50,793 nucleotides of DNA from a virus, in IMG/VR virus record IMGVR_UViG_3300034954_000142, positions 1 through 50,793 of that record. One strand, written 5' to 3'. The first letter of the stretch is position 1; every line of letters starts with the position of its first letter. The translations under genes were made by a program, and so were the position numbers. Below, one piece after another: positions 1 through 50,793 of this stretch. The notes beneath the pieces are model-generated. The model searched no databases and was not told the DNA's origin. It saw nothing but the letters and a program-made list of their open reading frames with translations.

Positions 1-2
1 AT

Positions 3-314
3 AATACTGTGGTCCCTCGTGTGCCTCTGGGTGAGGATGTCCCTTACCGTGTTAATGAAGCACCTGTGGGCACCGAGCACACCCTGCTCGAAAAAGAGGG
101 TAAGAAACTTTACCGCTTCTTCAAAGGAGGAGATGATACTCTCCCCACCATGAAGGTCGAGAGTATGTTTATTCAAATGCTTGAAGGACTCCACGCAACT
201 GAAGCAGAAGTCCTGATCAAAGCAGTAAACAAAACTCTGCACAAGAAGTATCGTATCACTCTGGCAGTAGTGAAGGAAGCCTTTCCCAATGTTGAGTGGG
301 GCGGTAGGTCTTGA
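3..314 (+). CDS. DUF6433-type cyanophage protein, 5' end cut by window
   Basis: The reading frame is open from the first bases of the window to a TGA at 312-314, so the true start lies upstream and this is the C-terminal part only. The visible part (about 103 residues) contains the block FIQMLEGLHATEAEVL followed by a basic helix and ends in the motif VEWGGRS. From memory this pattern is the conserved C-terminal half of the DUF6433 family found in T4-like cyanophages; its function is unknown. The stop overlaps the TTG start of the next gene by four bases, which indicates translational coupling. The internal GTG at 9 is not needed as a start. Confidence 0.75.
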   Translation, partial: NTVVPRVPLGEDVPYRVNEAPVGTEHTLLEKEGKKLYRFFKGGDDTLPTMKVESMFIQMLEGLHATEAEVLIKAVNKTLHKKYRITLAVVKEAFPNVEWGGRS

Positions 315-577
315 GTAAGATCAAAGTACTTCAACATGACTGTCAACCTGAAGCAGCAGAGGATAGGACGTTACCTTATACGTCCTTCATTGTTTGCTAC
401 TTGATTGATGGGACACAACACTATGATATCGTGACAAGCAACAAGAATGTTGATATCTTTGATCACTATTACGACCGCTACAAGAAAGACTTGAAGTGGT
501 ATAAACAAACGGAGGGAAGAGTTTCACCTAAGCTATGGCAAGATCCAAATCAAAAGCAACAGAAAGGCAAAAAATGA
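311..577 (+). CDS. conserved hypothetical cyanophage protein (88 aa)
   Basis: This small soluble protein starts with TTG inside the TTGA that ends the upstream gene. The middle is rich in aromatic and charged residues (IFDHYYDRYKKDLKWY) and the C-terminus is a Lys/Gln tail. I do not recognise a domain with known function. Similar short proteins with the IFDxYYDRY pattern occur in T4-like cyanophages, as far as I recall. It is followed by a four-base ATGA overlap with the next gene, so it is part of a coupled operon leading to thyX. Confidence 0.65.
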   Translation: MSKIKVLQHDCQPEAAEDRTLPYTSFIVCYLIDGTQHYDIVTSNKNVDIFDHYYDRYKKDLKWYKQTEGRVSPKLWQDPNQKQQKGKK

Positions 578-873
578 CTAAAGATCATGTATACTTTGAT
601 CCCAGACGTGCTGCTGAGCAGCAAGTCAATGACATGAAAGCAGCAGTTGATGCTGCTTTGGAAAAGGAAGAGGAATTGTCGGAGCAAGAGAGAAACATTG
701 AGACGGGGAAGAAGATCGTGGCAGGACTAGGCACTCTCTTTCTATCACCCCTTGTCCTAATGGTTGTATGGAATATGTTTATTCCTGCACTGTTTGGATT
801 GCCTGCGCTAGGGTATTGGACTAGCATGGGACTACTTGTAATTTTTCGCATCCTGATTCCAAAGAATGACTAA
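574..873 (+). CDS. small membrane protein, two predicted TM helices
   Basis: I chose the ATG at 574, which overlaps the upstream TGA as ATGA; an in-frame ATG at 535 exists but would lie deep in the previous gene. The 99-residue product has an acidic, helical N-terminal half (about residues 15-45) and then two hydrophobic segments, roughly residues 48-68 and 75-93, so it probably sits in the inner membrane with a coiled cytoplasmic segment. No functional family is recognised. Its end overlaps the thyX start by eight bases. Confidence 0.6.
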   Translation: MTKDHVYFDPRRAAEQQVNDMKAAVDAALEKEEELSEQERNIETGKKIVAGLGTLFLSPLVLMVVWNMFIPALFGLPALGYWTSMGLLVIFRILIPKND

Positions 874-1603
874 ATTTTATTCTGATCCTATTCAGCATTC
901 CTCTAAGGTATGCATGGTATCTGTGACCCCTGATGCTGAGAAGCACATGGGATATGTTGCTCGCGTAAGCAACCCAAAGAATCAAGACAACCCTGAGGTT
1001 GCTGGTCTACTTAAGTATTGTATCAAGCATGGACACTGGTCTGTATTTGAGCAAGCACACATGACACTTGAAATCAATACTACTAGAGGACTAGCGGCTC
1101 AAATACTGAGGCACCGTAGTTTTACCTATCAAGAGTTCTCTCAACGCTATGCAGATACTAATCTGTTGAGTGATACTATTGAGGTGCCTGACCTGCGTCT
1201 ACAGGACACAAAGAATCGTCAGAATAGTATTGACGGTGTGCCTGCAGATCAGAAATCATTTCTCCAAGGTCGTATCCATCAATACTTTATCGAAGGGATG
1301 GATCTTTATAATGAATTGCTTCGTGAAGGTGTGGCAAAGGAGTGTGCTCGTTTTGTGCTTCCCCTCGCCGCGCCCACAAGAATTTTCATGACGGGATCTG
1401 TGCGTTCATGGATCCATTACATTGAATTGCGCTGTGCTAATGGCACACAGAAGGAGCACATGGACATCGCTGAGTTGTGTAAGCGACACTTCGCATGTCA
1501 GTTTCCTACTGTTGCTAAAGCACTTGATTGGTGTGATGACAAAGAGGAATGTGGATGTCCCGATGATTGGGACGACTTGCAACCCTGTTTGAGGATAGAC
1601 TAA
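866..1603 (+). CDS. thyX: flavin-dependent thymidylate synthase ThyX
   Basis: ThyX makes dTMP from dUMP using FAD/NADPH and methylenetetrahydrofolate, supplying thymidine for phage DNA synthesis in the cytoplasm. The ThyX signature RHR-x7-S is present: Arg82-His83-Arg84 and Ser92 followed by QRY, in the block RHRSFTYQEFSQRY. The length of 245 aa is normal for the family (about 220-260). Phage-encoded ThyX is common in marine T4-like cyanophages, whose hosts also use ThyX. It starts eight bases inside the upstream membrane-protein gene and ends in a TAATG-type overlap with the next gene, so it is co-transcribed. Confidence 0.95.
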   Translation: MTKFYSDPIQHSSKVCMVSVTPDAEKHMGYVARVSNPKNQDNPEVAGLLKYCIKHGHWSVFEQAHMTLEINTTRGLAAQILRHRSFTYQEFSQRYADTNLLSDTIEVPDLRLQDTKNRQNSIDGVPADQKSFLQGRIHQYFIEGMDLYNELLREGVAKECARFVLPLAAPTRIFMTGSVRSWIHYIELRCANGTQKEHMDIAELCKRHFACQFPTVAKALDWCDDKEECGCPDDWDDLQPCLRID

Positions 1604-1833
1604 TGCCTACATACAATGTAAAGAATCTCAAGACTGGAGAGAAAAAAGAATTCCGCATGACAATGAAAGAGTATTGTCAGTGGAAAGAAGACAACCCCGA
1701 CTGGGATAAGGACTGGACTGCTGGCATTGCTGGCACCACCTATGGAGAACCTAAACAGTCGGACGGTTTCAAAGAAGTAATGTCCAAAATACAGGAGAAA
1801 CATCCTAGGGCAAACCTGTCACGTTATACCTAA
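1603..1833 (+). CDS. small FmdB-like phage protein lacking zinc-ribbon cysteines
   Basis: The ATG at 1603 overlaps the thyX TAA; an upstream in-frame ATG at 1567 would lie inside thyX. The N-terminus MPTYNVKNLKTGE and the C-terminal SDGFKEVMSKIQEKHP block resemble the short FmdB-like proteins common in T4-type marine phages, which begin with a zinc-ribbon-like strand pair. This copy has a single cysteine and no CxxC pairs, so it is unlikely to bind zinc. Its function is not known. Confidence 0.6.
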   Translation: MPTYNVKNLKTGEKKEFRMTMKEYCQWKEDNPDWDKDWTAGIAGTTYGEPKQSDGFKEVMSKIQEKHPRANLSRYT

Positions 1834-1844
1834 ACCAACACTCT

Positions 1845-2633
1845 ATGCCAACATCTGTAAAGTCCAAGACCCGTCCGCTCCCAAAGTCCAAGAGTCAACG
1901 TCGCTCCATGAAATTGGGGACACTCACAGCAAAGCAAATGAGAAGAAAGAAACCCATCAATCTTGAGCACCTAAAGGATATCAATCCGCTCACAGACAAT
2001 CAAGAAACCATCTTCAACTCTTACGCTGAAGGTAAGAATCTCGTATTGCATGGTGCTGCTGGCACAGGTAAGACATTCATCAGTCTTTATCTTGCACTCA
2101 GGGAAGTCTTGGATCCAGAGTCTCCATACGAAAAGGTATACATGGTCCGCTCACTGGTCCCTACCAGAGAGATTGGATTCCTACCAGGAGATCATGAGGA
2201 TAAGAGTAACCTTTATCAGATTCCTTATAAGAATATGGTGAAGTATATGTTTGAGATGCCAGATGACAATGCTTTTGAAGCACTGTATGATAATCTCAGA
2301 GCACAGGAGACTGTCTCTTTCTGGTCCACCTCATTCATTCGTGGTGTTACACTTGACAAGTGTATTATAATTGTAGATGAGTTTAGTAACCTTAACTTCC
2401 ATGAGTTGGATAGTATTATCACTCGTGTTGGTGAAGATTCTAAGATCATTTTCTCTGGTGACTACACCCAGTCTGATCTAGTGAAGAGCAACGAGCGCAA
2501 TGGTGTGCTAGACTTCATGAAGATCCTACAGTCTATGCCATCCTTCGACATGGTTGAGTTTGGTATTGAAGACATCGTTAGATCTGGTTTGGTTAAAGAG
2601 TATCTCGTATCTAAAATTAACATGGGAATGTGA
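1845..2633 (+). CDS. phoH: PhoH-like P-loop ATPase
   Basis: This is a PhoH-family ATPase with a basic N-terminal tail (residues 1-40) and then the ATPase core. Walker A is GAAGTGKT at residues 70-77, and Walker B is IIIVDE at 174-179. The block VRSLVPTREIGFLPGD at about 101-116 is a typical PhoH signature. The family is widespread in marine phages and was named for phosphate starvation in E. coli; its role in infection is unresolved, with RNA- or nucleotide-related ATPase activity as candidates. The 262-residue length fits the cyanophage group. The next gene starts directly after the stop. Confidence 0.92.
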   Translation: MPTSVKSKTRPLPKSKSQRRSMKLGTLTAKQMRRKKPINLEHLKDINPLTDNQETIFNSYAEGKNLVLHGAAGTGKTFISLYLALREVLDPESPYEKVYMVRSLVPTREIGFLPGDHEDKSNLYQIPYKNMVKYMFEMPDDNAFEALYDNLRAQETVSFWSTSFIRGVTLDKCIIIVDEFSNLNFHELDSIITRVGEDSKIIFSGDYTQSDLVKSNERNGVLDFMKILQSMPSFDMVEFGIEDIVRSGLVKEYLVSKINMGM

Positions 2634-3308
2634 ATGACTTTTAATTATGTGGGTCCTGCTGCTCCTCTCAAAGAGTTGGAGAGTAGGACTCTTCCTCACG
2701 GAAGATTCTATAAGACCGATGGTGGTTGGATGCCTAGCGTTACAACTGTTGTCGGTCATAATACTAAGGCAGGTATCCTTGCATGGGAGAAGAGAGTAGG
2801 TTATACTGAAGCAGAGCGAGTCCGCCGTGCTGCATCGTGGCGTGGCACTCAATACCATACCATCGTGGAGCACTATCTAAAAAATGAATTGGAAGAAGTT
2901 AAAAAGAGCGAGGGTCTTCCCCAGTACCTTTTCAGGGCTGCTCGTGAGACTCTTGATCGTATTTCTAACATTCACTGTATTGAAGCCCCTCTTTTTTCTC
3001 TTAAGTTGGGTATTGCTGGCAGGGTTGATTGTATTGCTGAGTTTGATAACTCTCTAGCAATCATTGACTTCAAGACAACAACTCGTCTCAAGAATGATGC
3101 GTTGTTGGAGAAGTATTTCGTGCAGGAAGCAGCGTATGCTTACATGTATTATGAAATGACTGGTATTGAAGTAGACAAACTTGTAACACTGTCTGTCTCT
3201 GAGAAAGGAGACATGCAAGTTGTAGAAAAGTATGATAAGATACCTTACATGGATACACTCATCGAGTGGATTCAGGAGTATCGATATTATGTGGAGGGCA
3301 TCAAGTGA
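2634..3308 (+). CDS. PD-(D/E)XK exonuclease, RecB/Cas4-like
   Basis: The protein shows a RecB-type nuclease layout: a conserved His in IVEHYL (His80), GRVD at 129-132, the catalytic core IIDFKTT with Asp145 and Lys147, and a QEAAYAYMY motif at about 164-172. These residues bind the metal ion and cleave DNA in PD-(D/E)XK exonucleases. In T4-like cyanophages this gene lies between phoH and gene 33/32, and it probably processes DNA during recombination-dependent replication (inference). The ATG abuts the phoH stop, and the end overlaps the next gene's GTG start by four bases. Confidence 0.8.
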   Translation: MTFNYVGPAAPLKELESRTLPHGRFYKTDGGWMPSVTTVVGHNTKAGILAWEKRVGYTEAERVRRAASWRGTQYHTIVEHYLKNELEEVKKSEGLPQYLFRAARETLDRISNIHCIEAPLFSLKLGIAGRVDCIAEFDNSLAIIDFKTTTRLKNDALLEKYFVQEAAYAYMYYEMTGIEVDKLVTLSVSEKGDMQVVEKYDKIPYMDTLIEWIQEYRYYVEGIK

Positions 3309-3928
3309 AAGACACTTTCTTAGGGATTCCTATCTATAGATTCTATTATCCTGGTGACAGAGATGCTGTGCATGAAGAGTGTAAGCGTCTCACATACAGA
3401 CACAATGGAGGTAATAGGATTTGGGATAGAGTCTTCCTAGATGGTGAAGGTGGTAGTGATCTGCACACCTTTCCTCAGTTTGAGGATCTCTTTACATGGA
3501 TTGATGAATGCCTTGCTGAAGTTGCTAGTGACATTGGTATGCCAAACCAACTCAAGATCAACTCCAGTTGGGCGAATCTAAATAGAAAAGGAGACTATTT
3601 CTATGATCACACACATGCTAACTGCTTCGTAAGTAGCAACTATTATGTGAATGGTGGTCCTGAAACAGTTACCGAATGGTATCTACCCAACCCTTGGTAT
3701 AGTAAGTCAAACATATGGCCATGGGGTGAGTGGACCGAAGAGAAGTTTTTTCTGAAGCACTCAGAGCCTACAGAGCCTGGAAAGTTTATTGTCTTTCCTC
3801 CTACTATCAGGCATCGTGCCACACCTAATCAATCCGAGGAGGATCGTATCACTATCGCAGCAAACGCCTTCCCAGACGGGCTTATCAATGCAACTGGGGT
3901 ATCACACCTTAACGTGCAAGTCCTATGA
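3305..3928 (+). CDS. 2OG-Fe(II) oxygenase family protein
   Basis: I placed the start at the GTG at 3305 (GTGA overlap with the upstream TGA), giving 207 aa. It fits the cyanophage-rich 2OG-FeII_Oxy_5 group: an HxH pair (His102, His104) in place of HxD, a distal His170 in the IVFPPTIRH block, and Arg181 for the 2-oxoglutarate carboxylate in EEDRITIAAN. Such enzymes couple 2OG decarboxylation to hydroxylation of a substrate, often a protein side chain; the substrate here is unknown. It stands apart from the larger oxygenase cluster near 42-46 kb. Confidence 0.8.
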   Translation: MKDTFLGIPIYRFYYPGDRDAVHEECKRLTYRHNGGNRIWDRVFLDGEGGSDLHTFPQFEDLFTWIDECLAEVASDIGMPNQLKINSSWANLNRKGDYFYDHTHANCFVSSNYYVNGGPETVTEWYLPNPWYSKSNIWPWGEWTEEKFFLKHSEPTEPGKFIVFPPTIRHRATPNQSEEDRITIAANAFPDGLINATGVSHLNVQVL

Positions 3929-4170
3929 AAGAAATTGAAGAAAAGTTTATGACACAAGGTAAATTTACCTCCCTAGTTGAGTCACGAGTTAAAGACAGTC
4001 AAGGTCTTATCAACTACATAGAAGCAGTCACATCGATCTGCGAAGAGTTTGAGATTGAAGTCGAAACTGTCAGTAAACTGATCTCTAAACCACTCAAAGA
4101 TAAAATCAAGTGGGACGCACAACAACTTAATTACATTAAACGAACGAGCAGAGGAATCCTGCCACTATGA
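3925..4170 (+). CDS. 33: gp33-like late transcription accessory protein
   Basis: This 81-aa protein lies where cyanophages carry gene 33, a little upstream of gene 32. In T4, gp33 bridges RNA polymerase (flap domain) and the sliding clamp to activate late promoters. The C-terminal half, ICEEFEIEVETVSKLIS...DKIKWDAQQLNYI, has the helical pattern I associate with cyanophage gp33, which is shorter than T4 gp33 (112 aa). The assignment rests on synteny and pattern memory. The gene is coupled by four-base ATGA overlaps on both sides. Matching late promoters (NATAAATA) occur elsewhere in the window. Confidence 0.55.
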   Translation: MKEIEEKFMTQGKFTSLVESRVKDSQGLINYIEAVTSICEEFEIEVETVSKLISKPLKDKIKWDAQQLNYIKRTSRGILPL

Positions 4171-4532
4171 CTAACGAATTTTTTAAGAGCGACGTAGTAA
4201 AAGAAGAAATAGATCAGATTCAAGAGACATACACAGAGTTGTTGAAGATGTCAGCGGGTCTTGAAAACTTTGATCCTCAACAACGTCTGGAGCATGTCGA
4301 GAAGACTCTAGAATTGATTGCTAAACAGAAGGTATTCTATTCACGTCTTGCCTTGGCATCTCATGGTGTTAATCCTGATGATCCTGAAGATCAAGACGCT
4401 AAGTTTGTCAAGAATCGTATTGACCTCCTATCACAAGAGTATTCTGGTGGTTTGAATCTGATGATGATCCTTCAGACCATGGAAGATAAACTACAAGGAT
4501 GGAGAAAGGAGTTGAAAGATGCCAAATCCTGA
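4167..4532 (+). CDS. DUF1825-type protein
   Basis: The N-terminus FFKSDVVKEEIDQIQETYTEL and the following helices resemble DUF1825, a family found in cyanobacteria and their myoviruses, where proteins begin FFDSEIVQEEA. The 121-residue product is mostly alpha-helical and charged, with a likely coiled region at residues 45-70. No biochemical function is known. It overlaps the preceding gene by ATGA and contains the start of the next small gene (4519). Confidence 0.65.
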   Translation: MTNEFFKSDVVKEEIDQIQETYTELLKMSAGLENFDPQQRLEHVEKTLELIAKQKVFYSRLALASHGVNPDDPEDQDAKFVKNRIDLLSQEYSGGLNLMMILQTMEDKLQGWRKELKDAKS

Positions 4533-4671
4533 TGCGCTATGGGAAGACATGCAAAAACTTGATGACCTATTCGAGGAATTGTTGTGGGACCCTGACGACG
4601 AGTTACAATTCACGCACGACGGTGAGAAGGTCCTGATCATAAACCGCACACGGTCTCTTGACAAGACCTAA
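4519..4671 (+). CDS. small acidic protein, 50 aa
   Basis: A complete reading frame runs from ATG 4519 to TAA 4669-4671, starting 14 bases inside the DUF1825-type gene. The product begins MPNPDALWEDMQKLDDLFEE, is strongly acidic, and ends with a short basic tail. Supporting evidence is that it exactly fills the gap before the gene 32 leader and shows coupled overlap typical of this operon. Function is unknown. Confidence 0.6.
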   Translation: MPNPDALWEDMQKLDDLFEELLWDPDDELQFTHDGEKVLIINRTRSLDKT

Positions 4672-4675
4672 ATAA
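4668..4675 (+). promoter_or_regulatory. putative late promoter motif before gene 32
   Basis: The motif CTAAATAA follows the stop of the 50-aa gene and lies 60 bases before the gene 32 ATG. It matches the T4-type late core (TAAATA), differing from the NATAAATA consensus at one base. The same ACCTAAATAA string occurs before gene 26. A TTGACA at 4658-4663 nearby has only a poorly spaced CATAAT, so a sigma-70 promoter here is doubtful. Confidence 0.4.
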
Positions 4676-4734
4676 TATGCCATCATAATACGGTGGCAAA
4701 TCAAACAAAACACACAACCACAACGGAGAAATAC

Positions 4735-5658
4735 ATGTCTTTTGCAAGTCTTAAGAAAAAGTCTGGGTCTTTTGATAAACTGACTCAGCAGATTGAAAAG
4801 ATGTCTAAACCACAGGGTGCTGGTCCTGACGAGCGACTCTGGAAACCTGGTGTAGACAAGTCGGGTAACGGTTATGCCGTGATCCGTTTCCTTCCTGAGC
4901 CTGATGGTGAAGACCTTCCTTGGGCACAGGTGTGGAGCCACGCTTTCCAAGGTCCTGGCGGATGGTATATTGAAAACTCCCTCACCACACTGGGTCAAAA
5001 AGATCCTGTCGGTGAGTTGAATCGCACTCTTTGGAATAGCGGTCTTGATTCCGACAAAGAGATTGCTCGTAAGCAGAAGAGGAAACTCTCCTACTACAGC
5101 AACATCTATGTTGTGAAGGACCAACTGAATCCTCAGAATGAGGGTAAAGTATTCCTTTATAAGTATGGTAAGAAGATCCACGACAAGATCGTGTCTTCTA
5201 TGCAACCCCAGTTTGAAGACGAAGAACCTATTAACCCCTTTGATATGTGGCAAGGTGCGGACTTCCGTATCAAGATCCAAACCATTGGTGGTTACTGGAA
5301 TTATGATAAGTCTGACTTCGCAGCACCTAGCACGCTGGGTGGTTTCGATGATGAGAAACTGGAATCACTGTGGAAGTCTCAGTATTCCCTCAAGGAATTC
5401 ACTGACCCTTCTGCCTTCAAGTCTTATGAGAAATTGGAAGAGCGTTTGAATCTCGTCCTTAACAAGGGCAGGACTCAGGTCCGCACTCGTGATGAGCAAG
5501 ATGAGGATGTCTTCAACTCTCCTGACATTATGGCACCTGCCAAAGTGTCACAACCAGATCCCACTCCTAGTGGATTTGGTGCTAAGATTGAAGAGTTAAA
5601 CAAAGCAGATGATGGTCCTGACTTGGACTACTTCGCTGCCCTCGCTAACGACGACTAA
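4735..5658 (+). CDS. 32: gp32 single-stranded DNA-binding protein
   Basis: gp32 coats single-stranded DNA during replication and recombination and contacts the polymerase, helicase loader and recombinase. I chose the ATG at 4735 (MSFASLKKK) because ACGGAG precedes it at proper spacing and T4-type gp32 begins this way; an in-frame GTG at 4693 would add 14 odd residues. The basic LAST-like N-terminus (residues 1-20), the OB-fold core with GNGYAVIRFLP and aromatic patches, and the acidic C-terminal tail (DDGPDLDYFAALANDD) are all visible. The 307-aa length matches T4 (301). No cysteine is present anywhere, so the T4 zinc site is missing. Confidence 0.93.
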   Translation: MSFASLKKKSGSFDKLTQQIEKMSKPQGAGPDERLWKPGVDKSGNGYAVIRFLPEPDGEDLPWAQVWSHAFQGPGGWYIENSLTTLGQKDPVGELNRTLWNSGLDSDKEIARKQKRKLSYYSNIYVVKDQLNPQNEGKVFLYKYGKKIHDKIVSSMQPQFEDEEPINPFDMWQGADFRIKIQTIGGYWNYDKSDFAAPSTLGGFDDEKLESLWKSQYSLKEFTDPSAFKSYEKLEERLNLVLNKGRTQVRTRDEQDEDVFNSPDIMAPAKVSQPDPTPSGFGAKIEELNKADDGPDLDYFAALANDD

Positions 5659-5930
5659 TGAAAAAACTTGCCCTTGCCTCTCTGCTGCTATTGTCCGCTG
5701 CAGCACCCGCTAATGCACTAACTTGGAAGGAATTCTGGGAGCCGTTTGAGGGGCACGGGCATCACCATTCGCACCATTATTATTATGATCACCCTCCTAG
5801 GAGGCGTATGTGTGAGGTGCAGGTGACTAGACGTAGATGGGTGCCTGGCTTCTGGTTAGGTCACCATGAATATGTTGAAGGTTACTGGGAGAAACAGACA
5901 CGACTTAAGTGGAGACCCTGTAGGCACTAA
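5658..5930 (+). CDS. secreted His-rich protein with WVPGxW motif
   Basis: The 90-aa product starts with a clear signal peptide (MKK, a hydrophobic core of about 12 residues, then ANA as cleavage site near residue 20). The mature part has a histidine/tyrosine cluster (HGHHHSHHYYYDH) and the block WVPGFWLGHHEYVEGYW, which resembles WVPGxW repeats of exported bacterial proteins. Two cysteines could form a disulfide in the periplasm. A metal-binding or envelope role is inference. It overlaps the gene 32 stop by one base (TAATG), so it is co-expressed with gene 32, an odd partner for an exported protein. Confidence 0.75.
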   Translation: MKKLALASLLLLSAAAPANALTWKEFWEPFEGHGHHHSHHYYYDHPPRRRMCEVQVTRRRWVPGFWLGHHEYVEGYWEKQTRLKWRPCRH

Positions 5931-6020
5931 CCCATATATTATTTCACTTTTCGTTCCCAGAAAGGTCGAAAAAAAATTCGGGGTATTTTTTCGCCCACAG
6001 GGTTTTTCGGTATTTTTACT
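5931..6020 (+). other. 90-base intergenic gap with A/T inverted repeat
   Basis: The gap holds an inverted repeat CGAAAAAA (5967-5974) / TTTTTTCG (5986-5993) with an 11-base loop, followed by CCCACAGGG and further T runs. It could be a weak terminator or attenuator after the gene 32 unit. No convincing promoter or RNA gene was seen. Confidence 0.3.
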
Positions 6021-6218
6021 ATGACACATTACAAACCTTATTCGCCTGAATGGCACAGATACCGTTATTTGGCGGAAGCGTTAAATCAGTATCTGGATGA
6101 CTATGTTGAAAATGACGTAATCGTTGAAGATATCCAAAGTATCCTCAATGCGCGATCTGAGGCATCTTATGCTGATTTCAACAGAGTCTCTGAATTAGAG
6201 TCAAAACTGCGTAAATGA
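6021..6218 (+). CDS. conserved hypothetical protein (65 aa)
   Basis: The product is helical and acidic with an aromatic N-terminus (MTHYKPYSPEWHRYRYLAEAL). No family with known function is recognised. The gene ends three bases before the next ATG, so the two are probably co-translated. T-rich sequence precedes the start and no strong ribosome-binding site is visible. Confidence 0.6.
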   Translation: MTHYKPYSPEWHRYRYLAEALNQYLDDYVENDVIVEDIQSILNARSEASYADFNRVSELESKLRK

Positions 6219-6221
6219 TTT

Positions 6222-6536
6222 ATGCTCTCAACCGCTTATCGACTCCGTTTGGAGTCTATTTGCAGATGTATTGCAAATAAAGAATCTGTCCCTATTGAGG
6301 ATATGATTTGGGCAGAGAAACTTGCCAAAAGGCACACACTCGCCCGTGACTGGTTAAAACAAGCACGTCGTCAAGCGTCTCAAGACATTGAGGAGGGCAG
6401 TATGGAGGATTTTATGAATAGGATGGGTCTCGGAGACCCTGATCCATCCAATCATAGGACCACATTTGATGGTGCAGACGATATTAACGATTGGTTTAGG
6501 AGGGATAAACCAGATGACTGGCGTCAGCGTGACTAA
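6222..6536 (+). CDS. conserved cyanophage hypothetical protein (104 aa)
   Basis: The protein has a basic helical N-terminal part (residues 1-50, with IANKESVPIEDMIWAEKLAK) and an acidic C-terminal part ending GDPDPSNHRTTFDGADDINDWFRRDKPDDWRQRD. The segments GDPDPSNH and DWRQRD are, from memory, strongly conserved among T4-like cyanophages, but no function is attached. The following gene begins two bases downstream. Confidence 0.7.
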   Translation: MLSTAYRLRLESICRCIANKESVPIEDMIWAEKLAKRHTLARDWLKQARRQASQDIEEGSMEDFMNRMGLGDPDPSNHRTTFDGADDINDWFRRDKPDDWRQRD

Positions 6537-6537
6537 T

Positions 6538-6672
6538 ATGAATATTGCCAAAAACCTTCTAGAGAAGGCAGCAGAATTGCTTGGCAGTGAAGTAAGACAT
6601 TATACTGTGGTTGATAGGACCACAGAGCATGAAAAGTTTGTTATCGAGTACAATCATTCAGACAAAAAATGA
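6538..6672 (+). CDS. small hypothetical protein (44 aa)
   Basis: I chose the ATG at 6538 just after the upstream TAA; an in-frame ATG at 6514 would overlap the preceding gene by 23 bases. The product (MNIAKNLLEKAAELLGSEVR, then a beta-like strand HYTVVDRTTEHEKFVIEY) is small and soluble with no recognised domain. It overlaps the glutaredoxin-like gene by ATGA, which supports it being translated. Confidence 0.5.
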   Translation: MNIAKNLLEKAAELLGSEVRHYTVVDRTTEHEKFVIEYNHSDKK

Positions 6673-6911
6673 TTCCACAGACAGCAGTAATTTATAGTAA
6701 TGGATCACAAGAATGCGAAAGAGCAGCACAACTGCTCAAATCACTAGAAGGCGAATTTCTCGAATATCGCCTAAATCAACATTTTGACCAAAGAGCGTTT
6801 GAAAACGAATTTGGTCCAGAAGCAGAATACCCACAAATCGCGCTAGGAGCGCAACATGTGGGTAATTTGAAAGAATTGCTACATGTAGCAAAAGATAGAG
6901 GATTTATTTAA
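6669..6911 (+). CDS. glutaredoxin-like protein, single active-site Cys
   Basis: The 80-aa protein fits the thioredoxin fold of cyanophage glutaredoxins: strand TAVIYS, active-site helix starting GSQECERAAQLLK, then the cis-Pro segment YPQIALG and GNLKELL that contacts glutathione. The usual CPYC motif is replaced by SQEC, so only one cysteine remains, which would allow monothiol chemistry only. It may reduce ribonucleotide reductase or other proteins (inference). Its TAA (6909-6911) overlaps tail to tail with the stop of gene 53 on the other strand, leaving no room for a terminator. Confidence 0.7.
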   Translation: MIPQTAVIYSNGSQECERAAQLLKSLEGEFLEYRLNQHFDQRAFENEFGPEAEYPQIALGAQHVGNLKELLHVAKDRGFI

Positions 6912-7870
6912 TATCCGCCACCACCACTATAAGACCCGCCGCTGGACGTGCCACCGCCAGAGGTCTGACCACTAGAAGATCCAGCGGATCCATATTGGTT
7001 AACCTCTGTTTCGGTCATCGTGCCAGCGGTTTCAGTAGTAGCGGTAGTGCTACCTGACGTGACTGCAACAGTGCTACCGTCAGCAAGCACATCACCTTGA
7101 GAAATGGTAGGATCAGAAGATCCAAAGTTTCTTGAGGTGTATTCTGCTGTAGCAGCGAATTGGATAGAAGGTGTTTGACCCACCAGAGTTTCATATGTGG
7201 GTTTGACGCTTGCAAACGCTTCTGCAACTGCACCCACAGTCTTCTTAATACCTGTAATAGGATCAACCTCGTTATTAGGTAGGTATTCGACTAGACCTTC
7301 AAATTCTTCAACGAATGAATCAATAAATTGAGGTTTAAGGATGTAAATACCTCTCTTATACTCATTCAGACCAGATTCATAGTCATAGTTAGAAATAGGT
7401 CTAACCAACTCCTCTTTGGGCACCAGTGTGCCATCAGGTTTTGAATACTCAAAGTCTTCAGGGACTTGATGTCCTGCTCTCAGGACGACATCACCTTGCG
7501 TGTTTTTGACTTCTTGTGTCACCCAATGGTGTACACTTTCTACATCTGCCTTGCCATACTTGCGGACCATGTAGTTATACATCTCCTGCTCAGACATAGG
7601 CCATTCATCATAGACATTGATGATGTTGTTGCAAAGCAATATAACCCAATCATAATTCACATTACCATATACCTTATCAGCAATCTGCTCAGGTCTTTCG
7701 TTGTTTTCAATAGTGTATTTCTCAAAACCGAGGATTACATCCTGAAGATCATCTCTAATTTTGATACGACGAAAGAGGTTTTTCGCCATAATATAAGGAT
7801 CAGTGCTACCTGTGCGGTAACTCGTGGTCCTTACAAATACATCTGGTAAGTATGAGAAATAGTTTGCCAT
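6908..7870 (-). CDS. 53: gp53 baseplate wedge subunit
   Basis: The N-terminal 200 residues match T4-type gp53: MANYFSYLPDVFVRTTSYRTG, then NLFRRIKIRDDLQDVI and the block GNVNYDWVILLCNNI with VYDEWP. gp53 joins baseplate wedges into the hexagonal plate in the assembling tail. The protein is 320 aa, much longer than T4 gp53 (196 aa): a Thr/Ser/Gly-rich tail after about residue 240 ends in GGGTSSGGSYSGGGGY, probably flexible and surface exposed. It is the second gene of a leftward pair after gene 48, sharing one base with its stop. Confidence 0.85.
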   Translation of the reverse strand: MANYFSYLPDVFVRTTSYRTGSTDPYIMAKNLFRRIKIRDDLQDVILGFEKYTIENNERPEQIADKVYGNVNYDWVILLCNNIINVYDEWPMSEQEMYNYMVRKYGKADVESVHHWVTQEVKNTQGDVVLRAGHQVPEDFEYSKPDGTLVPKEELVRPISNYDYESGLNEYKRGIYILKPQFIDSFVEEFEGLVEYLPNNEVDPITGIKKTVGAVAEAFASVKPTYETLVGQTPSIQFAATAEYTSRNFGSSDPTISQGDVLADGSTVAVTSGSTTATTETAGTMTETEVNQYGSAGSSSGQTSGGGTSSGGSYSGGGGY

Positions 7871-8790
7871 TATAATGCAAAGTCCTCGTTTGTGCGGTAT
7901 TTGGTCTCTTGGAAGGTAAGAGTCATATTATAAGTTGCAAAACCAAAGTCCTTGTCTTCCATACCAGGAATTTGTGTCTTAATAGCAGTAGAGTCACCGA
8001 AGTCAATACTCATGTCCTGCAATACCATCTTATGTGGGAAACTCAGCAGTTGTTGCATATAACCACCTGCTGCCTTTCCTTCACCTAATTCTTCTTCATC
8101 ACCTTTAGAGACGTATCTAACAATTTCTGCTCTAAACTTGTCAGGGATGAGCAACCAGTTACCCTTCTTCTTCGGGTGCATCGATGCTCTTAACTGTTGT
8201 ATGATCTCAAAGATTGTCTCCACATCAGTAGCACTCTTAGGCACAAAGGTAAACTTAAAACTGTGTGAAATGAATCCAACGCCTTTGAAGAGCATCTCTT
8301 CATAAGGGTTAAACACCTTACCTTGCGTTATTTGTGAGAGGTCGTTAGAATCTAGACTAAAACCATAAGGAGATACTTCACCAACTGTAGCGTTGATTGC
8401 TTCAGCACCGAGTTTGAATCCAAGAGCAGGTTTTGCTGCTGCAGCTGCGCTAGAAAGGTTATCACCAATACCATCAAGTGATCCGCCAGATGCAACAACA
8501 TTTGTTGCTGCTTTCATTATTTCACTACCAACAGCACCAAGGTTTTTACCTTCATACTTGGCAGAATACTTTTCATTCAAACCAGGTGGCAGATATAGGT
8601 AGAGACTTCTTTCTACTCCACCACCACCTTTGTTAGCACCTTTATTATTCTTAGTCTGGTGCTTATAAATATCTAATCGAAGGTAGTCAACCACTTCCGT
8701 TGGGTAGGAGGCTTTATCTCTCACAGATGCCCTGCTACTCGCTGAGGACCCCAAGGGTTTCATTCGTGGAAATACTAAATTTTTTGACAT
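7870..8790 (-). CDS. 48: gp48 baseplate tail-tube cap protein
   Basis: This 306-residue protein occupies the gene 48 position next to 53. The C-terminal part (FKFTFVPKSATDVETIFEIIQQLRASMHPKK and YNMTLTFQETKYRT) has the beta-sandwich pattern of tail-tube-like proteins that cap the baseplate and start the tube (T4 gp48/gp54). An Ala/Gly-rich stretch around residues 105-125 is probably a linker. The start ATG (8788-8790) overlaps the gene 4 ATG on the opposite strand by two bases, so its promoter must lie inside gene 4. Confidence 0.8.
   Translation of the reverse strand: MSKNLVFPRMKPLGSSASSRASVRDKASYPTEVVDYLRLDIYKHQTKNNKGANKGGGGVERSLYLYLPPGLNEKYSAKYEGKNLGAVGSEIMKAATNVVASGGSLDGIGDNLSSAAAAAKPALGFKLGAEAINATVGEVSPYGFSLDSNDLSQITQGKVFNPYEEMLFKGVGFISHSFKFTFVPKSATDVETIFEIIQQLRASMHPKKKGNWLLIPDKFRAEIVRYVSKGDEEELGEGKAAGGYMQQLLSFPHKMVLQDMSIDFGDSTAIKTQIPGMEDKDFGFATYNMTLTFQETKYRTNEDFAL
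8664..8671 (+). promoter_or_regulatory. late promoter TATAAATA for gene 4 operon, inside gene 48
   Basis: A perfect T4 late consensus TATAAATA lies in the antisense orientation to gene 48, 117 bases before the gene 4 ATG. Because genes 48 and 4 overlap at their start codons, a promoter for the rightward operon has to be embedded here. Chance occurrence of an 8-mer in AT-rich DNA is the main caveat. Confidence 0.5.
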
Positions 8791-9223
8791 GAGTTATTCT
8801 GGCAAGTTTAGACCATCAAACAGGCATAAGTATAAAGGTGATCCCACAAATATTATTTATAGGAGTTTGTGGGAAAGAAAGTTTATGGTGTGGTGCGACA
8901 AGAATGTAAACGTATTGGAGTGGGGAAGTGAAGAAATCGTTATTCCATACATCAGTCCTGTTGACGGTCGGATTCATCGCTATTTCCCCGATTTCTACGT
9001 CAGAGCACGAACCAGGAGTGGAGGGACTACGAAGCTCATTATTGAGGTTAAACCGAAGATACAGTGTGCGCCCCCTAAACGCCCAAAGAGGCAAACTAAA
9101 AAGTACATAACTGAGGTGAAGACTTTCGGTGTCAATCAAGCAAAGTGGAAGGCAGCGAGAGAATACTGTAAAGACCGTAATATGGAATTTCTCATTCTTA
9201 CAGAAAAAGAGTTAAACGTATGA
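8789..9223 (+). CDS. 4: gp4 head completion protein
   Basis: The 144-aa protein matches T4 gp4 (also called gp50): N-terminal GKFRPSNRHKYKGDP, SLWERKFMVWCD, and a nuclease-like core YFPDFYV...LIIEVKPK with Asp and E-x-K residues characteristic of a PD-(D/E)XK fold, then a basic lysine-rich stretch. gp4 finishes the DNA-filled head before tail joining. The start overlaps the gene 48 start (CATG). It ends in an ATGA overlap with the next gene. Confidence 0.88.
   Translation: MSYSGKFRPSNRHKYKGDPTNIIYRSLWERKFMVWCDKNVNVLEWGSEEIVIPYISPVDGRIHRYFPDFYVRARTRSGGTTKLIIEVKPKIQCAPPKRPKRQTKKYITEVKTFGVNQAKWKAAREYCKDRNMEFLILTEKELNV
8854..8861 (-). promoter_or_regulatory. late promoter TATAAATA for genes 48-53, inside gene 4
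   Basis: On the minus strand the sequence reads TATAAATA (plus strand TATTTATA), 63 bases upstream of the gene 48 ATG and inside the 5' part of gene 4. It is the mirror image of the embedded promoter at 8664-8671. Transcripts from the two would overlap as antisense RNAs for about 170 bases. Confidence 0.5.
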
Positions 9224-9690
9224 GCATCTTCACCGATGTCAAAGATCTTGCAGAAGGCAAGTCACAATCAAAAGAGTGGTATCGCAGTCAACTGCAATAT
9301 GGTCTAGAGCCTTATGAAGGCACCTTTGAGGTCGGTGATGTCATTTTCTTTGCATATTCTGCAGCGACTGAGAAACTGCAGTTTTACGATAGATTCCCAA
9401 TGGTGAAGATATCCGACAAAGATGATCCAAACATGCAATTCTCAGGTGGCAACTTGCATTATCTACGACCATCAGCAAGAAGGACAATCGCTTCACAGTG
9501 GTCTATGGGCAGTCCCGCGTATCCTGCCCGTTGCCATCATAAATACTTTATGTCTAATGCTACCAACATCTATACTGTTAAACCGATTGACCTGCAGGAT
9601 ATGACTCCATTGCCTATTGAGCAATTCCTATTTAATGCAGCAGGTCGCTGGATCGAGGTCCCTAGCAGTCACATCTGGAGTCGAGTTTAA
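9220..9690 (+). CDS. conserved T4-like phage protein between genes 4 and 54
   Basis: A 156-aa protein with the pattern DVIFFAYSAATEKLQFYDRFPMVKI followed by GGNLHYLRPSARR. Similar blocks (YDRFPLV... NLHYLPP) recur in marine T4-like phages as uncharacterised morphogenesis-region proteins. The position within coupled head/tail completion genes suggests a structural or assembly role. I considered gp2 and gp3 but could not support either. The TAATG junction couples it to gene 54. Confidence 0.55.
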   Translation: MSIFTDVKDLAEGKSQSKEWYRSQLQYGLEPYEGTFEVGDVIFFAYSAATEKLQFYDRFPMVKISDKDDPNMQFSGGNLHYLRPSARRTIASQWSMGSPAYPARCHHKYFMSNATNIYTVKPIDLQDMTPLPIEQFLFNAAGRWIEVPSSHIWSRV

Positions 9691-10442
9691 TGAGTTACAG
9701 AAATCCCAATAGTTTTCTCCGATTTGCTGATCTAGTAGCAAGTGGTGAGAAGGATATTGCAAAGTCAAATCTATTTTCGGTGGAGATCACACTCCCTCCG
9801 ATGATGTATGCTCAAGGTAACTATCCACAATATAGAGAGCATTATGAATCTATTAACTACTTTGCTGATAGTGTAACCCTTCCTGCCAGAAGAATTAAAA
9901 CCCAGTCGGTCAAGATGATTGGACAACCATATGATTATGCATATGGTCAGCAGAAGCAAGAAGTCAGAATGTCATTCATCATGACAAAGGACATGTATCA
10001 TCGTCAGTTTTTTGAGACATGGATGAATATGACTGCTAATGATGCTGAAAACAGAGTTACATTTTATGATGAGTATACTGCAGACATTCAGATCCTGAAA
10101 TGGGAGAATGCTGCTAACGTGGTATATAAAGGGACCGCAGGTAATGGATTAGGGCGTCCCGTCCACTATGAGCAAAGGATGAATAGATCTACTGCTGTGT
10201 GGCAGATGTATGGTGCATTCCCGTTTGATATCTCAGCGATGACTCTCAATAATGGTCCTGCCGATCTTCTGAAGATCGATGTTGACTTCAAATATGAGAG
10301 ATTCAGATTTGATACGGTTGCAGAAGACACTCTCTCCTTCAACCCTAATGCTAAAGACAAAGTTATTCGTAACTTTGATAAGATCTTTGAGAGACTTGGT
10401 TTTGCCTCGGATCAAAGAGATTCCGCCTTCTTTGGCACCTAA
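9690..10442 (+). CDS. 54: gp54 baseplate tail-tube initiator
   Basis: The 250-aa protein has the tail-tube fold pattern: RFADLVASGEKDIAKSNLFSVEITLP, INYFADSVTLPARRIKTQSV (the conserved 'sorting of strands' motif of tube proteins), and a long C-terminal beta region ending FKYERFRFDTV. In T4, gp54 binds the gp48-capped hub and starts polymerisation of the gp19 tube. gp19 itself is about 165 aa and not in this window, and the position by gene 4 and 26 favours gp54. It is translationally coupled to the upstream gene. Confidence 0.7.
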   Translation: MSYRNPNSFLRFADLVASGEKDIAKSNLFSVEITLPPMMYAQGNYPQYREHYESINYFADSVTLPARRIKTQSVKMIGQPYDYAYGQQKQEVRMSFIMTKDMYHRQFFETWMNMTANDAENRVTFYDEYTADIQILKWENAANVVYKGTAGNGLGRPVHYEQRMNRSTAVWQMYGAFPFDISAMTLNNGPADLLKIDVDFKYERFRFDTVAEDTLSFNPNAKDKVIRNFDKIFERLGFASDQRDSAFFGT

Positions 10443-10446
10443 ATAA
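10439..10446 (+). promoter_or_regulatory. putative late promoter motif before gene 26
   Basis: CTAAATAA at the gene 54 stop, 22 bases before the gene 26 ATG, repeats the ACCTAAATAA string found before gene 32. It fits the T4-type late core with one deviation. GGAG lies seven bases before the ATG as ribosome-binding site. Confidence 0.4.
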
Positions 10447-10467
10447 ATTTAATAGTTATGGAGTATT

Positions 10468-11172
10468 ATGCCTTTACCCAAGCTCGCTATCCCCGAGTAT
10501 GATCTGACGTTGCCTATTACTGGCACTAAAGTTACATATCGACCCTTCCTTGTTAAAGAGGAGAAACTGCTCTATCTCGCTATGGAGTCGCAAGACGACA
10601 AGCAGATGATCAAGGCAGTTAAAACTATCATCAAGAATTGCACCAACCTGAAGAGTAAGGTAGAAGATCTCGCAACCTTCGAGATTGAATTCATCTTCCT
10701 TCGTATTCGTGCTACTGCTGTTGGTGAAGCAAGTGAATTCAAGATCACTTGTCCTGATGACAATGAGACACAAGTCGAAGTGATGGTGCCCCTGAATGAG
10801 GTCCAAGTCGAAATTCCTTCTGACCATGAGAAGAAAATTCTCCTTGATCAAGAAGTGGGTGTTGTTATGAAGTATCCTTCGATTGATGTATTCATCAGTC
10901 AAAATATGACAGACAATCCTAACCTTGAGGATGTCTTTGAGTTAGCAGCAGGATGTATTGAGAGTGTATACGATAAGGAAGAAGTCTATGATACCTTCAC
11001 TAAGAAGGAAGCACTAGATTTCCTTGAAGATCTGAATTCTGAGCAGTTTGCTAAGATCCAGAAATTCTTTGAGACTATGCCTAAGTTGTCTTACACACTT
11101 CCTGTCACAAACCCTAAGACTGGAGTTACATCTGATGTTGTGCTTGAAGGACTCGCGAGTTTTTTCGCATAG
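10468..11172 (+). CDS. 26: gp26 baseplate hub / tail assembly chaperone-like protein
   Basis: The 234-aa product begins MPLPKLAIPEYDLTLPITG and continues TYRPFLVKEEKLLYLAMES, the pattern of gp26 in T4-like cyanophages. gp26 is needed for baseplate hub assembly. Its position directly before the giant tape-measure-like gene, with a short second frame (gp51) behind it, is the arrangement of tail assembly chaperone pairs (lambda G/GT). A -1 slippery heptamer, T TTT TTC, sits on the last phenylalanine codons, so some ribosomes may continue into gp51 to give a product of about 298 aa (inference). Confidence 0.75.
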   Translation: MPLPKLAIPEYDLTLPITGTKVTYRPFLVKEEKLLYLAMESQDDKQMIKAVKTIIKNCTNLKSKVEDLATFEIEFIFLRIRATAVGEASEFKITCPDDNETQVEVMVPLNEVQVEIPSDHEKKILLDQEVGVVMKYPSIDVFISQNMTDNPNLEDVFELAAGCIESVYDKEEVYDTFTKKEALDFLEDLNSEQFAKIQKFFETMPKLSYTLPVTNPKTGVTSDVVLEGLASFFA

Positions 11173-11188
11173 CCCTATTGCACGATAG
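11160..11188 (+). promoter_or_regulatory. candidate -1 programmed ribosomal frameshift site
   Basis: The heptamer T TTT TTC (11160-11166) lies in the correct phase (X XXY YYZ) on codons Phe232-Phe233 of gene 26, six bases from its stop. After an 8-base spacer, a small hairpin can form: CTATT (11175-11179) with GATAG (11184-11188), loop GCAC. Slipping back one base enters the frame of gp51 with no stop in between (CGC ATA GCC CTA TTG). The hairpin is weak (five pairs, one G-U). Confidence 0.6.
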
Positions 11189-11363
11189 TCTTGAAAACTA
11201 CTACAAAACAAACTTTGCCTTGATGCAGCACCACAAGTATTCACTAACCGAGTTAGAGAATATGATTCCGTGGGAAAGAGATGTATATGTGAATCTTCTC
11301 CTCGCACATATTGCTGAGGAAGAAAGACGGCAAAACCAAGATCAGTCACGCATGTCCCTCTAA
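11178..11363 (+). CDS. 51: gp51-like hub assembly protein, probably a frameshift extension
   Basis: The short frame encodes NYYKTNFALMQHHKYSLTELENMIPWERDVYVNLLLAHI, a pattern known from the gp51/T-type chaperone domain of T4-like phages. A free-standing start would have to be TTG at 11178, and no Shine-Dalgarno sequence precedes it; the frame is open upstream to the slippery site at 11160-11166. The simplest reading is synthesis as a gp26-gp51 fusion. Its stop overlaps the start of the tape-measure-like gene (TAATG). Confidence 0.65.
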   Translation: MHDSLENYYKTNFALMQHHKYSLTELENMIPWERDVYVNLLLAHIAEEERRQNQDQSRMSL

Positions 11364-14300
11364 TGGCAGCAATTCGTAGTTTCGTAAAAATTCAACCGAT
11401 AACTGGTAAGTCAGGTATCGCTCAAAACATGGATCAGGTGCGTAAGAGCATCAATCGCATGGGGAGCGTAACGGATGGTATTGCCAAGAGTTTTTATGAT
11501 ACGACTGAGCTTCTAAAGTTTGAAAAGGAGTATCTTTCAGACACTTCTAAAGAAGAAGTCACGGATATCAAAAAGAAAGATAAGAAGGAAAAGACCAAGT
11601 GGACTGACTCCATGCGGAAATTCCGAAGATCTTTTGCAAAGAAAAAACGTGAGAGGTTAGAAGATCAGGCAGAAAAGGGCGTAGAGGAAGGAAAAGAAGA
11701 AGGTCGTAAGGCAGTCGAGAAAGAGAAACCCAAGATGGGTATGCTCGGTCGATTCCTAAATGGTCTTGCTAAGGTCTTCAAATATATGATTATATTTGGA
11801 GCACTGAATTGGTTAAGTAACCCACAGAATGCTGAGAGGGCAGTCAAGGTATTCAAGGTCTTATTTACCATAGGTAAGTTTGCTTTCAAACTTACGAAGA
11901 TGGGCGTCGGGATGATTCTCGATGGTCTGACAAATGTCTTTGGTAATTATAGTGAAGAAGGCGCTATCAGACGTGGACTCCGAGGTGTACTTGGTGTCGT
12001 ACAACTGATGGGTGGACTTGCTGTGCTTAGGACAGCACAGTATATGATCATGCCTTGGAAACTCCTCAAGGATGTTAATCGTCTGAGGATGATCTTCTCA
12101 GGAAATGCTGAGCAGTCTGCTGAGGCAGAAAGAAATGCACAAGTAAGAAAAGGCGGATATAGAGATAAGAAGACTGGAGTTATCTACTCCGACAAAGAAT
12201 ACAAATCGATGCAGAAGGCTGCCGCTAGGGCAGACCGCAAGAATCCTGGTGCCAGCAAAGCATTTGAGGAGAGATTTGGTAAGGAAGGTAGAATCTCCAA
12301 GATGCGTCGCGCTATGGGCGACAAATTCAAAGGAGTTAAGGGTAAATTTGGCGGTAAGGCAAATCAAGTATTTGGTAAGCTCGGCGGTAAGTTAAACGTC
12401 GGCATGAGCGTCGTAGGTGGCGCTGGTAGGATTGCAGCAGGTCTCGCTAGTGGTGAGAAGGCATCCTCTGCTATTGGTGCTGGTGTCGGTCAAGGTGTTG
12501 GTGGTCTGCTTGGTGGTATCGCTGGCACAGCGTTACTCGGACCTTTCCTTGGACCCTTTGCACCTATTGTTGGTAATGCACTCGGTAGTTTCCTAGGTGA
12601 GTGGGTAGGTAAAGAGTTAGGTCCACTCATGGAGCCTATCTTTGGACCTATCAAGAGATACTTTGGTATGGTCTTTGAATTCTGGAAGATGACTCTAGGA
12701 CCGATCATTGATCAGGTCAAAGAGCCCTTAGGATTGATTTTCCAGCTGATTGGTAGGTTGGGTCAATTCCTAATGGATGGTGCCAAGGTCCTGATGGACT
12801 TTACTGGATTCATCCTTGGTCCTGTATTCAATGCTATTGGTGGCGTAGTCCAGTTTGTTGTCAACAACGCCAAACGTCTCATGAATCCTGCCTCTGTGGC
12901 AGGTGGTATCTTGGATGCGGTGACATTCAACCTGTTTGACTTCGACGGAGAGAATAAGAAGGCAGCAGGTGGACCTGTAGGGATGGCTGCGGGTGGACCC
13001 ATGCAGTTTGGCAGCAATGCTGATCTACTTGCTGCTACAGGTGGTATCTACCTTAAATCAATCGTAGGTGGTCTTGGTGCATTTGGATTTGTTGGTAATA
13101 AGGTAAAATCTGTCCTAGCACCTGATATCCAGAAACTTGGTAATGCATTTGGTGTCAGTGTTGGCACTGGAGGTGGTAGTGCAGCAGGTGGTGTAAGCAC
13201 ATCTGTCACCTTCCAAGCGACACAGACAGAGAAGAAGAAGGTTGAGAATACAAAGCAACTCACTTATAAGAAGAATTTCTACAATGCTATCAATGATGGG
13301 TTGAATAAACTTCTCATCAATGGCATCAAGATCTTTGATCCTCAGCAAGCAGCACAACTTGAGCAGCAGAGACAACAACCAGGCACAGGCAGTGGTCAGA
13401 CTCAACAATCTGGACCATCACCATCTGGTCCTAGTGGATTTACTGGTGTTGGTGGTGCAACAGGTAGTGCGAATGAGAAGGCAGTACTTAATGCTATTGC
13501 AGATGCTGAAGGCACAAGCAAGTATCCTAATAAGGGATATAACACTCAGTATACTGGTAAGCAGTTTACAGGTGACAAACATCCTAGACAGATTCTTGGT
13601 CCATCCAGCTTAAGATCTGACGCTGCTGGTAGATATCAATTCTTATCTACCACTTGGGATAGCGTAATGGGTGATCCCATTACGCCAGAAAGGCAAGACC
13701 AAGGTGCTCTAAAACTTATTAAGGGACGTGGTGTTAATATCAGCAATGGTCTCTCACTCTCGGAGATCTATAGATTAGGTGGTGAGTGGGCATCCATTGA
13801 GGGTGGTCCCAACATGGTGAAAGGTGGTGGATACGGTGGTCAAGCAAAGTATTCAGCTGAAACCTTCCTTGGGATGTATGAAAAGTATGGTGGCACTAGG
13901 GAGATGGCAGAGGGTGGACATCTTACCGACGCTGGTCTTAGAGCAAGAGAGAAGAAGGGTGCTATTAGGACAAAATTAGAAAAGGCAAAGAGAGATAAGA
14001 GAAATAAAAGTGTACCTGGTAGATCTACTGGTGGATTCACTGCACACAGGACTATTCCTGACACACCTAGCACATCTTGGGCTGCAGGTATTCCTCTGAC
14101 TAGAGTGAGATCTAAGAGTGGATCTTCAGCTGAGGTTGCACTAGCTCTGGCAACTAGATTCCAAGGATTCATTGATGATCTTGAGGCAACTGGTTACAAC
14201 ATCAAGGAGATGGGTGGATTTAGACCTGATGGTCCTCCAGGTGGCAACGTTGATGGTAAAGGTCCACAATATGCACACCCATATGGTGCTGCTATTGATA

Positions 14301-14989
14301 TTAACTGGACGGATAACCCTGCATTTACAAAAATCCCAGCTAACAAATGGGGAGACTTCCCATCAAATTCAGGTGATTTAGCTGCAAAATATGGATTAGG
14401 GTGGGGCGGAAACTTTGATGATGCTATGCACTTCTCTGCTATGAAGAGAGAGTATGGCACAGGTATCGGAGGACAAGAAATTACTGGTGAGGTTGTACGT
14501 AATGCAACAGGTGCCGAAGCAGTGGTTAGCAGCACAGGCGGGTCTCAACCTAGCACTTCACCTTCAGGAAGCACTAATAACAAGCAAAGTGCTGTACAAG
14601 AATCTAAACCTGAGAAACCCAAGACTGTTGAAGAGATGCTGGAAGCATTCAAGACAGGTATCAGGAATGCATTAGGAAAGCTCGGCGCAAATGTAAAAGC
14701 TAACGCACCAGCTAGCACTGCTACACAGGATGCTGGTGTAGATACAGCAGAGAAAGTCACATCCACACCTTCTATTGATGCAGCAGACATTACGGCAGTT
14801 GGATCTATTCGAGATAATGCACTCCAGAAGTTAAAAGCAATCAAGGAGAAGGCAGAGCGTGATGAGACGGGAGACATCATACCTATTGTGCAAGAGCGTC
14901 TAGTCATACAAAAGGTCACACAGCAGATAAATACATCAGGTAGCACTAAAGCTGTGTATACCAAACCTTCGCCTCTTCTCAGTCAGTAA
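11363..14989 (+). CDS. giant tape-measure/hub protein with GH104-like and M15-like hydrolase domains
   Basis: The 1208-aa protein has a charged coiled-coil N-terminus (about 1-130), hydrophobic helices (about 130-240), a Gly-rich hydrophobic block (about 340-480), and two enzymatic domains. Near residues 700-840 it resembles lambda R-type muramidase: AEGTSKYPNKGYNT, HPR, and SDAAGRYQFLSTTW. Near 905-1040 it looks like a VanY/M15 D,D- or L,D-peptidase: GGFRPDG, AHPYGAAIDIN and MHFSA supply the zinc His/Asp/His. It probably sets tail length or fills the hub and cuts peptidoglycan on DNA injection. It sits where T4 has genes 27-29 and is paralogous to the next gene. Confidence 0.8.
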   Translation: MAAIRSFVKIQPITGKSGIAQNMDQVRKSINRMGSVTDGIAKSFYDTTELLKFEKEYLSDTSKEEVTDIKKKDKKEKTKWTDSMRKFRRSFAKKKRERLEDQAEKGVEEGKEEGRKAVEKEKPKMGMLGRFLNGLAKVFKYMIIFGALNWLSNPQNAERAVKVFKVLFTIGKFAFKLTKMGVGMILDGLTNVFGNYSEEGAIRRGLRGVLGVVQLMGGLAVLRTAQYMIMPWKLLKDVNRLRMIFSGNAEQSAEAERNAQVRKGGYRDKKTGVIYSDKEYKSMQKAAARADRKNPGASKAFEERFGKEGRISKMRRAMGDKFKGVKGKFGGKANQVFGKLGGKLNVGMSVVGGAGRIAAGLASGEKASSAIGAGVGQGVGGLLGGIAGTALLGPFLGPFAPIVGNALGSFLGEWVGKELGPLMEPIFGPIKRYFGMVFEFWKMTLGPIIDQVKEPLGLIFQLIGRLGQFLMDGAKVLMDFTGFILGPVFNAIGGVVQFVVNNAKRLMNPASVAGGILDAVTFNLFDFDGENKKAAGGPVGMAAGGPMQFGSNADLLAATGGIYLKSIVGGLGAFGFVGNKVKSVLAPDIQKLGNAFGVSVGTGGGSAAGGVSTSVTFQATQTEKKKVENTKQLTYKKNFYNAINDGLNKLLINGIKIFDPQQAAQLEQQRQQPGTGSGQTQQSGPSPSGPSGFTGVGGATGSANEKAVLNAIADAEGTSKYPNKGYNTQYTGKQFTGDKHPRQILGPSSLRSDAAGRYQFLSTTWDSVMGDPITPERQDQGALKLIKGRGVNISNGLSLSEIYRLGGEWASIEGGPNMVKGGGYGGQAKYSAETFLGMYEKYGGTREMAEGGHLTDAGLRAREKKGAIRTKLEKAKRDKRNKSVPGRSTGGFTAHRTIPDTPSTSWAAGIPLTRVRSKSGSSAEVALALATRFQGFIDDLEATGYNIKEMGGFRPDGPPGGNVDGKGPQYAHPYGAAIDINWTDNPAFTKIPANKWGDFPSNSGDLAAKYGLGWGGNFDDAMHFSAMKREYGTGIGGQEITGEVVRNATGAEAVVSSTGGSQPSTSPSGSTNNKQSAVQESKPEKPKTVEEMLEAFKTGIRNALGKLGANVKANAPASTATQDAGVDTAEKVTSTPSIDAADITAVGSIRDNALQKLKAIKEKAERDETGDIIPIVQERLVIQKVTQQINTSGSTKAVYTKPSPLLSQ

Positions 14990-14992
14990 TAG

Positions 14993-17900
14993 ATGGCAAA
15001 CAAAGCACCAGCAATTAAGGTCCAGAAGGCAAAACTTTATAAGATGATTTCTTATAGGGGGACTTCTGGTGGCAAGAAGTTTACTGCCCTGAGTGCTGCT
15101 GATGAGATGGGCAAGATTGCCAAGGAGCAGGATAAAGCATTTAAGACTATCACCTCAGGTATGAATTCCTTGGGTGCATCGATGAATGGCATTGCTATTC
15201 AAGTAGAGAAAATGACCCAAGCGATGAAAGATCGCGTCTCTAGTAAGATTCGTGGTGATGCCATCGTTAAGAAGCAAGAGGATGCTAAAGAGAAGCAAGA
15301 GGCAGATAGAGAGAAAAAGAAAACTGCCGCAGAGAAACTAAGAGAAGCAAAGAAAAAGAGAGCTGACGACGAGGAGAATAGCGAGAAGAAAAAGAAGAAG
15401 GTCCAAGGTGAAAAGATGAAAGAATTCAAGGAGGCAGCGAAATCTGCTTTCGGTGGATTCTTTGGTGCTATTGCTAGATTCCTTGGTGGTATCTTTAAGA
15501 TCTTTATTGCATTTGCTGCACTAGACTGGATCTCTAAGAATCCAGAGAAAGTCCAGAAACTTGTAGAAGGACTTGCTGCTATTGGTAAGTTTGTCTGGAA
15601 TATAACGTCATTCCTAGTGGGATCAGCGTTTGATGGACTGGTCAAATTTATGGAGAATCCCATATCCCTGAAGGGATTGTTGGGATTTGGACAGTTTCTA
15701 CTGTCTGCTGCTCCTATATTCTTGGGGATTGCATTCCTTAAGAATCCACTAGCAACAGCGAAGACTGTCGGATGGGTTGTTAGTAGTCTTGTCAAGGGTA
15801 TCCTTAACATTGGCGGGGCAATTAAAGCTGGTGGTAAGCTAAAGAAATTCTTTTCGTCTAAGTTTGGTAAGGTTGCCATTGCTGGGACCGTTGGTGTTAG
15901 TGCATATCTTGGAGCGAGAGCTGCTGGTGACAGTCAGGCAGAAGCAATCGGTGCTGGTGTAGGTACTGGTGGCGGTGCTCTAGTTGGTGAGGCAATCGGT
16001 AACAAGCTTGGTGGTCCCCTTGGTGGGATGATCGGTGGTGTTGCTGGTGGATTTGTTGGTGGTAAGGTAGGTAAAGCAGTTGGTGGATTCCTAGAGCCAA
16101 TCTTTGGACCTATTCAGAAATTCTTCGGCATGGTTGGAGAGGTCTTCAACAGTGTGATGGCACCTATTAAAGAGTCCTTAGGTGGATTCTTTGAAGCACT
16201 GGGTGCTGCGATGACTGGTATACTTGACTTCGTTGAGCCACATCTACCCCTAATCAGTAAGATTCTGGGTATTGGCATTCAGGTCATGTTTGCACCATTC
16301 TTCTTAGGATTGAAGGCACTGACAGCAGTGCTAAAATTCTTTGCACCTAAGACAGATGAGGTAGATAAAGAGAAGAGTAAGTCAGGTAAGGCAAGAGGCG
16401 GTCACTTCCAGACTGCTAAGATGGTTAAGCCCAAGATGGCATCTGGCGGGACATTTAACCTGCAAGATGAGATGGCGAAGCAACTTCGCCGCACAATGAA
16501 GTTGGGTAAGGCATTTGCTCAGCTCATGCAACTCCCATTCAAAGCATTGGGCGTTGGTATCATGACTGCCATCGGTGGTATTGGTAAAGTATTTGGTGCA
16601 TTCCTCCCAGCACCTATCAGAAATATGCTGGGGTCGATGATTGCACCCCTCGCTAAGATCTTTGGCGTGCCAATGTCTGCCATTGGTGGAAGTGCTGCCT
16701 CTAACGAGGAGATGAAGGGTGAGGATAAAGGAAAGGCAGACCCGAAGACTGACGCACTGACTTGGGAAGAGAAACTCTTAGAAGCAATCGCTGGTGACAA
16801 TGGCACCATTGCACTGTTTGGTAAACTATTCAAAGCAATCGTAGAGCATCCTATCTTTAAGGGTGTGAAGGCAGTTGCTAAGGGTCTCCTAGGTGCTGTT
16901 GGTAGTTTCTTTGGATTCTCTGAGGGTGGTTATGTGCCTGGCAGGGCAATGGGTGGATGGATCTCTGGTCCTCAGTCTGGTTATCCTGTGTCACTGGATG
17001 GTGGTGCTACCACTGCATTTATTGGTCATGGCACTGAGTGGGTTGGTATGAAGGGATTCGCAGGCGGTGGTGCATTCGTTGTGCCATTTGACACACCTGC
17101 AACTAGACAGAATCCTGGTCTCACACGTCAAAGAATGGGTGAGGCAATGCGTGGTGGTTATACCATGCCTTTCGCTAAGGGTGGATTCCTCCCTATGTTT
17201 AGTGCTGGTGGTAAGTTTGATCCTAAGGCATACGCTAAAGATTCATTCAAGGCAAGTAGAGTTGTCCTGAATGATAAGTCATACTATGTGACTTATGGTT
17301 ATGAAGGTGATCCTTCTGATGCAAAGATCAGCATCAAGAGCATGTCCAAGAGGACAAAAGCAGGATTTATGGGTATGGGTGAGCAGAGAATTGGTATTGA
17401 GCCTGGTACCGATGAATTTAATGCAGTCATGAATTCTCCTGGTCTTAAGACTGACATTGCTAATAGGCACAAGAGTAAGGGCGATTCTAGAGGTAGGAAT
17501 CACAACCCCTCTAACATCACTGAGATAAAGATTCATCCTAAAGCGATGAAGTTTTATGAATATAATAAGAGTTATCATGCCAATAAAGACGCTGGCATGT
17601 CTAATAAAGAAGCAGCTGAGGCATCTGCTGAAGAGCATGGCACAGTAACTGAAGCAGATCGTAAGGCAGCGAGAGAGGCAGAGAAGGAAAAGAAAAAGAA
17701 AAAGGGCGATGAGCCTAAAACTGAGTCTGCACAAGAGAGACTTGATAGACTCTTTGGTGAAGACGGTGTGCTGGCAAAAGGTCTGGGAGAGATGGGTAAA
17801 ACTGTCCCAGCAGCCACTGAAACAACCAACACCTCTGGCACTAAGGTAGAAAATGCTCAGCAGAATAAGACTGAAAGTAAGCTAGATAAACTGAAAGCAT

Positions 17901-18085
17901 TGACTGCAGAGCGTGATGCAGCAATGCAACCTATCGTCCAAGAAAGTAATGCAGCACCTATCATGGGTGGTGGAGAGAGTGAAATTATTATTCCAGGCAA
18001 AGATAAGAATGACGCTGATGAATTCCTAAACGCTAAGTTTGGGTTACTCAACGAATTCAATTCAACATATAGCAACTTCATGTAA
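14993..18085 (+). CDS. second tape-measure/hub-like protein, paralogue of the previous one
   Basis: The 1030-aa protein repeats the plan of its upstream neighbour without the enzymatic domains: a Lys/Glu-rich coiled coil (about 60-150), hydrophobic helices with AALDWISKNPEKVQKLVEGLAAIGKF, a Gly-rich block (GAGVGTGGGALVGEAIG), and the shared EPIFGPIxKFFGM segment. The C-terminal third is charged with a stretch of lysines. Matching blocks in the first protein (GALNWLSNPQNAERAV, EPIFGPIKRYFGM) show the two arose by duplication. Either could be the gp29-type tape measure; which one determines tail length cannot be told here. Confidence 0.7.
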   Translation: MANKAPAIKVQKAKLYKMISYRGTSGGKKFTALSAADEMGKIAKEQDKAFKTITSGMNSLGASMNGIAIQVEKMTQAMKDRVSSKIRGDAIVKKQEDAKEKQEADREKKKTAAEKLREAKKKRADDEENSEKKKKKVQGEKMKEFKEAAKSAFGGFFGAIARFLGGIFKIFIAFAALDWISKNPEKVQKLVEGLAAIGKFVWNITSFLVGSAFDGLVKFMENPISLKGLLGFGQFLLSAAPIFLGIAFLKNPLATAKTVGWVVSSLVKGILNIGGAIKAGGKLKKFFSSKFGKVAIAGTVGVSAYLGARAAGDSQAEAIGAGVGTGGGALVGEAIGNKLGGPLGGMIGGVAGGFVGGKVGKAVGGFLEPIFGPIQKFFGMVGEVFNSVMAPIKESLGGFFEALGAAMTGILDFVEPHLPLISKILGIGIQVMFAPFFLGLKALTAVLKFFAPKTDEVDKEKSKSGKARGGHFQTAKMVKPKMASGGTFNLQDEMAKQLRRTMKLGKAFAQLMQLPFKALGVGIMTAIGGIGKVFGAFLPAPIRNMLGSMIAPLAKIFGVPMSAIGGSAASNEEMKGEDKGKADPKTDALTWEEKLLEAIAGDNGTIALFGKLFKAIVEHPIFKGVKAVAKGLLGAVGSFFGFSEGGYVPGRAMGGWISGPQSGYPVSLDGGATTAFIGHGTEWVGMKGFAGGGAFVVPFDTPATRQNPGLTRQRMGEAMRGGYTMPFAKGGFLPMFSAGGKFDPKAYAKDSFKASRVVLNDKSYYVTYGYEGDPSDAKISIKSMSKRTKAGFMGMGEQRIGIEPGTDEFNAVMNSPGLKTDIANRHKSKGDSRGRNHNPSNITEIKIHPKAMKFYEYNKSYHANKDAGMSNKEAAEASAEEHGTVTEADRKAAREAEKEKKKKKGDEPKTESAQERLDRLFGEDGVLAKGLGEMGKTVPAATETTNTSGTKVENAQQNKTESKLDKLKALTAERDAAMQPIVQESNAAPIMGGGESEIIIPGKDKNDADEFLNAKFGLLNEFNSTYSNFM

Positions 18086-19461
18086 TGGCAGATCAGAAGT
18101 CTAGAGAATTTCAGTGTAAGAAGATCACCATCACAACTCTTAATGATAATGAGTTTGATGTGAAAGATCTGGTGGCAGAATTTAGGTATCTAGAGTCTAT
18201 TGAAGCAGCATTTGTACGTTGTGAGATGGTATTTGTTGACTCTATTGACTTTAACCTGAATCTACAAGGTGCTGAAAAGGTAGAGATTAACCTTGAGACT
18301 CTGGCAGCAGATGGTAAGGGTGATCTGAAACTAGAGTTGAAGGTTTATAAGATTGGTGACATCATCAAGTCTGAGAGAGGGCAGATGTATAAGGTCTACT
18401 GTTGTAGTCCTGAGATGTATAATAATGAATTGAATAAAGTCTTCAAAGCATTTGGTCCTATCGAAGAAGGTGGATCTAAAGATGTTGAGAATATCCCCAG
18501 ACATGTAGTCAAGAAATATCTTAAGGCACCTAATAAGCGTGTCAAGGAAGAAAACTTTGAGAATCATTCCAGAGTCATCGTGGTGTCTCCTAACTGGAGA
18601 CCCGTGGATCTCATCTCATATATTTCAGATAAGGTTACTAGGATAACAACTGGTAAGGGTAAGGCAAAGCAATCTGGATTCTTATTCTATGAAAATCAGC
18701 GAGGATTTAATTTTAAGTCCATTGACATGCTTTGTGAGCAAGGGTTTGAGTTCCAGTATAGATATCAACAGCAGGGTCAATTAGATGAAGACGATCCTGG
18801 TTATTACAACATCGAATCGATTCAGTATCCTGATAAGGCGAATCACCTCAGACACATGAGGATGGGCACATATAAGACGATCACCACTGGTATATGTGTG
18901 CCTATTCCAACGATGAATAACCTCACACAATCTGGAGGTAGTAATGACAAGAAAAAGTCTCCCTCAGGGACGGTATATCCTGCGAGAGAGACGGCGTTTG
19001 ATTCTATCTTCGGTAGAGCGTCCACTCTAGAAAAACAACCTCCATTTAATATGCCTGAGGAAGTTTCTGGAGAAGGGGCATCGCCTACCAGACAGAAGAT
19101 GCGAGTCATTCCAGCACTTGCACACCAACAGGGTGATGAAAAGACAGGGACTCCAAAAGGAGATCCTGACAATGGTACGCAAGCATTTGACACTCTAGCA
19201 GTTGCAGAATATGCCGCCGCTAGGTATAATTTAATGAAGGCTATTCAGCTAACTATTACTGTACCTGGAAACACTGCACTCTGTGCAGGAGACGTAATCA
19301 AACTGATTATTCCTGGATCTCAGGAAGAAGGTAAGAGAGTCGAAAGAGATAAGAAATTCAGTGGGAAATATCTTATTGCTGCCCACACTTTTTCTTACAA
19401 TTCCAAAGGTTGTACATCTGAATTCCTTTTAATTAGAGATTCCATCCCAAAAGCAAAGTAA
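18085..19461 (+). CDS. 27: gp27-like baseplate hub protein
   Basis: The 458-aa product begins with SREFQCKKITITTLNDNEFDVKDLVAEFRYLESIEAAF, a beta-rich start like T4 gp27/VgrG hub domains, and contains SPNWRPVDLISYISDKVT and FLFYENQRGFNFKSIDML, both typical of the cyanophage hub. T4 gp27 (391 aa) forms the trimeric torus that carries the gp5 spike and leads DNA into the tube. It overlaps the previous stop (TAATG) and is followed two bases later by the CP12-like gene, so that gene is expressed late with the hub. Confidence 0.75.
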   Translation: MADQKSREFQCKKITITTLNDNEFDVKDLVAEFRYLESIEAAFVRCEMVFVDSIDFNLNLQGAEKVEINLETLAADGKGDLKLELKVYKIGDIIKSERGQMYKVYCCSPEMYNNELNKVFKAFGPIEEGGSKDVENIPRHVVKKYLKAPNKRVKEENFENHSRVIVVSPNWRPVDLISYISDKVTRITTGKGKAKQSGFLFYENQRGFNFKSIDMLCEQGFEFQYRYQQQGQLDEDDPGYYNIESIQYPDKANHLRHMRMGTYKTITTGICVPIPTMNNLTQSGGSNDKKKSPSGTVYPARETAFDSIFGRASTLEKQPPFNMPEEVSGEGASPTRQKMRVIPALAHQQGDEKTGTPKGDPDNGTQAFDTLAVAEYAAARYNLMKAIQLTITVPGNTALCAGDVIKLIIPGSQEEGKRVERDKKFSGKYLIAAHTFSYNSKGCTSEFLLIRDSIPKAK

Positions 19462-19462
19462 C

Positions 19463-19690
19463 ATGGAAAACATCGAATCACACATCAAGAAGGACAAAGA
19501 AATTCTTGATAATCCTAACACAAATCCTCAGATGCGTCGTCACATCGAAGGCGAATTGCATGATCTAGAGGAATATGTCGAGCATCACAAGAAAGAGATT
19601 GAGGCAGGAGATCATCACGATCCTACATATCTCGAGCTCTACTGCGATCAAAACCCTTCAGAGCCTGAGTGTCTAGTCTACGAGGATTGA
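19463..19690 (+). CDS. cp12: CP12-like Calvin-cycle inhibitor
   Basis: CP12 clamps GAPDH and phosphoribulokinase into an inactive complex and so shuts down the Calvin cycle. The C-terminal block YCDQNPSEPECLVYED matches the CP12 GAPDH-binding motif, with Cys61 and Cys70 spaced by eight residues as in plant and cyanobacterial CP12. The N-terminal cysteine pair of cellular CP12 is missing; the middle helix (ELHDLEEYVEHH) partly resembles the AWDxVEEL helix. Cyanophage cp12 genes are described as redirecting host carbon flux toward the pentose phosphate pathway. The gene follows gene 27 by one base. Confidence 0.7.
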   Translation: MENIESHIKKDKEILDNPNTNPQMRRHIEGELHDLEEYVEHHKKEIEAGDHHDPTYLELYCDQNPSEPECLVYED

Positions 19691-19715
19691 CAAACCTCGC
19701 ATAAATTATTATAAT
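19687..19715 (+). promoter_or_regulatory. consensus sigma-70 promoter before cpeT-like gene
   Basis: A perfect TTGACA (19687-19692), a 17-base spacer and a perfect TATAAT (19710-19715) lie between the CP12-like and CpeT-like genes. The expected transcription start is near 19722, 12 bases before the cpeT-like ATG. This is the early/host-type promoter of T4-like cyanophages, and its -35 overlaps the cp12 stop. Confidence 0.85.
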
Positions 19716-19733
19716 AACCATGTAAGGGTTGAG

Positions 19734-20195
19734 ATGAATAACTTTGAAGAGCTCTTATATGGGCATTATCGTAATAGGTTGCAGGCGCAGTCAAATCCAG
19801 CACAGTGGCCACAGATAGATATCAGGATTTGGAGGACACAATCAGGTGTCTTTGAATCCAAATCCTGGTACAAATATCAAGGAGAGAAGTCTCCTTATAA
19901 CTGGTTGAGGTATAAGATTACTGATATTACCGAAACCACTGTCAAGACAGATATTTTTAATATTCTTAAACAAGAGGATAGTTGTCCTTTTGTATGGACT
20001 TGGGACGGTAGATGGTGGACAGGTGTCCCTGATGACTGGTGTCAAGTCGGAAAGTATTTGGTTAAATCCCGTATCAGATTTGATGGACTGGACTATAGGT
20101 CTATGGATCAGGGTTGGGATACAGAAACAGATCAACAAGCGTGGGGTAAACCTGAAGAAGAAGGTGAGTTTCTCTTCACCTTGCTTGATAAATAA
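19734..20195 (+). CDS. cpeT: CpeT/CpcT-like bilin lyase family protein
   Basis: The 153-aa protein fits the CpeT family, which attaches phycobilins to phycobiliprotein cysteines: LLYGHYRNRLQAQSNPAQWPQI at the start, SCPFVWTWDGRWWTGVPDDWC, then RIRFDGLDYRSMDQGWDTET and QAWGKPEEEGEFLF. Phage CpeT homologues are common in Synechococcus myoviruses and are assumed to maintain light harvesting during infection; activity of this one is untested. It lies inside a late baseplate operon yet has its own consensus sigma-70 promoter, so early expression is likely. Cellular CpeT/CpcT is longer (about 200 aa). Confidence 0.8.
   Translation: MNNFEELLYGHYRNRLQAQSNPAQWPQIDIRIWRTQSGVFESKSWYKYQGEKSPYNWLRYKITDITETTVKTDIFNILKQEDSCPFVWTWDGRWWTGVPDDWCQVGKYLVKSRIRFDGLDYRSMDQGWDTETDQQAWGKPEEEGEFLFTLLDK
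20187..20194 (+). promoter_or_regulatory. late promoter GATAAATA before gene 5
   Basis: GATAAATA overlaps the end of the cpeT-like gene and lies 23 bases before the gene 5 ATG. It matches the NATAAATA consensus of T4-like cyanophage late promoters, giving the spike gene its own late start. Confidence 0.6.
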
Positions 20196-20216
20196 TCACA
20201 CGGAATTATTATTCAA

Positions 20217-22952
20217 ATGAGAGAGCGTACTGACTACTTAGGTAGAGACGGATACACCTGGTGGATCGGGGAAGTTGAGAATATCAAAGACCCCTCCAAA
20301 CTGGGTCGGGTCCAAGTGCGTATTCTCGGTTGGTATACTGGTCATAAAGCAAAACAAGCATACACCAAGGAAATGCCTACTAAGGTATTGCCATGGGCAC
20401 AGGTATTGCTGCCATGTGATAAGGCACAGACAGGATCTACAGGATCAACCTCCGAGTTGCAACCTGGCGCATGGGTCATGGGATTCTTCCTTGACGGTGA
20501 TGAGGCACAGTTGCCTATTGTCATGGGTGCATTCCGTGGTTTCCAGACAAAAGAAGATCCGTCAAAGAAAACAACTGCTGCTGATGGCACAGTTGCAGAG
20601 GAGAAAGCGACGAATACTCCTCAGAAAAAAGATTTGGCAGGGAATGAGAGGAATGACGGTCACCCCTTCCCTAAGAGACAAGCAACTACACCTCCAGATC
20701 CCGCTGGTAGCGGTATGGAAGAGTCTCGTGGTGCTATCTCCACTGCTGAAGAAACTCTACCTGGCAATGCTGTTACTAACCCAGCAAAACCTCCAGTCCA
20801 AGCACAGTCTATTGCAGACGGTGTTGCTGGTGCAGGTGGCGAAGGATTTAAGATTGACCTAGAGCGTCAGCTCACTGAGCTCGGCAACATGGCAGCGACC
20901 CTTGGATCTGGTCCTGGTGGATTCATCTCTCTTGCAACTGGTAAGAAGGTTGCAGGTGATAAGGTGATGGAGCACATGGGTAAGATCATGAATTTCCTCG
21001 CTGGTGGTATTGCTGGTATTCTGGCACCATTGAAGGAAATGCTTGCCAAACTCATTGCTGAGGTGGTGGGTGCTATTGTTAAAATTATCTCTAGTTTCGT
21101 GCCTCTGGTTGTGATCAACACAATCATGATGTTTCTTGAGATGATCTTTGATATCTTCTGTATGAAGAAACCGATGTGGTTGGGGCTAGTGCAAGCCGCA
21201 ATATCGGATGTCTCTGCGTTCGCTAATAATATAGCGACGCAGATTGTAGATAAGATTGCTGATAAACTTAAGGGTGTTGATGCTGCTGTTAAGGGTGTTA
21301 CTAACCGCGTCCTTAGTGGTATCACCAATACAATGAATCGCGTCAAAGATATCGCTGGTGATGTGATTGCTGCTGTTGATATGGCAAAAGGTATCGCTGG
21401 TGCAGCAAGAAGTCTTGGTAAGACTGTGCAGATGATCTTTGAGTTTGACTTCACCAGTCTTGATTGGGCAGGTTTGATCAAACTTCTGTTTGCTCTCTTG
21501 CAGATGTTCTTCAAGAAAGATTGCGGGAGGAAAATTAAACGACCGAAGTCTAAACGGTGGTATCCGTTGATCGGGACCACTGAGTGTGATAACGTCCATG
21601 AAGCAATCGTTGGCACACCATTTGCAGACTATCAGGGTGGTATCTCTGGTAATAAGGGTGGTAGTTTCATCGATAAGATGTTTACTGCTATTGATACAGA
21701 TCTCATGGAGGTGGTTACTCATCTCAATGGTGCTAAAGATATCAATGATGCAACGCCAGGCGTTGAGAAGCAGATCAAACAGGGTCCTGGCGGTGTCTCT
21801 ACATTCCAAGATGCCCATGGTAACGAGCATAAGAATGTCCCTAACAATGAGACTAAGATTATTGCTAGGGACAAGTGTGAGACCATTAAAGGTAACTATG
21901 TGCTGACTGTTGAAGGTGACTTCTATCTCAAGGTCATGGGTAACTATCACGAAGAAGTGACAGGTGCCAAGAATGACAACGCTTCTCAAGGTCCACAGGC
22001 AAAGTCTGAGGGTAAGACCAAGAATCCTGACAAGGATGATGCTAAGACAGATCTAGATGCTCAGAGTCAGAAGGTTGTTGATAGGACTGAGAATAAGAAA
22101 ACTAAAATTGCTAAACAAGGCACAGATGTGACTGCAGGTCTTAATGTTGGTGGTGCTGATAAGTCTTCCACTAAGAAGAAAGACAAGAAGCAGGACATGA
22201 TTAACATGGTCCACATCAAACAGACTGAGCGTGACCAATACTTTAAGGCATTGCCTGGTGGTCATTTCTATCCTGTTGATGAGATTCCATATCATCCTGA
22301 AGCAGACCATCACGGTAGAGTGCCTTGGGGTAGTCAACTATCAGGTAAGTTGGAAGACAAGAAGGAGCAGAAGTCTGGATCTCGTAAAGAAGGTGATCAT
22401 GAGATTGCATACACTGGTGACGTTAGTATTCAGGGTGCAAAGGTTAAGATCACTGGTATCAACTCGATTGCATTTAACTCTCAGACTATCAAGACTGAAG
22501 CAAATACGATTGAAAACGTTGCCTCTGGTGAGATCACTAACGAAGCAAACTGGATCTCCTCCTTCCTCAACAGTGGTAGATTTGAGATCGTTGCAGTATT
22601 CAATCCACTGAAAGCACTGTCTGGTCAATTCACCTTTGTTTGTGGTGCTATCGTTGATATCACTACTGACCTACCTATTCCTGGTCTCGCACCACCTACA
22701 CAGACTAGAATCTGTCTGGGTACATCGATGCCTGCCTCAATGAATGATATCCTTATGGGATCAACAGCAGGTGTCCACTCAACCTTCATCGCATCTCCTA
22801 CTGGTGTGATTGCTGAGTTTGTGCCTACTGGTGCTCTGTTGAATCAGGTTGCAACTGGTCTGATCCACACTGGTGTCGGCACTGGTTACATGGCAACTGG
22901 TTGCGGTCTCGGACCTCATCAGGTCTATGGCTTGCCATTGCTGCTGAATTGA
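20217..22952 (+). CDS. 5: gp5-like baseplate central spike protein without lysozyme domain
   Basis: The N-terminal 110 residues form the gp5 OB-fold (WWIGEVENIKDPSKLGRVQVRILGW ... LPWAQVLLP ... GAWVMGFFLDGDEAQLPIVMG). The C-terminal half has repeating beta-prism strands (CETIKGNYVLTVEGDFYLKVMGNYHEEV, IQGAKVKITGINSIAFNS). Instead of the T4 lysozyme domain the middle (about 215-420) is helical and very hydrophobic (MNFLAGGIAGILAPLKEMLAKL, FVPLVVINTIMMFLEMIFDIF). At 911 aa it is far longer than T4 gp5 (575). The lytic function appears to have moved to the tape-measure-like protein at 11363-14989. It starts behind a late promoter. Confidence 0.85.
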   Translation: MRERTDYLGRDGYTWWIGEVENIKDPSKLGRVQVRILGWYTGHKAKQAYTKEMPTKVLPWAQVLLPCDKAQTGSTGSTSELQPGAWVMGFFLDGDEAQLPIVMGAFRGFQTKEDPSKKTTAADGTVAEEKATNTPQKKDLAGNERNDGHPFPKRQATTPPDPAGSGMEESRGAISTAEETLPGNAVTNPAKPPVQAQSIADGVAGAGGEGFKIDLERQLTELGNMAATLGSGPGGFISLATGKKVAGDKVMEHMGKIMNFLAGGIAGILAPLKEMLAKLIAEVVGAIVKIISSFVPLVVINTIMMFLEMIFDIFCMKKPMWLGLVQAAISDVSAFANNIATQIVDKIADKLKGVDAAVKGVTNRVLSGITNTMNRVKDIAGDVIAAVDMAKGIAGAARSLGKTVQMIFEFDFTSLDWAGLIKLLFALLQMFFKKDCGRKIKRPKSKRWYPLIGTTECDNVHEAIVGTPFADYQGGISGNKGGSFIDKMFTAIDTDLMEVVTHLNGAKDINDATPGVEKQIKQGPGGVSTFQDAHGNEHKNVPNNETKIIARDKCETIKGNYVLTVEGDFYLKVMGNYHEEVTGAKNDNASQGPQAKSEGKTKNPDKDDAKTDLDAQSQKVVDRTENKKTKIAKQGTDVTAGLNVGGADKSSTKKKDKKQDMINMVHIKQTERDQYFKALPGGHFYPVDEIPYHPEADHHGRVPWGSQLSGKLEDKKEQKSGSRKEGDHEIAYTGDVSIQGAKVKITGINSIAFNSQTIKTEANTIENVASGEITNEANWISSFLNSGRFEIVAVFNPLKALSGQFTFVCGAIVDITTDLPIPGLAPPTQTRICLGTSMPASMNDILMGSTAGVHSTFIASPTGVIAEFVPTGALLNQVATGLIHTGVGTGYMATGCGLGPHQVYGLPLLLN

Positions 22953-22962
22953 TGTATGATAC

Positions 22963-22984
22963 GGGGGTCTACATCATGATCCCC
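22963..22984 (+). other. hairpin before the 63-aa gene
   Basis: GGGGGTC (22963-22969) pairs with GATCCCC (22978-22984), seven pairs with one G-U and an eight-base loop, ten bases after the gene 5 stop. There is no T tract, so it may not terminate transcription. It ends one base before the next ATG and would cover the ribosome-binding region, so it could damp translation. Confidence 0.35.
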
Positions 22985-22985
22985 A

Positions 22986-23177
22986 ATGACGGAATCCACC
23001 TACCTTGAGCATATCTGGGTTAACATCACTCAACGCACAGTCAAAATCCTTGACAACGAAGGAGTTGACGAAGTAATCACATGGAAGTTTGATGAAGAGG
23101 GTGCTGAGGGATTCCATGAGACAATCGTTGAATTCAACAAAAACATTCCTGAAGATTTAATTACATACCTCGCATGA
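22986..23177 (+). CDS. small hypothetical protein (63 aa)
   Basis: An acidic protein with a beta-like start (YLEHIWVNITQRTVKILDNEGVDEVITWKF) and helical end. No family is recognised. It overlaps the next gene by ATGA, supporting real translation. Confidence 0.55.
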   Translation: MTESTYLEHIWVNITQRTVKILDNEGVDEVITWKFDEEGAEGFHETIVEFNKNIPEDLITYLA

Positions 23178-23422
23178 ATAGTATTATTACGCTATCCTGT
23201 CAAGAAGTCCAAGACAACTTTGAATTCGTATTTTCTCTAGTGGAGAGGGGTCACACCATCAAAATTATCCATCCTAATGGAGTTTGTATGATGACGCCTC
23301 TGGTCACAAAGGACAGGGGATCTGAGATAAATATCCCAGACCCTGAAGAATTTGTGCCTGATCCCGCTGGGGTAAGTGCATACGTTGCAGAGTCTCTGGG
23401 AGAAATGACGCAAAACTTCTAA
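23174..23422 (+). CDS. Phd/YefM-like small protein
   Basis: The first 50 residues, ITLSCQEVQDNF, FVFSLVERGHTIKII and VCMMTPL, follow the Phd/YefM antitoxin pattern (strand, helix with NF, RVE-G-E, strand, strand ending in a Pro). The rest is an acidic, proline-rich extension. No toxin-like gene of the Doc/YoeB type sits next to it, so an orphan DNA-binding or anti-toxin role is only a guess from fold resemblance. Confidence 0.45.
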   Translation: MNSIITLSCQEVQDNFEFVFSLVERGHTIKIIHPNGVCMMTPLVTKDRGSEINIPDPEEFVPDPAGVSAYVAESLGEMTQNF

Positions 23423-23423
23423 C

Positions 23424-23696
23424 ATGAATAAGATTCGGATCACTAACTCGTTTCACAATCTTAAAGACGTAGGTATAGTCCAGATGTATTTCATCCAAGG
23501 CATACCTTTTACATTTGAAGAGTTACCTGCTCCGATGAAGGAAATGGAAGAAGTAAAACTTGACGCAGATACAGCACGAGAATATACTATGGATGATCTC
23601 TACAGAGCATCTGATTATCTCGTAATGGAAGGGTGTCATCCTATCTTATTTGATCTCAGTGATTGGATTGAAAATTATGAGGAAGTCCCTGAGTGA
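23424..23696 (+). CDS. hypothetical protein (90 aa)
   Basis: The product starts MNKIRITNSFHNLKDVGIVQ and is acidic with mixed alpha/beta character. No domain is recognised. It begins one base after the previous stop and overlaps the next gene. Confidence 0.55.
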   Translation: MNKIRITNSFHNLKDVGIVQMYFIQGIPFTFEELPAPMKEMEEVKLDADTAREYTMDDLYRASDYLVMEGCHPILFDLSDWIENYEEVPE

Positions 23697-23883
23697 GTAT
23701 GAGTTTAATGGTAGACCAGTAACAGCAATAAACCTCCTCTTGCTTATTAGCGAGATGGAGGGCACCTATCAACACCTCAAATACATGGGGTTTGAAGAGG
23801 ATATGAAAACTATTGACACAATGAAGAAAAGATACTATAGTCTTTACTTCAAGAAGAAGAAAGAAGAAAAGTCGCCTCCGTAG
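23677..23883 (+). CDS. hypothetical protein (68 aa) ending inside the tRNA gene
   Basis: I used the ATG at 23677, which overlaps the upstream gene by 20 bases; other starts (such as CTG at 23689 after GAGGAAG) are possible. The product has a helical core (AINLLLLISEMEGTYQHLKYMGFEEDM) and a Lys-rich tail. Its TAG stop (23881-23883) is part of the 5' end of the tRNA-Thr, giving a ten-base overlap. Function is unknown. Confidence 0.5.
   Translation: MRKSLSEYEFNGRPVTAINLLLLISEMEGTYQHLKYMGFEEDMKTIDTMKKRYYSLYFKKKKEEKSPP
23813..23841 (+). promoter_or_regulatory. sigma-70 promoter for tRNA-Thr
   Basis: TTGACA (23813-23818), a 17-base spacer and TATAGT (23836-23841, five of six to consensus) lie within the preceding small gene, with an expected start about 25 bases before the tRNA. 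This would allow early expression of the tRNA independent of the late tail operon. Confidence 0.6.
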
Positions 23884-23945
23884 CTCAGTGGTAGAGCAGG
23901 GCTTTTGTAAAGCTCAGGTCGCAGGTTCAAATCCTGTCAGGGGCT
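23874..23945 (+). tRNA. tRNA-Thr (anticodon TGT)
   Basis: The cloverleaf is complete: acceptor GCCTCCG/CAGGGGC (one C-A mismatch, one wobble), D arm GCTC...GAGC, anticodon stem GGGCT/AGCTC with loop TTTGTAA (anticodon TGT, reading ACA and probably ACG), and T arm GCAGG-TTCAAAT-CCTGT. The 3' CCA is not encoded. Phage tRNAs of this kind supplement host decoding for phage codon usage. It is the only tRNA I could find in the window. Confidence 0.9.
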
Positions 23946-23961
23946 TTGTCGCTACTATGAC

Positions 23962-24084
23962 ATGCCTAAAAAACAAATGATCGACAAGAATGGTAACACA
24001 TGGGAGTGGGAAGAAACTCCCGAAGTTGTTAAAGCAGTGAAAAAACTTCATGAATCGAGCAACGCTGTCAAAAAGAAAAGTTGA
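23962..24084 (+). CDS. small hypothetical protein (40 aa)
   Basis: A complete frame from ATG 23962 to TGA 24082-24084 lies directly behind the tRNA. The product begins MPKKQMIDKNGNTWEWEETP and is highly charged. Support is moderate: it fills the gap before the cupin-like gene and overlaps it by 35 bases. Function is unknown. Confidence 0.5.
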   Translation: MPKKQMIDKNGNTWEWEETPEVVKAVKKLHESSNAVKKKS

Positions 24085-24535
24085 TGTAGATAACATCACT
24101 TGGATTGATGTATTTGACAAGTTAGAATACGACAGACTTCAAAAAACTTTTACGGTGATTTCACCGAAAGTGAAATCTGAAGAAATTCTTAACGAGACAG
24201 ATAGTATCATGTTGCACAAAGGTGCAATGCATACTATTATATGTGAGGGTGAGTATGTCCCATTTCAAATGAGATCACTCTTTGACTACATGTGGTCAAG
24301 ATATGGTATGAGAGAGTTTCATCAATACATTTCCTTCAGTGCTGAATCCAGCACATTTGGTAGGCACAATGATAACGTAGATGTAATGATTGTGCCAATT
24401 ATAGGAAAAATAGGTTATCGTGTAGATGGACTCGGTGAAGTTGATATGGAGCCAGGAGACGTATTATACATACCTAAGTATGTGTATCACGAGCCTGTAG
24501 TTTACGGACCCCGAGCTACACTAAGTTTTTCTTAA
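24050..24535 (+). CDS. cupin/JmjC-like protein
   Basis: The second half has a double-stranded beta-helix pattern: FGRHNDNVDVMIVPIIGKIGYRV, then EVDMEPGDVLYIPKYVYHEPVVYGPRATLSFS. The His-x-Asp in RHND and the distal His in VYHEP could bind Fe(II) or another metal, as in JmjC-type oxygenases. The N-terminal 70 residues show no known motif. The start (ATG 24050) is uncertain because it overlaps the 40-aa gene. The substrate is unknown; a related fold occurs in the cluster near 43.6-44.3 kb. Confidence 0.6.
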   Translation: MNRATLSKRKVDVDNITWIDVFDKLEYDRLQKTFTVISPKVKSEEILNETDSIMLHKGAMHTIICEGEYVPFQMRSLFDYMWSRYGMREFHQYISFSAESSTFGRHNDNVDVMIVPIIGKIGYRVDGLGEVDMEPGDVLYIPKYVYHEPVVYGPRATLSFS

Positions 24536-24538
24536 ATT

Positions 24539-24892
24539 ATGGAAGGTATGTACGACACCATCTTATGTCATTATGACATTGGCGCAGGTTTCTGGAAAAG
24601 ATCACTGCAAACAAAAGATCTTGATGGATGGTTGAATACATTCTTTTTAGACCCAGTTGGTCATCTGTGGGAGATTGATTATAGTGACACTCAGGATTTC
24701 TCTGAATCGGATCCTAGAGGTTATGTGGCAAATGGTATGCATGGTAGGGTAAGACCATACTATGCTACAAAAGAGATAGAAGTATATCCAACTAAATGGG
24801 ACGCACTCTATGCACCGTTTCCTAGGATGACTTTAGTTTTTAGACAAGGTATTTTGATTAGGGTAGGCACGCCAGGACAGGTTAGGTTATGA
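24539..24892 (+). CDS. conserved hypothetical protein (117 aa)
   Basis: A beta-rich protein with MYDTILCHYDIGAGFWKRSLQTKDL and the blocks FFLDPVGHLWEIDYS and HGRVRPYY. I recall similar CHYDxGxGFW proteins in cyanophages and cyanobacteria, without known function. It starts three bases after the cupin-like gene and overlaps the next gene by ATGA. Confidence 0.6.
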   Translation: MEGMYDTILCHYDIGAGFWKRSLQTKDLDGWLNTFFLDPVGHLWEIDYSDTQDFSESDPRGYVANGMHGRVRPYYATKEIEVYPTKWDALYAPFPRMTLVFRQGILIRVGTPGQVRL

Positions 24893-25563
24893 GATTGCGT
24901 AATGCTATTTTAGCGGGTTTGATGTTTGGTTTGGCACATGGAGGTGTGCAGGCAGGAGAGGATAAGATTACTAAAGGATATAACTCCATGGATGCCATGG
25001 GTTGTATGTTACTGAGAGAATGTAAGAAAGATGTAGATGAGGTGTTTTCTCTCCTAGATATTTCTAGTCAGTACGAAAATCCAGAAAGATTCACGTTTGC
25101 GGCACAAGAGTTTAATCGACTTTTGATGACACTTAACCAGATCGGTGTAAAGGTGTTTCTTGCGGATGAGCGTTATTTTCCTATTGGACACCGTGGGGTA
25201 TATCATACTGTTAGTAATAACTTCTATCTTAATAGGAGACATATGCATGATCCTGCTGTCCTGATGCAACTTATGCGTCATGAAGGATGGCACGCTGCTC
25301 AAGACTGCATGGCAGGCACTATTGAGAATAGTATGATTGCTATTATCAAGAATGAAGAAGATGTGCCTATGATCTGGAAAGTCATGGCAGAGCGCACTTA
25401 TCCCGCACACTCTGTGCCGTGGGAAGCGGAAGCACAATGGGCAGGACGCACTGAGGGTATGACTCAGGCAGCACTAGAAGCATGTGCAACTGGCAAAATG
25501 TGGGAAATTTACCCTCCAACTCCAATGACTAATGAATGGTTAGTGGAGAATGGTTATAAATAA
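24889..25563 (+). CDS. exported HExxH zinc-metallopeptidase-like protein
   Basis: The 224-aa protein has a signal peptide (basic MRLR, hydrophobic core, VQA cleavage site at about residue 22). The helix LMRHEGWHAAQDC contains His131-Glu132-x-x-His135, the zinc site of gluzincin-type peptidases; Glu179 or Glu181 in PWEAEAQWAG could be the third ligand. It is probably exported to the periplasm or associated with virions. Possible roles are envelope remodelling or lysis (inference). Its own late promoter is not visible, and the consensus TATAAATA for the next unit overlaps its end. Confidence 0.65.
   Translation: MRLRNAILAGLMFGLAHGGVQAGEDKITKGYNSMDAMGCMLLRECKKDVDEVFSLLDISSQYENPERFTFAAQEFNRLLMTLNQIGVKVFLADERYFPIGHRGVYHTVSNNFYLNRRHMHDPAVLMQLMRHEGWHAAQDCMAGTIENSMIAIIKNEEDVPMIWKVMAERTYPAHSVPWEAEAQWAGRTEGMTQAALEACATGKMWEIYPPTPMTNEWLVENGYK
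25555..25562 (+). promoter_or_regulatory. late promoter TATAAATA before fibre genes
   Basis: A perfect T4 late consensus overlaps the stop of the exported peptidase-like gene and lies 28 bases before the GTG of the next structural gene, which places the start correctly for the tail-fibre block. Confidence 0.7.
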
Positions 25564-25590
25564 AACTGTAGCAAATCGTGTTGAGATTTC

Positions 25591-26928
25591 GTGGCAACTA
25601 AACGTATATCCCAATTAGATACGATTGCAGACGCACTCGTTACTGGCGAGGCAATTCTGCCCATCGTTATCTCTGACCCTTTGATTCCTAACCGTAAGGC
25701 AAAGATCAATCAACTATTCCGTGGTGTGAGTGCAGGAAGTGCCTCAGCGCCTGGATTGGCTTTTGATTTGGACCGAGACAGTGGGATCTATCAGTCTGCC
25801 ATCAATGAGATCGGTATTGCATTTGGATCTGCATCTCTCTACAATACTAGAAGAGAGAATACTGACGGATCTTCTACTCTAGTCATTCGTGCTGTTGACA
25901 GTGCATCTGCAACTTCCAGCATGGAGATGACACCACAGGGTAGTGGTTTCTTCACAGTTAATGGTCCTATTATCCAGACCGACGCACAATTCTTCTTGCA
26001 AGGTGATCAAAACCCTGCAAAGAGAGTGCAATTCAACGTTGATACAATCTCTACACAGTCTGGCACACGTCGTTTTGACCTTCCTAATGTAGGTACAAAC
26101 ACTAGCACAACTATCGTTGCTAATGACACATTCCAGACTATCACGAATAAGACGATCATTATCAAGGATGCTGAGCTCCAGATTACTGGATCTACTGCAA
26201 CTGACAAGATCGCAAAGTTTGAGTGTGATGCTTGGGAAAGTCCTGGTCAACACACTTATAAACTGCCTGACTTTGGTGCTGCTAACACTCAGTCTACATT
26301 GTTGGATGACATCTCGGACCAGAATGTCTTCAACAAGAATATGGTCAACCCCACATTCTCCAACACGCCTTCAACAGACGAGGAGAATGATCCTACAAGG
26401 TATGTGATCTTTGATTCTTCATTGCTGACCAATAACCGCACGGTTACTTTCCCTGACATGAATGTCAAGGTGGTTGGTGAAGCATCTTCTCAAACACTTA
26501 CTAACAAGATTTACAAAGGCGCAATTTTTGCTGATGTTGGTGATGACACCAGAAAGATCCAGTTGGATCTCAGCAACATTGAGGACAACCAAACTTATAC
26601 GTTTAGTTTCCCTGATGATGACCCATCAGCACCTTTGAATAACGGTCTATCATCGAATATGTTGGTTGCAGAGAGAAAAACACAGACTCTCTACAATAAG
26701 ACGTTGGAATTGACGAAGATAAATAATCCCAACGACGTTAACGGCATCATGACGATTGATGCCAGCAACTTGACTGGTGCTCGCACCATTCAATTCCCCG
26801 ACGCTGATGCAACTTTGCTCTCCACTAATAACATTAGTGAGGTGGCAATTACTTTCGGTGGCGCACTCTCCGCTCCTGTGTTGGGTGGACAATTAAGACT
26901 ACAATCATTTTTCCAAGCAGGTTGGTAA
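25591..26928 (+). CDS. virion structural / tail-fibre-like protein
   Basis: Starts with GTG at 25591 just behind the late promoter. The N-terminus (MATKRISQLDTIADALVTGEAILPIVIS) and the block GLAFDLDRDSGIYQSAINEIGIAFG are seen in tail-fibre and baseplate-periphery proteins of marine myoviruses. The rest is a series of beta repeats of the type TFQTITNKTI and RTVTFPD typical of trimeric fibres. Homology to T4 gp9/gp10 is possible from the position but not shown by sequence. Confidence 0.65.
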   Translation: MATKRISQLDTIADALVTGEAILPIVISDPLIPNRKAKINQLFRGVSAGSASAPGLAFDLDRDSGIYQSAINEIGIAFGSASLYNTRRENTDGSSTLVIRAVDSASATSSMEMTPQGSGFFTVNGPIIQTDAQFFLQGDQNPAKRVQFNVDTISTQSGTRRFDLPNVGTNTSTTIVANDTFQTITNKTIIIKDAELQITGSTATDKIAKFECDAWESPGQHTYKLPDFGAANTQSTLLDDISDQNVFNKNMVNPTFSNTPSTDEENDPTRYVIFDSSLLTNNRTVTFPDMNVKVVGEASSQTLTNKIYKGAIFADVGDDTRKIQLDLSNIEDNQTYTFSFPDDDPSAPLNNGLSSNMLVAERKTQTLYNKTLELTKINNPNDVNGIMTIDASNLTGARTIQFPDADATLLSTNNISEVAITFGGALSAPVLGGQLRLQSFFQAGW

Positions 26929-26935
26929 TTAACAA

Positions 26936-29158
26936 ATGACAGCAGGAAGACTCGCAGCTAAAAAACCAGGAGCGACCACTAATACGGTCCTCTATCGTTG
27001 TCCTACTACTGTAACTGGCAGCACAGTTGTTAATGTGTGCAACCAGTCTGGTAGCGGTGCATCTTATCGGATGGCACTGAGAGACTATGATCAGGTGCTG
27101 CACCTAGATGGACCTGAATCCGAAAACGGCGGATCGGCATCTACTTATAAGTTTGCTAAAGGCAATCCTATTACAGCATATAAGATTCAGGTGAATCCAG
27201 GTTTCACCTTCTCAGATGCTATTCCAGGCACGGAGTTTACTACTACCAACGCCTCTACCGCTAAAATCCTTGACATCTACAAGGCAACTGGCACGGTAAC
27301 CTATTACACTAAGGTGTTGCCAATCTCTAGCACACAGTATACTGCTGACTCTCTTGCAGGCACCTTTTTAGGTGGTGAGACTGTCACTGGTGGTGGATCT
27401 GGTTATACTGCTGTTTACCGTGGTGGTGATAATACTGGAGCATTCCTAGAGTTTACTTCTTACGGCACTGGTGTCACAACCATGGCATTCTCCCGCACGA
27501 CGGGTCTTGCTGATGGCATGTATGTAACCCTTGGTGCTTCTGACTCAACTGATGCTGAAGTTGTTACTATCAATGCGTCTGGTATTAACGACGTGTTGGA
27601 TCAGGTGACAGTTACTCGTGCTCAGTTGGGCACAACTGCTCGCACAATCCCTGCTGGTTTGTCATCTAACGCATGGTCTGCATCTGCTACAGTTACTACT
27701 ATTAACGAAGGTGCTACTTATACTGCTGGTGATACTGCACTGACTGTTACTGACTCCACTGGTTTCGTTTCTGGTGGTGTTGTCCTGATTGATAACGAGC
27801 TTTGCACGATTGATCAGGTTAATGGTAACGATCTTACTCTGGTACGTGGACGTTATGGCACTGGTGACGTTGACCACAATGATGGTGTTAACGTTACTTT
27901 GCTGACTGATAACGGCACATATCTTGTTAACTACTTCCAAGAAGGTGAGACAATCACTGGTGGCACATCTAACGCTTCTGCTGGTCTCAGTTTCTTGACA
28001 AACCAAGATGCAGTTATTGCAAACAAGTATGTCACAACTCTGACTCAGGGTGGCACTGATCATATTTTCCAAAACCAAGTTTCTCTCAATATCGACCTTA
28101 CATATAAGTTTGATTTGAGTGATGCATCATGTAATAACTATCCGTTGAAATTCTCCAGTGATGCTACTGAAGGTACAAACGAGAGTCCTACACCTGGTAC
28201 TGAGTATACTCAGGGCGTAAGTAAAGTTGGCACAGCGGGCACATCTGGTGCATATACATCAATTACTATTGATGAAAACACTGCAATTTCTGTGTTTGCA
28301 TATGCAGATGGCACACCTGCTGGTAGCACAACTGGTGTTGGTTTCGGTGTTAGTATCCAGACTAACCCAAGTTATGAAGAGATTTACATCTACGATGTTG
28401 GTGGTGAGCCTCTGGTTGCAGGTGACTCTTTCACTGTTAACAACGTGACTCAAACTGTCCAACAGGGTGGAGTTACTGCTGGTCCTTACGGTTATGTGAT
28501 GGATTGGGATCCTGCAAAGGCACACCTTAAGGTTGCTTTGGGTGAAGGATCTACTGTATTTGCAGATAATACGGAATTCTATGATTCCCCTACGCTGAAT
28601 AATGGCGTCCGCATCATGACCAAGGCAGTGACTGGTAAGATTCTTTCCATCGATAGCATTGGTGCTGCTGATGCATCTCGCTCTGCTGGCACATATGCAA
28701 ACCTGACTGCTGATGCTACTGGTGCATCTGGTGCTATTGCTAAGGCAAGATTCACTGTAGTAGTTGATGGCTCTGGTGCTGCAACTATTACTATCGTTGA
28801 TGGTGGTGAAGATTTCGCTGCTGCTGAGACTATTCAGATCAATGATGCACAACTAGGTAACGGTGGTGGTGCTGCACTAACATTCAACGCCGCAACTGTC
28901 TCGACTGCTGAGCAAACAGGTCAGACAGGTCTCTACAACGCAGAAGATTATCTCTATTACGATAATGCTGTTGCTGCAAATGATACTGAGAAAAACTCTG
29001 GTATTGTTGTGGGTCCTGGTCAAAACTTGCTCGTTTACTCCTCTGCTGGAGATTTGAGTTACGTTGTTAATGGATTTGAGTCTCCTTCGGGTGACCTTCC
29101 TGTTGTCAACATGACTAAGGTCACAAGTGAGGAAGGTGGCGGTGGCGCTGCTCCCTAA
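26936..29158 (+). CDS. large beta-rich virion protein (740 aa)
   Basis: A Thr/Ser/Gly-rich protein full of short beta repeats (for example GGETVTGGGSGYTAVY, GGVVLIDNELCTIDQVNG, DVDHNDGVNVTLL), with a tail EEGGGGAAP. The composition and its place among late fibre genes indicate a virion surface or baseplate-associated protein, as in other cyanomyoviruses. No enzymatic motif is seen. It starts seven bases after the upstream stop. Confidence 0.65.
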   Translation: MTAGRLAAKKPGATTNTVLYRCPTTVTGSTVVNVCNQSGSGASYRMALRDYDQVLHLDGPESENGGSASTYKFAKGNPITAYKIQVNPGFTFSDAIPGTEFTTTNASTAKILDIYKATGTVTYYTKVLPISSTQYTADSLAGTFLGGETVTGGGSGYTAVYRGGDNTGAFLEFTSYGTGVTTMAFSRTTGLADGMYVTLGASDSTDAEVVTINASGINDVLDQVTVTRAQLGTTARTIPAGLSSNAWSASATVTTINEGATYTAGDTALTVTDSTGFVSGGVVLIDNELCTIDQVNGNDLTLVRGRYGTGDVDHNDGVNVTLLTDNGTYLVNYFQEGETITGGTSNASAGLSFLTNQDAVIANKYVTTLTQGGTDHIFQNQVSLNIDLTYKFDLSDASCNNYPLKFSSDATEGTNESPTPGTEYTQGVSKVGTAGTSGAYTSITIDENTAISVFAYADGTPAGSTTGVGFGVSIQTNPSYEEIYIYDVGGEPLVAGDSFTVNNVTQTVQQGGVTAGPYGYVMDWDPAKAHLKVALGEGSTVFADNTEFYDSPTLNNGVRIMTKAVTGKILSIDSIGAADASRSAGTYANLTADATGASGAIAKARFTVVVDGSGAATITIVDGGEDFAAAETIQINDAQLGNGGGAALTFNAATVSTAEQTGQTGLYNAEDYLYYDNAVAANDTEKNSGIVVGPGQNLLVYSSAGDLSYVVNGFESPSGDLPVVNMTKVTSEEGGGGAAP

Positions 29159-29163
29159 TCGCC

Positions 29164-29171
29164 CATAAATA
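29164..29171 (+). promoter_or_regulatory. late promoter CATAAATA
   Basis: CATAAATA in the short gap between the 740-aa and 1192-aa structural genes, 25 bases before the latter's ATG, with GAAGAAGG as a possible ribosome-binding site between. Confidence 0.65.
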
Positions 29172-29195
29172 CTACCGAAGAAGGATTCCTGAAGA

Positions 29196-32100
29196 ATGGC
29201 ACTTACTCGTCTTAAGAATATCATCACGTCGAGGACGGGGCGTATTATCTACGTCAACCCCGACGATTTTGATGCATCGGATGCATTTGACAACCGAGGT
29301 AACTCGGCACTGCGCCCATTTAAGACTCTCCAACGTGCCTTCCTTGAGGTGGCACGTTTCTCATATCGTGTTGGTCTGAGTAATGACGAATTTGACGCAT
29401 TCTCGATCTATCTGTATCCATCAGAATACGTTATTGATAACCGTCCTGGTTTAGCAGATTATAACCAAATCCAACCGTTTAATGAAAACACCAACTTTGA
29501 TTTAACGTCAGCAAGTAATGAGCTTTATAAATTTAATTCAACTCGTGGTGGTGTTATTGTCCCTCGTGGTTGCTCTGTTGTTGGTTCGGACTTACGTCGA
29601 ACCAAAATCATTCCGAAATATGTCCCTTATCCCACAGTACAGGGTAGTCTCGGTATTACTGCTGCTAATGAACCTCTTCCTTCTGCGATCTTTAGGGTAA
29701 CAGGTGGTTGCTATTTCTGGCAGGCATCATTCTTTGATGGTGATAACACTGGTGTATATTATAGAGATGACTTAAGTCAGATTGCACCTAACTTCTCTCA
29801 CCATAAACTCACTTGTTTTGAGTATGCTAACGTAACAGATCTTGAGCTCTACTACCAAAAGATCTCTAAAGGTTACGCTGTTATTCCTGACACCTCTGGT
29901 CTCGTATCTCAGGACCAGTTGCAACCAAGAGTTGAGGAAAACAGAATCGTTGGTCCTATTTCCGACGAATTCGCAGTCTCACAAATTATTAGAAATGGAC
30001 AAACTGCGACAGCATTTACTGTCGATGAGCTCGGCAACCCGAAAAACCATGGATTCTCCGTGGGTGTCGCTGTTAATATATCTGGGGTTACAGGTCCTAC
30101 TGATCAAGACGCTCTCCTCTATAATGGATCATTCTTGGTAACATCTGCACAGGGTAACCAGTTTACCTATCAGATGTCTGCTGAGCCCTCTGGTAATGCT
30201 TTGGGTAGTAATGTTCTTGTGAAGGTTGAGATCGACACGGTTGACTCTGCCTCACCATATGTGTTTAACATGTCACTGAGATCAGTGTGGGGTATCAACG
30301 GTATGCACGCCGATGGTGCTGAAGCAACTGGTTTCAAATCGATGGTGGTTGCACAGTTTACGGGTATCTCTCTACAGAAAGATGACCGTGCATTTGTGCT
30401 CTATAATCCTAATACTGGTAACTATGAAGCACAAGCGGCAGGATCTGGCGCACACATTAACGGTCTATGTAAATACCGTAAAGGATGGCGTCACGTCCAT
30501 ATTCACGCATCCAATGATGCTTTCATTCAGGTTGTGTCTGTGTTCGCTGTGGGATTTGGTGATCATTTCTTCTCTGAGTCTGGTGGTGACCTTTCTATTA
30601 CCAACAGTAATAGTAACTTCGGAAATACCTCTCTTAGATCTAAAGGGTTTAAGGCAGCATCATTTACAAAGGATAAGGCGGGACAGATTACGCATGTTAT
30701 CCCACCCAAGTCGCTCTCAGATGTTGATGAAATCTCAATCAACTGGGTCACGATTGATATTACAAAGACCCGATCTGTAGCAGACCCAACAAAACTATTT
30801 TTATACGGTTACACTACTGAAACTGGAAGACCACCTAGTAAGGTCCAAGGTTATACAGTTGGTGCAAGAAGAGATGATGTTAATACTCCTGACAGAATAT
30901 ATGTGCTCTTGCTTGCATCTGGCGCGTCTGAACCTACTGCACACTATGCAGACATCAATCCCTCTGGTAAGTCAGTAACTGGCACCCGTGCTGGTGATGA
31001 TGATTCACCACTCAAGTGGGATAGTAGCAACAATCAATGGTATCTCCAAGTTGATGGTAATGGAGCACAAAATACCATTTACACTACGCTACAAGCAAAC
31101 TCTATCTATCAGAATCTGGGCTTTACACCTACAACTTACATTCGTAGGGTGCCTGATGCTCGTAACTTGGTTGACAGAGTATATCGTTACCGCTATGTGC
31201 TGGACAAAGATGCATTCCCAGTGCCTAGAGAGCCCATCACTGGTTTTGTTATTCAGCCCAGATCCAGTGAAACAAACTCACCATCATATAGTAAGACCTA
31301 CTACATCTATGCTACTGAGACATATCAGACATTTGAAAGAGGTGTAACTGATGGTATCTACTATCTGACACTGTTGAATGCTTCGGTGTCACCATCTACC
31401 TCTAACTTTAACGACTTCTTCTTCTCACAGCAGACAGTTGATCTTTATCCTGCATTCGACAGAGATAACCCTGTCGCTGACCCTGCAGCATCTGTATCTG
31501 TTGCTGATAACGAGACTTTGGGTCTTGTTAGGACAACTGATGGTGCATCTCCTGTGCCTAATGAAGATACAGAGAGATCTATTACTAAGGAGACATCACA
31601 ATTCTATCTCCTTGAGAGTGAGAATAACCTAGGTTATAACACCACATCTAACGTGCTGAATGGTATTTCTGTTACTGCACGATTGGGTGAGGCAGAAGAT
31701 CGTAAGATCCCACTGAAACTCAACGCTGACAATAGTGTCCAACCTATTCTCTGTGAGTTGAGAAGATACTCAATTCTTAGAGCATCAGGTCATACGTTTG
31801 AGTATCTTGGTTTCGGTCCAGGTAACTATTCAACTGCATTCCCATCTACACAGGTGGAAGTGCTCACTCCTGCCCAAGTTAGACTGTCACAATCACTAAA
31901 AGAAGCAGCAGGTGTTGCATACTACTCTGGTGTTAACAGTGATGGTGAGTTGTTTGTTGGTAACCAGGTGATTAACCCTGTTACAGGTCAGATCACTAAC
32001 GAAGATATTGCACAACTTAACGTGTTGGGTGAAGAAGGCACAACTATTGAGACATTCTCTGAGTTGGTGCTGACTGATAAACTGACTGTTATTGGTGGTG

Positions 32101-32774
32101 CATCTAACCAGTTGGAATCTGTATTCTCTGGTCCTGTCACTTTCCAGAAGAAATTGACATCACAGGATACAATTCAAACTGTCAACTTTACACTGTCTAA
32201 TGATGATGGCACGGTGTTGAGAAACATCTTGATGGCAGAAGAATTGGCAAATGGTAATCCTGACGTTGATGCTACTGAAGCATACAACTCTGGTGACATC
32301 TGCTATAACATTGACTGGACTCCTGGTACATTCTTGGGTTGGATTTACGACTCAGGCACATGGTATAAGTGGGGTCTAAGTGACACTGCTCCTATCACCT
32401 CAAATAGATTTAGTGGTGAAACTCATTATGGTATTGGCATTGCACCTGACGCTGCCAATCGTATGAAGATTGCTGGTAACGTGATGGTTAGCGGCGATAT
32501 TGATGTTACTGGTAAATATGGGTGTGCTGATAAATACTCATTGGCGACTGGTATTGGTAATGGAAACAATGGTGTGATGTATACAGGCAATGGATCAACT
32601 ACATCCTTTGCTATCTCACCTGGTCATAATGCATATTCGTTACTTGTATTCTTGAATGGTGTTTGCCAACGTCCTGGGACTGACTACACAGTTACTGCTA
32701 ACGCTGTAGACTTCTCGGTTGGCACTATTCCTCAAACTGGAGACAACATTCAAATCCGTGAATTGGTTATCTAA
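29196..32774 (+). CDS. large virion structural protein, baseplate/fibre (1192 aa)
   Basis: The N-terminus (GRIIYVNPDDFDASDAFDNRGNSALRPFKTLQRAFLEVARFSY) looks like the start of a pectin-lyase-type beta-helix: a 'DASD' strand followed by a repetitive solenoid (VIVPRGCSVVGSDLRRTKI). The protein continues with fibre-like beta domains and ends with the small C-terminal domain YTGNGSTTSFAISPGHN ... VFLNGVCQRPGTDYTV that is common in phage fibres. It is among the largest structural proteins of cyanomyoviruses; a T4 gp10-like location is possible. Confidence 0.7.
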   Translation: MALTRLKNIITSRTGRIIYVNPDDFDASDAFDNRGNSALRPFKTLQRAFLEVARFSYRVGLSNDEFDAFSIYLYPSEYVIDNRPGLADYNQIQPFNENTNFDLTSASNELYKFNSTRGGVIVPRGCSVVGSDLRRTKIIPKYVPYPTVQGSLGITAANEPLPSAIFRVTGGCYFWQASFFDGDNTGVYYRDDLSQIAPNFSHHKLTCFEYANVTDLELYYQKISKGYAVIPDTSGLVSQDQLQPRVEENRIVGPISDEFAVSQIIRNGQTATAFTVDELGNPKNHGFSVGVAVNISGVTGPTDQDALLYNGSFLVTSAQGNQFTYQMSAEPSGNALGSNVLVKVEIDTVDSASPYVFNMSLRSVWGINGMHADGAEATGFKSMVVAQFTGISLQKDDRAFVLYNPNTGNYEAQAAGSGAHINGLCKYRKGWRHVHIHASNDAFIQVVSVFAVGFGDHFFSESGGDLSITNSNSNFGNTSLRSKGFKAASFTKDKAGQITHVIPPKSLSDVDEISINWVTIDITKTRSVADPTKLFLYGYTTETGRPPSKVQGYTVGARRDDVNTPDRIYVLLLASGASEPTAHYADINPSGKSVTGTRAGDDDSPLKWDSSNNQWYLQVDGNGAQNTIYTTLQANSIYQNLGFTPTTYIRRVPDARNLVDRVYRYRYVLDKDAFPVPREPITGFVIQPRSSETNSPSYSKTYYIYATETYQTFERGVTDGIYYLTLLNASVSPSTSNFNDFFFSQQTVDLYPAFDRDNPVADPAASVSVADNETLGLVRTTDGASPVPNEDTERSITKETSQFYLLESENNLGYNTTSNVLNGISVTARLGEAEDRKIPLKLNADNSVQPILCELRRYSILRASGHTFEYLGFGPGNYSTAFPSTQVEVLTPAQVRLSQSLKEAAGVAYYSGVNSDGELFVGNQVINPVTGQITNEDIAQLNVLGEEGTTIETFSELVLTDKLTVIGGASNQLESVFSGPVTFQKKLTSQDTIQTVNFTLSNDDGTVLRNILMAEELANGNPDVDATEAYNSGDICYNIDWTPGTFLGWIYDSGTWYKWGLSDTAPITSNRFSGETHYGIGIAPDAANRMKIAGNVMVSGDIDVTGKYGCADKYSLATGIGNGNNGVMYTGNGSTTSFAISPGHNAYSLLVFLNGVCQRPGTDYTVTANAVDFSVGTIPQTGDNIQIRELVI

Positions 32775-32775
32775 A

Positions 32776-32783
32776 AATAAATA
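32776..32783 (+). promoter_or_regulatory. late promoter AATAAATA
   Basis: AATAAATA lies two bases after the stop of the 1192-aa gene and 22 bases before the next ATG, at the same distance seen for the adhesin genes. Confidence 0.6.
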
Positions 32784-32805
32784 GTTAAACTAATCGGGGT
32801 CTAGA

Positions 32806-33663
32806 ATGTCCACCAAAATTATAGGAAATCAGATTGATCAGGTTACCCGTGCTATTATTGAAGCACTGCAGGTAACCGAGCAGATCAACCTGCCTTCTCT
32901 AAACCAATCCCAAGTTAATGCTCTAGGCACACCTGCTTACGGTACTTTGGTGTATAACAACACCGAAGACATGGCACAAATCTATAAGCAGGATGCTGCT
33001 CAAGGTGTGCCAGGATGGGATGATGTGGGTGGTGGTGGTCCTTCACTTGGTGAAGACTCTATCATCAGGACAAACGGAAAGAATATCCAAGAGAATATAA
33101 CTGTTGGTGCAACTGCTAACGGTGGTCCTGAATTTGCCAACGGTGCCACGATTGGACCTGTGCAAATTGATAATGGTTTCACAGTTACTGTTGAGAATGG
33201 TGCTTCATGGAACATCATTGGTGAGGAAGACTCCAGCACTGCTGAATTCCAAGAGATTACATCTGGTAATATCACTAGCACAGGGACTCTACATTTTTCT
33301 GAAACTAAAGAGAGTATAACTTTCTATAACACTAGCGGTAATATCACTCACGATTTTAATAACAATAACGTCATCTTTGTAGAAAAAAGTGGTGGTGGTA
33401 ATTTCACCCTAAGTATTAACAATATGCCCACAGACAACGCGGCATATACAATCACTGTTGTTATTAACGATGCTGGTGGCACAGGTGTCCCAACAACAGT
33501 TAATGTTGATGGTCAACAGCAAACAATTAAGTGGGCAGGCGGTAGTGCTCCTGGTCACAGTGGTGGTGCTGTTTGTGTCGTATCTTTGTCATTTATTGCA
33601 TTCAACACTGGCACAACAGGTCAGTTTACAGTATTAGGAAGTGGAGGAAACTACGAGACATGA
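32806..33663 (+). CDS. tail-fibre-like protein (285 aa)
   Basis: The N-terminal domain (STKIIGNQIDQVTRAIIEALQVTEQINLPSL, then YGTLVYNNTEDMAQIY) is a fibre-attachment-type module of marine phages. The rest is beta-rich with NGFTVTVENGASWNI repeats and a C-terminal beta-sandwich (YTITVVINDAGG, VCVVSLSFIAFNTG). It ends in an ATGA overlap with the poly-Gly protein gene, so the two probably act together. Confidence 0.7.
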   Translation: MSTKIIGNQIDQVTRAIIEALQVTEQINLPSLNQSQVNALGTPAYGTLVYNNTEDMAQIYKQDAAQGVPGWDDVGGGGPSLGEDSIIRTNGKNIQENITVGATANGGPEFANGATIGPVQIDNGFTVTVENGASWNIIGEEDSSTAEFQEITSGNITSTGTLHFSETKESITFYNTSGNITHDFNNNNVIFVEKSGGGNFTLSINNMPTDNAAYTITVVINDAGGTGVPTTVNVDGQQQTIKWAGGSAPGHSGGAVCVVSLSFIAFNTGTTGQFTVLGSGGNYET

Positions 33664-34616
33664 GTATTGGATTTAGTGGTAGTAAATCTGCACTTGGTGC
33701 AACTATTGGCACCAAAGGTGGTGGTGGAGCTGGCGGTGGAGCTGGCGGCGGTGGTATCCCTGTATCATTCTCTGGTCAGTATCAGGCGGATGCATCTGGT
33801 GGATCTACGATTACAATCAATGCTGAGTCAAATGGTGGCACAGGATATGATGACATTACAATGACTGTCAATGCACCTATCACTGCCACAATGTATATGT
33901 GGGGAGCAGGTGGTGGCGGCACTAAAAGATCTGGTGGTCAGACAGGTGGAGGTGGTGGATATTCCACTGGACAATATACTTTCCAACCTGGCACATATAG
34001 GGTTATGGTAGGTGGAGCAGGTGAAGGTGGATCTCAGTCTCCTTCGCCCAATGATGCCTACAGAGGAAACAATACTGGCGGTGGTGACTCTGGTGCTAAC
34101 ACTGGAGGCAACGGCGACGGTGGTGGAGGCGGTGGTTTGACTGGTGTCTTCTCATCCTCATATTCATATAGTAATGCAATCATCATCGCTGGAGGCGGTG
34201 GTGGTGGATCAGGTGACACTGCTAACGGCGGTGGTGGCGGTGGGTCATCAGGCAATAATGCTGGTAACTGCTGCTCTCGTGGTGGCGGTGGTGGATCCCA
34301 GAATGGTGGTGGATCTGCTGGTAACGCTGGTGCTAACGGTAGCTCAGGTACTCAACTTAACGGTGGCAACGGTGGTAGCACTGGTGCTGGCGGAGGTGGA
34401 GGTTACTGGGGCGGTGGCGGCGGTGGTTCGTCAGGTCCTGGCGCTGGTGGCGGTGGATCAGGTTACATCGGTGGAGTCAGTGGTGGATCTATGTCTAATG
34501 GGTCTACTGGTGGTAACTCTGCTACAGGTAGTAACAGACCTAGCAGCAGTGTTGGACGCGGCGGTAACTCTGGCGGTCGTGGAGGCGGCGGAGCAATCGT
34601 TTTTGTATTCTCATAA
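33660..34616 (+). CDS. poly-glycine adhesin-like protein (318 aa)
   Basis: The ATG at 33660 overlaps the upstream TGA. After a short beta domain (residues 40-85) the product is dominated by GGGGG runs separated by Ser/Asn/Thr, ending RGGGGAIVFVFS. Such runs can form polyglycine type II helices, the fold of gp38-type receptor-binding adhesins at T-even fibre tips (known from phage S16). The translational coupling with a fibre protein supports a tip adhesin role (inference). One CC pair lies in the middle. Confidence 0.65.
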   Translation: MSIGFSGSKSALGATIGTKGGGGAGGGAGGGGIPVSFSGQYQADASGGSTITINAESNGGTGYDDITMTVNAPITATMYMWGAGGGGTKRSGGQTGGGGGYSTGQYTFQPGTYRVMVGGAGEGGSQSPSPNDAYRGNNTGGGDSGANTGGNGDGGGGGGLTGVFSSSYSYSNAIIIAGGGGGGSGDTANGGGGGGSSGNNAGNCCSRGGGGGSQNGGGSAGNAGANGSSGTQLNGGNGGSTGAGGGGGYWGGGGGGSSGPGAGGGGSGYIGGVSGGSMSNGSTGGNSATGSNRPSSSVGRGGNSGGRGGGGAIVFVFS

Positions 34617-34619
34617 ATA
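34612..34619 (+). promoter_or_regulatory. late promoter CATAAATA before adhesin copy 1
   Basis: CATAAATA overlaps the end of the poly-Gly gene and lies 22 bases before the ATG of the first tandem adhesin. Confidence 0.65.
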
Positions 34620-34640
34620 AAACGTAGGAATTAAAGCAGC

Positions 34641-35450
34641 ATGGCACAGCTAAATGTAAACGCTATTAAAGACTTAGGTGGTATCGGTGGATTCACCCTG
34701 TCTAGTGGTGGATTGACTGCTAACGGCACATTGACCGTTACTAACATCACAGTGGACGGCACTATCGCTGGATCGTCTCAATATATTATTCCTAACCCTT
34801 CTTCATATCAGGGTAAATTCTTGACCACTAACGGATCATCACTTCAATGGGGTGATTTGAGTAGTGCTGCTGGTGTTAGATCCATGCAAGTGTGGACTTC
34901 TAATGGTACTTGGAGCAGACCATCTGGTGTTAAAACCATTATGGTCACTGTGACAGGTGCAGGTGGTGGAGGTAGCGGACACTGCGAATCTGGTGGTGCT
35001 GGTGGCACTGCACAGAGGCAGATTGACGTGACCAATGTATCATCGGTCTCAGTCAGTGTAGGTAACCCAGGTGGAGGTACTAACTATTCTGGTTGTGGTG
35101 GCAGTGGAAACACTTCCTCCTTTGGATCCTATTGCAGTGCAGGTGGTGGACTCGGTGCCAACTGTAGTCAACAGCACGCAGGCGGATACGGTGGTAACGG
35201 ATCTGGTGGATCCCTCAACATCTATGGAGGTGGAGGTAACGGACACGGGTCACACTACTCATATGGTAACCACACCGCAGGAGTGAGTTACTTCGGTGGG
35301 ACACAACCATCTTCTCATGGTCAATCAAACTATTCTCACAGACACCAGTCTCATTGTGCATGGGGCGCTGGTGGTAATGGTGCTCAGCACGGTAACAGAG
35401 GTGCTAGAGGACGTGAGGGTGTAGTTGTTGTCCATGAATTCTACGGATAA
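34641..35450 (+). CDS. Gly/His-rich adhesin-like protein, copy 1
   Basis: 269 aa. The N-terminal half (MAQLNVNAIKDLGGIGGFTLSSGGLTANGTLTVTNITVDG) is a fibre-type beta module shared by all three copies. The C-terminal half starts RSMQVWTSNGTW, continues with VTVTGAGGGGSGHCE, and becomes Gly-rich with four or five cysteines (HCES, SGCGG, SYCS, ANCS) and His clusters (NGHGSHYSYGNH, YSHRHQSH), ending GREGVVVVHEFYG. It is probably a receptor-binding tip; the His/Cys content could bind a metal (inference). It has its own late promoter. Confidence 0.7.
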   Translation: MAQLNVNAIKDLGGIGGFTLSSGGLTANGTLTVTNITVDGTIAGSSQYIIPNPSSYQGKFLTTNGSSLQWGDLSSAAGVRSMQVWTSNGTWSRPSGVKTIMVTVTGAGGGGSGHCESGGAGGTAQRQIDVTNVSSVSVSVGNPGGGTNYSGCGGSGNTSSFGSYCSAGGGLGANCSQQHAGGYGGNGSGGSLNIYGGGGNGHGSHYSYGNHTAGVSYFGGTQPSSHGQSNYSHRHQSHCAWGAGGNGAQHGNRGARGREGVVVVHEFYG

Positions 35451-35453
35451 ATA
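35446..35453 (+). promoter_or_regulatory. late promoter GATAAATA before adhesin copy 2
   Basis: GATAAATA overlaps the stop of copy 1 and lies 18 bases before the ATG of copy 2; AAGGACG serves as ribosome-binding sequence. Confidence 0.65.
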
Positions 35454-35470
35454 CTAAAAAAAGGACGATT

Positions 35471-36280
35471 ATGTCACAGATTAGAGTATCATCTATTAAA
35501 GATCTTTCTGATACGTCTGGATTTCTCCTCTCGACAGGTAAAATCCATGCTATCGGGACGTTGACGGTCTCTAATATCGTCATCAACGGTAAGATCTCGG
35601 GTAATAGTGATTATATTATTCCTAACATGTCTGGTAACGCAGGCAAATACCTGAGAGCAGGTGCATCTGGTCTGGAATGGGCAAGCGCAGGTGGTGGATC
35701 TGGTATTAGATCTATGCAAGTGTGGACATCTAACGGCACTTGGACTAGACCTAGTAACTGTAAATCTATCATCGTGACTGTCACTGGAGCAGGTGGCGGT
35801 GGCAGTGGTCACTGTGAATCAGCAGGTGCAGGTGGCACCTCTGAGAGAGTTATTGATGTGACTAATGTGTCCTCAGTTTCTGTTACTGTTGGTAATCCTG
35901 GCGGTGGCACAAACTATGCAGGATGTGGTGGTAATGGTAACACCTCATCGTTTGGTAGTTATTGCTCTGCATCTGGTGGATATGGCGCTAATTGTCGTCA
36001 ACAGCACGCAGGTGGCATCGGTGGTAATGGATCAGGTGGTAGTTTGAATGTATATGGTGGTGGTGGCAATGGTCACGGATCACACCATAGTTACGGTAAC
36101 CACTCATCTGGTAGATCATATTATGGTGGTGGACAACCATCCTCCCACGGACAAAGCAACTATGCCCATAGACACCAATCTCATGCTGCATGGGGTGCTG
36201 GTGGAAACGGATCTCAGCACGGTAACAGAGGTGCTAGAGGACGTGAAGGTGTTGTCGTGGTACAGGAATTCTTCGGATAA
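35471..36280 (+). CDS. Gly/His-rich adhesin-like protein, copy 2
   Basis: 269 aa, same architecture as copy 1. The N-terminal half (SQIRVSSIKDLSDTSGFLLS) differs more from copy 1 than does the C-terminal half, where RSMQVWTSNGTWTRPSNCKSII, NPGGGTNYAGCGGNGNTSS and the His cluster HGQSNYAHRHQSH are nearly the same. Differences at scattered positions (SASGGYGANCRQQHAGG versus SAGGGLGANCSQQHAGG) could alter receptor range. An extra cysteine occurs in PSNC. Confidence 0.7.
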   Translation: MSQIRVSSIKDLSDTSGFLLSTGKIHAIGTLTVSNIVINGKISGNSDYIIPNMSGNAGKYLRAGASGLEWASAGGGSGIRSMQVWTSNGTWTRPSNCKSIIVTVTGAGGGGSGHCESAGAGGTSERVIDVTNVSSVSVTVGNPGGGTNYAGCGGNGNTSSFGSYCSASGGYGANCRQQHAGGIGGNGSGGSLNVYGGGGNGHGSHHSYGNHSSGRSYYGGGQPSSHGQSNYAHRHQSHAAWGAGGNGSQHGNRGARGREGVVVVQEFFG

Positions 36281-36283
36281 ATA
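36276..36283 (+). promoter_or_regulatory. late promoter GATAAATA before adhesin copy 3
   Basis: GATAAATA overlaps the stop of copy 2, 20 bases before the ATG of copy 3; it repeats the CGGATAAATACTAA context seen before copy 2. Confidence 0.65.
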
Positions 36284-36302
36284 CTAAGTCAGGCATTACG
36301 AA

Positions 36303-37106
36303 ATGAGCGTCTTAAAAGTTACTACAGTACAAGATCCCTCTGGTGTTGGTGGTTTTACTCTCAACAGCGGATCTATTACTGCAAATGGTGAATTGAAGGT
36401 CCAAAACCTCAATATCAACGGCAGCATTTCGGGGTCGTCTAACTATGTGATTCCATCATTCCAGAGTGGTAGATATCTCTCCACAGATGGCAGCAACCTG
36501 ACATGGGCAGCAGTTTCTGCTACTGGTGGATTCAGATCCATGCAAGTATGGACATCTAATGGCACTTGGAATAGACCATCTGGTGTTGGATCAATTAAAG
36601 TCGTCGTAGTTGGTGCTGGCGGTGGTGGCAGTGGTTACACTGAATCTGCTGGTGCTGGTGGTTGCTCACAAAGAGTGATCGATGTAACTAACACAAGCAG
36701 TGTTTCTGTTACTGTTGGTAATCCAGGTGGTGGCACTAACTATTCTGGTTGCGGTGGTAACGGCAACTCATCAAGTTTTGGATCATTCTGCTCAGCATCG
36801 GGCGGATATGGTGCCAACTGTCGTCAACAACATGCTGGTGGAATTGGCGGCAACGGATCAGGTGGTAACCTGAATATCTATGGTGGCGGTGGAAACGGTC
36901 ATGGATCTTATCACTCTTATGGTAACCATGAGTCAGGATCTTCCTATATGGGTGGATCACAACCATCATCACACAACCAGTCAAACTATTCTCATAGACA
37001 CCAATCCCATGCTGCATGGGGCTCTGGAGGTAACGGATCAAGAAACTCTAACCGTGGAGCAAGAGGTCGAGAGGGTGTCGTTGTAGTTTACGAATACTAC
37101 AGCTAA
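36303..37106 (+). CDS. Gly/His-rich adhesin-like protein, copy 3
   Basis: 267 aa, third paralogue. The first cysteine of the Gly-rich half (HCE in copies 1-2) is changed to YTE here, while a new cysteine appears in AGGCSQR; the SGCGG and ANC cysteines are kept. The C-terminus reads GREGVVVVYEYYS. The His cluster (NQSNYSHRHQSH) is conserved. It is the most diverged copy and is followed by a late promoter leading to an assembly-protein-like gene. Confidence 0.7.
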   Translation: MSVLKVTTVQDPSGVGGFTLNSGSITANGELKVQNLNINGSISGSSNYVIPSFQSGRYLSTDGSNLTWAAVSATGGFRSMQVWTSNGTWNRPSGVGSIKVVVVGAGGGGSGYTESAGAGGCSQRVIDVTNTSSVSVTVGNPGGGTNYSGCGGNGNSSSFGSFCSASGGYGANCRQQHAGGIGGNGSGGNLNIYGGGGNGHGSYHSYGNHESGSSYMGGSQPSSHNQSNYSHRHQSHAAWGSGGNGSRNSNRGARGREGVVVVYEYYS

Positions 37107-37112
37107 TAAATA
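37105..37112 (+). promoter_or_regulatory. late promoter AATAAATA
   Basis: AATAAATA at the stop of adhesin copy 3, 25 bases before the next ATG. No further NATAAATA was seen in front of the halogenase genes, so this may be the promoter for the whole downstream string. Confidence 0.55.
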
Positions 37113-37136
37113 ACAACGTAGAGGTTTTAATCTATC

Positions 37137-37565
37137 ATGGCTAAATGGGCAATCTGTAACGCACAAACAGGTCAATTAAATGACATTTGTGACGAAGAAG
37201 ATAAATTCGAGATCTTTGAAGGTCCCGATGCTGACTTGAAGTGGGTGCCAGTCCCTGATGACTGCACTTATGAGCACACAATGATCAACGGAGTGGTCGT
37301 CCACAGAGATGATCTTGAGGATCATAGAGAGCGTGCTACTGTAACTCGTGTCCTTGCTTACGGATCTATTGGTGAGCAACTTGACATGCAATTTGCAGAT
37401 GCTGCTAATGGCACTACGACATGGAAAGACCATGTTGCTAATGTGAAGGCAACCACAACAGCACCTAGCAGTGTCCCTGAGTTTGTACCTAATCCTAAGC
37501 ACACACAACTCGAAGGACGTAAAGCATGGGATCCATGGGTTGACAACTGGACGCCACCAGGATAA
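37137..37565 (+). CDS. tail-fibre-assembly-like protein (142 aa)
   Basis: The block RVLAYGSIGEQLDMQFADAANGTTTWKDHVANVKATT follows the pattern of phage fibre/assembly proteins (YPSIGDQLD...W...I..VK) found next to tail-fibre genes in many phages. The N-terminal half (WAICNAQTGQLNDICDEEDKFEIFEGPD) is beta-like. The position right after adhesins suits an assembly chaperone or small structural subunit. Confidence 0.55.
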   Translation: MAKWAICNAQTGQLNDICDEEDKFEIFEGPDADLKWVPVPDDCTYEHTMINGVVVHRDDLEDHRERATVTRVLAYGSIGEQLDMQFADAANGTTTWKDHVANVKATTTAPSSVPEFVPNPKHTQLEGRKAWDPWVDNWTPPG

Positions 37566-37590
37566 GATAGTCATCTAAAGACTTTATTAT

Positions 37591-39030
37591 ATGAAAATTT
37601 GTATTGTCGGGGGCGGATCGTCTGGTTGGATGACCGCCTCTACCCTTGTGAAGGCATTCCCTCATTGGGATATTACACTAATTGAATCTCCTAAAGTCCC
37701 AACAGTTGGTGTAGGAGAGTCTACAACTCAGTATTTCAGACAGTGGGTACATTTTCTAGGTCTTAAAGATGAAGACTGGATGCCTCATTGTGACGCAACA
37801 TATAAGATTAGTGTAAGGTTTCATAACTTTCATAAGGTTGGTGATGATCCTTGGCAATATCCTTTTGGTCCAGTAAGACAAGACATTCCACCTGATGTGT
37901 GGTGGTATGCTCAACACAAACGTGGATGGAGTAATGCCCTGTTTGCTCAAGATACTAATCTTGCGGCATATTGTGCTGAGAGAAATTTACTACCTGTTGA
38001 TCACGAGCACTTTGAGATTCCTAAACACAGTGGATTCCATTTTGATGCAGTTAAGTTTGCAAACTGGTTGAGAGATAACTATGCTATCCCTCGTGGTGTC
38101 AAACGTATTGAAAAGCATGTTAGTAGATCAATCATCATGGAAGATGATTATGATCTATTCTTTGATTGCACTGGATTCAAATCACTATTGAATGACAGTG
38201 AGTGGGTTGACTATAGTGAATTCCTACCTAATAACAGGGCATGGGTAACACGTCTCCCTTACATAAACAAAGAGCAGGAGTTAAAACCTGTCACTGATTG
38301 CACTGCATTGTCGTCAGGATGGGTGTGGAATGTGCCAACATGGGAAAGAATTGGCACAGGATATAATTTCTGTGATAAGTATATCTCTGTGGAGGATGCA
38401 TTGCATGAGTTTGCATCTCACCTCAAAGTTGATACCAATGAGAAATTCAGACTGATAGAATATAAGACAGGACGTAAGGAAAAGATCTGGAATGGTAGAG
38501 TTATTTCTATTGGTTTGAGTGCAGGATTCATCGAACCTCTAGAGTCAAATGGTCTGCTATCTACACATACATTCTTGACTCAATTCTGCCGAGTAATGGC
38601 AGGAAAGAATCATGTCACTCAGTTTATGAGAGATACATTCAATCATAATTGTCACTTCAATTTTGATGGGTTTGCATCTTTTGTTGCACTGCATTATGCG
38701 TTGACTCAACGTAATGATTCACCATATTGGAGAGCAGTTTCTAATATCAAATATCCATATCGTGATCTGTTTAAGTCTGCTCAGGTCAGTTACATGGAGC
38801 AGTCAGTACATTTCCCCACTAAGATGACATGGGAAAATGATTCTCTGTGGTGTGTAATGGCAGGGCATGGATGGAATCCATTTAATGATATAATTGATTC
38901 CGAGATGGATTTCTTTGGTGGTGTGCCTGAAGATGCCTTCGCCAATACTTTTGAAGTCCAACCTTGGGAAGGTATAGATAGAATGACTACACCACTTAAG
39001 TATTATCAGAGGACATTGTATGCGAGTTGA
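37591..39030 (+). CDS. flavin-dependent tryptophan-halogenase family protein, copy 1
   Basis: 479 aa. The FAD-binding motif GGGSSGWMTAS (from residue 7) and the halogenase signature WVWNVP (244-249, WxWxxP; canonical is WxWxIP) are present. Lys72 in CDATYKISVRF aligns with the catalytic lysine (Lys79 of PrnA/RebH) that carries the chloramine. Such enzymes chlorinate or brominate tryptophan-like rings using FADH2, chloride and O2; no flavin reductase gene is seen nearby. Homologues are known in marine cyanophages, with unknown substrates. It overlaps copy 2 by 11 bases. Confidence 0.85.
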   Translation: MKICIVGGGSSGWMTASTLVKAFPHWDITLIESPKVPTVGVGESTTQYFRQWVHFLGLKDEDWMPHCDATYKISVRFHNFHKVGDDPWQYPFGPVRQDIPPDVWWYAQHKRGWSNALFAQDTNLAAYCAERNLLPVDHEHFEIPKHSGFHFDAVKFANWLRDNYAIPRGVKRIEKHVSRSIIMEDDYDLFFDCTGFKSLLNDSEWVDYSEFLPNNRAWVTRLPYINKEQELKPVTDCTALSSGWVWNVPTWERIGTGYNFCDKYISVEDALHEFASHLKVDTNEKFRLIEYKTGRKEKIWNGRVISIGLSAGFIEPLESNGLLSTHTFLTQFCRVMAGKNHVTQFMRDTFNHNCHFNFDGFASFVALHYALTQRNDSPYWRAVSNIKYPYRDLFKSAQVSYMEQSVHFPTKMTWENDSLWCVMAGHGWNPFNDIIDSEMDFFGGVPEDAFANTFEVQPWEGIDRMTTPLKYYQRTLYAS

Positions 39031-40633
39031 GTCTATTGTTATTGTTGGTGGTGGTAGTAGTGGATGGATGACAGCAGCAATGTTGTCTAAAACATTCCCA
39101 CACATGCAGATTGGTCTCATTGAAGATGAGCAGGGACCTATTGGTGTTGGTGAATCTACACTAGGTCACTTCAATCGATTCCTGAGACGTATGGGGTTGA
39201 AGGATAAGGATTGGATGCCACATTGCAACGCAACTTATAAGACATCGATTGCATTTAAGAATTTCAGACATGGTGAGGGTGAGAGATTCCAATATCCATT
39301 TGGTGAGTTTGATCTCTTTGACTATAAAGATTCACTGACACGATACTTTGAGTTGGGTTGTAAGTATGGTGTAGATAAGTATCCACCTGATAAGTTTGCA
39401 AACTTTGCTAATAGTCAAACATACCTAGCAGATCAATGTAAGATCTCTGCTGATCCTATTCCTGAGTGTACATACGATATGGATAGGGATACTGCATATC
39501 ATTTTGATGCAGGATTGTTTGGTAATTATTTGAGAGACCATCACTGCATCCCTAATGGTGTATTACATCTCAAGGGTAAGATTGAGAAGGTGATGAAGAA
39601 TCCTGATGGTAGTATTGATGCACTGGTTACCACACAGGATGGACTAATCAAAGCAGATTTATATATTGACTGCACAGGTTTTCAGTCACTGTTACTTGAG
39701 CAGCACATGGGTAGTGAGTTTATCTCATTCAAAGATAAACTATTCAATGACACAGCACTAGCGACACAGATTCCATACTCTGATCGTGAGAATCAGATGG
39801 AAACATATACTGACTGTGTGGCAATGGATGCTGGTTGGGTATGGAATATCCCATTGTGGCATCGTGTTGGCACAGGATATGTTTACTCGTCAGATTATAT
39901 CAATGAGTGTGAGGCAGAGGTAGAGTTTAGAAAGTATCTCAGTGAAAGATATACGCCCGAAATTGCCAAGGATGCTAAACTACGCAAGATCAATATCAGA
40001 CATGGTAAGCGTGAAAAGGCATGGGTTAAGAATGTTGTGGGTATTGGATTGGCATATGGTTTCTTAGAACCATTGGAGTCCACTGGACTGATGACAACTC
40101 ATGAGAATATCCTACTGCTATGTGATACACTGCAACGTCGTAGTGGTTTCTATTCTAGATTTGAGCAGGACTCATTTAATTTCACATGTGACAATATGAT
40201 TGAAGCAATGAAGAATTTTGTTGCTCTTCACTATGCTCTCAGTCAACGTGATGACAATCAATACTGGAAAGACTGCACTAGCATTGACTTTGACATTGAT
40301 CCTAATTGGTCACAGTCAACAAGACTTGCACATAGTAGTGCAGTGACACTCGTTGACAATCCAGAGGATCTATTTTATAATCTAGAGCAGCATAGTGGCA
40401 CAATTTATATTGCTGCTGGTCTTGGTTATCGTCCCTTCTCAGAAGGAATGTTTGAGGAGAGGATGGCAGCAGACAAGGACCCCGAAGCATGGGCAGATAT
40501 CCTTGCAGAAATACACACTAAATACCAACAAGACAGTAAAGTTATGATGGACTGGGTTGACAAACTCCCATCACACTATGAGTACCTGAGGGACAACATT
40601 TATGATCTTCAAGAAGAAGAAACCGTGGGTTAG
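39020..40633 (+). CDS. flavin-dependent tryptophan-halogenase family protein, copy 2
   Basis: 537 aa, paralogue of the preceding gene. GGGSSGWMTAA begins at residue 10, the catalytic-type Lys74 sits in CNATYKTSIAF, and the full signature WVWNIP is at 273-278. It has an additional insertion of about 40 residues after FQYPFGEFDLFDYK compared with copy 1 (SLTRYFELGCKYGVDKYPPDKFANFANS). Both motifs needed for FAD binding and halogenation are intact, so activity is plausible. It overlaps the next gene by 32 bases. Confidence 0.87.
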   Translation: MRVESIVIVGGGSSGWMTAAMLSKTFPHMQIGLIEDEQGPIGVGESTLGHFNRFLRRMGLKDKDWMPHCNATYKTSIAFKNFRHGEGERFQYPFGEFDLFDYKDSLTRYFELGCKYGVDKYPPDKFANFANSQTYLADQCKISADPIPECTYDMDRDTAYHFDAGLFGNYLRDHHCIPNGVLHLKGKIEKVMKNPDGSIDALVTTQDGLIKADLYIDCTGFQSLLLEQHMGSEFISFKDKLFNDTALATQIPYSDRENQMETYTDCVAMDAGWVWNIPLWHRVGTGYVYSSDYINECEAEVEFRKYLSERYTPEIAKDAKLRKINIRHGKREKAWVKNVVGIGLAYGFLEPLESTGLMTTHENILLLCDTLQRRSGFYSRFEQDSFNFTCDNMIEAMKNFVALHYALSQRDDNQYWKDCTSIDFDIDPNWSQSTRLAHSSAVTLVDNPEDLFYNLEQHSGTIYIAAGLGYRPFSEGMFEERMAADKDPEAWADILAEIHTKYQQDSKVMMDWVDKLPSHYEYLRDNIYDLQEEETVG

Positions 40634-41477
40634 ATTTTATTCAGTAGATCCTGGCGTTGCAGAGTTGCAACCATGGATTCCTGCTGCAAAACTACATCGT
40701 AAATGGCGGACACAAGCACTAAAAGATCGTGCTAGTAAAGAGAATCGCTGTCCTGTTATGAGAGTTAAGAAACTCTGGGACAGAATGTCTGCTGAATTGG
40801 CAGGTAGTGACAGCACACCTGAATTGTATGAACATGCCGTAACTTGCCCAGCATTGAGAGATGTTATGGACTCAGGTTATGTGTTGCCATGCCCTGCTGA
40901 TATTCTGATCAAGACTGATGGCACTGGTGTAAACTTTGAGTGGATCTCACAGATGAGATTCTGCACATCTATCAGTCCAGGTAAATATGTGTCAGCACAT
41001 ATTCCTCAACAGACTGAGGGTATGCGTCACCTAGTTGATCAGAATAAAGATGTACTTGACTGGACAATTAAACTAGAATTGCCATGGAGAGTGCAAGCAC
41101 ATCCTGATCTGGTGTTTATTCAAATGCCTATTCCATACTGGGATGAAGATAGATTCTCACCACCTACAGGTGTAGTTGATCCCTCATATTCATATGAGAT
41201 TAACTTACAACTATTCTGGCATAAGATTGAAGAGGGTGAGTATCTAATTAAAGCAGGCACTCCACTTTGCCAGTGGGTGCCCGTGCATAGAAGTTTCCTA
41301 AGTAATAGGAACATTGATTTCCATTGTGAAACTGCCAACGAGGCAGATTTTGAAAACAATGCTATTATGGAGTATCAACGCCATAAATCTTTTATGGAAA
41401 TGGAAACTCTCAGGGAGCGTATTGCATCACACAAAGCAATCCTTGCACTAAATAAAAACATCAAGAGGTTTATGTAA
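40602..41477 (+). CDS. conserved protein of unknown function in halogenase cluster (291 aa)
   Basis: The product starts MIFKKKKPWVRFYSVDPGVAELQPWIPA, with the blocks NRCPVMRVKKLWDRM, CPALRDVMDSGYVLPCPADI, MPIPYWDEDRF and AGTPLCQWVPVHR. It appears mostly beta with a helical C-terminus (residues 245-291). I recall similar proteins next to cyanophage halogenases but no assigned function. It overlaps halogenase copy 2 and is followed two bases later by the helical protein, so it belongs to the same transcript. Confidence 0.6.
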   Translation: MIFKKKKPWVRFYSVDPGVAELQPWIPAAKLHRKWRTQALKDRASKENRCPVMRVKKLWDRMSAELAGSDSTPELYEHAVTCPALRDVMDSGYVLPCPADILIKTDGTGVNFEWISQMRFCTSISPGKYVSAHIPQQTEGMRHLVDQNKDVLDWTIKLELPWRVQAHPDLVFIQMPIPYWDEDRFSPPTGVVDPSYSYEINLQLFWHKIEEGEYLIKAGTPLCQWVPVHRSFLSNRNIDFHCETANEADFENNAIMEYQRHKSFMEMETLRERIASHKAILALNKNIKRFM

Positions 41478-41479
41478 CT

Positions 41480-41839
41480 ATGTCTAAAGAACAAGACGTG
41501 ATGGAAGTAGATCTTGCCCAGCAGGCAGGAGTTGCTACCGAAGAAGAAAAACGTGAGATCAATGGGTCTATTGAAGGACTCATTACATTTGATCAACTCG
41601 TTATGAATTTCATTCAGCAGTATGAAGATACTAAAGAAGAGTATATGAAACTGCAAGAAGCACTTGACAACATGCATTATACTTCTACGATCACAAAGAT
41701 CTCTTTGGAAGAATTGCAAACTAAGAGAGATCATATGAATAAACTCTCTGGTGCCGTCGAGGCAATGTCTCTGTATAAGAGACACGTTGACCCTACTGTT
41801 ACTGAGCGGGAGTTTACTTTTACTGATGGAGATTCTTGA
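41480..41839 (+). CDS. helical/coiled-coil hypothetical protein (119 aa)
   Basis: Strongly acidic and helical (residues 40-75 and 78-105 likely coiled coils: FIQQYEDTKEEYMKLQEALDNM, LEELQTKRDHMNKLSGAVEAM). No domain is recognised. It overlaps the first oxygenase gene of the cluster by 14 bases. Confidence 0.55.
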   Translation: MSKEQDVMEVDLAQQAGVATEEEKREINGSIEGLITFDQLVMNFIQQYEDTKEEYMKLQEALDNMHYTSTITKISLEELQTKRDHMNKLSGAVEAMSLYKRHVDPTVTEREFTFTDGDS

Positions 41840-42335
41840 TAATTTCCTTCCTTTTAGGATGTGGGATGAGGTCTATCAGACCTTTATGGGTAACAATTTT
41901 CCATGGTATTATTACCCATTTGTTACTGATTCAGATGAAGATAAAGAAGTAGATAAGTTTCAATTTGTGCATATTATTTCTGACTTGAATAAAGGATATA
42001 TCAGCAGCACTGCTGAAGATATTGTCAAGATCTTTAATGATAGACTCAACGCTTATACTATTCTCAGGATTAAAGCAAACCTGACTACATATCAGAATCC
42101 TCCTTATGTGCCACCATTTCATACTGATTTGGTTGGTCCTTTGAAGGATATATCTAAGACTGCCATTTATTATATGAATGATACAAATGGTGGCACGGAG
42201 TTAGAAGATGGCACATTCATCGAGGGCAAAGGTAACCGACTGGTTATTCTTGCAGGTGATGTCAGACATCGTGGTGTAGGTCAGACTGATAACTCAGCGA
42301 GATGTGTGATTAACTTTAACTATGTTGAAAAATGA
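41826..42335 (+). CDS. 2OG-Fe(II) oxygenase, HxD type
   Basis: Start ATG 41826 gives 169 aa. Residues for iron and 2OG are visible: His99-x-Asp101 in PPFHTDLVG, distal His148 in GDVRHRGV, and Arg159 before VINFNYV. The pattern is that of prolyl-4-hydroxylase-like oxygenases. It is first in a string of seven oxygenase-like genes and has an ATGA overlap with the next one. Substrate unknown. Confidence 0.75.
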   Translation: MEILDNFLPFRMWDEVYQTFMGNNFPWYYYPFVTDSDEDKEVDKFQFVHIISDLNKGYISSTAEDIVKIFNDRLNAYTILRIKANLTTYQNPPYVPPFHTDLVGPLKDISKTAIYYMNDTNGGTELEDGTFIEGKGNRLVILAGDVRHRGVGQTDNSARCVINFNYVEK

Positions 42336-42967
42336 AGACTGAATTGATATTTCCAACACCAGTTTGGAAGTTTGATAATGTAGGTATAGACAGACAATCT
42401 CTGACTGATTTTGTATATCATGTCAAATCAGAGGATCCTACTGGTCGTAAACAATCTAATCATGGTGGTTGGCAATCACATGATTTTATTGATAGTGTCA
42501 TGGATAACAATCCATTGAAAGAGATTAGAAATGCCATCATGGAGCGAGCGTATGCTGCTGCTGATGAATTTGGATTCAATGAATATAAGTTGAAGATGAT
42601 CAACATGTGGATCAATATCAACACCAAAGGTGCATTTAATCACGTCCACACACATCCTGGTGGTGTGTTGTCTGGTGTATATTATTTGAAACTACCAACG
42701 TGTTGTAGTGGTAATCTCACATTTATTCGTGATCTTAGTTACTCACAGATGAAAGAATACTGGGGTGATGGTGACAACGTGCATCGATGGGAGCACATGA
42801 ATGAGACAGAGCATGATGTATTTCCCGAAGAAGATCAACTGGTGATCTTCCCATCATGGTTACAACATGCCGTGGGATCATCATCTAGTGATGATGATAG
42901 AATCTCTATCTCATTTAATATCACAGCATTCTCAGATCATTATCATGAAATATATCCAAGTAGATAA
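42332..42967 (+). CDS. 2OG-Fe(II) oxygenase, HxH type
   Basis: 211 aa. INTKGAFNHVHTHPGGVLSGVYYLK carries the HxH iron ligands (His104/His106/His108 region), with distal His179 in FPSWLQHAV and Arg190 in DDDRISISFN. These are hallmarks of the 2OG-FeII_Oxy_5 group, which is abundant in cyanophages. An insertion between the strands (residues 135-165) holds a WxxxxxDxxH-rich loop. Overlaps the next gene by 23 bases. Confidence 0.8.
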   Translation: MKTELIFPTPVWKFDNVGIDRQSLTDFVYHVKSEDPTGRKQSNHGGWQSHDFIDSVMDNNPLKEIRNAIMERAYAAADEFGFNEYKLKMINMWININTKGAFNHVHTHPGGVLSGVYYLKLPTCCSGNLTFIRDLSYSQMKEYWGDGDNVHRWEHMNETEHDVFPEEDQLVIFPSWLQHAVGSSSSDDDRISISFNITAFSDHYHEIYPSR

Positions 42968-43601
42968 TCTATTGACTCCTAGTTATCTCAAACGTCTGCA
43001 AGATCTGACGGGTGGGATGAATGGATTCCCGTGGTTTTTTCTATCGGAAGATATTAGTTACACACCAAGTCATGCTAGGTTTGGTGATATAGAATTCTCA
43101 GACATTCCAGAGGAGCAGAAGACTCTGGGATTTACTCATGTATTGTTAGATCAAGAGGGCGTGGAGAGTCCATACTTGCCCACGTTTCAACCACTACTAG
43201 ATAGTGTGAGTGATGCATTACCTTATCCTGTGCAATTCTTTCGTGCGAGGTTGGCACTACAACTAGCAAACGGAAAGGATTCACATAATGGACCACATAC
43301 TGATCATGAGAGTGATCATTATGCAGCATTGTTTTACATAAATGATAGCAGTGGTGACACAGTATTCTTTCACGAGTATGATGATCCCACATATGGGACT
43401 GTAGATGAGAGGTGGACAAAAGCAAGGACTCAATCATATAATGAGTGCTTCAGATCAACACCGAAAGCAAATAAACTATTTGCATTTGATGGACATCAAT
43501 TCCATTCATCATCTAATCCAACAACTAACCCTTATAGGGTTATCCTGAATTTGAATTTTCATTGTGAGCATGATCTATTCGATTTTACAACGTCTGGATA
43601 A
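42945..43601 (+). CDS. 2OG-Fe(II) oxygenase, P4H-like
   Basis: 218 aa from ATG 42945. Iron site His118-x-Asp120 in GPHTDHESDHYAALFYIND, distal His187 in FDGHQFHSSS, and Arg198 in YRVILNLNF are in the expected order and spacing. The sequence of the beta-helix (GDTVFFHEYD) is typical of prolyl-hydroxylase-like enzymes. It starts inside the previous gene and its end overlaps the following cupin-like gene by about 32 bases. Confidence 0.78.
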   Translation: MKYIQVDNLLTPSYLKRLQDLTGGMNGFPWFFLSEDISYTPSHARFGDIEFSDIPEEQKTLGFTHVLLDQEGVESPYLPTFQPLLDSVSDALPYPVQFFRARLALQLANGKDSHNGPHTDHESDHYAALFYINDSSGDTVFFHEYDDPTYGTVDERWTKARTQSYNECFRSTPKANKLFAFDGHQFHSSSNPTTNPYRVILNLNFHCEHDLFDFTTSG

Positions 43602-44265
43602 AGACTGGAGTATTGATGACACTCCACAATACTGGCAAGGGATCATTCCAGATCCAGAGTATTATGCTACCTATAAAGATGTAGAGTATTGTCTCAACAA
43701 TCCACAATTCTTTGATATTCAATTCATCGATAGAATATCCAGTACTTTTATACAATTACCTGAATATGAGAGATGTTGGTCACGTCCACACATGGAGCAG
43801 CGTGATGTAGTTGACTGTTGGAATCATGGTCACAATGTTATCATTAACAACTTTGATCAGATTGATAAGAAACGCCAGCAAATCATGAGGAGTGTTGAAG
43901 AAACATTCCCATCAATTAGATCATCGATGCACATATATGCTGGCACGAGAGATTGTAAGTCATTCAAAATCCATGAGGATTTCGCTAACAACTTCATCAT
44001 TCAGGTAGATGGAGAGACACACTGGCGTGTATATCACAACAGAGCATCTAACATTGTCAATCAAATACCTGAGTGGAATCTACAACATGATGATCTAGAT
44101 TGTGCGATTGATGTTACAATGAAGGCAGGTGATATGTTATACATCCCTGCTAGATGTTATCACCATGCACAACCAGAGGGTAGGCGATTAAGTGTTAGCA
44201 TCCCTATGCAACATGGTTATCCTCATCTTAAACAACGTGACAGACACTGGTATGAAATCCTATAA
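43570..44265 (+). CDS. JmjC/cupin-like oxygenase
   Basis: I used ATG 43570 (a GTG at 43564 is two codons upstream), giving 231 aa. The cupin core is KIHEDFANNFIIQVDGETHWRVY followed by TMKAGDMLYIPARCYHHAQPEGRRLSVSI: an H-x-D/E-type ligand set and a distal His. This is the pattern of JmjC-like ribosomal/histone-type hydroxylases rather than of the P4H group. Substrate unknown; it overlaps neighbours on both sides. Confidence 0.7.
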   Translation: MIYSILQRLDKDWSIDDTPQYWQGIIPDPEYYATYKDVEYCLNNPQFFDIQFIDRISSTFIQLPEYERCWSRPHMEQRDVVDCWNHGHNVIINNFDQIDKKRQQIMRSVEETFPSIRSSMHIYAGTRDCKSFKIHEDFANNFIIQVDGETHWRVYHNRASNIVNQIPEWNLQHDDLDCAIDVTMKAGDMLYIPARCYHHAQPEGRRLSVSIPMQHGYPHLKQRDRHWYEIL

Positions 44266-44869
44266 CCCATTCCCCATCATTCACCGATGTAAGTATGACT
44301 TTAAGTTTGACAAGTCATCACTCAAAGCAAGAACCATGGGTCACTTGGGAGCAGCGAAAAGTCTTATTGATGAGAAGAAATATGACACCCATGAGAAGGG
44401 TGGAGGCACAACAAGTGTCGTAATTAGTAGAGAAGTGCCACCTCATGTGTGGGAAGAGTTTGAAGATTTTATGCCATGGTTTTATGAGCGTGTGAATAGA
44501 ATCTGGGACCTATGGCATCTCACTCCAATGAATAAAATGCTCTCAGAATCATGGATCAATGTGCATCCTAAAGGTGCATGGACGGCAGAGCATCACCATC
44601 AAAATGTCACAGTGGCATGTGCTGCCTATCTACATGTGCCTGAAGGTAGTGGTAGATTTATGGTCAAGAATCCATACTCCATTTATAAACTAGGAGAACC
44701 TCTAGACTATCACTATTATGACATGGAAATGGATTGGGAATACATCGATGTGCAAACTAATGATGTGTTATTTTTTCCAGGTTGGTTGACTCATAAAACT
44801 GAGGTCAATAAAACTGATAAGAATAGATATGTCATGTCCCTAAACGTCATGGGTAATTATGTCAATTAA
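44252..44869 (+). CDS. 2OG-Fe(II) oxygenase, HxH type
   Basis: 205 aa from ATG 44252. WINVHPKGAWTAEHHHQNVTVACAAYLHVP gives the HxH iron site (His114-His116), with distal His181 in FFPGWLTHKT and Arg192 in DKNRYVMSLNV. Group as 2OG-FeII_Oxy_5. The gene overlaps its neighbours by 14 and 11 bases. Substrate unknown. Confidence 0.8.
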   Translation: MKSYNPFPIIHRCKYDFKFDKSSLKARTMGHLGAAKSLIDEKKYDTHEKGGGTTSVVISREVPPHVWEEFEDFMPWFYERVNRIWDLWHLTPMNKMLSESWINVHPKGAWTAEHHHQNVTVACAAYLHVPEGSGRFMVKNPYSIYKLGEPLDYHYYDMEMDWEYIDVQTNDVLFFPGWLTHKTEVNKTDKNRYVMSLNVMGNYVN

Positions 44870-45563
44870 AGTATATGATACAAACCTAGTGAATGAGGAT
44901 CTATTTGCACAGGTGGTGCATCTTCCTTATTTTTATACTAGGGTGGATGTGCCACCTACAGAGTCAGCACCTGAATTAGATCTGGCAGGGATGTATTGGA
45001 CACATCAATTCTATAATTATTGTCCTATTGATGATCCCAAAGAGTATGACTCACCAGGTTTGCATGGTAGTGAGAATCCATTGTGGAAAGATGTGCTGAC
45101 ATATCTTGAGGCAATTTGCCCTGATATGCCCCCACGCGAAGATTGTTACTCATCATATATCAATGTGCTTAAGTATAATGATTCACCAGGAATTCATTGT
45201 GATGCACCATACTTTGCGCCTGATAATAAGACTGTATTAGTATATCTCAACGCAGAGTGGAGAGCAGACTGGGGCGGTGAAACTATATTCTATGATGATC
45301 AATTAGAAGCAAAACGTATTGTTACACCAAAACCTGGTAGAGTTGTGATATTTGATGGAAGGATCCCACACACAGGGAGACCACCGACGCCCAAATATAT
45401 GTTTAACAGATATATCTTGGCATTCAAGTATATGGATAAAGATACTAGACATAAACTATTTGTGGACCATGAGATAAATAATATGCCACCCGTTGAAGAT
45501 CGAGGTATCGCTGGATTAAATGTTGAAACTGTGAAACAAATCTGGAAATCTATGGACTTCTGA
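44859..45563 (+). CDS. 2OG-Fe(II) oxygenase, P4H-like
   Basis: 234 aa. GIHCDAPYFAPDNKTVLVYLN contains His113-x-Asp115; RVVIFDGRIPHTGRPP has distal His171; Arg184 in FNRYILAFKY binds the 2OG carboxylate. WGGETIFYDD matches the P4H beta strand. The protein is complete with all active-site residues. The C-terminal 45 residues after the core are an acidic extension. The 57-aa gene follows 21 bases later. Confidence 0.82.
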   Translation: MSIKVYDTNLVNEDLFAQVVHLPYFYTRVDVPPTESAPELDLAGMYWTHQFYNYCPIDDPKEYDSPGLHGSENPLWKDVLTYLEAICPDMPPREDCYSSYINVLKYNDSPGIHCDAPYFAPDNKTVLVYLNAEWRADWGGETIFYDDQLEAKRIVTPKPGRVVIFDGRIPHTGRPPTPKYMFNRYILAFKYMDKDTRHKLFVDHEINNMPPVEDRGIAGLNVETVKQIWKSMDF

Positions 45564-45584
45564 TCTGACTTCGCTAAGATATCC

Positions 45585-45758
45585 ATGTCGAAGGATCATC
45601 CCATGTTAAACAAGTCTGCCATCCTGACTCCTGCTGAGAAGTCATTGTTAAAGCACGCTCTCTTTTTATATCAAAAGAATGCATATGAGAAGCACGGACA
45701 CATGACGCCCGTGCAACATGAATCACTTAAAAGTATAGTTGAAACACTACATTTGTAA
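45585..45758 (+). CDS. small hypothetical protein (57 aa)
   Basis: A complete frame from ATG 45585 to TAA 45756-45758 fills the gap between two oxygenase genes. The product (MSKDHPMLNKSAILTPAEKS..., then a helix LLKHALFLYQKNAYEKHG) is basic and helical with no recognised domain. Its stop overlaps the next ATG by one base (TAATG), which supports translation. Confidence 0.6.
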   Translation: MSKDHPMLNKSAILTPAEKSLLKHALFLYQKNAYEKHGHMTPVQHESLKSIVETLHL

Positions 45759-46378
45759 TGGAAATTTTACCTCTCTTCTCACAACCAGTTTATATTGACG
45801 TTGTTGATCTACAACCAGATGTATTGAAGAGAGCACAACAAACACCCATGCAAGATATGGCACTCGATGGTGCTTATAAAAAGAATGGGTTTATGTCACA
45901 AGACACGCAATGGTTATCTAATAACATTGACGTGAAAGATATTGTTGACACTCACATGGACATATATGTGCATGAAGCGTTAGCAATCAGTCGCAGACAC
46001 AGAATACAACATCAATCATCATGGATTAACTACCATGGTATTGGTGACAGCGCCGCTGAGCATACTCATCCCAACAGTATGTTTAGCGGTTGTTTGTATA
46101 TCAGGGTGCCTGAAAATTGTGGTGAGTTTCGTATGAGGATGCCAACTATGTTTCCGACTTACTTGACCAGCACGGTGCAACCTGATATAATGGAGAGTAA
46201 CTACCTTAACCAAAGGGAGTTTCCTATCGAACCATGTGATGGCACTATTATTATATTTCCATCACACCTGCCGCATTCTGTATCACCTAGTGAAACAGAT
46301 CAAGACAGATATAGTTGTGCCTTTAATTACTTTCTTAAAGGTCCATTTGGTTATGAAGATACTGCATTAACCTTATGA
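45758..46378 (+). CDS. 2OG-Fe(II) oxygenase, HxH type
   Basis: 206 aa with all family residues: WINYHGIGDSAAEHTHPNSMFSGCLYIRVP (His102-x-His104), distal His173 in IIIFPSHLPHSVSP, and Arg184 in DQDRYSCAFNYF. It is the last oxygenase of the cluster. Overlap with the following gene is ATGA. Confidence 0.82.
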   Translation: MEILPLFSQPVYIDVVDLQPDVLKRAQQTPMQDMALDGAYKKNGFMSQDTQWLSNNIDVKDIVDTHMDIYVHEALAISRRHRIQHQSSWINYHGIGDSAAEHTHPNSMFSGCLYIRVPENCGEFRMRMPTMFPTYLTSTVQPDIMESNYLNQREFPIEPCDGTIIIFPSHLPHSVSPSETDQDRYSCAFNYFLKGPFGYEDTALTL

Positions 46379-46704
46379 CAATTCCTCTCTTTCTTTCTGA
46401 ATCAGTGCCTAAAGAAATTAAAAACATCCTCAAATCACTTGAGGTTGGTATGCCTGCCAAATATGGTCAAATGACAGGCACCATTGAATTCGTCAGTGAT
46501 GAATACATCACACTATGTGTTGGCACTAAACCAAATCCACCAGGATCTCGTCAACCAATGAATAAGTGCTGTCTATGTGTCTATCCACATATGTGGGATG
46601 ATCTAGAAATAGAAGACGAGCACTTCTATGATCATAAAGCATTCAGAGGCACCACCAATGACCATCCTGGCAATGAGTTGCTACCTGACATCGATCAGCG
46701 GTAG
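46375..46704 (+). CDS. hypothetical protein, end of oxygenase cluster (109 aa)
   Basis: A small protein with a beta-like centre (MTGTIEFVSDEYITLCVGT) and a Cys-rich turn (NKCCLCVYPHMWDDLEIED). No family is recognised. It ends the tightly overlapping 37.6-46.7 kb string; the longest non-coding gap of the window (109 bases) follows. Confidence 0.55.
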   Translation: MTIPLFLSESVPKEIKNILKSLEVGMPAKYGQMTGTIEFVSDEYITLCVGTKPNPPGSRQPMNKCCLCVYPHMWDDLEIEDEHFYDHKAFRGTTNDHPGNELLPDIDQR

Positions 46705-46713
46705 TGTGACAGT

Positions 46714-46728
46714 TGGACAAAGTGTCCA
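46714..46728 (+). promoter_or_regulatory. perfect inverted repeat before the first nuclease gene
   Basis: TGGACA-AAG-TGTCCA is a perfect 6-base inverted repeat with a 3-base centre, about 86 bases before the nuclease-like gene. It could be an operator or a short hairpin. Downstream lie a T run (46747-46753), a TATATT (46758-46763) that could be a -10 with only a poor -35, and an AAAGGAG about 45 bases before the ATG. Most likely it is a control region for the 46.8-50.7 kb genes. Confidence 0.4.
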
Positions 46729-46813
46729 CCATTTGTAGCGCACGTCTTTTTTTCGGTTATATTAAAGGAGTGGAGGCAACAGACCTACCACACATCTTTT
46801 ATACCTGAGAAAC

Positions 46814-47419
46814 ATGACAAGCAACACACAACTCGCAGACGCTCTCTTCAGAATCATCCCTAAAGCAATCGACCTTAGCACTAAGCGTCTTCAGAAAGGT
46901 CTCTCAATCATCTCTGGTGGTCGTTTCAATGACCTTGATGAGTATTTTGGTGACAACACTGTTGACAAGACTAAACTCCTTGCTAACATCTTCAATCCTG
47001 CACTTGAGGATGCTGCTAAGCAATTAGGTGTTGACTACATCACTGAGGAGACAGTTGGTTATGATGCTATTCTTCTTGAAGAAGAGATTGAGAATAAGTT
47101 GACACTAGGCAGCAGCACATCATCATTCGCTACTGGTAACAACCACAGCAAGACTAAGGTTGATAAGATCTTCGTTTGCAAGTTGGTGCAGACTGGTAAC
47201 GAATTCCCTGAGATCTTCGCTGCTATTGTTGATCTATCACTCGCTCAGAATCCTGCTACTGGTTGGACTGACTCAGTAACAAAGACTGGTAAAAACAACA
47301 ACGGTTTCAGCACTCTTAAGATCCACAAAGAGGATGCAATCTGCATCACTCCGATCTATGGTAAAATCAGAAAGACTACTAAATTCATCCACACAGAATA
47401 TGAAACTCTCTCTAAATGA
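46814..47419 (+). CDS. putative restriction-endonuclease-like PD-(D/E)XK protein
   Basis: 201 aa. The centre reads GVDYITEETVGYDAILLEEEIENKLTLG followed by TGNNHSKTKVDKIFVC. Asp84 and Glu93-x-Lys95 could form a PD-(D/E)XK site, and the E-x-K strand followed by TGNxHSKxK is seen in some type II restriction enzymes. It directly precedes, and overlaps by 20 bases, a DNA methyltransferase gene, which is the main contextual support. The specificity cannot be predicted. The assignment is an inference. Confidence 0.5.
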   Translation: MTSNTQLADALFRIIPKAIDLSTKRLQKGLSIISGGRFNDLDEYFGDNTVDKTKLLANIFNPALEDAAKQLGVDYITEETVGYDAILLEEEIENKLTLGSSTSSFATGNNHSKTKVDKIFVCKLVQTGNEFPEIFAAIVDLSLAQNPATGWTDSVTKTGKNNNGFSTLKIHKEDAICITPIYGKIRKTTKFIHTEYETLSK

Positions 47420-48239
47420 TACACACCTCATGAATTGCATCGATGGTATGCAACTTATGGATGAGGAGAGTGTTGATTTAGTAGTCACCTCTCCCCCATA
47501 TGATGATCTGAGGACCTACAACGACAGCAGTAAATGGGATCATGAGGTATTCAAACAAGTTGCAGATAACCTCACTCGTGTATTGAAGGCGGGTGGGGTT
47601 ATCATGTGGAATGTTAACGATGCCACGGTTAAAGGATCTGAAACTGGATCTAGTTTCCGTCAGTGCTTATATTTTATGGAGCAATGTGGTCTCAGACTAC
47701 ATGACACCATGATATATGAGAAGACAGGCACAGCATTCGCATCTGGTCCTAAGAGTGTAAGATATACTCAAATCTTTGAGTATTGTTTCATACTCTCTAA
47801 GGGTAAACCTAAGACAATCAACCTCATTCAAGACAAGAAGAATGCATGGGCAGGTTACACCTCATTTGGCAATGCTAAGACTCGAAAGAAGGATGGCACA
47901 ATGCATGATCCTAATCGAAAGAGTAATGTCATCCGTGAGTATGGTGTAAGGACTAACATTTGGAAGATCAAAAACTCTGGAGGTTTTGGTCAATCATCCA
48001 AGGCATCTTACAAGCATCCTGCTACCATGCCTGAAGAGTTGGCACGAGGTCACATTCAAACATGGTCTAATAAAGGTGATGTTATTCTCGACCCATTCAT
48101 GGGTGCAGGCACTACCGCTCAGGTATGTTGTGAAGAGGATCGCAACTTTATTGGATTTGAAATTGATGAGACTTATCATCAAATGTGTGTGGAGCGTGTG
48201 CTACCATGGAAAGACAATGTGCTCACTCGTTTATCATGA
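47400..48239 (+). CDS. DNA methyltransferase, SPPY type (m4C or m6A)
   Basis: 279 aa from ATG 47400. Catalytic motif IV TSPPYDD (residues 30-36) is near the N-terminus and the AdoMet-binding motif DPFMGAGTT (from residue 231) near the C-terminus, the beta-class order. SPPY is typical of N4-cytosine methyltransferases, although some m6A enzymes also carry it. Target recognition is probably in the middle (residues 90-200). It forms a pair with the upstream nuclease-like gene and overlaps the next small gene by ATGA. Confidence 0.87.
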   Translation: MKLSLNDTHLMNCIDGMQLMDEESVDLVVTSPPYDDLRTYNDSSKWDHEVFKQVADNLTRVLKAGGVIMWNVNDATVKGSETGSSFRQCLYFMEQCGLRLHDTMIYEKTGTAFASGPKSVRYTQIFEYCFILSKGKPKTINLIQDKKNAWAGYTSFGNAKTRKKDGTMHDPNRKSNVIREYGVRTNIWKIKNSGGFGQSSKASYKHPATMPEELARGHIQTWSNKGDVILDPFMGAGTTAQVCCEEDRNFIGFEIDETYHQMCVERVLPWKDNVLTRLS

Positions 48240-48523
48240 ATCTAACTATTGAAAACTTCCCCCACAAACCACCCCAAGGATTTCACTATGAAATACGACC
48301 CTTTAAGCGTAATGTGCTTTCTATTTGGTTACACCATCCCAATAGTTACAACTATACTTCTGATCCTGTTGCTACGATCTGGGGATTCTACAACACCAAG
48401 AAATGCCAGTATTATGCGCCAAGAAATGCTAAGTCAGTGGGTGACCCCGTAGATATCGATGACACCCGTAATTACACTGCTATGCAGATCAATCTCGGAC
48501 CACTTGCAGGTATGCTATGTTAA
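48236..48523 (+). CDS. conserved cyanophage hypothetical protein (95 aa)
   Basis: Starts MNLTIENFPHKPPQGFHYEIRPFKRNVLSIWLHHPNSYNY and contains TIWGFYNTKKCQYYAPRNAKSVGDPVDI. From memory such proteins (KPPxGxxYE ... TIWGFYNTKK) are common in T4-like cyanophages without known function. It is predicted to be a small beta-rich cytoplasmic protein. Overlaps the methyltransferase stop (ATGA). Confidence 0.65.
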   Translation: MNLTIENFPHKPPQGFHYEIRPFKRNVLSIWLHHPNSYNYTSDPVATIWGFYNTKKCQYYAPRNAKSVGDPVDIDDTRNYTAMQINLGPLAGMLC

Positions 48524-48720
48524 GAGGTAAATGTAAAGTCACTCCAAAGAGTGATAAAGCGAAGGAGATCTTCGCTAACTATCTAAACTCTAAATCACTG
48601 GTGTATATTGAGCACAAACGTCCTGACCGATGGTTTTTCAGTGCTATTGACAACGTTGATTTCTGGTTTTGGGTAGACTATCCTAACGACAACAACTGGG
48701 ACTATTATGAAGTCGAATGA
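48517..48720 (+). CDS. small hypothetical protein (67 aa)
   Basis: The product MLRGKCKVTPKSDKAKEIFANYLNSKSLVYIEHKRPDRWFF has a basic N-terminus and an acidic, aromatic C-terminus (DFWFWVDYPNDNNWDYYEVE). No family is recognised. Overlaps both neighbours. Confidence 0.5.
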   Translation: MLRGKCKVTPKSDKAKEIFANYLNSKSLVYIEHKRPDRWFFSAIDNVDFWFWVDYPNDNNWDYYEVE

Positions 48721-48916
48721 TGCCCCTTATTTCACACAGACCAGTGATGCCCCTTATGATCGTCAATGGTATAAAATCCACTGCACTGACAAGTCAGTTA
48801 AAGTTGTGCAATCCTATGAGGAAGTGCAAACAGCATGGTGGAATTACAAACACTTTATTTCTCACATTGAGGTAATCGATGCTAAAAAACAATCAAAACC
48901 CAAAGGATTTCAATGA
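48707..48916 (+). CDS. small hypothetical protein (69 aa)
   Basis: The product is hydrophilic with aromatic residues (YFTQTSDAPYDRQWYKIHCTDKSVKVVQSYEEVQTAWWNY). No family is recognised. Overlap with the previous gene (14 bases) and the next (38 bases) makes the start uncertain. Confidence 0.45.
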   Translation: MKSNDAPYFTQTSDAPYDRQWYKIHCTDKSVKVVQSYEEVQTAWWNYKHFISHIEVIDAKKQSKPKGFQ

Positions 48917-49082
48917 TGTCGATGGTCTCTCTATCACAGAGAATGATGACGGCACATTTCAAGTGGAGTGGGATGAGAATGACCCACGATATAGTATCTT
49001 CAAAGGATTATCTGAGGATCAAATTCAAACAATGATCATCACAGGATTACGCGAAATCATGGACCGTGAGGACTCAATCTAA
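48879..49082 (+). CDS. small acidic hypothetical protein (67 aa)
   Basis: Contains DGTFQVEWDENDPRYSIFKGLSEDQIQTMIITGLREIM, which resembles short acidic proteins (EWDxNDPxxS... LSEEQ) seen in cyanophages. Function unknown. The TAATG junction with the MvaI/BcnI-type gene indicates coupling. Confidence 0.55.
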   Translation: MLKNNQNPKDFNDVDGLSITENDDGTFQVEWDENDPRYSIFKGLSEDQIQTMIITGLREIMDREDSI

Positions 49083-49777
49083 TGGATCTTTTAACATTCA
49101 AATCAAAGTATTCTCTCATCAAAGCAAAGGGATTTATTAAGTCTCATCGTGATGGTGATACTGGTGTAGGTCACACCTTTGAGCAAGAATTGGGACTGCA
49201 AGAGAATAACATTGCAGGACCAGATATTGAGGGCAATGAATTAAAGACAGCACGAAGAGGTAAGGGAGGGAAACAAACTCTACTCAATAAAGAGGGTGAG
49301 TGGGTAGTATCTCAAAGAGATTACATTAAAACCTATGGTTTCCAACATACCAAATATGCTGATGAGAAGTCAGCACAATTCACAATCACTCTGAAACCTA
49401 ATAAGCATGGTCTCTACATTAAAACCACTGATGAGCATGTTGCAGTAATGCATGGTGATACTATCATCGTTAAATGGTCATGGGATGTGGTTATCAGTGA
49501 GTTTGCTAACAAGTTCCCTGCATGTATTAAGGTCATTGCTGACGTTAAAAAACATGATGGTGTAGAGTATTTCCATTATAATGAAGCACATCGTTATGTT
49601 AATGGAGATAAGAATAAGGTCCGCACTGCTATTGAAAATGGTCATGTAATTATTGAAACTCGTATGCGCTCAGATGGAATTCAGAAAAATGGTCAAATAG
49701 GCATCCGTAACCGTGGCACTGCATTTCGTGTAAATCATGGTAAAATGGAAGAGTTATTCACAAAGGAGGAGATTTGA
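49082..49777 (+). CDS. MvaI/BcnI-family restriction endonuclease
   Basis: 231 aa. GVGHTFEQELGLQENNIAGPDIEGNELKTAR carries the family pattern: HTFE, ENN, and the active site PD (Asp48) and E-L-K (Glu53, Lys55). Family members MvaI and BcnI are monomeric nickase-like enzymes that cut CCWGG and CCSGG, cytoplasmic, with Mg2+. The length (about 230-250) fits the family. The stop overlaps the TTG start of a methyltransferase, the expected partner. Function as a restriction enzyme in this phage is inferred. Confidence 0.8.
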   Translation: MDLLTFKSKYSLIKAKGFIKSHRDGDTGVGHTFEQELGLQENNIAGPDIEGNELKTARRGKGGKQTLLNKEGEWVVSQRDYIKTYGFQHTKYADEKSAQFTITLKPNKHGLYIKTTDEHVAVMHGDTIIVKWSWDVVISEFANKFPACIKVIADVKKHDGVEYFHYNEAHRYVNGDKNKVRTAIENGHVIIETRMRSDGIQKNGQIGIRNRGTAFRVNHGKMEELFTKEEI

Positions 49778-50661
49778 GAAATACTGTATTATATGGTGAT
49801 TGTCGTCAGACTCTCCAACAGATTGCACAATCTGGTGATAAGGCACGGATGTGTGTGACATCCCCGCCTTACTATGGTCTACGCGATTATGGTAAGGAAG
49901 ATGATCAAATAGGTCTAGAAGAGTCACCTGAAGAGTTTATTGACCAGTTGGTCGAGGTATTTCGTGGTGTCCGCGATTGCCTGACTGATGATGGCACTCT
50001 ATGGGTTAATATCGGTGATAGTTATTACAACTATCGTGGTGGTAAGGGACAGGCATTGCCTAAACAATCAGTAGCAACAACTAATCAGGATCTACCACAG
50101 GGAAAGAATCCAAGACGAGGTAATAAACTTAAAGGATATAAAGAAAAGGATCTAATTGGCATCCCATGGATGTTGGCATTCGCATTGCGTAAGGATGGAT
50201 GGTATCTCAGGCAAGATATTATTTGGTCTAAACCTAATCCAATGCCCGAAAGTGTCAGGGATAGATGCACTAAATCACATGAGTATATTTTCTTACTAAG
50301 CAAGAGTCAAAACTATTATTTTGATGTAAATAGTATTAAGGTGCCTACTGTTGATGGTAATCAATTAAAGCGCAGGAAATCAGTGTGGGAGGTGAAAACT
50401 AAACCTTATAAAGGTGCCCACTTTGCAGTATATCCTAGTGAATTGATTATCCCTACAATCCTCGCAGGTAGTGAGGAGGGTGATATTATTCTTGACCCAT
50501 TCATGGGATCAGGCACCACAGCAGCAGTCGCCAAATCACTTAAACGTGACTATCTCGGATGTGAATTGCATGATGATTATGATGCATTGATACATAAAAG
50601 AGTCAATGAAGTATCAGAAACACCTGTTGTTGAGTCAACACTATTGGATCTATTAAAATGA
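49774..50661 (+). CDS. DNA methyltransferase, SPPY type, paired with MvaI/BcnI-like nuclease
   Basis: Starts with TTG at 49774 behind a strong AAGGAGGAG site and overlaps the nuclease stop by four bases. 295 aa. TSPPYYGLRDYG (motif IV, residues 29-40) and DPFMGSGTT (motif I, from 241) mark a beta-class amino-methyltransferase; SPPY points to N4-cytosine, as for M.MvaI-type partners. The middle (residues 90-150) carries a basic region that may read the target. It would protect phage DNA from the nuclease. Confidence 0.87.
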   Translation: MRNTVLYGDCRQTLQQIAQSGDKARMCVTSPPYYGLRDYGKEDDQIGLEESPEEFIDQLVEVFRGVRDCLTDDGTLWVNIGDSYYNYRGGKGQALPKQSVATTNQDLPQGKNPRRGNKLKGYKEKDLIGIPWMLAFALRKDGWYLRQDIIWSKPNPMPESVRDRCTKSHEYIFLLSKSQNYYFDVNSIKVPTVDGNQLKRRKSVWEVKTKPYKGAHFAVYPSELIIPTILAGSEEGDIILDPFMGSGTTAAVAKSLKRDYLGCELHDDYDALIHKRVNEVSETPVVESTLLDLLK

Positions 50662-50793
50662 AAGACGGTAGAGCAGAAGGCGAGAAAGTCGCCAAGGCAC
50701 TTGCAGAATTAAAAGCAATGATGCAACGATATGGTGACACCACACTAGATGGTGATTCACTTGAAAATAGTATTAGTGAGCGCATTGAGAAAT
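50658..50793 (+). CDS. hypothetical protein, 3' end cut by window
   Basis: The ATG at 50658 overlaps the methyltransferase stop by ATGA and the frame is open to the end of the window. The visible 45 residues (MKDGRAEGEKVAKALAELKA, then MMQRYGDTTLDGDSLENSI) are charged and helical. Nothing more can be said without the rest of the gene. Confidence 0.5.
   Translation, partial: MKDGRAEGEKVAKALAELKAMMQRYGDTTLDGDSLENSISERIEK

Follow-up and report, generated by a model that had tools for sequence, protein, structure and literature searches.

A short protein with a predicted signal peptide, encoded directly after gene 32, belongs with a known but misnamed family of marine cyanophages

INTRODUCTION

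A viral DNA stretch of 50,793 nucleotides (IMG/VR record IMGVR_UViG_3300034954_000142; this whole stretch is called the window below) carries, at the end of its gene 32, a 90-codon reading frame whose product looks as if it should leave the cytoplasm. An initial annotation had called an early or middle replication operon an odd place for an exported protein, and had proposed that the product may act on the envelope or on metals during infection. The locus thus raises the question of what such a protein could do beside a replication gene, and of the family to which it belongs. The question has a wide setting: in marine T4-like cyanophages the family adjoins a replication gene that ranks among their most conserved, and the most abundant of photosynthetic bacteria carry it in their chromosomes.

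RESULTS

Position of the gene and its junction with gp32

The elements of the locus, in window coordinates, are:

4735..5658, + strand: gene for a gp32-like single-stranded DNA-binding protein, the upstream partner (phrog_224, E = 3.6e-124)
5656..5660, + strand: TAATG, the gp32 stop overlapping the start of the next gene (read in the sequence)
5658..5930, + strand: gene for the predicted exported protein, 90 aa, a short, zipper-less relative of the PHROG 767 / T4-GC 330 family
5958..6010, + strand: conserved terminator-like element, degenerate in the window (from relatives L055 and L066 and folding z-scores)

The 90-codon reading frame, its overlap with the gp32 stop and the motifs HGHHHSHH (residues 33–40), WVPGFW (61–66) and EGYW (74–77) were all found where the initial annotation had placed them. 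The gp32 TAA occupies 5656–5658 and the ATG of the 90-aa gene begins at 5658, giving an overlap of one base; gp32 itself has an alternative, longer start in the same frame, a GTG at 4693. Upstream on the same strand lie a gp33-like gene (phrog_254), a gene for a phrog_468 protein, a 50-aa ORF and then gp32, and we infer that the run from the gp33-like gene through the 90-aa gene is a single transcript.

Viral contigs contained 229 stretches encoding a relative of the 90-aa protein. Eighty loci were kept and fetched, and 77 are readable, L032, L043 and L048 having been dropped as their gp32 or start lies outside the sequence. In all 77, the start lies within 0–2 bases of the final base of the gp32 stop; in L053 and L054 the start had been shifted manually from a TTG to the ATG that is the next codon. 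In 64 there is a one-base start/stop overlap, TAATG or TGATG. The geometry behind the earlier claim of coupling to gene 32 is thereby borne out. Translational coupling itself is plausible, because no Shine-Dalgarno-like motif lies ahead of the window's start and such a motif is found in the start region of just one of the 77 relatives.

Behind the gene, L055 and L066 carry CCCCCGA..TCGGGGG followed by a T run, which reads as a strong terminator. The stretch folds with a z-score of −3.4 in L055 and −1.2 in the window, and a consensus scan did not call the window copy (5958..6010).

Predicted anatomy of the 90-aa protein

The product can be divided into four parts:

5658..5717, + strand: predicted Sec signal peptide, residues 1–20, cleavage after ANA ([AVST]xA in relatives; A18 and A20 invariant)
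5718..5747, + strand: mature N-terminus LTWKEFWEPF, predicted short helix (TWxEFWEPF conservation; structure model)
5748..5807, + strand: variable His-rich linker, residues 31–50 (block pLDDT 51 and 59)
5808..5921, + strand: predicted β-hairpin and disulfide candidate, residues 51–88, with C52 and C88 at the base (model; Cys conservation; homology to the long-form hairpin)

Export via Sec is predicted, in agreement with the signal peptide claimed at the outset; here signal peptides were called by a heuristic rule of this analysis (n-region, h-region, AxA). Relatives were compared as 35 distinct short phage proteins, drawn from 63 of the 77 loci. All 35 have [AVST]xA immediately ahead of [LIV]TW, and both alanines of the site, A18 and A20, are invariant in an alignment of 38 sequences (A4). 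The predicted mature protein has 70 aa, a pI of ∼9.4, 10 His, 6 Trp and 5 Tyr. Its opening motif, TWxEFWEPF, is present in 35/35, a near-invariance that is partly selected, as the search patterns for relatives included WKEFWEPF; the structure model places a helix at residues 23–30 with modest confidence (mean pLDDT 65 over 21–30).

The segment that follows the linker has the pattern Cys...[WY]xPG...GY...Cys and is modelled as a hairpin with strands at 51–62 and 76–87 (block pLDDT 94–98 for residues 51–80 and 87 for 81–90), the rest of the model being weak (whole-protein mean pLDDT 73, pTM 0.35). C52 is invariant and C88 is present in at least 90% of the 38 sequences, and 34 of the 35 proteins have two Cys past residue 20, the exception apparently being L044, which is cut by a contig end. 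A C52–C88 disulfide would close the hairpin at its base. Searches of solved structures by sequence and by fold gave no usable match, and NCBIfam gave none up to E = 1 for the window protein or a host short form.

Between helix and hairpin, 5–13 His follow EFWEPF in 35/35 distinct short phage proteins, so that the description of the protein as His-rich holds for the window protein and for these relatives; it fails for the short form of phage S-SZBM1, for the short forms found in host genomes and for most members of the related long form described below. Capture of Ni, Zn or Cu in the periplasm by the linker would account for these histidines, and also for a second His-rich protein of exported type, 79 aa and unannotated, that follows gp32 in S-SSM2 (L097 3917–4156). 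However, the linker is the variable part of the protein, and the short forms of S-SZBM1 and of the hosts have the other parts without it. We consider metal binding very unlikely as the core function, and that part of the earlier proposal is not upheld.

Conservation, selection and mosaicism

A chance reading frame is ruled out by the 229 related stretches together with dN/dS ratios below 1, which range from 0.09 to 0.47 across ten window or phage gene pairs (nine of them distinct, L023 repeating L019). Two host gene pairs gave 0.28 and 0.20. The 90-aa gene is conserved and under purifying selection. Conservation outside the source phage, on which the initial annotation had staked its reading, is found in viral contigs, in phage records and in host genomes. 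Against named phages, tblastn of the 90-aa protein gave no match at E ≤ 0.01 and a weaker one to S-WAM1 alone (two records, E = 0.8), and relatives were reached via environmental contigs, gp32 and the long form. S-WAM1 and S-SZBM1 are isolates with a short form, the latter as an ORF for a predicted exported protein directly after gp32 that is unannotated in its record (L083 3150–3377). One contig filed under a Euryarchaeota MAG (L103, PAZU01000056.1) has a gp32 77% identical to the window's together with a relative of the 90-aa gene, and is probably a cyanophage contig put in the wrong genome bin.

Comparison with other loci shows that the gene is a mosaic. Its first 150 bases are identical in the window and in L019 and L023 (150/150), while the hairpin half matches at 104/123 positions and the sequence downstream of the gene is again 98% identical (197/200 in L019, 89/91 in L023). 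The situation is reversed in L004 and L020, where the first part matches at 141/150 and 124/156 and the hairpin at 121/123 and 113/124. Because the two pairs of loci diverge in opposite halves, the halves are exchanged separately. This is compatible with a recognition surface in the product, though not proof of one.

A protein that varies in this way could serve superinfection exclusion, coating or blocking an envelope component so that the DNA of a second phage is kept out. In T4, Imm and Sp (spackle) are superinfection exclusion proteins that block DNA entry of a second phage. Predicted export, coupling to a replication gene, a divergent hairpin between near-identical flanks in L019 and L023 and the carriage of a copy by some hosts all speak for such a role. 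Yet no named exclusion or defence family was matched in Pfam, NCBIfam, PADLOC or the PDB (for the PADLOC anti-phage defence profiles, 0 matches up to E = 1 in six proteins, three of them from the host cassette described below), and mosaicism is widespread among phages, with variation also in the final 300 bases of gp32. We regard superinfection exclusion as the main rival explanation, though an unlikely one.

The slot downstream of gp32

To place the gene in context, the 80 loci nearest the window's gp32 among 597 relatives were surveyed, five being too short, and the slot was defined as an ORF of at least 45 aa starting within 200 bases of the gp32 stop. Of the 75 slots, seven held the short form (TWxEFWEPF proteins) and seven the long form. 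One held a hairpin-only protein, zipper-less and lacking TWxEFWEPF, three held other exported proteins, eight an 'HPVT' protein with a single membrane pass, and 18 other ORFs, some of them doubtful. The remaining 31 had no ORF of at least 45 aa, and the function of the slot is therefore dispensable for some phages.

The signal-peptide rule was satisfied in 17 of the 75 gp32 slots, against 3 of 327 slots behind other ORFs of these loci, an odds ratio of 32 (p = 6e-11). The control was treated identically, its three matches look like out-of-frame ORFs, and it supersedes an unmatched first control (4/516 ORFs) in which start codons and ORF choice differ. By this heuristic rule, exported proteins are over-represented in the position that follows gp32. 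What had been called an odd place is thus one where exported proteins recur, among them plastocyanin (petE) in ACG-2014f (L093 957–1280). In 16 named phages, hand-picked from DNA-similarity and gp32 lists and not a random sample, the slot held the family in nine, another exported protein in two, namely ACG-2014f with its plastocyanin and S-SSM2 with its 79-aa His-rich protein, the HPVT protein in one and none in four.

The HPVT proteins are short, with a single membrane pass and the pattern HPVT..N..F.G.L...HT.AH...DVHGH, and are frequent occupants of the slot (L218, L219, L220, L227, L244, L245, L249 and L268). Elsewhere in the window, the sole other ORF of 61 that satisfies the signal-peptide rule lies at 24889–25563; its product, of 224 aa with an HEGWH motif, is possibly an exported metalloprotease and had no Pfam match at E ≤ 0.001.

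Relation to PHROG 767 and its enzyme name

A longer exported protein labelled 'cAMP phosphodiesterase' fills the slot behind gp32 in many of the named cyanophages; the protein so labelled in S-WAM1 is short. One long-form query retrieved 268 phage records at E ≤ 0.01, the S-SZBM1 short form being the weakest among the matches listed. When profiles of the short (A1) and long (A2) forms were compared with hhalign, the hairpin alone aligned (probability 97, E = 8.5e-11), and its strands are present in the models of both. The window protein itself reaches phrog_767 only at E = 0.012. Among the A1 members, two isolate proteins included, 17 of 24 match it at E ≤ 1 (best 8.8e-11), and one strongly matches another unnamed family, phrog_3309 (7.5e-15). 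Because of the window protein's own E value and the phrog_3309 match, the link to PHROG 767 rests on the relatives and on the profile comparison. In a search of predicted viral structures, the model of the window protein matched the Syn19 'cAMP phosphodiesterase' most closely (E = 0.038, probability 0.98), followed by the S-RIM50 long form (E = 0.15), both E values being weak on their own. Judged on the profile comparison, the hairpin of the window protein is homologous to that of the long form.

Most long forms read Cys-strand-[YIV]PG-PGY-strand-PC and then a glycine zipper; ACG-2014d has the zipper and both Cys but lacks PG-PGY. In nine family proteins, the Pfam family PF05433 (glycine zipper 2TM) was above cut-off in five, below it in two and unmatched in P-TIM40 and in the zipper-less S-WAM1. 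Since the C-terminal zipper is absent, the 90-aa protein is best filed, on its sequence, as a short branch related to PHROG 767 / T4-GC 330 and not as a full member. Members of both forms can carry a basic N-terminal extension of ∼30–35 aa (..PNWQH..LKPQALRQAKKRR..) ahead of the signal peptide, as in S-WAM1 (L081 921–1304), S-RIM2 (L101 1897–2421) and L196 (from about 2924).

The long form is not bound to gp32. Among 79 long-form loci in viral contigs, gp32 is nearby in 28, at a distance of 0–2 bases in nine, 72–80 bases in 12 and farther in seven; it was not found in the sequence around the other 51, of which 34 have more than 1.5 kb upstream. S-SM2 and RN05-S also have the long form away from gp32. 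In L125, where no gp32 was found, it follows a glutaredoxin-like gene and stands beside a homologue of the window ORF 6222–6536.

The name class II cAMP phosphodiesterase, given to the long form in RefSeq/GenBank, has no sequence support. No phosphodiesterase match was obtained in Pfam at E ≤ 10 for the window protein or nine family proteins. The metal motif of class II cAMP phosphodiesterases is HxHLDH (PROSITE), and HxHxDH occurs in 0 of 164 sequences (75–189 aa). A phosphodiesterase activity, for which the annotation itself speaks and nothing else, has in our estimate next to no probability. The label 'cAMP phosphodiesterase (class-II)', unsupported by sequence, stands in many PHROG 767 / T4-GC 330 records (L081–L102, 268 phage records), and our guess is that it spread by annotation transfer. 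We found no paper that pairs cyanophages with a cAMP phosphodiesterase. In the portion of the main text of Sullivan 2010 (PMC3037559) available to us, the terms 'phosphodiesterase', 'signal peptide', '330' and 'gp32' do not occur, and the accessible portions of PMC10436341 and PMC4949707 yielded nothing on the 90-aa protein. A description of the short form was not found in the literature searched either, which is not proof that there is none. The protein appears to belong, as a variant, with a known but misnamed family for which we found no published study.

Homologues in host genomes

A homologue search in cyanobacterial genomes, as the initial annotation had suggested, found both forms. In 400 genomes of the Prochlorococcus/Synechococcus family, some of them incomplete, the long-form profile matched 168 at E ≤ 1e-25 and 282 at E ≤ 1e-3, some of the weak matches in the larger set extending over nothing but the zipper. 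A search at class level matched 29 of 291 genomes, and since all 29 were already among the genomes of the family search, the host long form is confined to this family in the genomes sampled. At the 20 best-scoring host loci, an EamA-like gene lies upstream on the same strand in 17 (overlapping the long-form gene by 4 bases in four), RuvA downstream in 18 and rpsO in 14; these neighbours were told by motif, and in L278, the one locus checked with Pfam, all three (EamA, RuvA and S15) were confirmed. Three host proteins match phrog_767 at about 1e-45, and PF05433 is above cut-off in three of four host long forms. A quick tree of long forms (60 from phages, 21 from hosts), unrooted and built on few columns, required 2 label changes against 19 in shuffles, which suggests that phage and host long forms exchange rarely, whichever the direction of transfer.

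The short form is present in five of the 400 genomes, with no gp32 within the 6.5–16 kb around each copy. Four of them (L104, L111–L113) carry LTW[AK]EFWEPF and the fifth (L114) LTWDEFF. In the four, the gene is part of a cassette of 77-aa, 57-aa, short-form and 85-aa genes (L104 4534–5517; L111 7453–8438; L112 7568–8553; L113 7443–8428), the 85-aa product being predicted, on inspection of its sequence, to be exported. In L114, the 85-aa gene is the one cassette partner found; it adjoins the short form near a contig end, and about 2.6 kb away a phage-type integrase gene, identified with Pfam, lies beside a tRNA-Ser. The L111 copy is chromosomal, because it is part of a single 1.74-Mb contig, and we infer that the cassette is island-like.

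Two further explanations can be weighed against these genomes. The phage might supply an extra copy of a host protein that falls once host expression stops, as other auxiliary genes do, and so maintain the envelope or the photosynthetic lumen. Phages and the host family both commonly carry the long form, and the lumenal protein plastocyanin occupies the same slot in ACG-2014f. The window form, however, has no zipper and a different N-terminus, so it does not simply duplicate the usual host form; upkeep in this sense is doubtful, and somewhat less probable than exclusion. The second explanation is a regulator of lysis timing that acts like the T4 antiholin RI, itself an exported, periplasmic protein according to the part of PMC8385771 available to us. 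Here the analogy would be in export; no named antiholin or holin family was matched, and the related host gene stands beside EamA and RuvA and not in a lysis cassette, so that this role is more improbable still than metal capture.

DISCUSSION

The phage infects marine cyanobacteria, and because the 90-aa protein is a shortened relative, predicted to be exported, of one that its hosts make, it probably acts on the host envelope during infection; the earlier suggestion that it may act on the envelope agrees with the predicted export and the geometry of the gp32 junction. In the explanation we favour, the phage would carry a host envelope protein stripped of its anchor, which would replace its host counterpart or compete with it, a reading to which we assign a probability of roughly 45%. 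Ribosomes ending gp32 would re-start at the overlapping ATG, and the product would be exported by Sec and cleaved after ANA. The mature product is predicted to fold to a β-hairpin whose ends could be joined by C52 and C88. In the long host and phage forms, the two-helix C-terminal glycine zipper would hold the hairpin at the membrane; the window form, which has no zipper, would stay in solution in the periplasm or lumen, and its tryptophan-rich LTWKEFWEPF would serve instead as an address or docking peptide. It would then displace or compete with the host protein at an envelope partner, altering the envelope to the phage's benefit. The EamA transporter upstream of the host long form is a lead to that partner and no more.

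Counted for this explanation were the conserved architecture, purifying selection, position at the gp32 stop, hairpin homology, host homologues and slot enrichment. Counted against it were the missing match to a solved structure, the small fold that a hairpin alone represents, the 31/75 empty slots, the freedom of the long form from gp32 and the E value of 0.012 between the window protein and phrog_767. A bolder version, which we think improbable but less so than metal capture, is a two-sided contest over one envelope site, in which cyanophages would have acquired a common picocyanobacterial envelope protein and turned it, with the anchor removed and LTWKEFWEPF added as a nearly fixed address, into a soluble decoy that jams the partner of the host protein. 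Some Prochlorococcus would in turn use the form without an anchor, encoded in their island-like cassette, against the decoy or to exclude phages. Renaming the family, linking its phage and host members and naming the short branch give a concrete target for the action of cyanophages on the host envelope.

Several known systems resemble the window protein in part. Proteins of PHROG 767 / T4-GC 330 share with it a position that in many phages is immediately or shortly downstream of gp32, a signal peptide and, in most members, the Cys-[YW]xPG-PGY-Cys hairpin; the window form differs in having LTWKEFWEPF and the His linker instead of the C-terminal glycine zipper (ending GC..DGG), and has no match to PF05433. 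The chromosomal long form of the hosts likewise has a signal peptide and the hairpin (e.g. CTRNEYREEYIPGTRNDPGYVKKWEETVEVPC), but has the zipper, lacks TWKEFWEPF and sits in an EamA/RuvA neighbourhood. The Pfam family PF12779 (WXXGXW repeat) has an aromatic/glycine spacing that resembles the W-x-P-G-x-W of the 90-aa protein, although the match is below cut-off (14 bits versus 18, E = 0.055). The host short forms of L104 and L111–L113 share the signal peptide, LTW[AK]EFWEPF, the hairpin and the absence of a zipper, and differ in lacking the His linker, in having no gp32 nearby and in their cassette neighbours.
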